DNA of 53,882 bases from Gemmatimonadaceae bacterium (GCA_013697785.1 JACCWE010000169.1:1-53882), one strand, 5' to 3'. Shown: positions 1 to 53,882, counted from the first letter of the stretch. Translations and numbers: made by a program. Notes: generated by a model not told the origin, from the letters alone.

Positions 1-1613
1 CCTGTGGCCGTGCCGCGGAGCCCGAGCGCCGGCGCGAACTTTCCCGCGGTGATCAGCGAGATCGGATCGAAGCGCATGTCCACCGTCACGCCGTCCTTGC
101 CGCCGCGCACCACCTCTCCGTTCGCGACCATCCTCGTGAGCTCGGCTCCCTCGCGATGTGCGATGTCGGCCTTCGCCGTCATGCGTCCCGCGAGCGATCC
201 ATCGACGGTGACGGTGCCGGTTATCACGCCGCCGATCGGAAGCGAAGGATCGAAGACGCGCGCGAGCCCCATCTGGAGCGGCGTGATCGTGACCTTCAGA
301 TCCTTCGCGACGAAGCCGTCGCGGCCCGAGCCCGCGACGCCGACCACGAGCACCCGGCTCGTCCCGGAGCGCGGCTCGGTGAAGGCGACATCGGCATCGA
401 CCTTCATCGCAGCCGTGGTGCCGGCGAGTGTGGTATGGCCTGTGAGCAGCCCACGACGCGGAACCTTCACGCCGGGGACGAGTTGCTCGATGGTTCGCGT
501 GTCGATCTGCGCGAAGGCAAGCTTGGTGTCGTGCAGGCGCAGCTCACCGGCACCCTGACCCATGGCGAGTGCGAGCCGTCCCTCGAGCGTGCCGCCATCA
601 ACCGTGAGGTCGATGTTCCTGGCGCTGTAGTCGCTCTCCCCCGCATGACGCATCGAGGCGACGAAATCGAGTGAGCCCGTCCCGCTGGTGGGCACGTGCG
701 GATACGCGAAGGCGAGATCGGCGAGTGCCAGCGGCGCAGCATGGAAGCTCGCGTCGAGGTCACCCGACGTGAGCATGTACGTGCCGTCACCGTGCAGCTG
801 CGTGTTCGGGAGCGATGCCGAGAGCCCGCGGAACCAGAGCGAGTCAGTCGCCATGTAGATCGTGCCGTGCAGGTCGCGCACATCGGCGTCGGGCGGATTG
901 AAGAGCGCCGCGCGCATTGCGAGCGAGCCGACCTGGAAGACGCGCGTCATGCTGTCGGGGTCCGCGATCCGCATGCGCGGAAGCGCCGCCTGCACGTTGC
1001 TGAACTCCATCACCGTCTGATAGCCGCCGGGCGCCTCGATCACGTGCTGTCGCGTCTTCCCGGCGAGCGTCTCGCGCAACACGCTGTCGCGCGCGGCCTT
1101 CGAGAGCGAGTCGCCCGGCGTCCACGGCGTGCGGACCAGGATGTGACCGTCGGTCATGCGCACGTTGTGCAGCGTGATCCAGGAGCCGAAGCCCCGCGTC
1201 GCCGCCTTCTTCGACGTGTCCGCGCTCGCGAACAGCGTCGTGAAATTCCACTCGGCGCCCGGCTTCTTGTCGAGCACGACCTCGGGCTTCGTGACGCCGA
1301 GGGCGTCGATGATGATGTGCTTCGAGAGGAAGTTGCCGATCGAGTAGCGCGCCTGCACGAGTGGCGACGCGAAGAACGGTCCGCCGGCGCTGTCCGTGAT
1401 GGACACATCGCGCAGCGTAACGCCGCGCAGGAGGTCGCCATCCACGCGGCCGATGCGCGTGACCCCGTGCACGCTCTTGTTGATCGCGCTCACCGCTATC
1501 CGCCGAACACGCTCGCGTCCGATGTCGGTGTTCGTGAGACCGAGAATCGCGAGCACGATGAGCAGCGCGATCGCCGCGATCGTGATTCCCGCGATCTTCA
1601 GGATCTTCCACAT
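1..1613 (-). CDS. TamB/AsmA-like translocation and assembly protein, N-terminal part (gene runs off the window)
   Basis: The minus-strand frame opens at ATG 1613 and stays open for 537 codons to the window edge, so the C-terminus is missing. Residues 2-22 form one hydrophobic anchor (ends AIALLIVLAILGL), followed by TNTDIGRERVRR and then long repetitive beta-rich sequence of the kind that builds the periplasmic groove of TamB/AsmA proteins. These inner-membrane-anchored proteins span the periplasm and help outer-membrane assembly or phospholipid transport. The start overlaps the stop of the upstream Omp85 gene (TGATG), so translation is probably coupled. The pairing matches the classic tamA-tamB arrangement. 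The DUF490 C-terminal domain that would settle the family lies outside the window. Confidence 0.8.
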   Translation of the reverse strand, partial: MWKILKIAGITIAAIALLIVLAILGLTNTDIGRERVRRIAVSAINKSVHGVTRIGRVDGDLLRGVTLRDVSITDSAGGPFFASPLVQARYSIGNFLSKHIIIDALGVTKPEVVLDKKPGAEWNFTTLFASADTSKKAATRGFGSWITLHNVRMTDGHILVRTPWTPGDSLSKAARDSVLRETLAGKTRQHVIEAPGGYQTVMEFSNVQAALPRMRIADPDSMTRVFQVGSLAMRAALFNPPDADVRDLHGTIYMATDSLWFRGLSASLPNTQLHGDGTYMLTSGDLDASFHAAPLALADLAFAYPHVPTSGTGSLDFVASMRHAGESDYSARNIDLTVDGGTLEGRLALAMGQGAGELRLHDTKLAFAQIDTRTIEQLVPGVKVPRRGLLTGHTTLAGTTAAMKVDADVAFTEPRSGTSRVLVVGVAGSGRDGFVAKDLKVTITPLQMGLARVFDPSLPIGGVITGTVTVDGSLAGRMTAKADIAHREGAELTRMVANGEVVRGGKDGVTVDMRFDPISLITAGKFAPALGLRGTAT

Positions 1614-3940
1614 CAGAAGGCCTGCCCGATCGAGAGATGCAGTGCGAAGTGGTTCAGCACCTTCGATATCCCGCTGCCACTTTCGACCGGATTGTAGTCG
1701 AACTTGCCGAGCTGCACCAAACGACGCGTGCCGTCGGGATCGACGACCTCGGTGATCACTGCGAGCTCGTCGCTAACCGAGGGTCTGAATCCGAGGTCCA
1801 CGCGAATCGGTCCGACTGGAGAGAGGTAGCGCACGCCGAAGCCCGGCGTCACGGCGGCTTTCCCTTTCGTGACATCCGAGCCACCGGCGCCGACATATCC
1901 CGCGTCGAGAAAGACCGCCGCCTGCAGGTTCTTCATCACGAATGGGAAGCGATATTCAATACTCCCTTCGAGCAGCGATGTGCCGCCGGTGGGAAGCGAA
2001 TTGAAGTCGCTGGAGCTGATCGTTACGTCGTGTCCACGCGAGTCCATGCCGTGTGTAGTGGACGGGACGCATGTCCCGTCCGAGATCATCGCCGTCGTAC
2101 ACCCCGCCGCGATCAGCTTCGCCGGATCGATCGTGAGGATGCGCGGGCCGAGCTGATTCTCGCCGTAACCGCGCACGGAGTTCGCGCCGCCGGCATAGAA
2201 GCGCTTCCGCGGATGCAGGATGTCGCTCAGCCCGGTGCCCGAAGTCGTGCTGGATGACGACATCGCGCGCACCCAGCCGCCGCGCAGATGCCCCGCGAGC
2301 ACCGACTTCCCGAAGGCGCGGAAGATAGACGCCTCGCCGGACGCGCGATTGTAGCGAAAATCCGAAAGCGTGTACTTCGACGCGTGCTCCAGATCGGCGC
2401 GCGCCGCGTAGCCGTCGGATGGATTGAACTCGTCGTTGGTGCGGTCGATGTAGTAGTCGAGCGAGACCGGCGACAGCGCGTTGCGATTCCGCAGCAGCCC
2501 GATCGTCGTTTGCTCGCAGACTCCGTAGTTCACGCAGAAGTAGACGTCGCCCGCCTGCACCTGCGTGAGCTCGTAGCGATACACGAGACTCAGCGGCGTG
2601 CGAGGCGCGACGTTGCGTGTGAACGAGAAGCTCGCGCCATACCCATTGTCGATGTAGATCCCGGGCGCGCTCGTGCGATGCGCGAACAGCCCCAGCCCTA
2701 CCGTGTTGCGCGGGTCGCCGAACCACCGCTGCGTGACGTCGATGCTCGCCTGGAAGGTCGGCTTGAGATACGCACCCGACGAATCGCCCGGCAACCCGTT
2801 GTCCGCCAGCACATCGCGAAAAATTCCCGTGCCATTGAGCGCTGGCGCGAGAAGATTCGAAAGCACCAAATGAAGGTCGAGACGGCGCGCGTTGCCGAAG
2901 AAGTTGTAGTCGGTGTACTTCCCTTCGGTCTGCACGAAGTCGACCGTGTTGAAGCCCGCGCTCAGCCTCACCGCATGCAGCCGCGCCTCGTCGACGTTGA
3001 TGTCGATGAGCTTAGCGCTGTCGCCTCGCGGCGGAAGCACGATCGTCGCGCGGCGGAAGAGATTTGAGCTGTAGAGCGCCTGCTGGCTCTCGATCACGTT
3101 GTCGCGCTTGTAGATGTTCCCCGGCTTGAGCGTGATCATCTTCTTCACGATCGTCGGCGGGAGGATCGAGTCACCGTGTACGGTCACCGACTCCACCGTG
3201 GCCACCCACCTCGGATCGACCTTGATCGTCACCTCGGCAGTGCGCGCGCTGTCGTGCACCTGGATCGTGTCCGAGATGATCGCATCCGCGTAGCCCTTGT
3301 TCCACAGGACGTCGCGCAGCCGCACGTGCGACGTGTCGAGGTCGACGAGGTTGAGCGGATGGCCGGCGTGCAGCAGCACCGCGTGGCCGACTTCCTTGTC
3401 CGTGAGCACCGTGTCCGACGGTCGCAGCACGACGAGGGAATCGACCATCAGGGGAAGCCCTTCGGTGATCTTGAACGTCACGCGCACGTGGTTGCTGTGC
3501 GCCCGCGCTTGCGTGACCGTCGTGTCCACTTCGGTCTCGCGATAGCCGCGCTTGTAGTAGTACACCTTGATACGGACGACATCGCGGGCCAGCTCGATGT
3601 GGTCTAGAGTCCGCGTGTCGTAGACCAGATGCGACTTCGTGAGCAGGCAGAAGGGCCTGAGCAGCATGCTCCGGCAGCCCGATGCCTTGGTGGCCTGCCC
3701 GCCCTCCATGTCGCCGACGTCGATCGCCTTCTTGGTGGGCCCAATGTACTTGACCTCATCCACAACGGGATGGGTGCGCTCGTCGGCAGCCTTCCGGGAC
3801 AGCTCGACCTGCTTGCTCGACTGATCCGGAGGCCGACTGGTCGTAGCAGCCTGCGCGGAAAGCTCCCGCGCATACAACAGCGCGGAGAGTGCGAGCACCA
3901 GACGAAAGTGCGCGCGCAATGCATTACCAGGGCGGCCCAT
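1613..3940 (-). CDS. Omp85 family outer-membrane assembly protein (BamA/TamA type)
   Basis: A 775-residue outer-membrane protein. Residues 1-30 are a signal peptide (hydrophobic LVLALSALLYARELSAQ). Next come POTRA-like repeats (about 60-330) with typical segments such as YYYKRGYRETEVD and LRDVLWNKGYADAII. The C-terminal half is a beta-barrel ending in an aromatic residue (LSIGQAF). The Omp85 loop-6 signature appears as NSVRGYGENQLG near residue 588. ATG 3940 was chosen because it directly precedes the signal peptide; the frame is open further upstream but that part reads as antisense to rho. The gene lies 50 bp after rho and overlaps the tamB-like start, so TamA-like is the likelier role, although BamA cannot be excluded. 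Confidence 0.88.
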   Translation of the reverse strand: MGRPGNALRAHFRLVLALSALLYARELSAQAATTSRPPDQSSKQVELSRKAADERTHPVVDEVKYIGPTKKAIDVGDMEGGQATKASGCRSMLLRPFCLLTKSHLVYDTRTLDHIELARDVVRIKVYYYKRGYRETEVDTTVTQARAHSNHVRVTFKITEGLPLMVDSLVVLRPSDTVLTDKEVGHAVLLHAGHPLNLVDLDTSHVRLRDVLWNKGYADAIISDTIQVHDSARTAEVTIKVDPRWVATVESVTVHGDSILPPTIVKKMITLKPGNIYKRDNVIESQQALYSSNLFRRATIVLPPRGDSAKLIDINVDEARLHAVRLSAGFNTVDFVQTEGKYTDYNFFGNARRLDLHLVLSNLLAPALNGTGIFRDVLADNGLPGDSSGAYLKPTFQASIDVTQRWFGDPRNTVGLGLFAHRTSAPGIYIDNGYGASFSFTRNVAPRTPLSLVYRYELTQVQAGDVYFCVNYGVCEQTTIGLLRNRNALSPVSLDYYIDRTNDEFNPSDGYAARADLEHASKYTLSDFRYNRASGEASIFRAFGKSVLAGHLRGGWVRAMSSSSTTSGTGLSDILHPRKRFYAGGANSVRGYGENQLGPRILTIDPAKLIAAGCTTAMISDGTCVPSTTHGMDSRGHDVTISSSDFNSLPTGGTSLLEGSIEYRFPFVMKNLQAAVFLDAGYVGAGGSDVTKGKAAVTPGFGVRYLSPVGPIRVDLGFRPSVSDELAVITEVVDPDGTRRLVQLGKFDYNPVESGSGISKVLNHFALHLSIGQAF

Positions 3941-3990
3941 ATGGGGGCCTCTAATGCAAGCGGTAGGCCGGGCTCGTCCGCGCTGTCCGG

Positions 3991-5616
3991 CTACAGTCCG
4001 GCGAGCAGCGTGTCGTTGTTGGCGGTGTTCTGGATGCGCTTGATCAACCACTCCATTCCGGCCTGCGGCGGCATTTGCTGCAGCCCGCGGCGGAGTGTGA
4101 AGATCGCGTCGATCTGGTCGGGGCGGAACAGCTTGTCCTCGCGCCGAGTGCCGCTCGTGGCCACATCGATTGCCGGGAACACGCGCTTCTCGGCGAGGCC
4201 GCGATCGAGCTTGATCTCGCTGTTGCCGGTGCCCTTGAACTCCTCGAAGATCACGTCGTCCATTCGCGATCCCGTCTCGACCAGTGCGGTCGCGATGATC
4301 GTGAGCGAGCCGCCGCCGTTCGCCGGAGAGACCGAGCGCGCGGAGCCGAAGAATGCCTTCGGCTTCGCCATTGCGGTGGCATCGAGACCGCCGCTCAACG
4401 TGCGTCCGGTGCCACGCTCCGCGGTGTTGTGTGCGCGCGCGAGTCGTGTGATCGAGTCGAGCACGATGACGACGTCCTTTCCCTGCTCGACGAGCCTGCG
4501 TGCGCGCTCGAGCGTCATGTCCGCCACGTCGACGTGGCGCTCCGCCGGCATGTCGAAGCTCGACGCGACGACTTCGCCACGGCCCCATTCGATCATCTCG
4601 CTCACTTCCTCGGGACGCTCGTCGACGAGGAGCACGAGCAGCGTCGCCTCGGGATGATTGATCGCGATTCCTTCGGTGATCGCCTGCAGCAGCATCGTCT
4701 TTCCCGCGCGTGCCGGGGCGACGATGAGCGCGCGCTGCCCGTAGCCGATCGGCGCGATGAGATCGATCGCGCGGCGCGTGAGCTCGGGGCTGATCTTGGG
4801 CGACTGCCCGGTTTCCAGCGTCAGTTTGCGCTCGGGATACGATGCGATGAGCGAGCTGAAATCGGGGCGGCGCAGCACGCTCGTGGGGTCGCCCCCGTTG
4901 AGCGACTTCACTTCCGCGACGGCGAGCCGGCCGCGCTGGTCGCGCCCAGTTGTCGCTTCGAGGAGATCGCCGCGGCGAATCGCGAACTGCTTCACGAGCT
5001 GCGGTGGAACGAATGCATCGTTGGGCGACGGGAGGTAGCTCTCTTCCGCGCGGCGAATGAAGCCGCCCTCGCGAGCCGTATCGAACCATCCGGTGGTGGT
5101 TCCGTCGGCGACGAGAATCGAGACGGGCGCGTTCGACTGCTGCTCGGGACGCGGCCCAGTGCGCTGGCGACCGCGGCGACCGCGGCGGCCGTTGGCGTTG
5201 TTGCTCATGTCGCGGTTTGCGTTGTCGCGGCTGTTGTTGTCGCGGCTGTTCCCCTGCTCGCGATTGCCGCGATTGTCCTCACGCTCGCCGCGAGTCTGAT
5301 GATTCCTGTTGTTGTTGTAGCGGGGCTCTCCACCTCGGTCGCCGCGATCGTTTTGCGCTGCGGGCTGCGACGCGGGCTGCACTGCAGGCTGCGACGACGG
5401 ATTGTGGGGAGGCTGCTGCTGGGGCGTGGCGGGAACTCCTGAATCGCCGCCGTCGGAAGACGGGGCCGGCCTCGAATCCGGCAGCGCGGTGTCGCTCGGC
5501 GCGGGCAGTGAGGAGTCATCACGATAGGGGCTGGACTCGGTATTCGAGTCGAGCTGGGTGCGGTTGGGCGGACGGTGTCCGCGACCGCGCCGGGTCGGGC
5601 GTCGACGTTCGTTCAT
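3991..5616 (-). CDS. rho: Transcription termination factor Rho with a long disordered N-terminus
   Basis: Hexameric RNA helicase that ends transcription, 541 residues. The C-terminal two thirds are classic Rho: an RNA-binding cold-shock-like fold (GWFDTAREGGFIRR, then PNDAFVPPQLVKQF), Walker A in APARAGKTMLL near residue 300, LVDERPEEVSEM, and the Q/R-loop region GGLDATAMAKPKAFFGSARS. The first 160 residues are low-complexity, rich in Asn, Arg, Gly, Gln, Pro and Asp, and replace the usual N-terminal helical domain. ATG 5616 begins MNERRRPTRRGRG. An in-frame GTG at 5703 would add 29 residues without a visible ribosome site. Downstream on the same strand is the Omp85 gene. Confidence 0.95.
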   Translation of the reverse strand: MNERRRPTRRGRGHRPPNRTQLDSNTESSPYRDDSSLPAPSDTALPDSRPAPSSDGGDSGVPATPQQQPPHNPSSQPAVQPASQPAAQNDRGDRGGEPRYNNNRNHQTRGEREDNRGNREQGNSRDNNSRDNANRDMSNNANGRRGRRGRQRTGPRPEQQSNAPVSILVADGTTTGWFDTAREGGFIRRAEESYLPSPNDAFVPPQLVKQFAIRRGDLLEATTGRDQRGRLAVAEVKSLNGGDPTSVLRRPDFSSLIASYPERKLTLETGQSPKISPELTRRAIDLIAPIGYGQRALIVAPARAGKTMLLQAITEGIAINHPEATLLVLLVDERPEEVSEMIEWGRGEVVASSFDMPAERHVDVADMTLERARRLVEQGKDVVIVLDSITRLARAHNTAERGTGRTLSGGLDATAMAKPKAFFGSARSVSPANGGGSLTIIATALVETGSRMDDVIFEEFKGTGNSEIKLDRGLAEKRVFPAIDVATSGTRREDKLFRPDQIDAIFTLRRGLQQMPPQAGMEWLIKRIQNTANNDTLLAGL

Positions 5617-6043
5617 GCAGCGAAAGGTGTCATGAGGTGAAATTCGTACACGCGTGACGCGACCCGCATATCGGGAAACGAAACGCTTCTTGAGCGATAA
5701 CACTGGAGTTGGCGCCGCCCAGTGCGGCGCGCGATGTCATCCGATCCTGGCCGCGGATATTTCACGCGAGCCGCCCTTCGACACACATACCACGATCAGC
5801 CAAACGTGCAGCGAGCCGCCGACAACCTGCGTCAGTTGGCTCGCTCTGCTTCGTAGTTTTGTGGCCACCGTCGGCGTGCCGACGATGCAGAGAGTATCAC
5901 TTGATTGGGGCGAATGCGCAACCCTCTCTTTCGTTCTGGCGCCGTCCCGGCGCCCGAAGGCGCCCTGGCGTGAGGGCTTCAGGTAACATGACGTAGCACC
6001 ACGAAGGGTAGACCCTACGCCACGCCGCCATCCACCCTGCACG
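5617..6043. other. Long intergenic region upstream of rho
   Basis: This 427-bp stretch separates the 3' end of the 90-residue histidine-kinase-like gene from rho. I see no convincing gene. The open frames in it are short, of unlike composition and without ribosome sites. It holds three GGCGCC palindromes (5938, 5949, 5959), two of which form a compact hairpin listed separately. It presumably carries the rho promoter and leader; rho is autoregulated in several bacteria, but I cannot place the promoter. Confidence 0.5.
5949..5964 (-). terminator. UUCG-capped hairpin downstream of the histidine-kinase-like gene
   Basis: Read on the minus strand, a 6-bp GGCGCC/GGCGCC stem encloses TTCG, giving a C(UUCG)G tetraloop, an unusually stable RNA cap. 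It lies about 80 bases after the stop at 6044 and about 330 bases before rho. There is no T-tract, so it is a weak terminator candidate; it could equally be an RNA-stability element or part of the rho leader. Confidence 0.3.
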
Positions 6044-6316
6044 TCATCTGGGAAACGTCCTGTCGCTGACCTTGCTGTCCAGATCGCGGACCAGCGTGAT
6101 CAATCGCCGCACCAGCTCCGTCATGCGATCCACCGCCGCCCGGTGCTCCGGATCCAGCGTCTCCATGCCCAGGAGCTGCGCCTCGGCGAGGAGGGCGGCC
6201 AACGGATTGTTCAACGAATGTTGCACGAGCGCAGTGATGCGCTGAAGGTCCTCGCGGCGCTGAGCGTCCTGTGGAATTGACGAATCGTTCGATGCTTCAG
6301 TCACGGCTGACGTCAC
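6044..6316 (-). CDS. Stand-alone histidine-kinase dimerisation (HisKA-like) domain protein
   Basis: A 90-residue protein whose core resembles a HisKA phosphoacceptor helix: QHSLNNPLAALLAEAQLL, with His33 in the H-box position followed by N-P. A second helix (EHRAAVDRMTELVRRLITLV) would complete the four-helix dimer. No ATP-binding HATPase domain follows in any frame, so it cannot phosphorylate itself as a normal kinase. It may be a phosphotransfer or docking partner for the single-domain response regulator nearby at 6967-7365. GTG 6316 is the start used; another GTG lies four codons later. It is divergent, by 29 bp, from the TPR gene at 6346. Confidence 0.6.
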   Translation of the reverse strand: MTSAVTEASNDSSIPQDAQRREDLQRITALVQHSLNNPLAALLAEAQLLGMETLDPEHRAAVDRMTELVRRLITLVRDLDSKVSDRTFPR

Positions 6317-6345
6317 TCCTGCAGAGACGGTAAATTCGGTAAGTC

Positions 6346-6939
6346 ATGAGCCACTTATCAATCGATCCCGTCGCGGAGCTCTCGGCCGCCGTTTCAACAT
6401 ACCACGAGACCAACGACTACGGCGTTCTGCTGGAGCGACTGCTCGCGGTAGCGGACGTCACCGATGCGGAGGTGCTCGCTCGGGCCGCGGAGCCGTATCT
6501 CGCGCTCCCCGAGGTCGCGGGGCCGCTGTACGAGAAGATCGTGGCTGTGCGGCCCCACGACGCACGCGCGCTGGTCATCCTGGCAAACTCGTACTGGCTC
6601 ACGGGGCGCGGCGCCGAGGCGACGGGCGAGCTCGCGGCGCGCGCGCTGGCGGCGGATCCGGAGAATCGCGGGGCGTGGCATCTCTGGGCGCTCACCGAGG
6701 GCGTGCCTCGCGAGCGCATGATGCGGTGGAAGCAGGTGGTCGAGCGATTCCCGGACGATGACCTCGCGCGTGCGAGCCTCGCGGACAACGCGACGGGGCT
6801 CGCATCCGGCGAGCGCGATCGCGAGGCGCTGCAGCTCGCGATTCGAAGTTATGAGTTTCTAAGACGGAAGGCGACGAATCCCGAGCAGCGCGCAGCGGTG
6901 GAAAGTGCGCTCAAAACCCTCAGGAGCTGGACGCTGTAG
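6346..6939 (+). CDS. TPR-type alpha-helical repeat protein
   Basis: A 197-residue soluble protein made of helix pairs with TPR character, such as LYEKIVAVRPHDARALVILA and AARALAADPENRGAWHLWAL, ending in a basic helix. There is no signal peptide, membrane segment or catalytic motif. TPR proteins are protein-protein scaffolds; the partner is unknown. It starts at ATG 6346, divergent from the HisKA-like gene, and converges on the response regulator ending at 6967. The neighbourhood suggests a signalling adaptor, but nothing in the sequence proves it. Confidence 0.6.
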   Translation: MSHLSIDPVAELSAAVSTYHETNDYGVLLERLLAVADVTDAEVLARAAEPYLALPEVAGPLYEKIVAVRPHDARALVILANSYWLTGRGAEATGELAARALAADPENRGAWHLWALTEGVPRERMMRWKQVVERFPDDDLARASLADNATGLASGERDREALQLAIRSYEFLRRKATNPEQRAAVESALKTLRSWTL

Positions 6940-6966
6940 CGACGGCGCGATCAGCGACGCGGTGAG

Positions 6967-7365
6967 CTACGCGCGTTCTTCGCGAGCGCGGAGAGTAAGC
7001 TGCCGCGTGAGATCGAGGAGATCGCGAAGATCGAAGGGCTTGCCGAGTGAGGCGCAGCCGCAGGCGGCGATCAGCTCGTGGGCGCGCTCGCTGCCATCGC
7101 CGGTTGTGATGATCGTGCGCTGGCGCAGATGCGGCTGAACCGACGCGGCGATCTCGAACAGCTCATCGCCACCCATTTCCGGCATGCGCAAGTCGACCAC
7201 GAGGCAGTCGAAGTGCTCGCGATGCAACAGCAGCACCGCGTCGTCGGCCGACTCGACCGCGCGCACATCGTAGCCCGCGCGCGTAAAGCTGATCTGCAAC
7301 GCGCGGCATATGGAATGTTCGTCGTCGACGACCAGAATACGTGTCGCTTGCGAATGATCACTCAT
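6967..7365 (-). CDS. Single-domain (CheY-like) response regulator
   Basis: A complete receiver domain of 132 residues with no output domain. The acidic pair is Asp14-Asp15 (LVVDDEHS), the phosphorylated residue is Asp58 (VVDLRMPEMGG), the switch Thr is in IITTGDG (87-88) and the conserved Lys is Lys109 (LGKPFDL), so it should be phosphorylatable. It probably acts by protein contact. Its ATG overlaps the end of the AraC-type gene by 8 bp (ATGAGTGA), so the two are translationally coupled. No complete sensor kinase lies in the window; the nearest candidate partner is the 90-residue HisKA-like protein. Confidence 0.88.
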   Translation of the reverse strand: MSDHSQATRILVVDDEHSICRALQISFTRAGYDVRAVESADDAVLLLHREHFDCLVVDLRMPEMGGDELFEIAASVQPHLRQRTIITTGDGSERAHELIAACGCASLGKPFDLRDLLDLTRQLTLRAREERA

Positions 7366-8170
7366 TCAGCGCCTGCTCCGATTCACCTGATACATCTCCG
7401 GGGCGGCAGACGAGCGCCGCCATTCTCAATGTGAACTCTTCCCTCGTGAACGCGGAACGCATGGTCGACGGGGTCATCCCGGTGGCTGTGCGAACCTGTC
7501 GTGCGAACACCCGAATCGAGCTGTAGCCGAGCTTCTTCGCGATGTCCTCGAGCAGAAATCCCGGATCGCCCATGTAGTGCTTCGCCCGCGTGAGGCGGGC
7601 GACGAGGATCATCGTACGGGCAGAGGACAAGCCTCGGCGTTCGAACCATCGATCCAGACTGCGTCTCGTCATCCCGGCCATCCGCGCGAGGTCTTCGACA
7701 TCCTCGAACTCCTGCGGCGCCTCGAATAGTCTCGTGACCGCGCGGACGAACATCGCCGGAACGTCGTGCAAATACGGAAGCACGTGCTGCAGAACGGAGT
7801 CGCTGAGCCGCGCCGCGGGAAGCTGATCGAGCATGAGCCGAAAGCGACTGGGCTCGTCGTCGAAGCCGCGGAGAACGACGTGTTGAACGCCGAGCTTCGC
7901 GAGCATCACCGTCGCCTGCATCGAATCCGCCGCCAGCGTGGTGTAGATCACCACTGGCAGGGTCGGGTGCCGAGCGAGCAGTTCACGAGCTTGCCCCAAT
8001 TCGAGCCCTCCGGAGGTCCGCGGATCCAATACGACCAGATCCACAGGACGCTCGCGGATGGCGAGCAACAGCGCGCCCCAGCCATCGACTACCGTGAGGG
8101 AGTGTTCCCCCGCGAGGGCGATTTGCAGCTGGGCGGCGAGTGGGGCAGATAGGCGGGCAAGGACTTCCAC
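7358..8170 (-). CDS. Pseudo-receiver plus AraC-type DNA-binding regulator
   Basis: Residues 1-120 have a receiver-like alternation (DLVVLDPRTSGG with Asp49, LPVVIYTT, VVLRGFDD), but the N-terminal acidic pair and the conserved Lys are absent, so it is probably a phosphorylation-independent pseudo-receiver. Residues 155-245 form the double helix-turn-helix of the AraC/XylS family: LARMAGMTRRSLDRWFERRG, then LLEDIAKKLGYSSIRVFARQ and GMTPSTMR. Translation starts at GTG 8170. It is divergent from a 42-residue lipoprotein gene, and the gap holds two direct repeats 21 bp apart, the spacing used by AraC family members. The downstream response regulator overlaps it. It is the obvious local controller of the repeats at 8189-8217 and 9824-9853. 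Confidence 0.85.
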   Translation of the reverse strand: MEVLARLSAPLAAQLQIALAGEHSLTVVDGWGALLLAIRERPVDLVVLDPRTSGGLELGQARELLARHPTLPVVIYTTLAADSMQATVMLAKLGVQHVVLRGFDDEPSRFRLMLDQLPAARLSDSVLQHVLPYLHDVPAMFVRAVTRLFEAPQEFEDVEDLARMAGMTRRSLDRWFERRGLSSARTMILVARLTRAKHYMGDPGFLLEDIAKKLGYSSIRVFARQVRTATGMTPSTMRSAFTREEFTLRMAALVCRPGDVSGESEQALNE

Positions 8171-8188
8171 GACGGTCGGCGCATAATT

Positions 8189-8217
8189 GTCCTAAAACAG
8201 CACATCGGTGTCCGAAA
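8189..8217 (+). promoter_or_regulatory. Paired direct repeat GTCC(T/G)AAA, 21-bp spacing, upstream of the lipoprotein gene
   Basis: GTCCTAAA at 8189-8196 and GTCCGAAA at 8210-8217 are direct repeats exactly 21 bp apart on the plus strand, ending 83 bases before the lipoprotein ATG and starting 19 bases before the AraC-type gene's own GTG. The same pair, in the same orientation relative to the gene, lies upstream of the TPR gene (9824-9853). A shared GCTACCG followed by TA sits downstream of both, possibly near the -10. Direct half-sites two helical turns apart are known for AraC-family activators; assignment to the adjacent regulator is inference. Confidence 0.6.
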
Positions 8218-8300
8218 ATGTGTGTTTACGACAATTCTCGCTACCGTAGCTTCGGATCAAGTCGCAACGCCAATTACAACTTGATCCCTTCGAGGTCGCC

Positions 8301-8429
8301 ATGATCGTCCGCAAAATCACCCTGATCGCCGTTGTCCTGACCTCCTTTGCTCTTGCCGCCTGCACCTCCCCGACCGCACCCAGCCAGGATTGCGCGATTA
8401 CGGTTGGTAGCGGCTGCGGCCCCAAGTAA
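8301..8429 (+). CDS. Very small lipoprotein (42 residues)
   Basis: An ATG at 8301 opens a 42-codon gene. The first 20 residues are a textbook lipoprotein signal: Arg4-Lys5, a hydrophobic core, and lipobox LAAC with Cys21. Only 22 residues would remain after processing, rich in Ser, Thr, Pro, Gly and with two further Cys (Cys28 and Cys39) that could form a disulfide. It has its own upstream region with the paired 21-bp repeats and is followed by a strong hairpin terminator, so it looks like a real, separately transcribed gene rather than chance. Function unknown; a lipopeptide signal, toxin-like entericidin analogue or envelope factor are all possible. Confidence 0.75.
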   Translation: MIVRKITLIAVVLTSFALAACTSPTAPSQDCAITVGSGCGPK

Positions 8430-8451
8430 GCCTTCAGATCCGTTCGACATG

Positions 8452-8480
8452 GGGTTCCGGGCTGTAACCCGGAACCCTTT
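8452..8480 (+). terminator. Hairpin terminator after the small lipoprotein gene
   Basis: GGGTTCCGGG (8452-8461) and CCCGGAACCC (8468-8477) are perfect 10-bp arms around a 6-base loop, followed by TTT and a T-rich stretch. It lies 22 bases after the lipoprotein stop and just before the 3' end of the convergent TPR gene, so it may serve both. Confidence 0.85.
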
Positions 8481-8487
8481 GTCGTTT

Positions 8488-9747
8488 CTACTCCTGAACC
8501 CCTGCCATAGTGCGAAGCTCATGTAGAGCAGTCGCAATCCCATCCACCTCTGAAGACCACGTCGCCTTCCGCTCCGCCTTACGTGTCTCGCGAACTTCGT
8601 CGAGCTCCTGACTTTCGAGCTCACCGAACAGCTCTTCAGCTTCGAAGCGAAGCTGGCCTAGCTGATTCTGCGTGGCCACTTCGATTGCGCGATTGACTGC
8701 GGCCTTCGCGAGCGGAAGCTGATCGAACGCACGATGTCCCTGCGCCATGTAGATGAAGTAGTATGTCAGCAGCGTGGGTGGCAGTGCGGCTCCGTCGAGA
8801 TCACGACGGTACTGCTCGACGAGCGTCTCCCTTCGTTCCTGCACGGCGACGTCGAGCAAGTTGAGCGTGGCCGTCCAGCGCATGTACTGCTCCTGTGCCG
8901 TGGCAGCAACGACCAGAAATGCGTCCCGTGCGGCAGTAAAGATGCCCAGCTGCGCGAAGCTCGCTCCCAAATCGTTCAACACGCGATCGCGTGCCATTTG
9001 ATTGCGGACACCCTTCAGCGCCTCATACTGCATCACGACCGCGTCTTCATAGCGCCCTCGACGTGAAGCGACGCGGGCGCGATCATGGATCGCCGTCGCA
9101 CGTACTTCCGAGAGGCCCGCTTCTTTCGCCTGAACGATCGTTTCGTCGAGCAGCACTTCTGCATGCGGCAGATTTCCGCGATCGATGGAAATATTCGCTT
9201 CCTGAATTCGTGCGCGCAGGATGCTCATCACGTCGTCGGTCATCGTCGCAACCTGCGACGCCGCGGCGAAGCACGTCAGCGACTCATCCCACTCGGCTAG
9301 AACGCGCAAGCAGCGCCCGAGCTGCATGTTCGCCTGGATCACCGTCTCCGCATCGCCGATCGGCTTCGCGTACGACAGAACCGTGCGATAAATATCCGCC
9401 GCCAGCTGCCATTTCGCAGCGTGCTGTAACGCTCGCGCATAAGCCATCAGTCGTGGCGCCACCGTCACGATGCGCGGCTGCTCGGCGATCACCATCGACT
9501 CGACGATGCTCGACAGCAGACCGCGTGTCGTATCGTGAATGTCCATGGCCGCGATCTGATCCCGCACCGCATTCAGTCCGGGCGCGTCGTCGAAGACCGC
9601 CTCAGCCCCAGTCGTCATCCAGCTGTCGAACAGCCTCAACATCACAAGGGCGGCGCTCACACTGCGCCACTCGGGGGTGTCATTGGCAAGCTCTGCCAGC
9701 TTTTCGAAGTACGGCATGTGGGCCAACGGGCGCGCGATACTACTCAT
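8488..9747 (-). CDS. TPR-rich cytoplasmic protein of 419 residues
   Basis: Entirely alpha-helical, with many TPR-like pairs from about residue 100 on (for example AAKWQLAADIYRTVLSYAKP, LRVLAEWDESLTCFAAAS, ASRRGRYEDAVVMQYEALKG, QLGIFTAARDAFLVVAATA). No signal peptide, membrane helix or DNA-binding motif. The general architecture recalls TPR sensors that bind peptides in Gram-positive quorum systems, but the helix-turn-helix those regulators carry is absent. The start is firm: GGAGGAG lies just before ATG 9747. Its upstream region has the same paired 21-bp direct repeats as the small lipoprotein gene, so the two are probably co-regulated. The lipoprotein-TPR link is inference from this regulation and from adjacency. 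Confidence 0.7.
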   Translation of the reverse strand: MSSIARPLAHMPYFEKLAELANDTPEWRSVSAALVMLRLFDSWMTTGAEAVFDDAPGLNAVRDQIAAMDIHDTTRGLLSSIVESMVIAEQPRIVTVAPRLMAYARALQHAAKWQLAADIYRTVLSYAKPIGDAETVIQANMQLGRCLRVLAEWDESLTCFAAASQVATMTDDVMSILRARIQEANISIDRGNLPHAEVLLDETIVQAKEAGLSEVRATAIHDRARVASRRGRYEDAVVMQYEALKGVRNQMARDRVLNDLGASFAQLGIFTAARDAFLVVAATAQEQYMRWTATLNLLDVAVQERRETLVEQYRRDLDGAALPPTLLTYYFIYMAQGHRAFDQLPLAKAAVNRAIEVATQNQLGQLRFEAEELFGELESQELDEVRETRKAERKATWSSEVDGIATALHELRTMAGVQE

Positions 9748-9823
9748 TCACTCCTCCGTGTCGGTCTTTTCGCCTTGGGCGAGCGATCAACTTGCAAGTC
9801 AGTATCGGTAGCAACAAGCACGA

Positions 9824-9853
9824 TTTTAGGACTTTCACATGACAATTTCGGAC
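9824..9853 (-). promoter_or_regulatory. Paired direct repeat GTCC(G/T)AAA, 21-bp spacing, upstream of the TPR gene
   Basis: On the minus strand, reading towards the TPR gene, GTCCGAAA (9853-9846) is followed 21 bp later by GTCCTAAAA (9832-9824). The proximal copy ends 76 bases before ATG 9747. It matches the pair at 8189-8217 in element, spacing and orientation relative to the gene; only the order of the T and G variants is swapped. GCTACCG followed by ATACT lies at 9812-9801, echoing the GCTACCG-TAGCT of the other promoter. The probable ligand is the AraC-type protein encoded at 7358-8170. Confidence 0.6.
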
Positions 9854-9895
9854 AATCTTTTGTGGGAAGCGAAAACGGGCGGCATTAATTAGCCA

Positions 9896-9914
9896 CTGTC
9901 AAACTTTAGGACAG
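9896..9914. promoter_or_regulatory. Third copy of the TTTAGGAC motif inside an inverted repeat
   Basis: TTTAGGAC at 9905-9912 repeats the half-site seen at 9825-9832 and sits in an inverted repeat, CTGTC (9896-9900) and GACAG (9910-9914). It is 59 bp from the nearest copy of the paired site, so it would be a remote or accessory site if real. Confidence 0.4.
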
Positions 9915-10000
9915 TATTTGTATGATTCCCGCCCTAATTCCCGCCAGTTATTTCCGCACGTCTGCGCACTCACTATATGATGTGCGCCAGCGGCCGAGCG

Positions 10001-11047
10001 TCAGTGGGCGGCGCGGCCCAACGCGACGGTGGATCCCACTGGTCGCGCCACAGTCTGCGGATCTCCGTCGCTCACATAGCGCGCTCCGCTCCGATCCAGT
10101 CTGTCGAGCATCTGCTCGAGCTGGTTCGCAAATACCTCCACGCGCGGCAGGCGCTTCGCATCGAACGCAGGATCGTATGGACTCCGCGCCGGTCCACCCG
10201 CGACCTCGAGCACCGCGTCGAAGTCGTAACGCGCGATGTGCCCACCGCGGGGATCCTTCCACTCACCCGCAACCGCGAGTGCGCGGTTCTTCGGCCACAC
10301 GCCAAGCGGCAGCGCGAAGGTGCGAACGCGATAGCCCGGCACCGCCGAATCGATCGCCAGCGTTCCGCGCGCGATCTGCTCCTGCACGACCGCATCGCTG
10401 TACTTCCCGAGGTTCGCATGCCAGAGCGTGTGCCCGCACAGCTCGAAGCCCTGCTCAGCGAGATACCTGATCTTCCGGAAGCGCCACTCCGATTTCTGCC
10501 CGTCGATCCCCTTCTCGCCGAAGAATGCGTGGCCGGCCGCGCCCCCAGACAGCATGCAGAACGTCGCCTTGTTCCGCCAGTCGGGATGCTCCTTGTGGAA
10601 GGCGAGCCAGATTCCGACGGCGCTGTTCGGATCGATGTCGAGCTTTCCGTCGTGCTCGATGTAGCTGAACTGCGAAGGACCCGCATCGTCGAAGGTGAAG
10701 ACGACCGGCGACATCCCTGCCGGCAGATCGATCTTTCTGTCGATCATCTCCGCAACCGTCACCGGGCGATAGCCGCCCGCGTACAACCGCTCGAGGTCGC
10801 GCCGAAAATGATTGCGCGCGACGTGCCAGCGGCTGTCGCTGTCGCCGAGGAGATGGTACTCGAGAATCGCGATGCGTCCGAGCTCGTTCGGCACCCGCCC
10901 ATCCGTCTTCGCGCTCGTCACGGCGATGGTGCCTGTGCGCGCGACGTCGCCCTGCGCACTGGTGCTGACGGTCGCACTGCGTGAGGACCCTTGGCAGGCG
11001 AGACATGCCATGAGTAGCGAGGCCGTGAAGCGTGAGGCGCGAAACAT
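10001..11047 (-). CDS. Polysaccharide deacetylase family lipoprotein
   Basis: A 348-residue carbohydrate esterase family 4-type protein. The metal-binding motif is VFTFDDAG (Asp-Asp at the usual position), the His motif is LCGHTLWHANL, and a late FALPLGVWP resembles the family's Arg/Pro loop. It would remove acetyl groups from an extracellular or periplasmic polysaccharide. Residues 1-15 look like a lipoprotein signal (SLLMAC, Cys15; Cys18 is an alternative), so it is probably membrane-anchored outside the cytoplasm. A 118-bp gap separates its start at 11047 from the DUF1501 gene upstream. The residues after the signal are Ser/Thr-rich linker. Confidence 0.8.
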   Translation of the reverse strand: MFRASRFTASLLMACLACQGSSRSATVSTSAQGDVARTGTIAVTSAKTDGRVPNELGRIAILEYHLLGDSDSRWHVARNHFRRDLERLYAGGYRPVTVAEMIDRKIDLPAGMSPVVFTFDDAGPSQFSYIEHDGKLDIDPNSAVGIWLAFHKEHPDWRNKATFCMLSGGAAGHAFFGEKGIDGQKSEWRFRKIRYLAEQGFELCGHTLWHANLGKYSDAVVQEQIARGTLAIDSAVPGYRVRTFALPLGVWPKNRALAVAGEWKDPRGGHIARYDFDAVLEVAGGPARSPYDPAFDAKRLPRVEVFANQLEQMLDRLDRSGARYVSDGDPQTVARPVGSTVALGRAAH

Positions 11048-11165
11048 TGATTTCCTTGTAACGGGGCGGGGTGGCCGGAAGAATAATCATCCCAGCTCGC
11101 AAGTGCAGGTATGCCGGAGACGATCGACGTGGCTGCGCCGATACCTCCGCACCATAGACAAAAAT

Positions 11166-12410
11166 TTACACCACACCCACCGCGGTCGTGCTCGTGAATC
11201 CCGGGAAGAGAGCATCCGTACGGGTCGCTCCGATATGCTTGTGCACGACCTCCGAGAACACGGCGCGGAAATCCGTCGTCAGTGCGAGGTCGCGCCCTTC
11301 GTTGAGCTGCTCCTGCGCGAGCCCTGGCCACTTTCCGTGCACCTTGTGTCCCTGCACGTGACCGCCGATCACGAACAGCGCGCCCGCGTGTCCGTGATCG
11401 GTTCCGCCATTCCCGTTCTGCTTCGCCATCCGCCCGAACTCCGACATCGTCATGATAACGACGTCATCCATCCGGTCGCCGAGATCCGTCACGAGCGCCG
11501 CGATCGCCTGCGCGAAATCCCCCAGTCGGTTCGCGAGCTGCCCGGTCGCGCCTCCCTGATTGACGTGCGTGTCCCATCCGCCAACATCCGCGAACGCGAT
11601 CTCGAGCCCGACATCCGCCTTCACGAGCTGCGCGATCTGCTTCAGACTTTGCCCAAAGGGAGATTTCGGATAAATCGCATCATGCTCGGCCGCATATCGC
11701 TGCGGATTCGCCTCCTTCAGCATCTTCACCGCATCGAAGGTCTCCGCGCCAGCGCCGTGGATGAGATCCGCGGAGCCCGTGCGGTAGAGCGCCTCGAGCC
11801 GCTCCACATCGGATCCCGTCGCGCGAATCGTGAAATCGTTGAGGCTCGACATCGCGATCGTCGGCGCGGGACCTTCCATGATGCGCGGCGTCTGCTGCGC
11901 GAACGCGACCGCGCGGAATGGCGACGCGGGCACCTTGCACTCGTCGCACGTGCCCTTCGTTGCCAGAAAGCGATTGAGCCATCCATCCGGCGTGCCTTTC
12001 ACGTCAGGAGTGCCGCTCTCCATGTAGTCCTGCGCGTCGAAGTGCGAGCGCGTGCTGCTCGGGCTTCCGACCGCATGCACCGGCGCGAGCATCCCGCGGT
12101 CCCAGAGCGGCTTGAGCGGCGCCATCGATGGATGCAGTCCGAAGTAACCGTCGAGATCGATCGCGCCATCCGCCGCGCCGGGGCGCGCGATCGCGATGTT
12201 CGGGCGCAACGCGTAGTAGCTCGCGTCGCCATGCGGTACCACGATGTTGAGCGCATCGGCGGCGCCGCGCTGGAAGAGACAGATGAGCACCTTCCCCTTC
12301 TGCGGCGCGGGCATCCCCTGCGCGTATACCATGCGCCTGAGGAATGACGGAGAAAGTCCCATCGTCACGAGCGCGAGCGCGCCCGACTTGAGAAAGACAC
12401 GTCGCTGCAT
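11166..12410 (-). CDS. DUF1501 family secreted protein with a Tat signal
   Basis: A 414-residue protein of the DUF1501 (sulfatase-fold-like) family. The N-terminus is a twin-arginine signal: QRRVFLKSGALALV, then a hydrophobic stretch ending near MVYAQ, so it is exported folded. Typical features are VGGWDTHVNQGG, MTMSEFGRMAKQNGNGGTDHG and FVIGGHVQGHKVHGKWPGL. The family is regularly found next to DUF1800 genes, as here, where only 3 bp separate the two. Biochemical function of the pair is not established. It starts at ATG 12410. Confidence 0.88.
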   Translation of the reverse strand: MQRRVFLKSGALALVTMGLSPSFLRRMVYAQGMPAPQKGKVLICLFQRGAADALNIVVPHGDASYYALRPNIAIARPGAADGAIDLDGYFGLHPSMAPLKPLWDRGMLAPVHAVGSPSSTRSHFDAQDYMESGTPDVKGTPDGWLNRFLATKGTCDECKVPASPFRAVAFAQQTPRIMEGPAPTIAMSSLNDFTIRATGSDVERLEALYRTGSADLIHGAGAETFDAVKMLKEANPQRYAAEHDAIYPKSPFGQSLKQIAQLVKADVGLEIAFADVGGWDTHVNQGGATGQLANRLGDFAQAIAALVTDLGDRMDDVVIMTMSEFGRMAKQNGNGGTDHGHAGALFVIGGHVQGHKVHGKWPGLAQEQLNEGRDLALTTDFRAVFSEVVHKHIGATRTDALFPGFTSTTAVGVV

Positions 12411-12413
12411 GAG

Positions 12414-14201
12414 CTACCTTCGCTGAAATTCGGGAGCGCCGAGCGCGAGCCCGACAATGTTTTCGAATCCGGTGAGCTTCGTCGCCGCCGATGCGCTGTC
12501 GCTCGCCATCGGGTTCACGCCGCTCTCGAGCACCCTTCGCGTATCGGGCGATGCCTCGCCGCCGAGTATCGAGCGGATGATGCCGTCGACCTGCGCGCCG
12601 TGCGGCAGCGACTGCAGCTGCGCTCCATCCGTCCACTCGGCCAGCGATGCGCCGGGCACTTTCCCCGATGCGACGACGAGCCCGAAGTTGATTCGCGCGA
12701 GGATGGCGCCGGTGTTGATCCACGCGTCGCCGCGCTCGGGGTAGCCGTTCGGCGCGAGGTGTCCGTAGAGCGGCTGGCCGAGCTTCGCGATCATCTGCGC
12801 AGTGCGCGGCGTGCTGTCGGCCCTCGCGCCGACGACTCGAAGCGCGCTCACCACGAGCTCGAACGGCGACTTGACCTTCGCCTTGTACGCGGCGCGCGAG
12901 AAGAACTCGCTGGACGTGAAGATCGTGCGCAGGCATTCGCGAATGTCGCCGTCGGTGCGTGTGAACGTGTTCGCGACGCGATCGACGAGCTCGGCTGGCA
13001 CAGAGTCGCTCACGAACCGGCGCACGAGCTTGGTCGCTACGAAGTGCGCGGCGGCGGGCGCCGTCGCGACGATGTCGAGCACCTGCTCGCCATCCTCGAT
13101 GCCGCGATTCGGCGCGAGCGTGTGGCCGAGAAAGCTCTTCGCTCCGGCATCGTGCAGCGCGGGACGAAAGGCGAACGATCCATCCTCGCGCGGCTTCTCC
13201 ACCGTCCAGCCCGTGAATGCGCGCGCCGCACTCACGACATCCGCCTGCGTGTAGCCGCCGTCTACGCCGAGCGTGTGCAGCTCGAGCAGCTCGCGTCCAT
13301 AATTCTCGTTGAGCCCGCGCGCGCGCGGCTTCTTCGTCGTGTCCTTCCCCATAGCCTCGAGACGCGCGTTCCGCACTATCGCGGTTCTGCCGCGGCCGTT
13401 GCCGCCTCCGCGATTCGCGCGCAGCACGAGGGAGGGGCGATCCGCCTCGACGGTGCTCTCCCAATTGTCGAGGTAGTAGAGCATCGCCGGGCTCTTCGCG
13501 ACGGCGCCGAGCAGATCGCGGAACTTTCCGAGTGCGTGCGGGCGAATCGCGTCGCGCTCGAACTGGCCGAGGAAGTAGCGCTCGGGACCCTTACCGGCGA
13601 AGACGGTGAAATGATTCTCCCAGAAGTCGACCATCACTTCTTCCAGCTGCCGGTCGCCGATCACTGCGCGCGCGACCTTTGCGGTCTGGAGCTCGACGAG
13701 CATCTGCCGCGAGAGGCGCCCGGCCTCCTTGTAGCGTGCGGAGTCGGCGGCGGTGAAGTCGAGACCCGAGAACTTGCTGCCGCTCGAGTCGCGCAGCACA
13801 GTCTCGCCGTTCCGCGCCATCTCCCGGCGCTTCTCGCGGATGAGCTGGTTCGGCTGGGGATAATCCTGGAGCAGCTGCGCGGGGCTCATCGCGAGCACCG
13901 GAAATTTGGCGACGAACTGCTCGGCCGAGCGATCGTCGATCTTCCCGGGTGAGAGCTGCAGCTCGATCCACTTGTCGACGCCCATCGCGCGCACACGCTC
14001 GGCGTCGCCCGGCCGCGCGCCGAAGGAGACGCGGTTGAGCGCCTGCTTCACCTGCTCGTCAGCAGTCTGCTCGCGCACACCCTGCGCGAGCTCGCCGCTC
14101 GATGAGGCGGTGGCGACGCGCCCGGTTCCGGATTGCGCGGAGCTGCAGGCGGCGAGCGCGAGCACGAGCGCCAGCGTTGCGGAGCGTGAGGTGGAACGCA
14201 T
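12414..14201 (-). CDS. DUF1800 family lipoprotein
   Basis: A 595-residue exported protein, partner of the DUF1501 gene 3 bp downstream. Residues 1-19 are a lipoprotein signal with LAAC lipobox. The body shows the DUF1800 landmarks: NRVSFGARPGDAERVRAMG, MVDFWENHFTVFAGKG, NENYGRELLELHTLGVDGGY with TQADV, ARAFTGWTV, and LVRRFVSD. The family is widespread in Planctomycetes, Gemmatimonadota and Proteobacteria; its molecular role is unknown. ATG 14201 was taken because it opens the signal peptide. An 88-bp gap separates it from the divergent ABC transporter gene. Confidence 0.88.
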   Translation of the reverse strand: MRSTSRSATLALVLALAACSSAQSGTGRVATASSSGELAQGVREQTADEQVKQALNRVSFGARPGDAERVRAMGVDKWIELQLSPGKIDDRSAEQFVAKFPVLAMSPAQLLQDYPQPNQLIREKRREMARNGETVLRDSSGSKFSGLDFTAADSARYKEAGRLSRQMLVELQTAKVARAVIGDRQLEEVMVDFWENHFTVFAGKGPERYFLGQFERDAIRPHALGKFRDLLGAVAKSPAMLYYLDNWESTVEADRPSLVLRANRGGGNGRGRTAIVRNARLEAMGKDTTKKPRARGLNENYGRELLELHTLGVDGGYTQADVVSAARAFTGWTVEKPREDGSFAFRPALHDAGAKSFLGHTLAPNRGIEDGEQVLDIVATAPAAAHFVATKLVRRFVSDSVPAELVDRVANTFTRTDGDIRECLRTIFTSSEFFSRAAYKAKVKSPFELVVSALRVVGARADSTPRTAQMIAKLGQPLYGHLAPNGYPERGDAWINTGAILARINFGLVVASGKVPGASLAEWTDGAQLQSLPHGAQVDGIIRSILGGEASPDTRRVLESGVNPMASDSASAATKLTGFENIVGLALGAPEFQRR

Positions 14202-14289
14202 TGTGTTCTCTCCAGAGAGTACACGGTAGACGTCTGGCGCATGTTCTCGTTAACACGGAACAACTCCGGCCACGCGCTAGTTTTCCTTG

Positions 14290-16173
14290 ATGCCTCCTGC
14301 ACGCCGCGGACGACCTCCCGCCACTCCGGTTCCCGATCCCACGTGGGGCGACCGCGTCCGTGCGCTTCGGTACGTGCCGAAGCTCATCAAGCTGGTGTCG
14401 CATACGCACCCGCCGTACACCCTGATCATGACCGTGCTCCGCGTCGCGCGGGCATTCGTTCCGGTCGCGGGGCTCTGGATCGGGAAGCTCATCATCGATC
14501 GCGTCGTCGCACTGCGCGATACGCACGGGTCGGCGACGCCGCTCTGGCATCTCGTAGCGGCCGAGATCGGCATTGTCTTCGGCGGCGATCTGCTCGGACG
14601 TGCCTCGTCGCTCGTCGAGAGCCTGCTCGGCGATCTCTTCTCGATTCACACGAGCATCCGCCTGATGGAACACGCAGCGACGCTCGATCTCGCTCAGTTC
14701 GAGGATCCGAAATTCTACGATCAGCTCGAGCGCGCGCGGCGGCAGACCGTTGGGCGTATCGGTCTTCTCTCCGAGCTGCTCACGATGGGGCAGGACACGC
14801 TGACGCTGCTCACGCTCGGCACTGCGCTCGCGGTGTACAGCCCGTGGCTGCTGGTGCTCCTCGCGGTGGCGGTGCTACCGAGCTTCCTCGGCGAGACGCA
14901 TTTCGCTGGGCTCGAGTATTCGCTCCTGTTTCGATACACGCCCGAGCGCAGGCAGCTCGACTATCTACGCTATGTGGGCGCGAGCGATGTGACCGCGAAG
15001 GAAGTGCAGATGTTCGGGATCGCCGGGTGGATCGTCGACCGCTATCGCGTGCTGGCAAACAAGTTCTACGAAGACAACAAGCGGCTGTCGATCAAGAAGG
15101 GGATCCTGAGCAGCGCGCTCTCGATCTTCGGGACGCTCGGCTACTACGCTGCATACGTGGTGATCCTCGCGCGCACGATCGGCGGCACGATCACCATCGG
15201 CTCGCTGCCCTTCCTCGAGGCGTCGTTCGGCCGGAGCCGGGACATCGTGCAGCGGCTGCTCTCGAATGCGAGCGACATATCGGAGCAGAGCCTCTATCTC
15301 AAGGATCTCTTCGACTTCTTCGAGATGAAGCCGACGATCACGACGGCGAGCGGGAGCCGCTCCGTGCCGGGCGTCATCACGCAGGGATTCGTGTTCGAGG
15401 ATGTCGGCTTTCGCTATCCGGACAGCGAGCGATGGGCGGTGCGCCACATTAGCTTCGCGCTCAAGCCGGGGGAGCGGATCGCGCTGGTCGGCGAGAACGG
15501 GGCGGGGAAGACCACGCTGACGAAGCTGCTGCCGCGGCTTTACGACGCGACGGAGGGGCGCATTCTGCTCGAGGGGGTCGACATCCGCGAGTACGATCTC
15601 GCGCAGCTGCGCCGCGCGGTTGGGGTGATCTTCCAGGACTTCGTGCGCTTCGACATGCGCTTCGATGAGAATATCGGCGTGGGCGAGATCGATCGCGTAC
15701 GCGGCTATCTCGATCACGTCGAGGGCGAAGGAGCCGAGCCCGAAGTACCCGAGGAGCTCGTCGATGCGGCTGAGCAGTCGCTGGCTGCGTCGCTCTTGCC
15801 GAGGTTCGAGGGTGGGTATCAGCAGATGCTCGGGCGGCGATTCGAGGGCGGTGTCGCGCTCTCGGGTGGCGAATGGCAGAAGATCGCGCTCGCCCGCGCC
15901 TATCTGCGCGAGGCGCAGCTGCTGATTCTCGACGAGCCGACGGCCGCGCTCGATGCGCGCGCGGAGTACGAGGTCTTCATGAGATTTTCGGAGCTCGTCG
16001 CCGGCCGGATGGCGGTGCTGATCTCGCATCGCTTCTCAACGGTGCGGATGGCGGACCGGATCATCGTGCTCAAGAACGGCGGCATCGTGGAGGAGGGGAC
16101 ACACGATGCTCTCGTCGCGAGGGGCGGGTTGTACGCGGAGCTGTTCACGCTGCAGGCGGCGGGGTACAGGTAG
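14290..16173 (+). CDS. ABC exporter, fused permease and ATPase
   Basis: A 627-residue half-transporter of the MsbA/multidrug type. An N-terminal membrane domain of about six helices (residues about 35-330) is followed by an ATPase with Walker A GENGAGKTTL, a Q-loop in VGVIFQDFVRFD, signature LSGGEWQKIALARA, Walker B LLILDEPTAALD and the switch His in LISHRFSTVRM. There is an acidic insertion between Q-loop and signature (EGEGAEPEVPEELVDAAEQS). It would work as a homodimer, exporting lipid, peptide or drug. ATG 14290 is preferred over the TTG just before it. The substrate cannot be told from its neighbours. Confidence 0.9.
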   Translation: MPPARRGRPPATPVPDPTWGDRVRALRYVPKLIKLVSHTHPPYTLIMTVLRVARAFVPVAGLWIGKLIIDRVVALRDTHGSATPLWHLVAAEIGIVFGGDLLGRASSLVESLLGDLFSIHTSIRLMEHAATLDLAQFEDPKFYDQLERARRQTVGRIGLLSELLTMGQDTLTLLTLGTALAVYSPWLLVLLAVAVLPSFLGETHFAGLEYSLLFRYTPERRQLDYLRYVGASDVTAKEVQMFGIAGWIVDRYRVLANKFYEDNKRLSIKKGILSSALSIFGTLGYYAAYVVILARTIGGTITIGSLPFLEASFGRSRDIVQRLLSNASDISEQSLYLKDLFDFFEMKPTITTASGSRSVPGVITQGFVFEDVGFRYPDSERWAVRHISFALKPGERIALVGENGAGKTTLTKLLPRLYDATEGRILLEGVDIREYDLAQLRRAVGVIFQDFVRFDMRFDENIGVGEIDRVRGYLDHVEGEGAEPEVPEELVDAAEQSLAASLLPRFEGGYQQMLGRRFEGGVALSGGEWQKIALARAYLREAQLLILDEPTAALDARAEYEVFMRFSELVAGRMAVLISHRFSTVRMADRIIVLKNGGIVEEGTHDALVARGGLYAELFTLQAAGYR

Positions 16174-16186
16174 GCGCCGCCCGAGG

Positions 16187-16879
16187 CTACTCCTTGATGA
16201 CGTACCCGCGTCCGCGAACCGTCTGGATGAGCGGGTTGTGCTTGTCCTCGTCCAGCTTCTTGCGGAGGTAGTTGATGTAGACGTCGACTACGTTGGTGAG
16301 CGGATCGACATCGTGCTTCCAGACGTGCTCGGAGATCATCTGCCGGGAGACTATTCGCCCCGAATTCCGCACGAGGTACTCGAGCAGCGCGTATTCCTTC
16401 TGTGTGAGCTCGATCACCTTCCCGCCGCGCTCGACCTTCCGCGATGCCGGATCGACCGACAGATCGCGAATGCGCATGGTCGAGCTGCCGGCTGTGATGA
16501 CGGAGCGCCGAAGCAGCGCCTTGACGCGCGCCAGTAGCTCCGCGTACTCGAACGGCTTCGCGAGATAGTCGTCGGCGCCCGCGTCGAGCCCGCTCACCTT
16601 GTCGTCGACCGTGACGCGCGCAGTGAGCATCAGCACGGGAAACTGATAGCCACGCGCGCGAAGCTCGCGCGCCAACTCGTAGCCGTTCAGCTTCGGAAGG
16701 CCGACGTCCAGAATCGCGAGCGCAGGGGCGTCATCGAGCACTTTGTTGAGCCCATCCTCACCATCCGCAGCCGTGCGAACCGCGTAGCCAGCGGTGCTGA
16801 GGATGCGAGGCAGCACGGCGAGGAGATCCGGATCGTCTTCGACCACGAGTACGGATTCAATGCTCGGACCGTCGGACAT
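16187..16879 (-). CDS. OmpR/PhoB-family response regulator
   Basis: A 230-residue two-domain regulator. The receiver has VVEDDPD, the phospho-Asp in AILDVGLPKLNGYELA, and Lys in LAKPFEYAELLARV; the winged-helix output has LTQKEYALLEYLVRNSGRIV and VYINYLRKKLDEDK, the OmpR-family recognition region, ending VRGRGYVIKE. ATG 16879 (MSDGPSIES) is preferred over an in-frame ATG at 16960, which would overlap the divergent gene and add a tail unrelated to the family. No histidine kinase gene is adjacent, so it is an orphan here. The divergent gene at 16978 encodes a membrane protein and could be a target. Confidence 0.92.
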   Translation of the reverse strand: MSDGPSIESVLVVEDDPDLLAVLPRILSTAGYAVRTAADGEDGLNKVLDDAPALAILDVGLPKLNGYELARELRARGYQFPVLMLTARVTVDDKVSGLDAGADDYLAKPFEYAELLARVKALLRRSVITAGSSTMRIRDLSVDPASRKVERGGKVIELTQKEYALLEYLVRNSGRIVSRQMISEHVWKHDVDPLTNVVDVYINYLRKKLDEDKHNPLIQTVRGRGYVIKE

Positions 16880-16965
16880 GAGTTCCAATGTTGTGGTAGT
16901 TGCGCGAACGGACAGGATTTGCCGCTCTTGATCGATAGGTGTGGACAGCGTTTCTTTCAAGGGTG

Positions 16966-16972
16966 AGAGGAA
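16966..16972 (+). promoter_or_regulatory. Ribosome-binding site that supports a TTG start
   Basis: AGAGGAA lies five bases before an in-frame TTG at 16978, which is better placed than anything before the GTG at 16939. It therefore shifts the likely start of the membrane protein 13 codons downstream. Confidence 0.5.
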
Positions 16973-16977
16973 ATCAA

Positions 16978-17433
16978 TTGAGGGACGGCATCGGTATGGG
17001 CGTCATTGCCGGAGCTGCGACGGTGGGAACCCTCATGGGTTTTGGGCACGCGCGCGGCGCCACCCTTCAGCCGTTGAACGCGATCGCCCACATGTTCGTC
17101 GGGAGCCGGGCATTTTTGACGACGGGCTTCCAACCGGCCATCACGGGTGGTGCGCTCGTCATCCACTTCCTCTCGACGATCGCGTGGGGAGTGCTGCTCG
17201 CATTCATTGCGGCGCCGCTGACTGCTCGCGGACGTGCCATCGCACCCTTCGGCGTGGGCATTCTGGCGTATCTCGTGGACCGTTTCGTAGCGCCGAATGC
17301 GCTGCGCCCCGGTTTCGAGGAGTTGCTGTCCAGTGGAGAAACGACCTTTGTCTACGTCGTTTTGGCCGCTGCACTCGCCGCTGGACTGTGGGCACAGAGC
17401 CTCCGCGCACCGAGTGAAGCACCGTACGACTGA
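16978..17433 (+). CDS. Small integral membrane protein of unknown function
   Basis: About 151 residues (TTG start) or 164 (GTG 16939). Four hydrophobic segments are visible: GVIAGAATVGTLMGFG, then ALVIHFLSTIAWGVLLAFIA, FGVGILAYLVDRFVA, and FVYVVLAAALAAGLWA, with short loops and no catalytic motif. It resembles small four-helix inner-membrane proteins without assigned function. The ribosome site favours TTG 16978, which also leaves about 100 bp of divergent promoter space to the OmpR-type gene. Regulation by that neighbour is possible but unproven. Confidence 0.65.
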   Translation: MRDGIGMGVIAGAATVGTLMGFGHARGATLQPLNAIAHMFVGSRAFLTTGFQPAITGGALVIHFLSTIAWGVLLAFIAAPLTARGRAIAPFGVGILAYLVDRFVAPNALRPGFEELLSSGETTFVYVVLAAALAAGLWAQSLRAPSEAPYD

Positions 17434-17464
17434 CACGTTGTGTCGCGGAGTGCAACACCGGTGT
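17432..17464. promoter_or_regulatory. Two adjacent palindromes upstream of an orphan gene
   Basis: GACAC-GTT-GTGTC (17432-17444) starts on the stop codon of the preceding gene, and the perfect palindrome ACACCGGTGT lies at 17455-17464. Both contain GTGT/ACAC cores. They could be operator sites for the gene at 17652 or a weak terminator for the membrane-protein gene; no T-tract follows. Confidence 0.3.
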
Positions 17465-17651
17465 CACTTGCAGGCAACAGTCGTTGATGTCCGCATCGTG
17501 CGCGACCGTGCGCCTTTACTATTGAGGTGTAGAACGAGTGAGAGCAGAGGAAAGCTTCGGCCTCTCTCTTGCTTTCTCGATACACTGAGCCAACGGCTCG
17601 CGGACGTCTCAGCAACGTCCGGCGCACGACCATTTTTTCACAGGAGGGAAA

Positions 17652-18188
17652 ATGGACTTCCTCGTCATGTTAGAGGAAGGTGTCGATCTGTCCCCTGTGC
17701 TCGCGCGGGTGGATTCGGTTCCCTCGGCCTTCTCCCAGGAGCGTTGCGACAGAGATGTCGTGACCCTCTACGGCATTCCGAAAACCGAGTCCCTTGCACT
17801 GGCGCTCGCGGCCGCGGTGGAGAGTCACCGTACCGGCGTGGGCCCTGGCACTTTCCGCCACCTCGGCCTTTTGGTCGGGCGTGGAGCAGTCGGTGATGCG
17901 GCGTGGCGTGATATCACGACCGGCGAGATCGTCACCCGAGATCTGGACATTCCACTCGATGTCCTCACAGCCACCGCGCAGCATCTCGTTGTGCATTTCG
18001 GGTCGAAGCTGCAGCGGCTCGTCGCAGGTCTTTCCATGCCGGACTGGCCGGAGGGCGCACGACGCGCCATCTCGATCACTCTGGACCCCGTCATCGAGCC
18101 GACGCTGGCTGCGATCGCGAAGATCGAGAGTGTGCTCGACATCTTCCGCGAATCGGACGGGATGGCCTTTGAGCTCGAAGGAGACTAA
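17652..18188 (+). CDS. Uncharacterised soluble protein of 178 residues
   Basis: The start is very well supported: AGGAGG at 17642-17647 lies four bases before ATG 17652. The protein has no signal peptide and no membrane helix. It starts MDFLVMLEEGVDLSPVLARV, contains a Gly-rich central strand region (HLGLLVGRGAVGD) and ends in an amphipathic helix with acidic residues (IAKIESVLDIFRESDGM). Single Cys. I do not recognise the family. It is flanked by a 218-bp upstream region with two palindromes and by a strong hairpin downstream, so it is a separate transcription unit. Confidence 0.65.
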   Translation: MDFLVMLEEGVDLSPVLARVDSVPSAFSQERCDRDVVTLYGIPKTESLALALAAAVESHRTGVGPGTFRHLGLLVGRGAVGDAAWRDITTGEIVTRDLDIPLDVLTATAQHLVVHFGSKLQRLVAGLSMPDWPEGARRAISITLDPVIEPTLAAIAKIESVLDIFRESDGMAFELEGD

Positions 18189-18216
18189 CGAACTTTCTCT
18201 TGGTCTGAATGCAGTG

Positions 18217-18247
18217 GAACGGGGGCGCCGAGGTGGCGCTCCCGTTC
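18217..18247. terminator. Hairpin between convergent genes
   Basis: A 13-bp stem with one G-T wobble (GAACGGGGGCGCC at 18217-18229 against GGCGCTCCCGTTC at 18235-18247) and a 5-base loop lies between the stops at 18188 and 18277. No long T-tract on either strand. The position suits a bidirectional terminator. Confidence 0.55.
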
Positions 18248-18276
18248 GTACATCCGGGAGTGACCGTCACTCATTC

Positions 18277-19854
18277 TCAGGCGTTACCGATCGCCGCGAT
18301 CGGGTCGCCAGCCGCGTCCGGCAGCTCGACGCCCATCATTCCCGCGATGGTTGGTGCGAGATCGAGCAGCGATGGCTCCCACGAGAGTCGTCCGTGCTCC
18401 ACTCCCGGCCCCGCAGCCACGAGCCAGCCCCCGGGCCGATGCTCCCCGCTCCTCCCGTAGTCGTTCGCTCCCTCCACCACGCCGAGCTTGTTCGAGGTGG
18501 CCCGCACGCGCGCTCCGGCCCCGGAGCCGAGTGCAGTGCTTCCGCGCGCGACGGCGTCGTTCCACTCCACGAGCAGGTCCGGAAGCGAGTCGAGATGCTC
18601 GCCCTCGTACAGCCCCCGCGTCCGAATCACCCGCTTCACGAGCGGTGCGCCGCTCACTTCGTCGACGATCGCCAGGAGATCCGCCTGCAGTTGAGCCACA
18701 AAGCGTGCTTCCTCGTCGCCCGGCGCGAGCGTACCGCGCGGCTCACGGCCCACAAGATTGAGACGAATACCGCTCACGGCGAGACCGTTGGCGAGCGGGA
18801 AGCACCGACTGCGATCGACGTCGACCCCGGTGGCCGGAACGCCCACGCGGACGCCTTCCTCGCGCACCGCGCGATCGCGCAGCGGGGCGAGCGTCGCTCG
18901 CACCGGCGTGGGAAGCGCGCGCCACACCCTTGCGATTTCCTCGCGCAATCGCTCCCCGAGCGATCGCGGTGTACGCGCGGCGACGCCAAGCGCGCAGAGG
19001 ATGTCGCGAAGGAGAAAGTGCGCGCCGAAGCGATGCGACATCCCATGCGCAGCGAAGACGACGATTTGCGCATCGCCTGCGGTCGCCACCAGCTCGCCGA
19101 TCGCGCAGTCGATCGCGCGATAGACCGTGCGCAGCGGATCTCCGGTGGCAGCTGCCACATGCGGTTCGTGCGCGGGATGCGACACGTCATGCAGATGCCA
19201 GCACTGATGCCCCACGCAGTGCGACTCGGTGAATACCTGCATGAACAGATCCCAGTTGCCCCGCGCGAGCAGCTCGGCGCTCCAGATCCCCTTGCGTCTG
19301 ACGCCCTCCTCGAGCGCCGCCACGAATTCGATGTAAGCTCCGGCGTCACGGGCGGGCGCGTCGCACGATGACGCGGCGGTGTGCTTGCCCGTCCGCGCCT
19401 CGATCTCCGCAGCGAGCTCCGGCGGGTTCGTGGCAAACCCGAAGAACGCATCGTGCGCGCCCCATTCCACCACCTGGACCCCGTGAAGCTCCGGCTCGAG
19501 CTTCGCGAGCGGTACGTCGAGTACTGCAACACGCTTCCCCGCTCGGCTCACGGCGCGCCAGAAGGGATCGCCCTCGACGAACGTGCCGCGGGCACGGTCC
19601 TCGAGCCTGTAGCTGCCGGGCACGAGCTGCATCTGATAGTGCAGACCGTGTCGCGACGGGTTGGTGCCCGTGTAGAACGAAGCCCACGTCGAGCCGACGA
19701 AGAATCCCTCGATTCCGCGTGTGCGCGCTACGAGTCCGCGCGCCGCGAGTGCCGCGAGGTTCGGCAACGAGCCGTCGGCGATCCATTCATCCAGGAGATC
19801 CGGGCTCGCAGCGTCGATGCCGAGAACGAGCACTTTCGTCGCCGGCGTGCTCAC
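18277..19854 (-). CDS. Alkaline-phosphatase-superfamily protein (type I phosphodiesterase-like)
   Basis: About 525 residues, cytoplasmic by sequence. The opening VLVLGIDAASPDLLDEW and the nucleophile region VGSTWASFYTGTNPSRHG are those of type I phosphodiesterase/nucleotide pyrophosphatases, which hydrolyse phosphodiester or phosphoanhydride bonds using two metals. Two other metal sites look changed: ESHCVGHQCWH where such enzymes usually have E-P-D-x-x-G-H, and FAAHGMSH where S-D-H-G-M is usual. The C-terminal part (LLVEWNDAVARG, GEHRPGGWLVAAGPG) is family-like. GTG 19854 overlaps the stop of the glycosyltransferase gene (GTGA), so the two are coupled; a role in processing a glycosylated product is a reasonable guess. 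Confidence 0.75.
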   Translation of the reverse strand: MSTPATKVLVLGIDAASPDLLDEWIADGSLPNLAALAARGLVARTRGIEGFFVGSTWASFYTGTNPSRHGLHYQMQLVPGSYRLEDRARGTFVEGDPFWRAVSRAGKRVAVLDVPLAKLEPELHGVQVVEWGAHDAFFGFATNPPELAAEIEARTGKHTAASSCDAPARDAGAYIEFVAALEEGVRRKGIWSAELLARGNWDLFMQVFTESHCVGHQCWHLHDVSHPAHEPHVAAATGDPLRTVYRAIDCAIGELVATAGDAQIVVFAAHGMSHRFGAHFLLRDILCALGVAARTPRSLGERLREEIARVWRALPTPVRATLAPLRDRAVREEGVRVGVPATGVDVDRSRCFPLANGLAVSGIRLNLVGREPRGTLAPGDEEARFVAQLQADLLAIVDEVSGAPLVKRVIRTRGLYEGEHLDSLPDLLVEWNDAVARGSTALGSGAGARVRATSNKLGVVEGANDYGRSGEHRPGGWLVAAGPGVEHGRLSWEPSLLDLAPTIAGMMGVELPDAAGDPIAAIGNA

Positions 19855-20744
19855 GAGCGTATCCGCACTGCATCGCGCAGCAGGTGCCGGGTGAACGAGA
19901 GATAGCGCCAGCCCGCGGGCTGCAAGAGCGATGCGAGGTGCCACCGCCACGCGTCGCGCGGCGCACCGGCCAGCCGGTCGTAGTCCGCCGCCGCGTGGTA
20001 GGCGTCGGCAATGCGCGCGCGCAGTACACGCCGCACGTCTTCCGGAAGATTCAATGCCATGATGGAGCGCAGCGCGCGCACCTGGCCGAGCACATACGCG
20101 CGCGACTGCGACTCGGCCGATGGGCTTCCGATGTTGTAAATCACCGTTGGCGTGTCGACCCAGACGATCGGATACTCCGACGCGATGCGCAGAGCGAGAT
20201 ACGTGCACTCGAGATAGCTTGGCATCTCCTCGAACGCGCTCACTCCGACCAGCTCGGTGCGGCAGAGCCAGGAGCCTGGAAGGCACCAATTGCCTTCGAG
20301 CATCGAGCGAATGGGATCGGCGTTGACGTCCTGCGTGGGCTTCACGTGCAGCTCGTCGCCGACACCGCTCCGCCTGTAGCCGTTCGTGACTACGGCCGCG
20401 CACTCCGCGCGCTGCTCGAGCGCTCGAACGCGCAGGAGCAGTGCACCGGGAAGGTAGCGATCGTCATCGTCCAGGGCCGTGAACCAGGGCGTGCGGACCA
20501 TCGATCGTCCCACGATGAGCGCGTTCGGAAGCCCGCGCGCCTCGAGTGTCACGAGGGTGATTCGTGTATCGTTCTGGAGCAACCGTGCCACCTCGACGCT
20601 GCGACGCGGCCCGTTCAGCACCACGATGACTGTTGAGCAAACACCGGGCTGTTCGAGCGCGCTGTCGATCGCGACCTGGAGCGAGGCGGCGCGCTCGCGC
20701 AGGCCGAGCGTCGGGATGATGATTGTGACGGCGGGATCGGCCAC
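19851..20744 (-). CDS. Family 2 glycosyltransferase
   Basis: About 297 residues. The fold signature is clear: VTIIIPTLGLRERAASLQ at the N-terminus, VIVVLNGP, the nucleotide-sugar region SMVRTPWFTALDDDDRYLPG with an Asp-rich motif, and LEGNWCLPGSWLCRTELV. It transfers a sugar from a nucleotide donor; acceptor unknown. No membrane helices, so soluble or peripheral. GTG 20744 (VADPAVTIII) is chosen because the longer frame would run into the divergent oxidoreductase gene; no strong ribosome site is visible. It is translationally coupled to the phosphodiesterase-like gene. Confidence 0.82.
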   Translation of the reverse strand: MADPAVTIIIPTLGLRERAASLQVAIDSALEQPGVCSTVIVVLNGPRRSVEVARLLQNDTRITLVTLEARGLPNALIVGRSMVRTPWFTALDDDDRYLPGALLLRVRALEQRAECAAVVTNGYRRSGVGDELHVKPTQDVNADPIRSMLEGNWCLPGSWLCRTELVGVSAFEEMPSYLECTYLALRIASEYPIVWVDTPTVIYNIGSPSAESQSRAYVLGQVRALRSIMALNLPEDVRRVLRARIADAYHAAADYDRLAGAPRDAWRWHLASLLQPAGWRYLSFTRHLLRDAVRIRS

Positions 20745-20776
20745 GGTTACACGCGCCCAACGAAAGGCGGAGCTGC

Positions 20777-22288
20777 ATGGAGCTCGACGCACGAGGATTT
20801 ACCGACGGAACGACCCTCGACACGGATCTTTGCATCGTCGGCGCGGGGCCGGCGGGACTCGTGCTGTCGGCGGAGCTGGTGGATGCCCAATGCGATGTGC
20901 TCGTGTTGGAGAGCGGCAGTGCGCGGTCCGGCCCCGAGATCCTGGCACTCAACGATGGCGACCTCTCTGGCGATGACTATAACGGCGTTGGCCGAACTCG
21001 TCACAGGGGGGTGGGCGGGACGTCGGCGCTCTGGAATTCGGTGGTCGGAGGCAGGACGGCCGCGAAGTATGCCCCCCTCGATCCGGGAGACTTCGAGGAG
21101 CGGCCGGGCTACGACCACAGCGGATGGCCATTCGGCATCGCCGAGTTACGCGAGGACTACGCACGCGCGCAGCGCATTTGCGGGCTCGGACAGTTTGCCT
21201 ACGATGCGGCGACATGGACATCCGCGGGCCACGAGCCGTGGGCCGCGTCCGGGCCGGCACTGGTCTCGCGTGTCTATCAGGGCGGAACACGCGCGGCGCT
21301 CGTCGAACCGCTTCGCGCGTCGATTGCGCGTGCGACCAACGTGCGGCTTTGCACGCACGCCACCGCCGTGGCGATGCGACCGGATGCCGCTAATCGGCGA
21401 ATCGTCGAGCTCTCGATCGCGACGCCCGGAGGTCCGCGATGGAGCGTGCGCGCGAAGCGTGTCGTGCTCGCGGCCGGCGCCGTGGAGAATGCCCGGATGC
21501 TCCTGCTCGCCGGCGATGGATCCGCGGTGCCCGGCAATGGCTCCGGATGGGTCGGATGCGGCTTCATGGAGCATCCGCGCGATCGCGCCCTCGTGCTGCG
21601 TCCGCACGCATCGGGCGTATACGCGCAATCGAGCTTCTACGATCAACGGAAAGCTGCGGACGGCACCTGGCTCATCGGCCGCCTCGCACTCAGCGACGAG
21701 GTGCTCGCGTCGGGCAGGGTGTTGAACGCGTCGGGGACTCTCATCCCGCGTCTCGGTTCCGCGATTCGACGAGCCAGAGAGGTGATCCCCGGATTCGCCG
21801 CGCGGTGGATGCCGACCGAGGCGCACGGCTGGTCCAGCCGCCGCAACCCTGCGCGCGTTTTCGATGGCTTCACCGTGTTGCTCAACGTCGAGCAGTCGCC
21901 GCATGCCGAAAACCGCGTGACGCTGAGCGCGCGGCGGGACTCGCTCGGCGTCCCCCTTCCGTCGCTGCACTGGCGCTGGCGTGCCGACGACCACGAACGG
22001 CTGAAACGCTTGCGCGCGATCGTCGCAACAGAGCTCGCGGCGATCGGCGAAGTCACGATCGACGTCGAGTCGCGTCCCGATCCGAATGCGAATCATCACG
22101 CGGGAACCACGCGCATGCATGACGATCCGGCCCACGGCGTGACCGACCGCGATGGCCGTGTCCATGGGACGGAGAATCTGTACATCGCGGGCGCTTCCAC
22201 CTTTCCCACCGCCGGATTCGCGAACCCCGTGTTGACCATCGTCGCTCTGGCGGTGCGACTCGCGCGACACTTGAGGAGCGAGTGCTGA
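20777..22288 (+). CDS. GMC-family FAD-dependent oxidoreductase
   Basis: A 503-residue flavoenzyme. The dinucleotide fold is at residues 19-45 (CIVGAGPAGLVLSAEL, then VLVLESGS), the second FAD-binding region is HRGVGGTSALWNSVVGG, and the C-terminal GMC half carries NHHAGTTRMHDD and YIAGASTFPTAGFANP. The family oxidises alcohols, sugars or related substrates. There is no signal peptide, so it is cytoplasmic. AGGCGGAG lies just before ATG 20777. Only 32 bp separate it from the divergent glycosyltransferase start, so a shared promoter region is likely. Substrate cannot be inferred beyond a possible sugar link to its neighbours. Confidence 0.9.
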   Translation: MELDARGFTDGTTLDTDLCIVGAGPAGLVLSAELVDAQCDVLVLESGSARSGPEILALNDGDLSGDDYNGVGRTRHRGVGGTSALWNSVVGGRTAAKYAPLDPGDFEERPGYDHSGWPFGIAELREDYARAQRICGLGQFAYDAATWTSAGHEPWAASGPALVSRVYQGGTRAALVEPLRASIARATNVRLCTHATAVAMRPDAANRRIVELSIATPGGPRWSVRAKRVVLAAGAVENARMLLLAGDGSAVPGNGSGWVGCGFMEHPRDRALVLRPHASGVYAQSSFYDQRKAADGTWLIGRLALSDEVLASGRVLNASGTLIPRLGSAIRRAREVIPGFAARWMPTEAHGWSSRRNPARVFDGFTVLLNVEQSPHAENRVTLSARRDSLGVPLPSLHWRWRADDHERLKRLRAIVATELAAIGEVTIDVESRPDPNANHHAGTTRMHDDPAHGVTDRDGRVHGTENLYIAGASTFPTAGFANPVLTIVALAVRLARHLRSEC

Positions 22289-22344
22289 GTACGCACGATG
22301 GTCGAGGCACGAGCTGAAGGAGTGAGCCGTGCTGGAGTTCATCC

Positions 22345-23877
22345 ATGCGGCGACATATCTTCGCTGCCATGATGATCTCCCGCGTCGCCGCCGGCGTTCT
22401 CGCCCTCGCGCTCCTTGCACCTTCCGCCGCCGCCCAATCACCCCTCGCCAACTTCGACGCCTACGTCGCGCGCGGCGTTCGCGACTGGGATATCCCCGGG
22501 CTCGCGATCGCCGTCGTTAAGGACGACTCCGTGGTGTTCGCCAAGGGCTACGGTGTGCGCAAGCTCGGCACGCAGGACTCCGTGAACACGCACACGCTCT
22601 TCGCCAACGCGTCCACCACCAAGGCCTTCACGTCGTTCGTGGTCGAGCTCATGGTCGACGAAGGGAAGCTGCGGATCGACGCGCCAGTGACCACCTACAT
22701 GCCGGCGTTCCGCCTGTCCGATCCCATCGCGACACGGCAGATCACCGTCGCCGATCTCCTTTCGCATCGCACCGGCGTTCCCGAGGCCGACTATATCTGG
22801 TACGACGACACATCGTCGTTCCCCGAAATCATGCGGCGGCTCAGCTATGTGCCCTTCAACGCGCCGCTCCGCTCGCACTTCGAATATCAGAACATCACCT
22901 ATGCGCTCGCCGGCAACCTGGCCGCCGACCGCGCAGGTACCACGTGGGGGAAGCTCGTCCACGATCGCATTCTCGCCCCGCTCGGGATGCGCGAGACGAC
23001 CACCGGCACGCCGGAGGAGTCGTCGCACCGGAACATGGCGTTCGCGCACGACTACGTGAACGACACCGTTCGCCCGATCAAGCGCTACGCCACCGACAAC
23101 ATCGCCCCCGCCGGCGCGATGTACTCGAGCGTCTCCGACATGGCGATCTGGATGCGCTTCCTCCTCGACAGCGCGCGCATCGGCGGGAAGCGCCTCCTCT
23201 CGGCGCGCGGCTACGCCGATCTCTTCGCGCCGCGGATTCTCGTCGACGACAAGCAGTTCTACCCGACCGCGAAGCTCACGCATCCGCGTTTCCAGGGATA
23301 CGGCGAGGGGTGGTTCCTCGAGGACTACCGCGGCGAGTTCGTCGCCTTTCACACCGGGAGCATCGACGGGATGGTCGCCATCGTCGGCCTCATCCCCGCG
23401 CGTAACCTCGGTGTCGTGGTGTTCGCCAATCGCGATCACGCCGAGTTGCGACACGCGCTCATGTATACGGTGTTCGACAGGTACATCGGCGCGTCGAAGC
23501 ACGACTGGAGCGCGGAAATGCTCACTTTGTACTCGGCGCTGCGCGAGGAAGGGAAGAAGGGCGAGCGCGAGATCGACGCCGCCCACGTCACGGGGACGCA
23601 GCCCTCGCTCCCGCTCGCGCGCTACGCCGGTGTATACGCGGACAGCCTGTTCGGCACCGCGATGGTGAAGGTCGATGGAAAGAAGCTCGTCGTCACCTTC
23701 GGGCCGTTGAACATCGCCGATCTCGAGCACTGGCATTACGACACCTTCATGGCGCACTGGCGCGACGCGTACCGCGGCCGCCAGCCGATGACCTTCAGGC
23801 TAGCTGATGATGGAACGGTGGCGGGACTCGCGCTCGGCGACGAGGTCTTCTTCAAGCGCGTGGCGATCAAGCCGTGA
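22345..23877 (+). CDS. Secreted serine beta-lactamase-like hydrolase
   Basis: A 510-residue exported protein with signal peptide to about residue 30 (VLALALLAPSAAAQ). All three motifs of the serine beta-lactamase/penicillin-binding fold are present: Ser90-x-x-Lys93 in NASTTKAF, Tyr181-Gln-Asn183, and His336-Thr-Gly338. The C-terminal 130 residues form a beta-rich extra domain (LARYAGVYADSLFGTAMV) common in this class of esterases, peptidases and DD-carboxypeptidase-like enzymes. Such proteins are rarely true beta-lactamases; a peptidase or esterase role is more likely. It converges on the large regulator gene with 9 bp between stops. Confidence 0.88.
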   Translation: MRRHIFAAMMISRVAAGVLALALLAPSAAAQSPLANFDAYVARGVRDWDIPGLAIAVVKDDSVVFAKGYGVRKLGTQDSVNTHTLFANASTTKAFTSFVVELMVDEGKLRIDAPVTTYMPAFRLSDPIATRQITVADLLSHRTGVPEADYIWYDDTSSFPEIMRRLSYVPFNAPLRSHFEYQNITYALAGNLAADRAGTTWGKLVHDRILAPLGMRETTTGTPEESSHRNMAFAHDYVNDTVRPIKRYATDNIAPAGAMYSSVSDMAIWMRFLLDSARIGGKRLLSARGYADLFAPRILVDDKQFYPTAKLTHPRFQGYGEGWFLEDYRGEFVAFHTGSIDGMVAIVGLIPARNLGVVVFANRDHAELRHALMYTVFDRYIGASKHDWSAEMLTLYSALREEGKKGEREIDAAHVTGTQPSLPLARYAGVYADSLFGTAMVKVDGKKLVVTFGPLNIADLEHWHYDTFMAHWRDAYRGRQPMTFRLADDGTVAGLALGDEVFFKRVAIKP

Positions 23878-23886
23878 TGCGCCGCG

Positions 23887-26514
23887 TCAGTCGCGCGGGG
23901 TCATGAGAGCGGCGTAGCCCGGCTCGCCCCGCAGGACTCTGAAGGCGGGATCGACGTGCAGATACAACGGCCACGCGCCCGCATCGATCGCCTCGCGGAG
24001 ACGCGCCACGGCATCCGCGCGATGCCCGAGCAGTGCGGCGTCGCGCGCACGGTAGTAGCTCGCCGTCCAGCTCACGGAGTCTCCGTGTTGACGCGAGAGC
24101 CACGCATCTCCCGCGCTGGTGACCGCGCTATCACCGCGCTCGGCGGCGAGCCCCGCCACCATCCCGCGGTAGTCGACGTTCGTGCTATCGGTGGCGAGCA
24201 GCGATCGCGCGATCTGCTCGGCCTGCGGGTACTGGCCCATGAGGTCGAGCGCCCACACCGCGACGATGCGTTCCTCGATGCTCGAGCGCTCGTCGGCGAC
24301 GCGTCCGCGGTACCAGTCCATTGCTCGCGCCGCAACTTTTTTAGACGTCGCGCTGTCGCCGTGCACCGCGAGCTCGCGCGAGACCCAGACGGCCACCCAC
24401 GCCGGCGTCGCCGAGTACTGAGGCCGCCCGTTCGTGTACGGGGCGAGCCCAAGATGGTTCGACGTTTCCGTCTGCAGCGTGAGCGCGGTGTCGACGAGAG
24501 CGAGCACCTCGCGGGGCCTGCCGAGCGCTGCGAGCGCGCGCCCGCGCAGCCACGCGCGCGTGAGGGGTGCGATGTTCGGCATCTCGCTCGCGCGCCGGAG
24601 CTCATCGTCGTGGCGGCCCAGGAGGTGAAGCGCCTCGGTGAACCCGCTCCAGTAGTCGAAGTGGGATGAGTCGGTGGTCCAACTGAGATCGGTCTGCGGA
24701 TTGATGGTTTCGAGCATCTGGAGCGCGCGCTCCGGGCGATTCGCGTAGAGCGCCGCCGCCGCGGCCGAGATGCGCATGCCGGAGGTTCGCGGCGCGAGCT
24801 CTGCACGCTCGAGGGTGAGTCGCAGCAGCTCGTCGTTGTGGCCGTGGCAGTGCGCGATGCCGATCTGCAGCGACAGCCGCTGGATGCGCTCGATGCGGTG
24901 CCTTGTCGCGCTGAGCGTGCGCGCGATCGAGTCGACGATCGCGCACTGGTTGTTGTTGGACGCGACCGTCGCGGCGGCGATCGCCGCTCCTGTGAAGGCT
25001 GGGTCGTGGCGCGAGGCGTCGAGAAAGAGCACCGTCGCGCGGTTGTAGTCGCCGTGCCAGTAGGCGTCCCAGCCCTCCACATACGACTTGTAGACCTCGA
25101 ACGGCGGAACCTCATCATCGCCTTCGAGGCTTCGCGGCCCGAGATCGTGCATCTGCGCCGCGAGCGCGGTCATCACGCGCGAGCGGAGCTGCTCGAGCGC
25201 GGCAACGGGTGCGTTCGCATCCGCGGCGATCGGGCCGACGGTGCGGACTATTCGGCCCGTTGCCGCATCGGTAACGGACGCCTGGAAGAGGACGCTGTCT
25301 CCCGTGCGGTAATAGTTGCCGGAGACGACCATCGATGCACCGGTGCGATGCGCGAGGGTCACCGGATCTACGATCGATCCATCGGTCGTGCGTCCCTGCA
25401 CGAAGACGGCGCGTGGATCGACGACATCCACGAGCTGGGTGCGCAGAAGTCCCTGCGTCAGCCAGTCCGAGGCCATGCGCCCGAGCGATGCGAAGTGCTC
25501 GTCACCGGTGAGATTTTCGAAAACGTCGACGACTACGCGTGTGCGCGAGGGTCCGGGCGCGCGTACATGCGACGCGCGCGACGTGTGCACGAGCGTCGCC
25601 ACGATCGCCGCCGCGATAAGTGCGCCGAGCGCGATCGCGATGCCGATGCCGCGACGGGAGCGGGGAGGAGCCGCGGTGGGTGGGGCGGCGGCCGCGGTTT
25701 CGGGAGCGAGGTGCACGATCGGATGCTCGGCGACTGCTTCTGCCTTCACGGCCCCACTCGCCTGCGCTGCGGCGCGCGGCGGATGGTGTTCCGCTCCCGC
25801 GCGGATCCGCGCCGCAAGCGCCGCGCTCTCCGCGCTCGGCTTCGCGTCGAACTGGATCGACAGGTGCCGCGCGAAGGAATCGTAGAGCCGGAGCGCGCCG
25901 CCCCGATCGTCGATCGCATCGTGCAGCGACATCGCGCGGCGCAGAAAGCTCTCGTCGTCTGGCATCAGCGTGCAGATCCGCTGCGCCCAGTACGCGGCGC
26001 CTGCGCCTTCGCCCGCCTTCTCGTCGCGCTCGACGAGCGCCCGCAGCGCGCGCACCACCTGCTCGATCACGCGGGCGCGCTCGCGCGTGAGCCACTCTTC
26101 GTACGCCTCGCCCGCGCGGGCGAGGTGCATCCCGGCGAGCAGCTCGCCGCGGTAGTAGTCAACCGCCTCCTCGTATCGCCCCGCCGCCGTGGCCGCGAAC
26201 AGCTTCGTCACATCGCTGGTGATCACGGCGGGATCGATCGTGAGCGCCTCGTCTCCCTTCGTGATGATCACGCCGTCGCCAACGGCTTCGCGAATGTGGT
26301 AGAGCGTGTTCCGGAGCGCGCGGCGCGCGGCGAACTGATCGAGCTCCGGCCAGAACATGGCGGCGAGGCTGTCGCGGCGGTGATAGCCATCGCCGCCGGC
26401 AAGCACCAGATATGCAAGTAGCGCAAAGCGCTTCGGCTGCGCGGGGAGCGAACCGAGCTCGCGCCCTTCCGAGTCGCGGACGGCGTGCAGGCCAAGAAGA
26501 GTTAGCTCGATCAT
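23887..26514 (-). CDS. SARP-like regulator with BTAD, membrane helix, TolB-like domain and TPR repeats
   Basis: About 875 residues with four parts: an N-terminal winged helix (MIELTLLGLHAVRD, then RFALLAYLVLAGG and RRALRNTLYHIREAVG), a bacterial transcriptional activation domain (about 97-250), a single membrane helix (GIAIALGALIAAAIVATLV, about 310-330), then a TolB/FlgO-like domain (VDVFENLTGDEHFASLGR) and a long TPR-like region. So a cytoplasmic DNA-binding head seems tethered to an extracytoplasmic sensor, as in CadC-type regulators. ATG 26514 is chosen since the longer frame adds an unrelated Arg-rich tail overlapping the divergent gene. The target is unknown; the divergent secreted-protein gene is one candidate. 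Confidence 0.82.
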   Translation of the reverse strand: MIELTLLGLHAVRDSEGRELGSLPAQPKRFALLAYLVLAGGDGYHRRDSLAAMFWPELDQFAARRALRNTLYHIREAVGDGVIITKGDEALTIDPAVITSDVTKLFAATAAGRYEEAVDYYRGELLAGMHLARAGEAYEEWLTRERARVIEQVVRALRALVERDEKAGEGAGAAYWAQRICTLMPDDESFLRRAMSLHDAIDDRGGALRLYDSFARHLSIQFDAKPSAESAALAARIRAGAEHHPPRAAAQASGAVKAEAVAEHPIVHLAPETAAAAPPTAAPPRSRRGIGIAIALGALIAAAIVATLVHTSRASHVRAPGPSRTRVVVDVFENLTGDEHFASLGRMASDWLTQGLLRTQLVDVVDPRAVFVQGRTTDGSIVDPVTLAHRTGASMVVSGNYYRTGDSVLFQASVTDAATGRIVRTVGPIAADANAPVAALEQLRSRVMTALAAQMHDLGPRSLEGDDEVPPFEVYKSYVEGWDAYWHGDYNRATVLFLDASRHDPAFTGAAIAAATVASNNNQCAIVDSIARTLSATRHRIERIQRLSLQIGIAHCHGHNDELLRLTLERAELAPRTSGMRISAAAAALYANRPERALQMLETINPQTDLSWTTDSSHFDYWSGFTEALHLLGRHDDELRRASEMPNIAPLTRAWLRGRALAALGRPREVLALVDTALTLQTETSNHLGLAPYTNGRPQYSATPAWVAVWVSRELAVHGDSATSKKVAARAMDWYRGRVADERSSIEERIVAVWALDLMGQYPQAEQIARSLLATDSTNVDYRGMVAGLAAERGDSAVTSAGDAWLSRQHGDSVSWTASYYRARDAALLGHRADAVARLREAIDAGAWPLYLHVDPAFRVLRGEPGYAALMTPRD

Positions 26515-26593
26515 CAGGGTTCGAACGTAGGGACTGCGCCGTCTCTCAGCAATAAACGCCGGTGAGACAGCGCCGCGACGCGACGCGGCTACC

Positions 26594-27118
26594 GTGGGCC
26601 CCGTGATCACTCGCACACGTCCCCTTCGTCAGGCGGCCCTCGCCGTCGCGCTCGCCTCTGCCTGGCTCGTGGCGGACTGCGCGTGCAGCGAGCAGGCATC
26701 CGTGGCGTTACCGCGGGGCAGCGCGTGCGAGCGCGGGCTGCTGACCCCGGAGGATATTGCCGGCGTTCTCCGCGGCCCGATCATCGGCGCGCAGCGTCTG
26801 CCCGAAGATCGTGAGAGTTGCGCATTCACCACGCGCGGGCACTCCCGATTCGAGGTGACCCTTCGTCCTTCGCACGGCACGAAGACGGTCGACCGTTGGA
26901 TCGAAGGCGAGATGGTGCTCGAGGCGGTTCCGCTGCACGGCGTCGGCGATCGCGCGGCGTGGCAGCGCGACCTTCACGAGGTCATCGCCGAGAAGAACGA
27001 CGTGCTCTGCGACATCGCGGTGATGGGCACGGAGGGCGATTTCGTCGACAGCTCCGAGAACGTCCTGCAGCTCCGCATCGGAGACCTATGCAACAAGGTC
27101 TTCGGTACCGTGCACTGA
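26594..27118 (+). CDS. Secreted Cys-containing protein of unknown function
   Basis: About 174 residues, GTG start (26594; a second GTG at 26603 is an alternative). The N-terminus is a basic-then-hydrophobic signal (PLRQAALAVALASAWLV) followed by two closely spaced Cys (DCAC) that do not form a canonical lipobox. The mature part contains four more Cys and the segments LLTPEDIAGVLRGPIIGA and ESCAFTTRGHSRFEVTLRP, a layout reminiscent of secreted DUF3558-like proteins, though I cannot claim that family. It is divergent from the SARP-like regulator with 79 bp between starts. Confidence 0.6.
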   Translation: MGPVITRTRPLRQAALAVALASAWLVADCACSEQASVALPRGSACERGLLTPEDIAGVLRGPIIGAQRLPEDRESCAFTTRGHSRFEVTLRPSHGTKTVDRWIEGEMVLEAVPLHGVGDRAAWQRDLHEVIAEKNDVLCDIAVMGTEGDFVDSSENVLQLRIGDLCNKVFGTVH

Positions 27119-27142
27119 GCCGCAGGGCCTGCGACGCGCGAG

Positions 27143-28213
27143 CTACTCCGCCGCCACCGCAACCCTCGGCTGCTTGTAGGTGAACCGCTCCCCCTGATAG
27201 TTCCGGAAGATCACCTCGTCATCGGTGATGGATTCCACGTACTCGGGGAGGAGCGGCACCTTGCCGCCGCCGCCCGGAGCGTCGATGACGAAGTGCGGCA
27301 CCGCGAGCCCCGACGTCCATCCGCGGAGCGCCTGGATAATCTCGAGCCCAGTCTGGACCATCGTGCGGAAGTGCTCGCCGCCGGCCACCTGGTCCGCCAT
27401 GTAGATGTAGTACGGACGCACGCGCGCCTTTAGCAGCTCGTGCATCAGCTTCATCATGATCTTCGGATCGTCGTTGACGCCCTTGAGCAGCACTGTCTGG
27501 CAGCCCAGCACGACTCCGGCGCGCGAGAGCCGGTCGAGCGACGTGACCGCCGCCGGCGTGAGCTCGCTCGGATGATTGAAGTGCGTGTTCATGTAGATGG
27601 GATGATACTTCTGCACCATCTCGCAGAACTCCGGCGTAATACGCTCCGGCAAATGCGACGTTATCCGGCTGCCGATGCGGATGATCTCGATGTGCGGGAT
27701 CTCACGCAGCTTCTGCAGGATGTACTCGATGCGCCTGTCCGAGAGCATCATGGGGTCGCCGCCCGAGAGAATCACATCGCGGATCTCCGTATGTTCGGCC
27801 AGATAGGCGAAGGCCGAATCGTACTGGTTGAGCGGGATCTTCTCGGGATCACCGACCTTCCGCCGCCGCGTGCAGAAGCGGCAGTACGACGCGCACACCG
27901 GGCTCACGAGGAAGAGCGCGCGGTCAGGATATCTGTGAGTGATGTTCGGCACCGGCGAGTCGCCGTCCTCGTCGAGCGAGTCGACGACGCCGTCCACGAT
28001 GTCCAGCTCGCGGATCGTCGGCACGTACTGATTCCACATCGCGTCGCCGACTTCCTTGATCTGGTCGAGCGCGGCTGGAGTGATGCGGACCTGAAAGCCA
28101 TCGAACGCCGGCCGCAGCGCCTCGACGTCGATCACGTCGTGGCCGAACTTCTCGGCCAGCTTCTCGAGCGTGTCCACGCTGCCTTCGCGCAGAATCGTCT
28201 GCCACTCACTCAC
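27143..28213 (-). CDS. kamA: Lysine 2,3-aminomutase (KamA family radical SAM enzyme)
   Basis: A 356-residue radical SAM enzyme that would move the alpha-amino group of L-lysine to carbon 3, giving beta-lysine, using PLP and S-adenosylmethionine. The iron-sulfur motif is Cys107-x3-Cys111-x2-Cys114 (VCASYCRFCTRRRK); SGGDPMMLSD follows; the PLP lysine is Lys318 in DAPGGGGKVP. Asp274 (YMADQ) and Asp311 (DAPGGGG) match by eye the two Asp that bind the lysine side chain in clostridial KamA and that glutamate 2,3-aminomutase lacks, so lysine is the likely substrate. GTG 28213 overlaps the stop of the GNAT gene. The operon context argues for beta-lysine used in a small product rather than EF-P modification. 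Confidence 0.9.
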   Translation of the reverse strand: MSEWQTILREGSVDTLEKLAEKFGHDVIDVEALRPAFDGFQVRITPAALDQIKEVGDAMWNQYVPTIRELDIVDGVVDSLDEDGDSPVPNITHRYPDRALFLVSPVCASYCRFCTRRRKVGDPEKIPLNQYDSAFAYLAEHTEIRDVILSGGDPMMLSDRRIEYILQKLREIPHIEIIRIGSRITSHLPERITPEFCEMVQKYHPIYMNTHFNHPSELTPAAVTSLDRLSRAGVVLGCQTVLLKGVNDDPKIMMKLMHELLKARVRPYYIYMADQVAGGEHFRTMVQTGLEIIQALRGWTSGLAVPHFVIDAPGGGGKVPLLPEYVESITDDEVIFRNYQGERFTYKQPRVAVAAE

Positions 28214-28725
28214 GGCGTCTCCTCGCCGGCGCGCACCGCCAGCTGCTTCGAGAAAATCACGCGATCGTCGTCCACTGCATAAAACCCGGCCACGCGGGCG
28301 CGTTCCACGTATCCGCCACGCTCGTAGAACTCGCGCGTCTGCGCGTACGCATCGCGCGACGACGTCTCGGCCACGAGCAGTCGCGCACCACGGCCGCGGA
28401 GCAGCTCCTCGACCGCGCGCATCATCGCGCTACCGTAGCCACCGCCGTGCGCACGCGGATCGACGGCGATCCAGTAGAGGTCGTAGCCGCCGTCGGTGCC
28501 GGGAGTCGGACCCCAGCACGCGTAGCCCTGAAGCGTGCTGTGCTCGTCGAACACTCCCAGCAGCTCGTAGCTCTCCGCGCTCTGCATCCCTTCGTCGAAG
28601 AGCTCGAGCGCGACGTCGATCTCGGAGGGAGCGAAGACGCCCGTCGCTTCGAGAATCTCGACGAGGCGCTCGCGATGGTGCGACGCGAGCGGACCAACGA
28701 GCCGGGGCAGCCGCCCGGCGCTCAT
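28210..28725 (-). CDS. GNAT-family N-acetyltransferase
   Basis: A 171-residue GNAT protein. The acetyl-CoA site is in IAVDPRAHGGGYGSAMMRAV (the Q/R-x-x-G-x-G/A motif as HGGGYGSAM), and the C-terminal part has the usual Asp/Tyr-rich strand-helix (SRDAYAQTREFYERGGY). It sits 8 bp after an ATP-grasp gene and overlaps the lysine 2,3-aminomutase start. Together with KamA this recalls the AblA-AblB route to N-epsilon-acetyl-beta-lysine, but AblB-type enzymes are clearly longer, so it is not an obvious AblB. It may acetylate beta-lysine or the dipeptide made by the neighbouring ligases. Confidence 0.82.
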   Translation of the reverse strand: MSAGRLPRLVGPLASHHRERLVEILEATGVFAPSEIDVALELFDEGMQSAESYELLGVFDEHSTLQGYACWGPTPGTDGGYDLYWIAVDPRAHGGGYGSAMMRAVEELLRGRGARLLVAETSSRDAYAQTREFYERGGYVERARVAGFYAVDDDRVIFSKQLAVRAGEETP

Positions 28726-28733
28726 GGTGCCGC

Positions 28734-29795
28734 TCAGCTTTGCCCGACGGCGAACAGCTCGAGGGCCGCGCCCTGCTCTTCGACCATGACGCCGGAAAGC
28801 CGCTGGGCGAGCACCCACCGGTCGGCGGTAGATGGACGCTCGCGGTGCAGTCCGCGCTCGCAGATCGCGCGAACGAGTGCGCCGTAGTCGAGCCCCTCGA
28901 CGCCGGCCATGCGCGCGAGCCCCGCGTCCGGCGAGATGTCGGGATTCGAGTTCACCTCGAGGATCCACGGCTTCCCCGCACGATCGATGCGGAAGTCGAC
29001 GCGGCCGTAGCCGTCGCCGCCGACGACCTGCCATGCCTGGAGCGCGATGCGCTGAAGCTCCTCGGTGAGATCGGGCGACAGATTCGCCGGACACTGCGGC
29101 TGCGCCCCGGTGTCCTCATCGCTCCCCGTCGCCCACTTCGAGCGGTACGACACGATGCGCCACATTCCCTTGGGCATCGCGTCGAACTGAATCTCGGATA
29201 CGGGGAGCACGGTGTCGCCGACGATGCCGACGTTCACCTCGCGGCCGTCGATGTAGCGCTGGACGATCACCTCATCCCACCGCTCGTGCATCGAGGCGAC
29301 GCGCTCGGCCAGCGCACGCGCGGTGCGCACCACCGAGCGCTGCTCGACGCCCACCGAAGCATCCTCGGCGGCCGGCTTGCAGATCGCCGGGAAGCCGACA
29401 GCAGGGATCGGATCGCCGCGCCGTACGATTGCGAAGCGTGGAATCGGCAGACGGCAGCGATCGAGGATCGCGTTTACGACGTGCTTGCGGAGGCACAGCG
29501 AGGTGGTCCACGACGAGCTGCCCGTGAACGGAATGCCGAGCACCTCGAGCGCCGAGATGACTGTGGGCTCGAGCTCGGCCACGCCGTCGATGCCTTCGCA
29601 GAGATTGAAGGCGACGTCGCACTTGGTGCGGCGCGTGCGCTCGATCCACCGGCCATCTGTGTTCACCGGAACGCGCACGACCTTGTTCCCCTCGGCTTCG
29701 AGCACGGCCTCGACGGCCTCGACGGTCTCGAGGATGGCCAGGTCAGGCGTCTTGCCGAGCGCTGATGCGCCGTCGAATAAGAGAGCAATTTTCAT
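28734..29795 (-). CDS. ATP-grasp ligase, D-Ala-D-Ala ligase-like (first of two)
   Basis: A 353-residue ATP-grasp enzyme of the Ddl fold. Landmarks: VAFNLCEGIDGVAELEPTVI and IPFTGSSSWTTSLCLRKHVV, the ATP-binding Lys in FPAICKPAAEDASVGV (residues 135-150), IVQRYIDGREVNVGIVGD, and the metal-binding Glu280/Asn282 in WILEVNSNPD. Such enzymes form a peptide bond through an acyl-phosphate. It differs from true D-Ala-D-Ala ligases around the last motif (NSNPDISPDAG rather than N-T-x-P-G-M-T), so another amino acid pair is likely. It lies between a second ATP-grasp gene and the GNAT-kamA pair in one operon. Confidence 0.85.
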   Translation of the reverse strand: MKIALLFDGASALGKTPDLAILETVEAVEAVLEAEGNKVVRVPVNTDGRWIERTRRTKCDVAFNLCEGIDGVAELEPTVISALEVLGIPFTGSSSWTTSLCLRKHVVNAILDRCRLPIPRFAIVRRGDPIPAVGFPAICKPAAEDASVGVEQRSVVRTARALAERVASMHERWDEVIVQRYIDGREVNVGIVGDTVLPVSEIQFDAMPKGMWRIVSYRSKWATGSDEDTGAQPQCPANLSPDLTEELQRIALQAWQVVGGDGYGRVDFRIDRAGKPWILEVNSNPDISPDAGLARMAGVEGLDYGALVRAICERGLHRERPSTADRWVLAQRLSGVMVEEQGAALELFAVGQS

Positions 29796-29852
29796 TTACG
29801 TCCCCGCCTCGTGGTGGGCGACGCGCGAAATCCGGAGCGAAGCTTCGCGCGA

Positions 29853-31076
29853 TCAGCCCAACGCCGCTGTGCGTCGCACTCGACGCGCAGCCTTTCCCGA
29901 CAGGGTGATCCCCTGTCGCTCCGCGGCGAAACGCAGGGAGCGCTGGATGAGCTCATCGTAGCTCAATCCGGCTGCCCGCGCCGCTTTGGGAAAGCACGAG
30001 TTGTCCTCGGGACGGGGAAGGATTCCCGGAAGGGGATTCACTTCCACCACGTTCGGCACGCCGGCGGCATCGAGACGCACATCGATGCGCGACCAATCGC
30101 GGCAGCCGAGAACCTGGTAGGCGGAGAGCACGACCTCTTCGATCCTGCTCCGCAGCACCTCATCGATCCTCGCAGGGCACTCAAAAATCTGCAACGGGTG
30201 GCTGCGATCGTCCCACAGCCACTTGGCTTCGAAGCCATACACCGGAAGCGCGCCCGGCGGCAGAGCATCGAAGTTCATCGCGACGATCGGCAACACGTGC
30301 GCGCCGTCGCCATTCCCCATCACCGCGCAGGTGAACTCGCGGCCCGGGAGATATTCCTCCACGAGCACGGGTTGCGCGTACCGCTCGAGGAGGAACGCAG
30401 TCTGTACCTGCGCTTCGCTCACCGTGCGGCAATAGTTGTCTTCCGTGATTCCCTTGGACGAGCCTTCGTGCACCGGCTTCACGAACAGCGGAAGGCGAAG
30501 GCGCGTGCTGCCACTCTTCGTCCTGCGCGTGGTGAGGCGGTCGAGCATCGCGGGGATCTCGGCGGCGTTCCGGATGAGCGCGAAGGGCGCCGTCGGTACG
30601 CCGTGGTACGCCAGAAACTCTTTCGCGCGCGCCTTGTCGAGGCACAGCGACAGAGAGAATGGATCGGATCCCGAATACGGAATGCCGAAGAATTCGCAAA
30701 TTGCGGGAACGTGGGCTTCGCGATTCACGCCGCCCATTCCTTCCGCGATGTTGTAGACGATGTCCGGTTGCGTTGCTCGAAGGCGCTCGGGGAAATCTGC
30801 GTTCGCCTCGAGGCGGACTACTTCGCCGAGGGCGCCGAGTGCATTGGCGACGGCATTGATGGTCTCGGCGCTATCCCACTCCGCGAACTCATCGTCGACT
30901 TCGGCCGCGGCGACGCCGCCGGCCCGCGAGGACGCCGCGGCATCCGCGGCGCTCGCCCAAGCGGTTGAGGCGATACTGGGAGGCTCTTCGTCGGGACGCG
31001 CACCCGCGGCGCCGTCCTCGAGACGAAGAGCAGGTACTTCAGGCTTCTGATTGTACGCGAACCCGATACGTGTCAT
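29853..31076 (-). CDS. ATP-grasp ligase, D-Ala-D-Ala ligase-like (second of two)
   Basis: About 407 residues. The N-terminal domain is interrupted by an Ala/Ser-rich stretch at residues 22-60. Then come the Ddl-like elements: DIVYNIAEGMGGVNREAHV, IPYSGSDPFSLSLCLDK, the ATP-binding Lys in PLFVKPVHEGSSKGI (about 200-210), LVEEYLPGREFTCAVMG, and VVEVNPLPGILPRPEDNS. It is related to, but clearly different from, the ligase downstream, so the two probably catalyse different bonds or use different amino acids. ATG 31076 (MTRIGFAYN) fits the family start better than the longer frame. It is the first gene of the four-gene operon; a 213-bp, locally more A+T-rich leader precedes it. Confidence 0.85.
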   Translation of the reverse strand: MTRIGFAYNQKPEVPALRLEDGAAGARPDEEPPSIASTAWASAADAAASSRAGGVAAAEVDDEFAEWDSAETINAVANALGALGEVVRLEANADFPERLRATQPDIVYNIAEGMGGVNREAHVPAICEFFGIPYSGSDPFSLSLCLDKARAKEFLAYHGVPTAPFALIRNAAEIPAMLDRLTTRRTKSGSTRLRLPLFVKPVHEGSSKGITEDNYCRTVSEAQVQTAFLLERYAQPVLVEEYLPGREFTCAVMGNGDGAHVLPIVAMNFDALPPGALPVYGFEAKWLWDDRSHPLQIFECPARIDEVLRSRIEEVVLSAYQVLGCRDWSRIDVRLDAAGVPNVVEVNPLPGILPRPEDNSCFPKAARAAGLSYDELIQRSLRFAAERQGITLSGKAARRVRRTAALG

Positions 31077-31287
31077 CCGATCCTGCTTGAGGTCAGACAA
31101 TTCCGGTCGCACACTCGCCGCCAGCCGACTCGCGCGCACTGCTCTTTTGATTGACGCGCAACTCGCTCGAATCGTTCACTTTCGTTGCTCCAACCAAGAG
31201 CAAGTGTGAGACCGACATCGAAGGTGCGAGCAAAATAAGAGTCGATGAAATGCAGCGCAATGATTTTTTGTTCACGCACCGACTTTA

Positions 31288-31304
31288 TTTCACACTTTGT
31301 GAAA
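31288..31304. promoter_or_regulatory. Palindrome TTTCACA-CTT-TGTGAAA at the end of thyX
   Basis: Perfect 7-bp arms with a 3-base centre overlap the thyX stop codon. Read on the minus strand the hairpin is followed by TAAAGTC. It may be a weak terminator for thyX or an operator for the ligase-kamA operon downstream; the A+T-rich context is unusual for this DNA. Confidence 0.35.
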
Positions 31305-32039
31305 GCTGACTCTCGCTGCCTCGCGCCGATCGTCGCCGACGTAGATCTCGAAGTCGGAAAAGAAGCCCGGTGCCTCCTCGGCGAGCCGTCGCAGCGTCGC
31401 TACCGCCAGCCGCCGAATCTCCAGCTCCGCGCCCTCACTCGATCTGAGCTCGAGCATTGTCCGCCAGGCGCGGGCGTTCGCCGTCACCACGATCTTCGTC
31501 TCCGTGGAGTTCGGCAGCACGCCGCGCGCGGCCTCACGCGCCATTTTCCGCCGATGGACTTTGTCCGCGACCCAGGAGTAACGCTCCATCAGCTGCTCGA
31601 CGAGCGCGATGTAGCTCGTGAGCGCGCCGTCCACCTGGCTGCGCCACGCGCCCTCGAGCGCCTCGTCGCCCGCCACCGCCGGCGGCACGACGAAGCTCGC
31701 GTCCTTCTCGTCGACGTATCGCTGCGACAGCTGCGAGTAGGCGAAGCCCGCCCGGTGGCGCACCAGCTCGTGCGTGAGCGAGCGACTCACGCCCTCGAAG
31801 AGCAGCGAGTAGTTCGCGTGCTCGAGAACGCTCCCGTGCCCCTGCTTCTTGATGTTCTGCAGATAATCCCGCGTCGTGCGCCCCGCCGGATTCTTCTGAC
31901 TCATGTAGCAGAGTCGTCCCGCAAACTCGGCCAGCTGCTCGCCGGCGGTGCTCTCGCCGAGCCAGGCGACGCCAAGGTGCTCGGGTGTGGTGAAGGTCGG
32001 CTTCGCGAGAAGGGTGATGCGCGGCTCGTAGTAGTACAC
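31290..32039 (-). CDS. thyX: Flavin-dependent thymidylate synthase ThyX
   Basis: A 249-residue ThyX, converting dUMP to dTMP with FAD and methylene-tetrahydrofolate. The signature region is ELVRHRAGFAYSQLSQRYV (RHR at 94-96), preceded by LEHANYSLLFEGVSRSLTHE and followed by GVLPNSTETKIVVTANARAW. Compared with the usual RHR-x7-S motif, one more residue lies between RHR and the Ser of LSQRY. GTG 32039 is supported by GGAG five bases upstream; the much longer open frame is antisense to nothing useful and unlike the family. It follows the FAD-linked oxidase gene by 26 bp. Confidence 0.92.
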   Translation of the reverse strand: MYYYEPRITLLAKPTFTTPEHLGVAWLGESTAGEQLAEFAGRLCYMSQKNPAGRTTRDYLQNIKKQGHGSVLEHANYSLLFEGVSRSLTHELVRHRAGFAYSQLSQRYVDEKDASFVVPPAVAGDEALEGAWRSQVDGALTSYIALVEQLMERYSWVADKVHRRKMAREAARGVLPNSTETKIVVTANARAWRTMLELRSSEGAELEIRRLAVATLRRLAEEAPGFFSDFEIYVGDDRREAARVSFHKV

Positions 32040-32065
32040 GGATCTCCAGAGGTTGGCTGAGCGGC

Positions 32066-33751
32066 TCAGCTGTCGCCGATCATCGAGAGTCGATAGCTGC
32101 TCCACGCGCGGTCGCGCTCGATTCGGTCGAGCGCTTCCCGGGCATCGAGCGGAAGCTGCGGGAGGGTCGGGTCGTACTTCACATCGCCGATCGGTTGTCC
32201 AGCGCCGTTGGGCACCTTCACGCCGGGGTTGAAAATATTTTGCGGATCGAAGGCGTGCTTCACCTGCGCGAACAGCGCTACGGAGCGTGCGTCCCACACC
32301 CGCTCGAGCAGCGGTGTCCGCAGCCGGCCGTCGCCGTGCTCGCCCGCGATCGTCCCGCCAAGCTGCGCCGCGAGCGACGTCACCTCGTCGAGGATCGAGC
32401 GAACCGTGTTGCGCCAGTCGATGCGACGCACGTCGATGAGAGGATTCACGTGCACGTGCGAGTCGCCGGCATGTCCGAAGATGACGCCCTTCACCTCGTG
32501 GCGCGCGAGTATCTCGCGAACGCCACGGACGTACTGCGGGAGCTTCTCCGGCGGCATCGCGGCGTCCTCGATGAACTGCATCGATTTGAGCGAGGGCGAC
32601 AGCCGGTTGAGGATCGGGCTGGCGGCGTGGCGCAGCGCCCAGAGGCGGGCTTCGTCCTCCGAGTTGAGTGCGACGCTCACCCTTGTTGCGCCGCATGCGA
32701 TCATCGCCTGCTCCATCAGCGTCGCCGCCCCCGCGGCGGCGTTCGCGTCTCCCGCCTCGATCTCGATCAGGAGCACGGCCTCGCTCGAGCCGTCGATTGC
32801 GACGAGCGCAGGCCCAGTCCGCGCGACATCGATGAAGGTTCGGTCGAGGAGCTCGCAGGCGCTCGCGCCGCCGACTCTCGCGCGCGCCGCACCATCCACC
32901 GCCTGCTCGAGCGTCGGGAACTCCGCGACGAGGGAGCTCGTCGCGCCGGGGAGCGAGGTGAGCGAGAGCTCGATGCCAACGAAGAGTGCGAGCGTCCCCT
33001 CGCTGCCGATCAGCAGCTCGAGCAGCTCGCCACTTCGTGCATAGTCGGCCAGCGCGTATCCCGACGAATCCTTACGCACACCCGGATGCGACCGCAGGCG
33101 CGCGGGTGAAGCGAGGATGGCCGAGTGCGCGCTGGCGAGGAAGCGGTCGACGGCGGGGACATCGGGGAGCGGCGCGCCGCGCTGGATCAGTGCGCGCGAG
33201 CCGTCGCTGAAGATGCAGTCGAGCGCCGTCACCCACGCGCGCGTCGCGCCGTAGCGCAGCGTGTGCGCGCCAGCGGCGTTCGTCGCCGCCATTCCGCCAA
33301 TCGTGCAAAATGCGCCACTCGACGGATCGACGGGGAATCTGAGCTGCTGCGCTCGCGCGCGCTCATTCACCGCGCCGCGCACCGCACCCGGCCCCACCAT
33401 CACGCGCCGGCGGCCGGTGTCGATCATTCCAATCGAATCGAGACGACTGAGGTCGACGATGACTCCCGGGCCAACCGCACCGCCCGCCATCCCGCTCCCC
33501 GAGCCGCGCGCGATCAGTGCCGTTCCGCTCGACGCGGCCCAGCGCACGAGCGCCGCAACGTCGTCCGCGTCTGCAGGGACCGCCACCGCCGCCGGCAGCA
33601 CGCGCGCGATGCCTGCGCCCTCGGCATACACGGCTCGCGCCGAGTCGTCGTCGCGGAAAACGCCGCGAAATCCGTCAGGCTTCACGCTGGCCACATTGGC
33701 GAGTCCAGCCGCCGTTGACAAGGCACTCGCGATCCCGTCATCATCCAGCAT
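32066..33751 (-). CDS. FAD-linked oxidase, GlcD/D-lactate dehydrogenase type
   Basis: About 561 residues. The PCMH-type FAD-binding domain is clear (VAVPADADDVAALVRWAAS, then LIARGSGSGMAGGAV and the long FCTIGGMAATNAAGAHTLRYG), followed by the GlcD-type C-terminal domain (VIFGHAGDSHVHVNPLID and GTIAGEHGDGRLRTPLLERV). Such enzymes oxidise 2-hydroxy acids such as glycolate or lactate and pass electrons to quinone or cytochrome. Only the flavin subunit is present; no iron-sulfur partner (GlcF-like) lies nearby. The ATG at 33751 shares CATG with the start of the divergent DUF116 gene, so neither has room for a private promoter unless one start lies further in. Confidence 0.87.
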   Translation of the reverse strand: MLDDDGIASALSTAAGLANVASVKPDGFRGVFRDDDSARAVYAEGAGIARVLPAAVAVPADADDVAALVRWAASSGTALIARGSGSGMAGGAVGPGVIVDLSRLDSIGMIDTGRRRVMVGPGAVRGAVNERARAQQLRFPVDPSSGAFCTIGGMAATNAAGAHTLRYGATRAWVTALDCIFSDGSRALIQRGAPLPDVPAVDRFLASAHSAILASPARLRSHPGVRKDSSGYALADYARSGELLELLIGSEGTLALFVGIELSLTSLPGATSSLVAEFPTLEQAVDGAARARVGGASACELLDRTFIDVARTGPALVAIDGSSEAVLLIEIEAGDANAAAGAATLMEQAMIACGATRVSVALNSEDEARLWALRHAASPILNRLSPSLKSMQFIEDAAMPPEKLPQYVRGVREILARHEVKGVIFGHAGDSHVHVNPLIDVRRIDWRNTVRSILDEVTSLAAQLGGTIAGEHGDGRLRTPLLERVWDARSVALFAQVKHAFDPQNIFNPGVKVPNGAGQPIGDVKYDPTLPQLPLDAREALDRIERDRAWSSYRLSMIGDS

Positions 33752-34571
33752 GGAGAGCGAGGTACCGCTGCGGCAGGTCGGACCGCTGATCAAGATCGAA
33801 ACAGACCGGCGGCTCGGACACGAATGGGACGAATGGGATGGCGGCGCGCTCGACAACGGTGGCGACTTCACGTCGCCCACGCGCCTCTACTTCGGCTTCA
33901 CGGCCGTCGGCATCATTCTCGTCTCGATCCTCGCAGCCGCGGCCGTCTATCTGCTCGCGCCGCGACTCGCCTTTCTCTCGCGACGACTTCCCGCCGCCCT
34001 CTATATAACTATCGCGGCCTTCGTCGCGATCTCGCTCGCCTGGCTCACGCTGCTCGCGCTCTCCGTCTGGACGGGACGCGCGCTCCTCCCCGAAAAGCTT
34101 GCCGAGCGCGGATTGCTGCTTCGCACACTCAATCTCGCGTGGCGAGTGGGCGAGCTGTTCGGCGTGAAGCGCGACTGGACCGACCACGCGAGCGTCGCGG
34201 TCTACAACGATCTCGCCCTGGCGCGCGAGCGGCGCGTGAATCCCTCCGAGCTCCTCATCCTCATCCCGCGCTGCCTCTCGCGCGAGGCGCTCGACGGCGT
34301 GCTCGGCATCGCCAAGCTGTACGGCGTGTCCGCCTTCGTTGCGACGAGAGGACAGCTCGCGCGACGCGTCATCCGCGAGCGGCGCCCGAAGGCCGTGGTC
34401 GCGGTCGCGTGCGAGCGCGATCTCGTGAGCGGGCTTCACGACGTCGCCGGCCGCGTGCCGGTGCTGGGGCTGCCGATGACGCTCCCCAACGGTCCGTGCA
34501 AGGACGCCGCCCTCGATCTGGTGCGAATGGATGAGTTTGTCCGGAAGTATCTCGTGAAAAAGGGCGCCTAG
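33750..34571 (+). CDS. DUF116 family membrane protein
   Basis: A 273-residue protein with two adjacent membrane helices (VGIILVSILAAAAVYLLA and LYITIAAFVAISLAWLTLLAL) and a C-terminal domain matching DUF116: LILIPRCLSREALDGVLGIA, PKAVVAVACERDLVSGLHDV, VPVLGLPMTLPNGPCKDAAL. As I recall the family, several more Cys usually occur in the middle of the domain; here only three are seen (PRC, ACE, GPC). Function unknown. The start overlaps head-to-head with the FAD-linked oxidase start, and its TAG stop overlaps that of the convergent dehydrogenase gene in the tetranucleotide CTAG. Confidence 0.75.
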   Translation: MESEVPLRQVGPLIKIETDRRLGHEWDEWDGGALDNGGDFTSPTRLYFGFTAVGIILVSILAAAAVYLLAPRLAFLSRRLPAALYITIAAFVAISLAWLTLLALSVWTGRALLPEKLAERGLLLRTLNLAWRVGELFGVKRDWTDHASVAVYNDLALARERRVNPSELLILIPRCLSREALDGVLGIAKLYGVSAFVATRGQLARRVIRERRPKAVVAVACERDLVSGLHDVAGRVPVLGLPMTLPNGPCKDAALDLVRMDEFVRKYLVKKGA

Positions 34572-35455
34572 AGTCCCAGCGCGCTCACGACCGGCGGCTC
34601 CACCGAATAATCGTAGAAGCCCCGCTTCGACTTCTTACCATAGTAGCCGGCGAGCACCATCCGCTTGAGCAGCGGCGGCGGCGCATACCGCTTCTCCCGA
34701 TATTCGTCGAACATGATCTCGGCGATCTTGTACGTCGTATCGAGACCGACGAAGTCGAGCAGCGTGAACGGCCCCATCGGGTAGCCGGTGCCGAGCATCA
34801 TCCCCTTGTCGATGTCTTCGACACTCGCGACGCCGTGCTCGAGCGCGTTGATCGCATCGAGCAGATAGGGGACGAGCAGCAGATTCACGACGAAGCCCGA
34901 GTTGTCTTTCGCCGCGATCGGCTCCTTCTTGAGCGCCTTCGCGAACTCGAACGCGCGCTTGAACGACTCGTCGCTGGTCGTGACGGTCTTCACGACCTCG
35001 ACGAGCTTCATCACCGGCACCGGATTGAAGAAGTGCAGCCCAACCATCCGGTCGCCGCGCCCGCTCACCGCCGCCATCGCCGCGATCGTGAGGCTCGACG
35101 TGTTCGACGCGAATATCGTGTGCGCCCCGCACAGTCCGTTCAGCTCCTTCCAGATCGCATTCTTTAGATCGAGATCCTCGATGATGGCCTCGACGACGAT
35201 GTCGGCCGGCGCGAGATCCGCGACCTTCGTCGTGAACGTCAGCCGGCCGAGCGTCTCCGTCCGCGCCTCTGCCGTGAGCTTCCCCTTCTCGATCGCCTTC
35301 CCGAGCGACTTCTCGATGCTCGCGCGCGCACGCGCGACGGACGCGTCATCGACCTCGCGGACGATCGTCTTGAATCCGTTGGCGGCCGCAACCTGCGCGA
35401 TCCCCGAGCCCATGAGTCCTCCGCCGAGCACGCCGACGGTCGCAATCGTTGTCAT
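34568..35455 (-). CDS. 3-hydroxybutyryl-CoA dehydrogenase
   Basis: A 295-residue NAD(P)-dependent dehydrogenase interconverting 3-hydroxybutyryl-CoA and acetoacetyl-CoA. The nucleotide fold is VGVLGGGLMGSGIAQVAA; the catalytic Ser/His/Asn set is in FASNTSSLTI, GLHFFNPVPVMKLVEVV and NSGFVVNLLLVPYLLDAI; the C-terminal domain ends with GYYGKKSKRGFYDY. With the thiolase two genes upstream it would supply C4 acyl-CoA steps for fatty-acid, butyrate or polyhydroxybutyrate metabolism. It is the last gene of the codirectional run; the stop overlaps that of the convergent DUF116 gene. Confidence 0.93.
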   Translation of the reverse strand: MTTIATVGVLGGGLMGSGIAQVAAANGFKTIVREVDDASVARARASIEKSLGKAIEKGKLTAEARTETLGRLTFTTKVADLAPADIVVEAIIEDLDLKNAIWKELNGLCGAHTIFASNTSSLTIAAMAAVSGRGDRMVGLHFFNPVPVMKLVEVVKTVTTSDESFKRAFEFAKALKKEPIAAKDNSGFVVNLLLVPYLLDAINALEHGVASVEDIDKGMMLGTGYPMGPFTLLDFVGLDTTYKIAEIMFDEYREKRYAPPPLLKRMVLAGYYGKKSKRGFYDYSVEPPVVSALGL

Positions 35456-35493
35456 TGGTTGATTTCAGAGGGAAGAGAGAATGATGGAGCCGA

Positions 35494-36354
35494 TCAGGGC
35501 GAGCGAAGTCCCGCGATCGAGGTGATAGCGGAGAGAAGCGATGGACGCTGCAGCTCGCCGCGCTCGAGGCGATCGAGCATCTGCTCGAGTGCGAGCTGCG
35601 CGCCCGCAACCTGCGGTCCGTGCCCGCGCGCGATGAAGTATCCCGCCATGAGCCCGGCCGCGACCGGCAGCGCCGCAACGACCGTCATCACGCCGAGCGC
35701 CATCATGACGCCGCCCGCCGCTCCGCCCACCGCTACCATCGAGCCCCCGCCGGCGACGAAGTGCGAGCGCACCTTCATCAGATTTGCGTCGAGGCGCACG
35801 ATCGACCGCTCGGCGTCCACCGCGATCACCGTCGCCGAGACCTCCTCGGCGGCGACGAGCCGGTAGCCGTGGCCACCGACGTTTGTGATCCGGCGAAAGG
35901 CCGAGGCGAGGCCGCTCTGCGGCTCCCACGCGATGCGATCGGGGAAGCGGCGCTTCACGCGAAGCGACTCCTCGCGCTGCATCGCGTCATCGAGGCGCTC
36001 GAAGATCTGCACCGGAGTGCCACGCACGGTCCGGCTCGCGGACACCGTCGCCGAACCGAACACCGCCGCCATTCGCGATCGCTCCACGGGCACAGCCACA
36101 CGCGACCGCTCCTCGGCCAGCGCCTGGCGCAGATGCTTCGCAGGAATTCCCACCTCGTTGCCGACGTCGAGAATCTGCGCCTCCGTCAGCGTCAGCTCAC
36201 CGGGATCAGCCTCCTGCGCCTGTAGCTCGGCCGCGCGCGCGAGTACGCGCTCGAGAGCGGCGCGCTCGAGCGGTGCGGGTGTGCCGGGTGCGGCGGCCAC
36301 GGGCGCCGGCACAGACGCCGGAGCTACGGGAACCGGCGTCGTGTCCCCCGCCAT
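35494..36354 (-). CDS. Uncharacterised membrane-associated protein of 286 residues
   Basis: After a Pro/Ala-rich N-terminus comes a helical segment (LTEAQILDVGNEVGIPAKHLRQALAEE, about residues 55-80) of a type frequent in uncharacterised proteins, then a beta-rich middle, then a Gly/Ala/Met-rich hairpin of hydrophobic helices (VGGAAGGVMMALGVMTVVAA and VAAGLMAGYFIARG, about 210-250), and a short C-terminal helix. I do not recognise the family. Its ATG overlaps the stop of the lipoprotein gene upstream by one base (TGATG), so they are coupled. Confidence 0.6.
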   Translation of the reverse strand: MAGDTTPVPVAPASVPAPVAAAPGTPAPLERAALERVLARAAELQAQEADPGELTLTEAQILDVGNEVGIPAKHLRQALAEERSRVAVPVERSRMAAVFGSATVSASRTVRGTPVQIFERLDDAMQREESLRVKRRFPDRIAWEPQSGLASAFRRITNVGGHGYRLVAAEEVSATVIAVDAERSIVRLDANLMKVRSHFVAGGGSMVAVGGAAGGVMMALGVMTVVAALPVAAGLMAGYFIARGHGPQVAGAQLALEQMLDRLERGELQRPSLLSAITSIAGLRSP

Positions 36355-37523
36355 CAGTTAGCCGCCTTGCTGACCTGGTCGAGTTGCTGATCCATGCCGT
36401 CGATGATCGCCTGCCTGAGAGGAAACGCGCGCACGAACGCGGAGTCGAGATCGCCTCCTCCTGATCTTACGCGCGCGATCGACAGATAGTGTCGCTCGTA
36501 GCCGGCCACGAGGTCGGGGATCGCACGCTGCAGCAGCATCGCGCCGCCGCGCACCTTCGCCGGACTCTCGAACTCCGCGCCGGCGCCCGCGCGAAAGTCC
36601 GCCGGAGAGATGCGCTCGCGCACCGCCTGCTCGGCGATGTCGCTCACGGCCTCGTGAGCGAACTCGTAGACGGCGTCGAGCGATGAATCCGCTGTCTGCG
36701 GAAAGCCGATCGCTACCGAGTGCTGCCCCGTGAGAATGCTCCGCCCTTCGCCGCCGAGGGGGAGCGAGAGGATGATCTCTCCCGTCGGCAGCTGAGCGCC
36801 ACGGAGATAGCTGCGGAGCTGCTTGAGATAGCGCTGCGAAAACTGTGAATCGACCGCGGCGAGCACCGGGCGCAGCGCGTGCTGCTGATTGCGCCAGTAG
36901 AGCTCGTAGAACTTCGAGTGCTCATCGGTGAGCGACAGCGCGAACAACTTGAGCCACGCGCGATCGGAGTCCGTACGATAGATGGAGCCGAGCGCCCCCA
37001 TCATGTCGGTGGTCTCCTCGTCCGGATGCGGCGTGCGCTTCCATGTCGACAGCACCGACGGACGCTTCTTGCCGCTCGCCGCTTCTTCGCCGGCCGTGAG
37101 GAAGGCGGCAATGTCGTTCCCCATCTCCTCCCAACTCCCCTCGCGCAGCGCGAGACGCGCACCGTCGAACAACCGCGGATTCACTCGCAGCCCGTGGCGC
37201 AGCTGCTCGGCATTGTCGTCGAGCCGCGTGGTGATGCTGCGGCTGTTCTTCTCGACGATCATCGCGTCGCGATAGTCGATGCGGAACGCCGGCGTTCGCG
37301 ATGTGTCGCTCGCGAGCATCGCGTAGCCGTGCAGCCACAAATCGACGGCATAGCGCGTCTTCACCGGCCACGGCGTTTGCCCGATGACCTCCTGGCTGAT
37401 GCCGGTAGGTGCGGCGACCGGCTCCGTCTCGACCTTGGTGTTGGCGCCGACTAGCCCGGAACAACCTGCGGCGAGCAGCACAGCGCCCACCGCCGCGACG
37501 CGACTACGCCTCGAGCGATTCAA
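36354..37523 (-). CDS. Uncharacterised lipoprotein of 389 residues
   Basis: TTG start at 37523, which gives a perfect lipoprotein signal: MNRSRRSR, then VAAVGAVLLAAG before the lipid-carrying Cys21. The alternative GTG at 37490 would lose the basic region. The mature part is mostly helical, with segments such as RYAVDLWLHGYAMLAS and VYEFAHEAVSDIAEQAV; His-Glu is present but not as HExxH, so it is not an obvious metallopeptidase. I cannot assign a family. The start lies inside the last 20 bases of the thiolase gene and the stop overlaps the next gene, so the three are tightly linked. Confidence 0.7.
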   Translation of the reverse strand: MNRSRRSRVAAVGAVLLAAGCSGLVGANTKVETEPVAAPTGISQEVIGQTPWPVKTRYAVDLWLHGYAMLASDTSRTPAFRIDYRDAMIVEKNSRSITTRLDDNAEQLRHGLRVNPRLFDGARLALREGSWEEMGNDIAAFLTAGEEAASGKKRPSVLSTWKRTPHPDEETTDMMGALGSIYRTDSDRAWLKLFALSLTDEHSKFYELYWRNQQHALRPVLAAVDSQFSQRYLKQLRSYLRGAQLPTGEIILSLPLGGEGRSILTGQHSVAIGFPQTADSSLDAVYEFAHEAVSDIAEQAVRERISPADFRAGAGAEFESPAKVRGGAMLLQRAIPDLVAGYERHYLSIARVRSGGGDLDSAFVRAFPLRQAIIDGMDQQLDQVSKAAN

Positions 37524-38715
37524 TGATCACCGCGATCCCCTGACCGCCGCCGATGCACGCCGAGCCGAGTCCGTAGCGCTTGCCGGTGGCCTTGAGCGCA
37601 TGCAGGAGATGCGCGCAGATGCGCGCGCCAGATGCGGCGAGCGGATGACTCAGCGCGATCGCGCCGCCATGGATGTTGAGCTTGTTGCGATCGAGGCCGA
37701 GGCCGCGCTCCACGGCGCACACCTGACTCGCGAACGCCTCGTTGACCTCGACGAGATCCATCTGGTCGAGCGTCATCCCCGCTTTCTGAAGGGCGATTTG
37801 CGATGCCGGAACGGGGCCGTACCCCATGATCGTCGGATCGACGCCCGCCGTTCCCCACGACACGAGGCGCGCCAGCGGCTTCTTCCCCGTGCGCTTCGCG
37901 TACTCGGCGCTCGAGATCACCAGTGCCGCGCCGCCGTCGCCGATACCCGATGCATTTCCCGCCGTGACGAGTCCACCTTCCTTGAACACCGTTCGCAGCT
38001 TTGCGAGCCCTTCCGGCGTGGTGTCGGGACGCATGTGCTCGTCGCGCGCGAAGATCTCATCCTTCTTCGTCTTCGGATTGCGGACGGGCACGCCGACGAC
38101 TTCGTCTGCGTAGATCCCGGTCGCCCACGCATCCGCCGCGAGCATTTGCGAACGGAGCGCGAACTCATCGCTGCACAGGCGATCGACGCTGAACTGCGCG
38201 CCGAGCTTTTCCGCGGTGTCGCCCATCGCGCATCCGGCGTACGGATCCTTCAGACCTTCCCACAGCGAGTCCTCGAGGACCGGGCTCTTGCCGAGCGAGA
38301 GTCCCCAGCGCATGCCGCGCGCGATGTGCGGCGCCTGCGACATCGACTCGCCTCCGCCCACGAGGCAGACGTCGGCCTCATCGAGGATGATCTCCATCGC
38401 GCCGCTGACGACGGCCTGGAATCCCGAGCCGCACAGACGGTTCACCGTGAGCGCGGGCACTTCCTGCGGCACCCCGGATCTCAGCGCAACGTGGCGCGCG
38501 TAGTAGATCGTGTCGGACGTCGTCTGCATGACGTTGCCGAAGATCGAATGCTGGATCTCCTTCGGCTCCACGTGCGCCGCGTCCATCGCGGCCTTCGAGG
38601 CAAAGACACCGAGGTCGATCGCGCTGAAGTCCTTGAGCGCGCCGCCGAAGGTGCCGAATGGCGTCCGCACGCCGGAGAGGAAGACGATGTCGCGGTTGCT
38701 GCCCTGTGTGCCCAC
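37504..38715 (-). CDS. Thiolase (acetyl-CoA C-acetyltransferase type)
   Basis: A 403-residue thiolase. The acyl-Cys is Cys95 in [11 protein letters not shown], the active-site His is in [19 protein letters not shown], and the proton-transfer Cys is in [10 protein letters not shown], a complete active site. NEAFASQ, with its conserved Asn, is present as well. It condenses or cleaves acetoacetyl-CoA or a longer 3-ketoacyl-CoA. GTG 38715 is preferred since GGGGA lies five bases before it; an earlier in-frame TTG (38727) lacks a site. Together with the 3-hydroxybutyryl-CoA dehydrogenase downstream it forms the first two steps of C4 synthesis. Confidence 0.92.
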
Positions 38716-38781
38716 TGGAGTCCCCAAACGGTGGTGAGTCTCGAAAGATGACCACCTCCCGCCATGGGGGGAACTGCCAGA

Positions 38782-39837
38782 TTATGAGGCGCGCACGTGG
38801 TTCGCGAGCCAGTCGCCGACGGCTCGCGTTCCGAGCGTTCCGCCGATATCCGGCGTGCCGACTCCCGCCGTGATAGCGGCCCGAACCGCGCTCTCGACGG
38901 CGGTCGCGGCCGAGCTCTCCCCCACTCCCTCGAGCATCATCGCGAGCGACAGAATTGCTGCCATCGGATTCGCGACGTCCTTCCCGACGAGCGGCGGCGC
39001 GCTCCCGTGCACCGGCTCGTACATCGTCACGCGCCCGGGATTCCGGTTCGCGCTCGGCGCAATCCCCAGCCCGCCCACCAGAATCGATGCGAGGTCGGAG
39101 AGAATATCGCCGAAGAGATTGCCGGTGACGATCACCTGGAACGCCTCGGGAGTACGCACGAGATCCATCGCCATTGCGTCGATGTAGCGCGTGTCGCGCT
39201 TGATGTCCGCGTACTCGGCGCCGACCTCCTCGAACACGCGCCGCCAGAGCCCGTGCGCCGCGATCGCATTCGCCTTGTCCGCCATCGTGACGCGCGACTT
39301 CCCGTGCTCGCGCGCCCACGCGAAGGCGTGCCGGATGATCCGCTCCACACCCTTCCGTGTGTTCAGCTCTTCGGCAATCGTGATCTCGTCCGGCGTGCCG
39401 ACCTTGAACGCACCGCCCACGCTCACGTACAGTCCTTCCGTGTTCTCGCGAAAGACGACGAGATCGAAGTCGCGAACGGTCTTCCCCTTCAGCGGCGTGA
39501 GCCGGTCGTCGAAGAGCCTCGCGGGGCGCTCGTTCACGTAGAGATCGAGCTGGAAGCGCATCCCGAGCAGGATGTCGCGCGCGTGCATGTTGTCGGGAAC
39601 GCGCGAATCACCGAGTGCACCGACCAGGATCGCGCTCACATCGCGGCCGAGGCGCTGCATCTCCTCGGGCGGAATCGTGATCCCCGTTTTCAGATAATGC
39701 TCGGCGCCCCACGGCAGCTGCTGGACGACGACCCCCGGATGGTGTACTGCCTCCACGGCATCGAGCACCTTGAGCGCCTCACCGACGACTTCGGGCCCGA
39801 TCCCATCGCCAGCGATGACTGCGAGAGTGTGCGGCAC
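38782..39837 (-). CDS. Isopropylmalate/isocitrate dehydrogenase family enzyme
   Basis: A 351-residue beta-decarboxylating dehydrogenase. It starts LAVIAGDGIGPEVVGEALKV, has the substrate-binding region DILLGMRFQLDLYVNERPA, the Glu/Asn motif VVFRENTEGLYV, and the metal/NAD part GNLFGDILSDLASILVGGLG with EPVHGSAPPLVGKDVANPMA. Length and motifs fit LeuB, but the neighbourhood has no other leucine genes (no leuA, leuC or leuD), so a tartrate, homoisocitrate or other malate-type substrate is open. It lies between the zinc-ribbon gene (26 bp) and the thiolase (66 bp). Confidence 0.85.
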   Translation of the reverse strand: MPHTLAVIAGDGIGPEVVGEALKVLDAVEAVHHPGVVVQQLPWGAEHYLKTGITIPPEEMQRLGRDVSAILVGALGDSRVPDNMHARDILLGMRFQLDLYVNERPARLFDDRLTPLKGKTVRDFDLVVFRENTEGLYVSVGGAFKVGTPDEITIAEELNTRKGVERIIRHAFAWAREHGKSRVTMADKANAIAAHGLWRRVFEEVGAEYADIKRDTRYIDAMAMDLVRTPEAFQVIVTGNLFGDILSDLASILVGGLGIAPSANRNPGRVTMYEPVHGSAPPLVGKDVANPMAAILSLAMMLEGVGESSAATAVESAVRAAITAGVGTPDIGGTLGTRAVGDWLANHVRAS

Positions 39838-39863
39838 CGCTCAGCTCTCGACGGAGGAGCGCG

Positions 39864-40448
39864 TCACGTGGCGGCGACGCCGCGGCCGCAGGTGATGCAG
39901 TACTTCCAGTGGATCTCGAGCTCCGTTCCGCACGCGGGGCAGCGCTGCACCATGAGATTCTGCCCGCAGCTCGGGCAGAAGAGCACGCGCCGCCCGTCGG
40001 GGAGAGTTCCGCCGCAGTAGCGGCACTCGCCGGCGGCCGAATTGGTGGCGGATGCTGCAGACGCGCGCGGAGTGGAGCTCGGAGCGCCGCGCTGTATGCT
40101 CGTTGGCGAGTCCGCGAAGTGGCGCACGGCCTCGGCGGTGAGCGTTACGCGCGCGGCAGCGTAGTCGCGAAAGACGGCGGTGTTCGGATTCGGCGACGAG
40201 AGCTCCTTCCGCATCGCATCCTGCATCGCGGAGTCGCCTGTCGCGTAGCCACGCTCGCCCGACAGCAGCTGGCAGAGCGCCGCTTCGTAATCCTGATTCG
40301 TCTCGATCTCGAGCTCGGTGCGGTTGTGCCGATATGGAATCAGCGTCTGATAGAGCTCGGACACTTCCACCGGCTGACTCAGATACTGCGGATGGCTGTT
40401 CCGAACGTTCTGCACGAGGCGACGAACGAGGCGATCGAGATCATCCAT
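39864..40448 (-). CDS. Double zinc-ribbon protein
   Basis: A 194-residue protein. The N-terminal 120 residues are helical and acidic, without recognisable fold. After a Ser/Ala-rich linker the C-terminus has four Cys-x2-Cys pairs (CRYCGG, FCPSCGQ, RCPACGT, YCITCGR), making two zinc ribbons of the type found in regulatory or RNA-related proteins. No enzymatic motif. It follows the glycosyltransferase by 8 bp. Function unknown. Confidence 0.72.
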   Translation of the reverse strand: MDDLDRLVRRLVQNVRNSHPQYLSQPVEVSELYQTLIPYRHNRTELEIETNQDYEAALCQLLSGERGYATGDSAMQDAMRKELSSPNPNTAVFRDYAAARVTLTAEAVRHFADSPTSIQRGAPSSTPRASAASATNSAAGECRYCGGTLPDGRRVLFCPSCGQNLMVQRCPACGTELEIHWKYCITCGRGVAAT

Positions 40449-40456
40449 GTGCTAGC

Positions 40457-41212
40457 TCACTCCGGCGGAAGCTTTTGCTGCTTTGACGACGAGAACCGTG
40501 CACTAAGAATATGAAAGAACGCGGCGACGCCATCCTTCCAGGTGATTTTCTTTCCCTCTTCGTACGTGCGGCCGTGATAGCTGATCGGCACTTCGTAGAT
40601 GCGTGCGCCCATCTGCGCGAGGCGCGCGACGATCTCGGGCTCGATGCCGAAGCGCGGGTTCGTGAGGTGCATCGCCTTGAGCGTGCGCCCGGTGAACGCC
40701 TTGTATCCCACTTCCATGTCGGTGAGGTTCAGATTCGTGAACATGTTCGACATGAGCGTGAGCCCACCGTTGCCCATGCGGTGCCAGAAGTAGAGCACGC
40801 GATGCGAGCCCGAGCCGAAGCGCGTCCCGACGACGGCGTCAGCGTGCCCGTCGAGGATCGGCTTGATCACCGCCGGGATGTCGCTCGGAACGTACTCGAG
40901 ATCGGCATCCTGGATGATCGCGATGTCGCCGGTCGCGTGGTCGCGCGCAGTCTGGATCGCCGAGCCCTTGCCGCGATTCTCGGGGTGACGCGCAACGAGC
41001 ATCCGGCCGGCCGATGCTTCCGCGCGCGCAGTCAGCCGCTCGAAGGTCGCGTCCTTGGACGCGTCATCGACGGCGACGATCTGGAGGGTTATCCCATCGG
41101 AGATGATCTGATCGCCAAGCGCCAGCACCGCATCGAGCGTGCGGTCGATGGTGGCGGCTTCATTGTAGCAGGGGATCAGAACGCTGAGCGTGATCGGTCG
41201 GGCGCGAGCCAT
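40457..41212 (-). CDS. Family 2 glycosyltransferase, dolichyl-phosphate-mannose synthase-like
   Basis: A 251-residue enzyme: LSVLIPCYNEAATIDRTLDA at the N-terminus, DDASKDATFERL, HPENRGKGSAIQTARDHATG and the donor/metal motif AIIQDADLEYVPSDIPAV, followed by NMFTNLNLTDMEVGYKAFTG and VPISYHGRTYEEGKKITWKD, which is characteristic of the polyprenyl-phosphate glycosyltransferase subgroup. It would load a sugar onto a lipid carrier. No C-terminal membrane helices, so a soluble or peripheral form. ATG 41212 is used; a TTG immediately upstream is not needed. Confidence 0.88.
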   Translation of the reverse strand: MARARPITLSVLIPCYNEAATIDRTLDAVLALGDQIISDGITLQIVAVDDASKDATFERLTARAEASAGRMLVARHPENRGKGSAIQTARDHATGDIAIIQDADLEYVPSDIPAVIKPILDGHADAVVGTRFGSGSHRVLYFWHRMGNGGLTLMSNMFTNLNLTDMEVGYKAFTGRTLKAMHLTNPRFGIEPEIVARLAQMGARIYEVPISYHGRTYEEGKKITWKDGVAAFFHILSARFSSSKQQKLPPE

Positions 41213-41250
41213 CAACGGGAGCCTGAGATGAAGAAGTCAGCGTCGATCGG

Positions 41251-41433
41251 TCACGGTTTGCCGACTTGCTCCATCTGCTTGTCGACATCCGTGGACACGC
41301 GATCCCTGTTGTCGCCGCCGACACGATGGATGATGCGCGCGCCGAGGTTTTCCGAGTGGTCTTGGGCATCGCCGAAGCCGGCGAAGTATCCGACCACCAG
41401 TCCGAAGCAGATCAAGAGTACGGGCTTGAGCAT
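41251..41433 (-). CDS. Small single-span membrane protein
   Basis: 60 residues. Residues 3-20 form one hydrophobic helix (KPVLLICFGLVVGYFAGFG); the remaining 40 residues are polar and charged, exposed on one face. A good ribosome site (GGAAAGG) precedes ATG 41433, which makes chance unlikely. It lies between the RNase H-like gene (27 bp) and the glycosyltransferase (38 bp). No family recognised. Confidence 0.6.
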   Translation of the reverse strand: MLKPVLLICFGLVVGYFAGFGDAQDHSENLGARIIHRVGGDNRDRVSTDVDKQMEQVGKP

Positions 41434-41460
41434 GGGACCTTTCCGAAAGGGAATGATAGC

Positions 41461-42099
41461 CTAGAACAGACTGTCCGTCTCGCCATGCGGTAACGAGCGC
41501 GCCTCCCGGAACGAACGCATTTCCGGGAGCGGCGACGGGTCGAGCTTCATCCGCCCCTTCTCCCGCTCGGTCGCCATCCACGCCGTGAAGCCGGAGTCGA
41601 CCGCGCCCTTCGACTCGTCCTGCTGCGCCGCCGCCCGCGTCGCGAGCATGTTCGCGTACTCGTTCTGCGGATGCCCGTTGTGCCCCTTCACCCACCGCCA
41701 TTCGACGCGATGGTTGGCCGCGACGTCGACGAGCTCCTGCCAGAGCTCGAGATTCCCGATCTCGCCGCCCTTCCGCTTCCAGCCGCGGCGCGCCCAGTCG
41801 TGGACCCAGGAAGTCATTCCGTCGACGAGATAGCGCGAGTCCGTGGTGAACACCACGACGCAGTTCCACTTCTTCGTCGACGCGATATCGAGCGCCTCGA
41901 TTCCGCTCCTGAGCGCCATTCGATTGTTCGTCGTCGCCTTTTCGGAGAGCCAGAAGTCGCGCCGCACGAGCTCACCGCTCTTCGGATGCGCGAGCTCGAT
42001 CAACCCGCCGGCGCCGCCGGGATTCGACCCTTCGCGTCCATTGCCCAGGCACGACTCGTCGGCGTAGACGGCAAGGAGGCAGTTGGTGACTCCGGCCAT
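41461..42099 (-). CDS. RNase H fold protein, RNase HI-like with altered active site
   Basis: A 212-residue protein with the RNase HI fold: YADESCLGNG (Asp14), a Gly-rich loop, TTNNRMALRSGIEAL, TTDSRYLVDGM (Asp87), WVHDWARRGWKRKGG, and WVKGHNGHPQNEYANMLA. Compared by eye with E. coli RNase HI (Asp10, Glu48, Asp70, Asp134), the Glu48 position is Ala62 and the Asp134 position is Asn150, so only two of four metal-binding carboxylates remain. It may be inactive, bind RNA-DNA hybrids, or belong to a subgroup with a rearranged site. An extra Arg/Glu-rich C-terminal tail of about 45 residues follows. The start directly abuts the stop of the 72-residue gene. Confidence 0.82.
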   Translation of the reverse strand: MAGVTNCLLAVYADESCLGNGREGSNPGGAGGLIELAHPKSGELVRRDFWLSEKATTNNRMALRSGIEALDIASTKKWNCVVVFTTDSRYLVDGMTSWVHDWARRGWKRKGGEIGNLELWQELVDVAANHRVEWRWVKGHNGHPQNEYANMLATRAAAQQDESKGAVDSGFTAWMATEREKGRMKLDPSPLPEMRSFREARSLPHGETDSLF

Positions 42100-42318
42100 C
42101 TAGCTGATCACCTGCAGCGACTCGATCTCGTCCAGATAGATGATCATGCGGTCGCCCGTCGTCGGATGCAGGGCCTCGATGCGCTCGCGCCCGCCCACCA
42201 GATGCAGCCGGTTCGGGATCACGATGTACTCCGTCCCGCGCCGGTAGACACTGATGCGCTTCCTGTCGATGACCGCGCGCTCGAGGCGGTCGTACTGGTC
42301 GGTGGTCAGCTCTGCCAT
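42100..42318 (-). CDS. Uncharacterised 72-residue protein
   Basis: A small, mixed alpha/beta soluble protein: MAELTTDQYDRLERAVIDRK, then alternating strands (RISVYRRGTEYIVIP, then DRMIIYLDEIESLQVI). The start overlaps the end of the GHMP kinase gene by 13 bp and the stop directly abuts the RNase H-like start with no gap, so it is almost certainly expressed as part of that operon. The strand pattern suggests a small barrel or SH3-like fold, which I cannot confirm. Confidence 0.65.
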   Translation of the reverse strand: MAELTTDQYDRLERAVIDRKRISVYRRGTEYIVIPNRLHLVGGRERIEALHPTTGDRMIIYLDEIESLQVIS

Positions 42319-43280
42319 GCGGTGCTCTCTGCTCGCTCGCGAATGGTGATATGGACGCCCTCTCGATCCACCACGAATGGGAGGAGGCGAGCGATCGTCG
42401 AAACGTGTTCGCGCACTTCGTCGACGCGCTCGACGGGCGAGATGATCACGACGGATCCGCCGCCGGATGCGCCGAGCGCCTTCCCGCCGAGCGCCCCGTG
42501 CGCGCGCGCGCCATCGAGCACGGCCTCGATGGGCGGCGTCGTGATCTTCTCGTGGAGAGACCGCTGAAGCACCCAGTGCTCGCCCACGAGCTCGCCCAGC
42601 GCGTCGACGTCCTCGCGGGTGAGCGCGTCGATCATCTGCATCGCGAGCGCGCGCATCTTCGCGAGCGCCGAGACGATGTGCGGCACGCGATCGCGGTATC
42701 CGTCGAGCACGGCGGTGATCGTCGCGCCGGAGATGCGCGACTCGCCCGTGTACGCGATGATGCACTGTCGCTCGAGCGTGTTCACGAGCGCATCGGAGAG
42801 TGGAATTCTCGTGGCCGTCGTCTCGGCGCCGAACGAAAGCGCGAGCGCGCCGCCATACGCTGCGGCGTAGTGATCCTGAAAGCCGCCCGCGATCCCGAGC
42901 TCGTCCACCTCGAGCGCTCGGCTCCGCTCCGCAAGCTCGCTCCTCCCCGGACGCTCATCGCGCCACGCGGCGATCGCGGCCTGAACGGCCACCCCAGCCG
43001 CCGAGGATCCGCCGAGCCCTGCGCCGCGAGGAAACTCGCTCGTCTGCTCGAGGCGCACGTTCTCGAGCGCCCCAACACGGAGCGCGGCATCGCCGAGCGA
43101 GTCGTCGCCATCCGCGCTCACCTCGACGCCGTGCGCATGCGCGCGCAGCGTCGCGCGCGCGTACGACGCGATCGCGAGGTTGCAGACGCACCCGCCCTGC
43201 TCGAAGGTATAGGGCGGCACATCCGTCCACCCGCCTCCGAAATCCACCCGCACCGGCGCTCGCGCGACGACCTCACGCAT
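42306..43280 (-). CDS. GHMP-family sugar kinase
   Basis: A 324-residue kinase of the galactokinase/homoserine/mevalonate/phosphomevalonate superfamily. It opens with APVRVDFGGGWTDVPPYTFE, has the ATP loop EFPRGAGLGGSSAAGVAVQ, and the C-terminal Gly-rich loop LGGKALGASGGGSVVII. The start motif D-F-G-G-G-W-T-D matches the fucokinase and D-glycero-D-manno-heptose 7-phosphate kinase (HddA-like) branch, so a sugar or sugar-phosphate substrate is likely. It leads the codirectional minus-strand run. A second view as galactokinase is less likely because the galactokinase signature is absent. Confidence 0.85.
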   Translation of the reverse strand: MREVVARAPVRVDFGGGWTDVPPYTFEQGGCVCNLAIASYARATLRAHAHGVEVSADGDDSLGDAALRVGALENVRLEQTSEFPRGAGLGGSSAAGVAVQAAIAAWRDERPGRSELAERSRALEVDELGIAGGFQDHYAAAYGGALALSFGAETTATRIPLSDALVNTLERQCIIAYTGESRISGATITAVLDGYRDRVPHIVSALAKMRALAMQMIDALTREDVDALGELVGEHWVLQRSLHEKITTPPIEAVLDGARAHGALGGKALGASGGGSVVIISPVERVDEVREHVSTIARLLPFVVDREGVHITIRERAESTAWQS

Positions 43281-43503
43281 GGTTCAGCTCGAATGCTCTC
43301 GAACGATCTTTCGATCGAGGCATGGGGGGGGAATCATCGACACGCCTTCTTCCCGGACGCCCGCCCTGGTGCGACAATCCCCACGCGCAACGTGCCGGGG
43401 ACTTGGGTGAGAAGTGCGACGCGCCGGAAGTTGTGCATATTGTAGTCGCGCATCGGTGGGAGGGAGAAGAGCCCAAAGCTACCGCGTGCGGTGACGGCCG
43501 CCA

Positions 43504-43518
43504 GCCCGACAGTCGGGC
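43504..43518 (+). promoter_or_regulatory. Palindrome GCCCGAC-A-GTCGGGC upstream of otsA
   Basis: Perfect 7-bp arms with a single central base, ending 33 bases before the otsA ATG. It lies in the 271-bp divergent gap between the GHMP kinase and otsA. It is suitably placed for a repressor operator or a leader hairpin for trehalose genes. An 8-G run lies in the same gap at 43324-43331. Confidence 0.35.
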
Positions 43519-43551
43519 GACCCGGCACGTCTCCTGCGCCTCAGGCCGTAT

Positions 43552-45039
43552 ATGCCAGACATTCGCTCGTTCTCAAATCGAACGCTGATTCTCCTCTCCA
43601 ACCGCGAGCCGTACGAGCATCGGCACGGTGAGATGGGGATCGACGTGCGCCGTCCGCCCGGTGGTCTCGTCACCGCGCTCGATCCCACGATGCAGGCCAC
43701 CGATGGCGTGTGGGTCGCATGGGGCTCGGGATCGGCCGACGCCGAGATGGCGGATCACGAAGGAAGACTTCGTGTACCGCCGGGCGAGGATGGCTTCACC
43801 CTGCGGCGCGTGTTCCTGACGGATGCGGAAGTCGACGGCTATTACATGGGCTTCTCCAACCGCTCGCTCTGGCCGCTCTGCCACATGCTCGTGCAGCACT
43901 TCGAGTACCGCACCGACTACTGGAACATGTATCAGGAAGTGAACGCGAAGTTCGCGCACGCCGTCGCGGATGAAGTGCGCAGGTCGCCGCAGAAGCCGAT
44001 CGTCTGGATCCAGGACTACCACTTCGCGCTCGCGGCGGAGATGCTTCGTGAGCTCGCGGTGCCGGCGCTGATTCACCAGTTCTGGCACATCCCCTTTCCT
44101 CCTGCGGACATCCTGCGCCTCCTCCCCACCGGCGTCGATGAGGCGCTGTTGCGCGGACTACTCGGCAACGATCTCGTCGAATTCCATACCGAGCGGTATG
44201 CTCTGAACTTCCTCGGCTGCGTCGCCGAGCTCGTGCCGGAGGCGGAGATCGACGCGGACACGCTCGCGGTTCACTATGATGGACGGCGCATCGATGTCGG
44301 AATTTTCCCGATCAGCATCGACGTCGAGCGCTACGAGCAGCTGGCCAGCACGCCGGAGAGCACGGCACTGGTCGAGCGCCTGCGCAAACGCTACGCGAGC
44401 AACGGCCAGCGACTCGGACTCGGCGTCGACCGTGTCGACTACACGAAGGGAATTCCGGAGCGGCTGCGCGCGCTGTGCGAGCTGTGGGAGCGGCATCCGG
44501 AGATGCGCGAGACATTCACCTTCCTGCTCGTCGCGACGCCATCGCGCTCGGAGCTTCCCGCGTATCGCGCGCTCGAGGAGGAGATGCTCGCAACGGTGAT
44601 CGAGATCAACGAGCGCTTCAAGACGGAGACGTGGCACCCGATCGTGCTCGTGCACGAGAACGTGAGCGCCGACATGCTCGCGGGCGCGTATCGCGCCGCG
44701 GATCTGTGCCTGATATCATCGCTGCAGGACGGAATGAATCTCGTCGCGAAAGAGTTCATCGCCTGTCAGACAGAGGAGCGCGGAGTGCTCGTGCTCAGCC
44801 GCTTCGCGGGCGCCTCGGAGGAGATCGATGGCGCGGTGCTCATCAACCCTTTCAATCTCGACGGCTTCGTCGAGGGGATTCGGCGCGCGTTGCACATGAG
44901 CGAGGGAGAGCGCCGCGTGCGCATGCATCGCATGCGTCGGCAGCTGCACGATCGCACGATTTTCGACTGGCTCGCGGCCGTGCTGACGCGGGCTCAGGAC
45001 ATCATCGCGGAGCGCGAGCCCGAGAGCGGCGTCGCATGA
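43552..45039 (+). CDS. otsA: Trehalose-6-phosphate synthase
   Basis: A 495-residue GT20 enzyme making trehalose-6-phosphate from UDP- (or GDP-) glucose and glucose-6-phosphate. Landmarks: LLSNREPYEHRH, GGLVTALDPTM, the acceptor/donor region VWIQDYHFALAAEMLRE, FWHIPFPPADILRLLP, DLVEFHTERYALNFLG, GVDRVDYTKGIPERLRALCE, and SSLQDGMNLVAKEFIACQ. The ATG at 43552 begins a family-like N-terminus. The stop overlaps the otsB start (ATGA), so the two are coupled. Trehalose is a compatible solute and stress protectant. Confidence 0.94.
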   Translation: MPDIRSFSNRTLILLSNREPYEHRHGEMGIDVRRPPGGLVTALDPTMQATDGVWVAWGSGSADAEMADHEGRLRVPPGEDGFTLRRVFLTDAEVDGYYMGFSNRSLWPLCHMLVQHFEYRTDYWNMYQEVNAKFAHAVADEVRRSPQKPIVWIQDYHFALAAEMLRELAVPALIHQFWHIPFPPADILRLLPTGVDEALLRGLLGNDLVEFHTERYALNFLGCVAELVPEAEIDADTLAVHYDGRRIDVGIFPISIDVERYEQLASTPESTALVERLRKRYASNGQRLGLGVDRVDYTKGIPERLRALCELWERHPEMRETFTFLLVATPSRSELPAYRALEEEMLATVIEINERFKTETWHPIVLVHENVSADMLAGAYRAADLCLISSLQDGMNLVAKEFIACQTEERGVLVLSRFAGASEEIDGAVLINPFNLDGFVEGIRRALHMSEGERRVRMHRMRRQLHDRTIFDWLAAVLTRAQDIIAEREPESGVA

Positions 45040-45833
45040 GCGATGCGAACGCGGCGCTCACACCGGAAATCGAGGAACGACTGAACGGCTCGCCCCTCAT
45101 CGTGATGCTCGATGTCGACGGAACGCTGGCGCCGATCGTCTCGCGTCCGGAGGATGCGAGTGTCGCGCCGGAGACGCGTGCGGTGCTCGAGCGGCTCGTG
45201 GCGGCGAAGGACGTGCACGTCATCCTCGTTTCGGGGCGCGGCGCCGAAGATGCGCGCGACATCGTGAGGGTGGGCGGTGTGTGGACCGTCGGCAACCACG
45301 GCTTCGAGACAGTGACGCCGAAGGGGGAGCTGGAGACGGATCCGGATCTCGCCGACCAGTCGGCGGCGATTGCGCAGGCCGCGCGCGAGCTCGAGCCGAT
45401 CGTCGCGGCGGTGCAGGGCGCGAAGCTCGAGAACAAGCGATGGACGCTCTCGGTGCACTACCGTCTCGCCGCTCGCGACGCAGTGCCGCCGCTGCGCGCC
45501 GAAGTCGAGCGCGTGGCGCTTGGACTTCGACTGCGCATGACCGACGGGAAGGAGATCGTCGAGGTGCGTCCGATCGCACACGTCGACAAAGGCACTGCGG
45601 TAGTGTTGATGGGTGAGCGACTGCACGGCTTCGCCGACGGCGCGTCGATCGTGTTCGTCGGTGACGATCGCACGGACGAGGACGCGTTTCGTTCGCTGCG
45701 CGCACGGGCGCCGCGAGCGGTGACGATTCGCGTCGACGAGAGTGGCGAAGACGAGAGCGCCGCCGAGGTCACGGTGCGAGACCCGGCGGCGGTGCACGAA
45801 TTTCTGGAGTGGCTCGCGTCGCATCGCGGGTGA
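45036..45833 (+). CDS. otsB: Trehalose-6-phosphate phosphatase
   Basis: A 265-residue HAD-superfamily phosphatase that removes phosphate from trehalose-6-phosphate. The nucleophile motif is Asp26-x-Asp28 in VMLDVDGTLAPIVSRPEDA; VILVSGRGAEDARDIV, VGNHGFETV and the late acidic motif FVGDDRTDEDAF are all family features. The ATG overlaps the otsA stop, so stoichiometric co-translation is expected. It converges on the phasin-like gene. Confidence 0.93.
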   Translation: MSDANAALTPEIEERLNGSPLIVMLDVDGTLAPIVSRPEDASVAPETRAVLERLVAAKDVHVILVSGRGAEDARDIVRVGGVWTVGNHGFETVTPKGELETDPDLADQSAAIAQAARELEPIVAAVQGAKLENKRWTLSVHYRLAARDAVPPLRAEVERVALGLRLRMTDGKEIVEVRPIAHVDKGTAVVLMGERLHGFADGASIVFVGDDRTDEDAFRSLRARAPRAVTIRVDESGEDESAAEVTVRDPAAVHEFLEWLASHRG

Positions 45834-45854
45834 TCCCCGCGAGCAGCGCCTCCA

Positions 45855-46475
45855 CTACTTCTTTTTCTTCGCGGCGGTCTTGGGCTTCGAGCGCGACGCG
45901 GCGCTCGCCGGCTTGCTCGCCTTCTTCGGCGCGGCCTTCACCGACTTGCTCGCGGGCTTGGCAACGGGCTTCGCCGACTTCTTCGCGGCGGGAGCAGGCG
46001 CGGCCTTCTTCGCGGGTGCCGCGTGCACGACAGGCGGTGCATGCGTCACATGAGGAGCGTGTGACGGCGCGGTGTGCAGCTCGGCTGCCTTTGCAACGAC
46101 CTTCGGGACATCGGCGACTTTCGGAGCGGGCGGCTTCGGACGCTTCGAGTATGCTTCTTCGGCCTCGCGCATGAGCTTGTCCGCCTCTTCCTGCGTCATC
46201 TGTCCGCGACGTACCATGTACTGCACGAGATCGCGCGCGCTCTCGATGGCGAAGCCGGCAAGACCGGCGGCGGCGCCGATCACGTCTTTCATGGCTGCGG
46301 CAACTTTGCTTCCCGCTTCCTGACTGATTTCCTGCGCGCGAGCCGCCATCTCGGCGACAGTGTCGCGCACGTCGGTACTGCGGTGACCCGGTGGTCGGCG
46401 CGGAGTAACCGGAGCGGTAGGCGCCCCTGGATCGGCGGGGGCGGTCGTATCGGCGGTCAGCGGCTTGTCGGCCAT
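45855..46475 (-). CDS. Phasin-like domain fused to a histone-H1-like tail
   Basis: 206 residues in two parts. Residues 35-112 are an amphipathic helical domain (AEMAARAQEISQEAGSKVAA, then ARDLVQYMVRRGQMTQEEAD) like phasin or polyhydroxyalkanoate granule-associated proteins. Residues 113-206 are Pro/Ala/Lys-rich with AAKKSAKPVAKPASKS-type repeats, ending in four Lys, like histone H1 and bacterial Hc1/AlgP proteins that bind DNA. It could tether storage granules or membranes to the nucleoid, as PhaM-type proteins do. ATG 46475 (MADKPLT) is chosen; the longer frame has a Trp/Cys-rich leader unlike the rest. It is divergent from the CoA-transferase gene by 259 bp. Confidence 0.7.
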   Translation of the reverse strand: MADKPLTADTTAPADPGAPTAPVTPRRPPGHRSTDVRDTVAEMAARAQEISQEAGSKVAAAMKDVIGAAAGLAGFAIESARDLVQYMVRRGQMTQEEADKLMREAEEAYSKRPKPPAPKVADVPKVVAKAAELHTAPSHAPHVTHAPPVVHAAPAKKAAPAPAAKKSAKPVAKPASKSVKAAPKKASKPASAASRSKPKTAAKKKK

Positions 46476-46734
46476 GGTGGGTCGCACTCCGAGTGCGCGA
46501 ATGTTGGAGGGCCGGGTGGGCCCACACTCTATATATGTAAAGAGTCGTACGGTGGTTGGATGGCACCACCAGGTGATTTCGGAGGGTAAGTATATGATTT
46601 TACAGCGGCTATGCAAGGCGTGAGAGTCATGCTACGGGGTAGGCAGTCTCTCTTTCCGGCCGAAGTATGGGCAATTTCGTGCTCGCTTATGGCACCCTAA
46701 TCATGACACTATCGCGTACTTATCGCATCAATAA

Positions 46735-47826
46735 ATGCTAAAAAGCGTTAACGTGCTCGATTTGAGTCGAGTGCTGGCCGGCCCGCTCGCGACCATGCTC
46801 CTCGGCGATCTTGGCGCCAACGTCGTGAAGGTCGAGCGTCCCGGCTCGGGCGACGATACCCGCGGCTGGGGTCCGCCCTTCGACGCCGCAGGCGAAAGCG
46901 CCTATTACCTCAGCGTCAACCGCAACAAGAAAAGCCTCGCCGCCGACCTCGGTGACCCATCCGACCGCGAGCTCATCCGCTCCCTCATCGCGTCCGCCGA
47001 TGTCGTCGTCGACAACTTCAAGCGCGGAATGCTCGCGAAAAACGGCTTCGATTTAGCTGCGCTTCTGGCGGAGCATCCACAGCTCGTCTGGTGCACCATC
47101 ACCGGCTTCGGACCCGAAAGTGATCGCGCCGGCTACGATTTCGTCGTGCAGGCGGAGCAGGGATGGATGGCGATCACCGGCGATGAAAACGGCGCGCCTA
47201 TGAAAGTCGGCGTCGCACTCGCCGATGTCGTTGCGGGCAAGGACGCGTGCATCGCGATCCTCGCGGCGCTCGTCGCGCGCGGGCGCACCGGGCGCGGACG
47301 CCATGTCACCGTCTCGCTCGCCGCGAGCGCGAGCGCCGCACTCGTGAACGTCGCCCAGAACGCGCTCGTCTCCGGCGAGGAGCCTCGGCGCTGGGGGAAC
47401 GGTCATCCGAATCTCGTGCCGTATCAGCTCTTCGAAGCGAGCGATCGGGCACTCGTAATTGCCGTTGGCAACGACGCGCAGTGGGGCGCGTGCGCACGAG
47501 CGCTCGGCCTGCACACACTCGGCGCCGATCCGCGCCTCCTGACGAACGCCGGCCGGATCGCCGAGCGTGGACGCGTGATCGCGACAATGACCGCGCGCAT
47601 CGCTGAGCGGTCGGCTGCGACGTGGATCGCGGCGCTCGATCGCGCGGGCGTTCCGTGCGGTGTCGTGCGCACGGTGCTCGAGTCGCTGCGCGACATCGAT
47701 GCGTCCGCCGCCACGGGCGTGTCGCCGAGTGTGCCGGGAACGGTGCGGATGCCACCGCCGAAGCTCGACGAGCACGGCATGGAGATCCGCGCGCACGGCT
47801 GGAACGCCTTCGCGCCGGTGCGCTGA
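46735..47826 (+). CDS. Family III CoA transferase (CaiB/BaiF type)
   Basis: A 363-residue enzyme moving CoA between carboxylic acids through an Asp-bound anhydride. It begins VNVLDLSRVLAGPLATMLLG and DLGANVVKVERPGSGDDTRG, has SVNRNKKSLAADL and DVVVDNFKRGML; the catalytic Asp is probably Asp164 in VGVALADVVAGKD, and GNGHPNLVPYQLFEASD follows. ATG 46735 lies after an A+T-rich leader. A DNA methylase gene follows 3 bp after its stop, an unusual partner that suggests co-transcription rather than shared function. Confidence 0.92.
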   Translation: MLKSVNVLDLSRVLAGPLATMLLGDLGANVVKVERPGSGDDTRGWGPPFDAAGESAYYLSVNRNKKSLAADLGDPSDRELIRSLIASADVVVDNFKRGMLAKNGFDLAALLAEHPQLVWCTITGFGPESDRAGYDFVVQAEQGWMAITGDENGAPMKVGVALADVVAGKDACIAILAALVARGRTGRGRHVTVSLAASASAALVNVAQNALVSGEEPRRWGNGHPNLVPYQLFEASDRALVIAVGNDAQWGACARALGLHTLGADPRLLTNAGRIAERGRVIATMTARIAERSAATWIAALDRAGVPCGVVRTVLESLRDIDASAATGVSPSVPGTVRMPPPKLDEHGMEIRAHGWNAFAPVR

Positions 47827-47829
47827 GCA

Positions 47830-48933
47830 ATGCGCTACATCGGCAACAAAACTCGGCTCCTTCCATTTCTGATGAGTACGATCGAGCGCCTCGAGCTCTC
47901 GCCGAAGACCGCGCACGACGCATTCTCGGGGACGGCGGCGGTAGGTCGCGCGCTCAAGATGGCGGGATGGCGCGTCGCATCGAGCGACTTGATGACGTAC
48001 TCGTACGTCTTTCAGCGCGCGTACGTCGTGGCGCAGCGATCACCGAGCTTTGCGGCGCTGCGCGCGGGCGATCCGGAGCTCCGGCGTGCACTTCGCTCGC
48101 CCGCGTTTCGGAAGAGTATTGTCGGCAAGGGAGCGCTCGGCGCCATGAGCGAGTATCTCGCTCGATGGATCGATGCGGAGCGTGGCTTCATCGGCGCGCA
48201 CTTCGCGCCGGCGGGCGGACGCATGTACTTCACGCAGGAGAACGCCGATCGCATCGATGCCATCAGGCGTCGATTGTACGAGTGGTGGTCGGCCGGGCTG
48301 ATTCAGGACGATGCGTACTACGTGCTGCTCGCGTCGCTCATCGAGGGCGCGGATCGCGTCGCGAATACGGCCGGCGTGTATGCGGCGTACATCAAGCGCT
48401 GGCAGGCCAACGCCAAGCGCGCACTCACGCTCAAGCCCGAGATTCCGCAGCGCGGAGCGCGTGGCTCCACTGCCCATCGTGCGGACGCGGCGGCTGTCGC
48501 CGAAAGCAGCGGAGAGGTCGAGCTGATCTACATCGATCCACCATACAACGCGCGCCAGTACTCCGGCTACTATCATGTACCGGAAGTGATCGCGCGCGGG
48601 TGGTTCGACAGCACGCCGGTGCTGCGCGGAAAAACCGGTCTGGTCGCGGGCGACGGACAGCAGAGCGACTGGTGCTCGGCGCGAAAGGCAGGGGGCGCAT
48701 TGACGGAGCTGTTGGCGGCCACAGGCGCGCGCCACGCGCTGGTTAGCTACAATTCGGAAGGGCTGTTGAGCGAGCGCGACCTTAGGGACGTGCTCGCTTC
48801 AGCGGCAAAAAATGGAACAGCAAAACGTTTCTCGCGCGCCTATCGCCGGTATCGGTCAGATAGCGACCGCGCCGGTCGAGTTTACCAGGGAGATTTGGTT
48901 CGTGAACTACTCTATCATGTCCGGCTCAGGTGA
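47830..48933 (+). CDS. DNA adenine methylase (D12 class), without an obvious nuclease partner
   Basis: A 367-residue N6-adenine DNA methyltransferase of the Dam/D12 type. The N-terminus RYIGNKTRLLPFL matches the family's Y-x-G-x-K motif, the SAM motif is DAFSGTAAVGRAL (residues 30-42) and the catalytic motif is DPPYN (236-240) in IYIDPPYNARQYSGYYH. The target-recognition part lies between them. No restriction endonuclease or specificity gene is adjacent, so it may be an orphan regulatory methylase, or part of a defence set located elsewhere. It follows the CoA-transferase stop by 3 bp. Confidence 0.85.
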   Translation: MRYIGNKTRLLPFLMSTIERLELSPKTAHDAFSGTAAVGRALKMAGWRVASSDLMTYSYVFQRAYVVAQRSPSFAALRAGDPELRRALRSPAFRKSIVGKGALGAMSEYLARWIDAERGFIGAHFAPAGGRMYFTQENADRIDAIRRRLYEWWSAGLIQDDAYYVLLASLIEGADRVANTAGVYAAYIKRWQANAKRALTLKPEIPQRGARGSTAHRADAAAVAESSGEVELIYIDPPYNARQYSGYYHVPEVIARGWFDSTPVLRGKTGLVAGDGQQSDWCSARKAGGALTELLAATGARHALVSYNSEGLLSERDLRDVLASAAKNGTAKRFSRAYRRYRSDSDRAGRVYQGDLVRELLYHVRLR

Positions 48934-48978
48934 CGTGAGTTTACCGTTACCCGCAGCAACGCGATTCGTCTCTCATGC

Positions 48979-49623
48979 ATGGCGAGCCTTGCACCAACGC
49001 TTTCGGATTTCACGGGGCTGTCCAGAGGGCGCACAAAGCGTTACACTAGCGTCGTGAAGACCACGGTGACAGCGCCGCGACCGATCGATCCGCTCGAAGC
49101 GGATCACGACGTAATTGCGCGAGTGCTACAAGGGGATCGTAACGCGTTCGGATTACTGATCGGGCGTTATAGCGATCCATTGTTTCGACACGCGCTCGGG
49201 ATGACAGGTAGTCCTGATGTGGCGGAGGATATTCTCCAGGCCTCGTTCATCAAGGCGTATCAGCATCTCGCGGAAGTGCACGGACGGTTCGATGCGTGGA
49301 TATTCCGGATCGTGGCGAACGGGTGCAAGGACTGGCTCAAGAACATTCGCCGCACGCACCAGAGCTATGAGGAGGACGATCAGCCCTCTTCCTTTTCGAC
49401 GCCGGACGAAGAGCTCGACCGCACGGAACTACGGAGTGATCTGGATACGGCGCTCATGCAGTTGGCTCCATCGCTACGCGAAGCGTTCGTGATGAAGCAC
49501 GTCGAAGGTCGTTCGTACGAAGAGATGGCCGATCTGCTGACTACCACCGTCGGAGCACTTAAGATGCGCGTCCACCGCGCGCGTGAGGCGCTCCAGGCTC
49601 TTCTTGAGGAAAAGTACGCGTGA
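48979..49623 (+). CDS. ECF-type RNA polymerase sigma factor
   Basis: Up to 214 residues. Region 2 is DAFG-type: NAFGLLIGRYSDPLFRHALG, then GSPDVAEDILQASFIKAYQH and FDAWIFRIVANGCKDWLKN; region 4 is LREAFVMKHVEGRSYEEMAD and TVGALKMRVHRAREALQALL. Such factors direct polymerase to a small set of stress or envelope promoters. The start is uncertain: ATG 48979 is used, GTG 49054 (VKTTVTAPR) would give a family-like length. Its stop overlaps the ATG of the membrane protein gene (TGATG), the usual layout of a sigma/anti-sigma pair. Confidence 0.92.
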   Translation: MASLAPTLSDFTGLSRGRTKRYTSVVKTTVTAPRPIDPLEADHDVIARVLQGDRNAFGLLIGRYSDPLFRHALGMTGSPDVAEDILQASFIKAYQHLAEVHGRFDAWIFRIVANGCKDWLKNIRRTHQSYEEDDQPSSFSTPDEELDRTELRSDLDTALMQLAPSLREAFVMKHVEGRSYEEMADLLTTTVGALKMRVHRAREALQALLEEKYA

Positions 49624-50039
49624 TGCAAGACAACCTGGATCCCAGAGAGTATCGGAATCCGTCGGCTCCCAAGGGAGACGCTCCGGTCCGTCCGATCACC
49701 GATCGCGAAGTTCCGCTCACCGGGCAGCAGACGCCCACGGCGATCCATTCCTGGCTGGACGGCGAGCTTTCCGAGAGCGCCGTACGTCAGAGCGATGCGT
49801 CGCGCGATGTGGATTTCTGGCTGCGCCTCGATCGTGAAGTGCAGGTCCGCCGTCAGATGACGACGCCCGCGCATCTCTACGAGCGGATCATGGAAGCGCT
49901 TCCCACCGCCGCGCCGGCTGTGGCCGAGCCGTGGTACAACCGCTCCTTCACGCTGACTCCTGCTGTCGCGATCGCTGCGGCTGCTGGCGCCCTCGCGATC
50001 GGAGTTGCTGTCGGCGCGACGGTCCTGCACGCACGGTAG
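49623..50039 (+). CDS. Membrane-anchored putative anti-sigma factor
   Basis: 138 residues with one C-terminal membrane helix (TPAVAIAAAAGALAIGVAVG, about 112-132). The N-terminal cytoplasmic part has AIHSWLDGELSESAVRQ and a helix YERIMEALPT, like the sigma-binding part of anti-sigma factors, but the usual zinc motif (His-x3-Cys-x2-Cys) is absent. The start overlaps the ECF gene. There is almost no periplasmic domain, so any signal must come through the membrane or another protein. Confidence 0.65.
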   Translation: MQDNLDPREYRNPSAPKGDAPVRPITDREVPLTGQQTPTAIHSWLDGELSESAVRQSDASRDVDFWLRLDREVQVRRQMTTPAHLYERIMEALPTAAPAVAEPWYNRSFTLTPAVAIAAAAGALAIGVAVGATVLHAR

Positions 50040-50062
50040 TCTGTAACCTCCAGTTGCACACA

Positions 50063-50099
50063 GCTGCCGGCTTCCTCGCGAAGCCGGCAGCTTTTTTTT
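50063..50099 (+). terminator. Strong intrinsic terminator after the sigma/anti-sigma pair
   Basis: Perfect 11-bp arms GCTGCCGGCTT and AAGCCGGCAGC (50063-50073 and 50081-50091) with a 7-base loop, followed by eight T. It ends the sigma factor operon. Its 3' half and T-tract recur almost unchanged at 50611-50626. Confidence 0.95.
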
Positions 50100-50111
50100 G
50101 TGCGCGCGTAG

Positions 50112-50157
50112 GGGAACGTCGATGAAGGTTGCAGTTCGGTTCGACCTTTGCGTTCCC
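50112..50157 (+). promoter_or_regulatory. Interrupted inverted repeat upstream of the first secreted paralogue
   Basis: GGGAACG (50112-50118) pairs with CGTTCCC (50151-50157), and inside them AAGGT (50125-50129) pairs with ACCTT (50144-50148). The element lies 70 bases before the ATG at 50228, after the terminator of the sigma operon. It may be a transcript leader hairpin or contain an ECF-type -35 (GGAAC); neither can be proved here. Confidence 0.35.
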
Positions 50158-50227
50158 TCGAGACTGGCAAGTAGCGCACGACTCTCGAAGGCGACATCGC
50201 CTATCTCATCCGTGAAGCAGAGGTTCC

Positions 50228-50533
50228 ATGATTTTTAAGGTCATCGCGATAACGGCGGCTGCCATGATTCCGTGTCTGGCGCGCGCACAAGGCACGACGC
50301 AGACGCAGGACACCACTGCGATGGGTCACACGCAATCGCACATGGATTCGACGCATATGTCATCGAGGAAGATGAACAAGCCCAAGGTGAAGGTGAACGA
50401 CAGCACATCCATGCACGCAAGCAGGCACTCGCGCAGGCACATGACGGATAGCTCGTCGATGAATGTGTCGCCGGTCGACAGCGCGCGCATGGGAGTTCCG
50501 AGCACGAAGCAGACGTCGACGCCTCCGCGCTGA
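50228..50533 (+). CDS. Small secreted protein, first of two tandem paralogues
   Basis: 101 residues with a signal peptide (residues 1-21, ending in ALARAQ-like LARAQG). The mature part is polar, with many Thr, Ser, His, Met and Lys (HTQSHMDSTHMSSRKMNKPK) and no hydrophobic core, so it is probably disordered outside the cytoplasm. The C-terminus SSMNVSPVDSARMGVPS is shared with the paralogue at 50756, as are the length and the AQGT after the signal. A terminator follows. His/Met richness could bind metal ions; no direct evidence. Confidence 0.72.
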   Translation: MIFKVIAITAAAMIPCLARAQGTTQTQDTTAMGHTQSHMDSTHMSSRKMNKPKVKVNDSTSMHASRHSRRHMTDSSSMNVSPVDSARMGVPSTKQTSTPPR

Positions 50534-50587
50534 GCGCGCTTGCTGTACGAAGGAAAGTCGTTTGGTAATTCGCGTCACAGAACATCG

Positions 50588-50626
50588 GCTGCCGATCTCA
50601 CACTACGGGACCGGCAGCTTTTTTTT
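50588..50626 (+). terminator. Intrinsic terminator after the first paralogue
   Basis: Arms GCTGCCG (50588-50594) and CGGCAGC (50612-50618), then eight T. The sequence CCGGCAGC plus the eight T and a G is identical to the end of the terminator at 50063-50099. Confidence 0.85.
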
Positions 50627-50755
50627 GGCGAAATTCCCGTTCGAATACACCCGTTTGGGTCCGTGCATTGCAAGTGCCCACACTGAGTTCTTCGTGCACG
50701 TTCTTCGGCGCGGAGTTGACCTGATGAATGAACCGTACAGCAGGGGGATTCAACC

Positions 50756-51061
50756 ATGTTCATGAAGATCATCGCCGCCGCCGCCATCATGGCCGCACCG
50801 GCTGCAGCTCTCGCGCAAGGTACGGTGCAGGATACCACGCACTCGACCACGCGCATTCGTACCGATTCGCTGAAGGCCGATACGGCGAACGGAAGCGTCG
50901 TCACGAAAAAGAAGACGACGATCTCCGACACGAGCCGCGCGACGCGTACGCGCGCCGACTCGTCGATGAGCGTGTCGCCGCTCGACAGCACGCGTATGGG
51001 TGTGCCGACGAGCCGCCCGGCGAAGACACCGCCGCGCTGGGATCGCAGCAGCCAGTTCTAG
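50756..51061 (+). CDS. Small secreted protein, second of two tandem paralogues
   Basis: 101 residues, same length as the paralogue upstream, with signal peptide residues 1-21 (IIAAAAIMAAPAAALAQG). The mature part is polar and Thr/Asp/Lys-rich (TRIRTDSLKADTANGSVVTK), without the His and Met clusters of its neighbour. The C-terminus is again SSMSVSPLDSTRMGVPT, then a Pro-rich end. AGGGGG lies eight bases before ATG 50756. The two genes arose by duplication and diverged most in the middle. Proximity to the ECF sigma factor makes them candidate targets. Confidence 0.72.
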   Translation: MFMKIIAAAAIMAAPAAALAQGTVQDTTHSTTRIRTDSLKADTANGSVVTKKKTTISDTSRATRTRADSSMSVSPLDSTRMGVPTSRPAKTPPRWDRSSQF

Positions 51062-51066
51062 GCTGA

Positions 51067-51107
51067 ACGAAGTGGAGGGGGAGGGGCGAGAGCTCCTCCC
51101 CCTTCGT
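51067..51107. terminator. G/C-rich hairpin between convergent genes
   Basis: ACGAAG, a 4-base bulge and GGGGAGG pair with CCTCCCC and CTTCGT across a loop of about 10 bases, between the stops at 51061 and 51115. No T-tract. The position fits a shared terminator. Confidence 0.45.
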
Positions 51108-51114
51108 GCGTCCG

Positions 51115-51603
51115 CTAGTCAGCGCCGAGGTCGCGGCGCATGAACGAGAGTGCGATGCCGTCGCGATAGAAATTCTCGACGCGGCTCTCCTCGCGAAAAC
51201 TCATCGATTCGAGAAACTCGCGCGCGCCACTGAGCGCGCGCGGATCATCAGGAAGCTCAGCCAGCACGAAGCGCGCGCCCTGATGCCGCAGCTGATCGAT
51301 CGCATCCTCCACGAGCAGCCATCCCGTGCGTACGCGGCGCGACTCGGGCTCGATCACCGTGAGATTCAATCGTCCTGCGCCATGGGCGCCACCGAAAAAT
51401 CCGAATACGATCACGCTCTCGAGATGTTCATCCACTATCGTCCCCATTGCACGTCCGTCCGCGCCCGGTGACTGCACGGCCGAGGAAAGTGCCTCGACGG
51501 CGCCGTCGAGATACGGGGTGCCGGAGAGCACGCGCTCGAGAAGGAGAACCGCCTGCGGCAGCAGCGCGCCCGATATGGGAACGATCTCTCGCCAGCCGCT
51601 CAC
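51115..51603 (-). CDS. GNAT-like acetyltransferase
   Basis: A 162-residue protein with a GNAT-like outline: VIVFGFFGGAHGAGRLNLTV in the centre, RRVRTGWLLVEDAIDQLRHQG where the acetyl-CoA site would lie (motif A is weak), and a C-terminal GAREFLESMSFREESRVENF like the family's end. Substrate unknown. GTG 51603 starts it, 12 bp after the lpd stop, so it is probably the last gene of the sucB-lpd operon, an unrelated passenger or a modifier of that complex. Confidence 0.6.
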   Translation of the reverse strand: MSGWREIVPISGALLPQAVLLLERVLSGTPYLDGAVEALSSAVQSPGADGRAMGTIVDEHLESVIVFGFFGGAHGAGRLNLTVIEPESRRVRTGWLLVEDAIDQLRHQGARFVLAELPDDPRALSGAREFLESMSFREESRVENFYRDGIALSFMRRDLGAD

Positions 51604-51615
51604 GTCACGCGCGCC

Positions 51616-53028
51616 TTAGAAGTGGATCGCGCGTCCCAGCACGGCGAGCGCCGCCTCGCGAGTCGTCTCGCTGAGCGTGGGATGCGGATGGACGGTGAGC
51701 GCGATGTCCTCGCTTGAGCCGCCGAACTCCAGCGTGAGCGTGAGTTCCGCGAGCAGCTCCGATGCCGACGGCCCAATGATGTGTGCACCGAGCAGCTGAT
51801 CGGTCTCCGCGTCGGCGATGAGCTTCACGAAGCCCGTGGCATCACCGGCCGTTCGCGCGCGCGCGTTTGCGCTGTAGGGAAAGCTCCCGATCTTGTACGC
51901 GCGCCCGCTCTCCTTCACCTCCTCCTCGGTGAGCCCCACGGCCGCGACTTCCGGCGTGGTGTAGACGATCGCGGGGATCGCGTTGTAGTGCATGTGCGAC
52001 TTTTGGCCCGCGATCACCTCGACCGCGATGATCCCCTCGTCCTCCGCCTTGTGCGCGAGCAGCAGCCCGCCAACGGCGTCGCCGATCGCATACACGCCCG
52101 GGAGGTTGGTGCGCATCTGATCGTCGACGGCGATCTCCCCGCGCGGCCCGAGCGCGAGCCCGAGCGCGTTCGCATCGATGCCGGAGAGCGAGGGCTTTCT
52201 GCCGACGGAGACGAGCACGCGATCGGCCTCGAGCGTCTCCTTTGCGCCATCCTTTTCGACGTCGACGAGCATGCGATCGCCCTCGCGCCGCGCGCCGGTG
52301 ACCTTCGTGCCGGTGCGGATCTCGAGCCCCTGCTTCCTGAACGTCTTCTCCGCCTCGCGCGCGAGCTCGGCGTCGTAGCCGGCAAGGATCGACGGGAGCA
52401 GCTCGATGATCGTGACTTTGGAGCCGAGCCTGCGCCACACGGAACCAAGCTCGACTCCGATCACGCCGCCGCCGATCACGATCAATCGCTCGGGCACGTC
52501 GGGGAGTGCGAGCGCGCCCGTGTTTGAGAGCACGCGGTCTTCGTCGAAGGGGAGGAAGGGGAGCGCGACGGGTACGGAGCCCGTCGCAATGATGACGGAC
52601 TTGGGTTTGTACGTGACGAGATTGGTTTCGGGGGGCGCCCCCCGCACCTCGACCACATTCCCCGCGAGCAGCGTCGCGCTCCCCTTCGCCCACGCAATCC
52701 CGTTCTTCCTGAACAGAAACTCGATCCCGCGCGTGTTCTGCGCCACGACGTTCGTCTTCCGCTTCTGCATCACGCCGAGATCCAGCTTCACGTCGCCCAC
52801 CATCACGCCATGTGCAGACGCGCGGTCGCGCGCGAACTCGTAGTGATGCGACGACTCCAGCAGCGCCTTGCTCGGAATGCAGCCGACGTTCACGCAGGTG
52901 CCGCCGAGGGTGGCATCGCGCTCGACGCACACGGTGCTGAGCCCGAGCTGCGCGGCGCGAATCGCGGCCACGTAGCCACCGGGGCCGCCGCCAATGATCA
53001 GCACATCAGGTTCGAGATTGTCGGTCAT
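51616..53028 (-). CDS. lpd: Dihydrolipoyl dehydrogenase (E3)
   Basis: A 470-residue flavoprotein disulfide reductase that reoxidises dihydrolipoyl groups of 2-oxoacid dehydrogenase complexes with NAD+. FAD fold IIGGGPGGYVAAIRAAQLGL, redox disulfide Cys45/Cys50 in LGGTCVNVGCIPSK, NAD fold VIGGGVIGVELGSVW, and the C-terminal active-site HPHPTLSE are all intact. It follows the E2 gene by 22 bp. With E2 it belongs to a 2-oxoglutarate or pyruvate dehydrogenase complex. Confidence 0.97.
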   Translation of the reverse strand: MTDNLEPDVLIIGGGPGGYVAAIRAAQLGLSTVCVERDATLGGTCVNVGCIPSKALLESSHHYEFARDRASAHGVMVGDVKLDLGVMQKRKTNVVAQNTRGIEFLFRKNGIAWAKGSATLLAGNVVEVRGAPPETNLVTYKPKSVIIATGSVPVALPFLPFDEDRVLSNTGALALPDVPERLIVIGGGVIGVELGSVWRRLGSKVTIIELLPSILAGYDAELAREAEKTFRKQGLEIRTGTKVTGARREGDRMLVDVEKDGAKETLEADRVLVSVGRKPSLSGIDANALGLALGPRGEIAVDDQMRTNLPGVYAIGDAVGGLLLAHKAEDEGIIAVEVIAGQKSHMHYNAIPAIVYTTPEVAAVGLTEEEVKESGRAYKIGSFPYSANARARTAGDATGFVKLIADAETDQLLGAHIIGPSASELLAELTLTLEFGGSSEDIALTVHPHPTLSETTREAALAVLGRAIHF

Positions 53029-53050
53029 GACGGCAACACGATGCGGGCGA

Positions 53051-53882
53051 TCACTCGACGAGCATCGCCGCCGGATCCTCGATCAGCTCCTTGATCCGCA
53101 CGAGGAAGAGCACCGCCTGCTGACCGTCGACCAGCCGATGATCGTACGAAAGCGCGAGATACATCATTGGCCGGATCTCGACCTTCTTGTCGATCGCGAC
53201 GGGGCGATCCTGAATCTTGTGCAGCCCGAGGATCGCAACCTGGGGATAGTTTAGTATCGGCGTCGACACGAGTGAGCCGAAGACGCCGCCGTTGGTGATC
53301 GTGAAGCTGCCGCCCGTGAGATCATCCATCGTGAGTGCGCCATCACGCGCCCGCTTCGCGACCGCGGTGAGTGCGCGGCTGAAGTCGAGCATCGACATCC
53401 TGTCCGCATCTTTCACCACCGGCACCACCAGCCCGTTCTCGGCCGCGACCGCGACGCCGAGATTCACGTAGTGCTTGTAGACCACGGAATCGCCGTCGAT
53501 CTGCGCGTTCACCGTGGGGTACGCCTTGAGCGCGAGCGCAGCGGCCTTCGCGAAAAAGGGCATGTACGTGAGCTTGACGCCGTGCTCCTTCTCGATGCGC
53601 TCGCGCAGCCGGTCGCGCACCGCGGAGACGGCGGACATGTCGACTTCGTTGAACGTCGTCAGATGCGCCGTTGCATGCTGCGACTCGAGGAGATGCTCGG
53701 CGATGCGGCGCCGGCGAGTCGTCATGCGCTCGCGAGTCTCGCGGCCGTTCTGCGACGCGGGCGCCGGCGCGGGTGCTGGTGCAGTCGCCGGAGTCGCCGC
53801 CTTTGCGGCGGGTGTGGGCGACGGAGCCTTCGGCGTCGTGCTCGCAGCCGCGAGCATGTCGCCTTTGGTCACGCGTCCGCCC
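53051..53882 (-). CDS. sucB: Dihydrolipoamide acyltransferase E2, C-terminal part (probably 2-oxoglutarate type)
   Basis: The minus-strand frame runs off the right edge, so the lipoyl domain is missing. The visible part begins in the E3-binding domain ([12 protein letters not shown] at the window edge), continues through a Pro/Ala-rich flexible linker, and then the catalytic domain: [59 protein letters not shown] and the active-site [12 protein letters not shown] (His-x3-Asp-Gly). [10 protein letters not shown] and [12 protein letters not shown] favour the succinyltransferase (SucB) class over acetyltransferase, though without E1 this is not certain. lpd follows. Confidence 0.9.

Follow-up and report, generated by a model that had tools for sequence, protein, structure and literature searches.

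A conserved gene cassette encoding a lysine 2,3-aminomutase family enzyme, two ATP-grasp ligases and a GNAT acetyltransferase in Gemmatimonadota and other bacterial phyla

Organisation of the locus

The window analysed here, a stretch of 53,882 nucleotides from a Gemmatimonadaceae bacterium, lies on contig C114 of a 3.81-Mb genome assembled in 169 contigs. Its closest matches are Gemmatimonadota MAGs, with LIG2 reaching 97% identity in L002. Four closely packed genes and an upstream neighbour are relevant to the present analysis:

LIG1, 29853-31076, minus strand: 407 aa, ATP-grasp ligase of the D-Ala-D-Ala ligase fold (Pfam PF07478)
LIG2, 28734-29795, minus strand: 353 aa, second ATP-grasp ligase of the D-Ala-D-Ala ligase fold (Pfam PF07478)
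GNAT, 28210-28725, minus strand: 171 aa acetyltransferase, ATG start (PF00583/PF13508; PDB 2r7h family)
KamA, 27143-28213, minus strand: 356 aa, radical SAM lysine 2,3-aminomutase family, GTG start
thyX, 31290-32030 (start approximate), minus strand: upstream of LIG1 (TIGR02170)

LIG1 and LIG2 are separated by 57 bp, LIG2 and GNAT by 8 bp, and GNAT and KamA overlap by 4 bp (GTGA). As a mechanical ORF, GNAT extends to 29094, and its real start is most likely the ATG at 28725. The coordinates, strand, spacing and motifs of the four genes at 27143-31076 are all as claimed in the first-pass annotation of this DNA. A GlcD-type FAD oxidase gene and thyX lie upstream of the cassette and occupy the same position in two other Gemmatimonadota (L017, L020), which makes synteny probable; thyX is thus probably a syntenic neighbour outside the pathway. 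A promoter and terminator scan gave no sigma-70-like site, and terminators occurred at chance level.

The aminomutase

KamA aligns over 346 residues with the Clostridium lysine 2,3-aminomutase (LAM) of known structure (2a5h; E 1.6e-105). With a constant offset of 19 residues, D274 and D311 correspond to D293 and D330 of LAM and K318 to its PLP lysine K337, and the radical SAM motif CxxxCxxC is formed by C107, C111 and C114; the aspartates and the complete motif noted earlier are thus borne out by this alignment. The roles of the Asp pair, which reads the ε-amine of lysine, the PLP lysine and the radical SAM cysteines are established knowledge of LAM, and an alignment of eight cassette KamAs shows no variation at any of these six positions.

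The protein passes the KamA subfamily model TIGR00238. However, its score of 414.8 lies below the cut-off of 525.4 for the AblA equivalog TIGR03820, as do those of five relative cassette KamAs (461-496), and it stops about 55 residues short of the C-terminal end of that profile. Judged by the low score and the missing C-terminal part, the window KamA is a member of the KamA family and not formally an AblA. The EpmB model is likewise not reached (214.1 versus a cut-off of 369.3), and the five relatives behave alike. In the KamA tree, the cassette KamAs are placed apart from EpmB; since Clostridium LAM and a second KamA of one genome (G206) fall among them, no cassette-only clade is claimed. The conserved residues suggest that KamA acts on free lysine, giving β-lysine.

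The two ATP-grasp ligases

The best PDB sequence and fold matches of both ligases are all D-Ala-D-Ala ligases (Ddl). The predicted model of LIG1 (pLDDT 79.9, with a low-confidence insert at residues 14-64) is closest to Ddl 4c5a, and that of LIG2 (pLDDT 85.6) to DdlA 8evx. Both proteins are, however, far below the cut-offs of the NCBIfam Ddl models, scoring 138 and 130 bits against 245.65 for the D-Ala-D-Ala ligase family TIGR01205.

Active-site columns, in the numbering of Escherichia coli DdlB, were compared among 96 LIG1 sequences, 86 LIG2 sequences and 14 canonical Ddl of relatives. The ATP/Mg residues K97, K144, E187, K215, R255, D257 and N272 are invariant in all the LIG1 and LIG2 sequences, and E270, also an ATP/Mg residue, is nearly so. 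The canonical enzymes carry S150, Y216, G276, S281 and L282 in 14/14 cases; of these, S150, Y216 and the pair S281-L282 serve in D-Ala-D-Ala recognition. LIG1 has kept the first-site S or T at column 150 and retains G276, with Y216 and L282 absent from 96/96 sequences, although an insertion near 281-282 in the alignment makes those two LIG1 columns less sure. In LIG2, column 150 is A or G, so that S150 is absent from 86/86 sequences; W216 and G282 are each found in 86/86, and column 276 is mostly C or D. The statement that both ligases keep the ATP-grasp motifs and depart from true D-Ala-D-Ala ligases is therefore confirmed by the active-site columns.

A maximum-likelihood tree resolves LIG1, LIG2 and canonical Ddl as three separate groups (support 94/83, 100/97 and 100/100). 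Of 79 family genomes, 68 encode a canonical Ddl that exceeds the TIGR01205 cut-off, among them two of the same genus as the window (G856 and G875, 298 and 309 bits); in cassette carriers it occurs alongside both ligases. In the 169-contig draft of the window genome no Ddl above this cut-off was found, for which an incomplete assembly is the simplest explanation. From their sequences, LIG1 and LIG2 are two lineages distinct from the housekeeping Ddl in which D-Ala-D-Ala recognition residues have been lost. An ATP-grasp substrate pocket can be read from sequence only with low confidence, and the ligase substrates given below are proposals.

The acetyltransferase and an additional fifth gene

The cassette GNAT belongs to the same family as PDB 2r7h (E 1.7e-33; 2.6e-45 from L155). 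This structure was deposited as a 'putative D-alanine N-acetyltransferase of GNAT family', a depositors' label that may have come from gene context; we know of no substrate for it. The AblB model gave no match to the cassette GNAT, and the RimI and PRK03624 models gave weak matches only. Five Gemmatimonadota copies (L008, L010, L011, L016 and L081) have no GNAT between LIG2 and KamA, and acetylation is thus not universal at the locus.

In some Desulfobacterota and Planctomycetota, a fifth gene is found downstream of LIG2 (L024, L026, L150, L155, L156 and L163); no counterpart was detected in the window. Its product of about 600 aa combines an N-terminal GNAT-like domain with a domain of the histone deacetylase fold, the closest solved relatives of which are acetylpolyamine amidohydrolases (9gkz, 6phr and 3q9b). 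This resemblance suggests both addition and removal of an acetyl group on an amine. Unlike these amidohydrolases, the domain is fused to the GNAT-like domain.

Distribution, gene order and gene fusions

Cassette genes were located by tblastn; a simple gene caller favoured some antisense ORFs. Short and weak matches in Paenibacillus and Cohnella (L029-L077) were set aside. The genes stand together in at least five phyla, with examples in Gemmatimonadota, Desulfobacterota, Planctomycetota, Verrucomicrobiota and one Riflebacteria MAG, mostly in one of two gene orders, KamA-LIG1-LIG2-GNAT or LIG1-LIG2-GNAT-KamA. LIG2 orthologues (E < 1e-70) are present in 64 of 200 Gemmatimonadota genomes, and LIG1 homologues (E <= 1e-60) in 58 of 247 Desulfobacterota, 11 of 195 Verrucomicrobiota and 26 of 199 Planctomycetota genomes, the last three samples being named after the records on which the searches were centred (L027, L023 and L028, respectively). 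Many of the carriers are soil or groundwater MAGs.

Among 61 sampled LIG1 loci of the three other phyla, 50 have KamA no more than 1.5 kb from LIG1 (Desulfobacterota 30/30, Verrucomicrobiota 9/11, Planctomycetota 11/20), a clustering far beyond chance, and LIG2 is present in 49. A KamA that is not adjacent to LIG1 is mostly encoded at another site: 34 of the 36 LIG1-bearing Planctomycetota and Verrucomicrobiota have a KamA match somewhere in the genome. The 199 Planctomycetota genomes comprise 24 with both a cassette-type KamA and LIG1, 2 with LIG1 only, 12 with KamA only and 161 with neither (Fisher p 6e-20, a genome-wide value that ignores shared ancestry and includes non-adjacent cases). 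The four genes, which the first-pass annotation proposed to seek together in other genomes, co-occur widely and across phyla. Several groupings (L122/L126/L142, L145/L147, the Gemmatimonadota copies and L017/L018) are common to the LIG1, LIG2 and KamA trees. In some Planctomycetota KamA is found away from the ligase locus, and the ligases can have a class V aminotransferase or a CxxCxxCC protein as a neighbour; the product may therefore vary.

Three kinds of gene fusion, a classic sign that proteins act in one pathway, were observed. KamA and LIG1 share one reading frame of 746 aa in L022; LIG1 and LIG2 form a single open frame in L019 and L136; and GNAT is attached to the C-terminus of LIG2 in L023, L025, L027, L089, L113, L122, L123, L126, L139 and L144. 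A fusion seen in a single MAG could be an assembly error; the LIG2-GNAT fusion recurs in several phyla. In L022 the partner of LIG2 at the same place is a GNAT of an unrelated type (PF13302); an acyltransferase step was thus recruited independently in this case.

The earlier observation is correct but understated. The fusions, the GNAT-deacetylase fifth gene, the spread across phyla and the solved structure 2r7h of the GNAT family were absent from it.

Relation to known systems and alternative explanations

The open-access literature, with few subscription papers and no preprints, yielded work on ablA-ablB and EF-P and no description of the gene set, in line with the first-pass annotation, which knew of no described pathway with these genes; nothing was found there on the 2r7h locus. 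The nearest known systems share parts of the cassette. Like AblA-AblB, it pairs a KamA-family lysine 2,3-aminomutase with a GNAT acetyltransferase; unlike that pair, it has a GNAT of the 2r7h family without a match to AblB, a C-terminally shorter KamA below the AblA cut-off, two added ATP-grasp ligases and, in some lineages, the GNAT-deacetylase. The N-acetylglutaminylglutamine amide (NAGGN) pathway combines a GNAT with an ATP-grasp peptide ligase in a fused GNAT-ATP-grasp synthetase. The cassette likewise brings the two activities together, fused in some lineages, but it has two Ddl-fold ligases, its GNAT comes after LIG2, and the asparagine synthetase-like amidotransferase gives way to a lysine aminomutase. 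With the D-Ala-D-Ala and D-Ala-D-Lac/Ser ligases, the nearest solved structures, the cassette ligases share the fold and the ATP-grasp catalytic residues, whereas S150 (in LIG2) and Y216 and L282 (in both) are replaced; they also score at least 100 bits below the TIGR01205 cut-off and coexist with canonical Ddl in relatives. EpmB-EpmA also includes a KamA-family enzyme making β-lysine, but the partners of the cassette KamA are ATP-grasp ligases, and the genome holds no EpmA above its cut-off.

The logic of NAGGN synthesis, a GNAT with an ATP-grasp ligase, and that of AblA-AblB, KamA with a GNAT, would both fit an ablA-ablB variant that yields mainly Nε-acetyl-β-lysine, or this compound in capped form, as a compatible solute in the manner of NAGGN. 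In Pelobacter carbinolicus, AblA-AblB has been put forward as a means of tolerating salt (PMC3543383), and a Na+ riboswitch can control ablA (PMC9337991). However, scans of the window region and of the surroundings of 28 loci found neither a Na+ nor a c-di-AMP riboswitch, the cassette GNAT does not match the AblB model, many carriers come from non-saline habitats such as soil or groundwater, and Nε-acetyl-β-lysine needs no pair of conserved ligases; this explanation is considered unlikely. Distinctly unlikely is a specialised metabolite with β-lysine only as a side group, which could be a thiol-type cofactor or a peptide secreted for its bioactivity or metal binding. Some antibiotics, streptothricin and viomycin among them, contain β-lysine, and a protecting scheme of acetylation, ligation and deacetylation would suit the GNAT-deacetylase gene. 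But the loci scanned had no constant neighbour that could be recognised as a transporter, resistance or NRPS gene, and a compact core conserved across phyla is more suggestive of primary or stress metabolism. A role in the cell wall, with LIG1 and LIG2 making peptidoglycan precursors or cross-bridges (a β-lysine bridge or a D-Ala-X terminus) and KamA supplying β-lysine, would agree with the nearness of both ligases to Ddl in sequence and predicted structure. It is nevertheless improbable, given that no mur or penicillin-binding gene was recognised among the cassette neighbours examined, most family members have a separate canonical Ddl, and D-Ala-D-Ala recognition residues are gone from both ligases.

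Two further explanations were rejected. That LIG1 or LIG2 is the ordinary D-Ala-D-Ala ligase of the cell might be argued from the lack of a Ddl above the cut-off in the draft genome, but this is very improbable in view of the canonical enzymes in most family genomes, the residues lost from the cassette ligases and kept in 14/14 canonical Ddls, and the separate lineages in the tree. Hence the possibility raised at the outset, that these are housekeeping Ddl, finds no support in scores, residues, tree or relatives. It is still less probable that KamA serves the β-lysylation of EF-P, with the other genes as chance neighbours. Although the cassette KamA is the sole KamA-family match found in the window's genome, its EpmB score is far below the cut-off, and cassette KamAs are adjacent to or fused with ligases. 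No EpmA above the cut-off was found in this genome: the best match, EpmA-like at 249 bits on contig C19 behind a release-factor gene, is LysRS. In two other genomes a true EpmB coexists with the cassette KamA (G207 and G734, 390 and 432 bits), and that of G207 adjoins EF-P- and EpmA-like genes, as assigned by eye. The cassette KamA is thus not an EpmB, nor does it have an EpmA partner that passes the cut-off, and the exclusive EF-P role once allowed for it falls away.

Proposed pathway

As expected for a single conserved pathway, the genes occur together in distant genomes, where they can be adjacent or fused. Together with a KamA that is not of the EF-P type and ligases that are not Ddl, the co-occurrence makes it well supported that the four genes serve one pathway of β-lysine formation, two ligations and acetyl transfer. 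Our preferred reading, with a probability of roughly 0.6, is a conserved orphan pathway for an N-acetylated, β-lysine-containing metabolite resembling a di- or tripeptide.

KamA would first convert L-lysine to β-lysine (3,6-diaminohexanoate) with SAM, a [4Fe-4S] cluster and PLP; its enzyme class is evident from the sequence, and the reaction is the one that the conserved residues point to. LIG1 would then use ATP to form an acyl-phosphate on a carboxylate and couple it to an amino group, and the KamA-LIG1 fusion in L022 suggests β-lysine as one of the partners. LIG2, with a different invariant pocket, may add another amino acid or an amine. The repeated LIG2-GNAT fusions suggest that GNAT acts on the substrate or product of LIG2, of which it would acetylate an amine. 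In some lineages the GNAT-deacetylase may add, remove or recycle an acetyl group, which might, for instance, protect the ε-amine. The product would be made by taxonomically unrelated bacteria of soils and sediments. The first-pass annotation had proposed an acylated β-lysine-containing di- or tripeptide, perhaps a compatible solute. The single pathway stands and the nature of the product remains a proposal, but its role as a compatible solute, while one possibility, is unsupported, considering the riboswitch result and the habitats of many carriers.

Biological significance

Ligase homologues are present in about a quarter of the sampled Desulfobacterota, a third of the Gemmatimonadota, 13% of the Planctomycetota and 6% of the Verrucomicrobiota, and at most of the loci examined they lie beside other genes of the cassette; the metabolite may thus be common in soils and sediments. 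More tentatively, with the odds somewhat against it, the cassettes of these four phyla may represent a widespread and undescribed class of non-ribosomal β-lysine peptides, assembled by an aminomutase and two divergent Ddl-fold ligases, with an acetyl group put on for protection and later taken off, and serving as solutes or cofactors. Genes of the cassette readily attract the name 'D-Ala-D-Ala ligase', and a solved structure bears the label 'D-alanine N-acetyltransferase'; in the light of the cassette, both names are probably wrong. The cassette offers two distinct classes of Ddl-fold ligases for enzyme discovery, together with a testable pathway.

D-Ala-D-Ala ligase homologues in the genome

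Two further Ddl-like ligases, L171 on contig C71 and L172 on contig C117, were identified in the draft genome that holds the window; both score below the Ddl cut-off (TIGR01205, 245.65 bits), lack the canonical pocket motif and possibly belong to other ATP-grasp pathways. No canonical D-Ala-D-Ala ligase above the cut-off was found in this draft (listed completeness 100), which is probably due to an assembly gap, because genomes of the same genus carry one.

Gene content in and around the cassettes

The following neighbour lies 3' of the window's cassette, on the same strand:
23887-26616, minus strand, encoding a BTAD activator domain protein of 909 aa

In two metagenome-assembled loci the ligase matches are in pieces interrupted by gaps (both LIG1 and LIG2 in L016, 3417-5367; LIG1 in L019, 1094-2030), which may reflect assembly errors or decay.

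Cassettes of several phyla include a GNAT fused to an acetylpolyamine-amidohydrolase-like deacetylase:
L150, 9282-11543
L155, 3897-5732
L156, 9389-11179
L163, 4796-6532
L024, 6557-7837
L026, 8991-10721

Two Planctomycetota loci have a CxxCxxCC (PF03692) protein separating KamA from LIG1:
L163, 8532-9041
L164, 9384-10082

In two other Planctomycetota, KamA is encoded at another genomic place, not beside LIG1-LIG2, and a class V aminotransferase immediately precedes the ligase pair, which may be a sign of a variant product:
L161, 6283-7473
L162, 8948-10132
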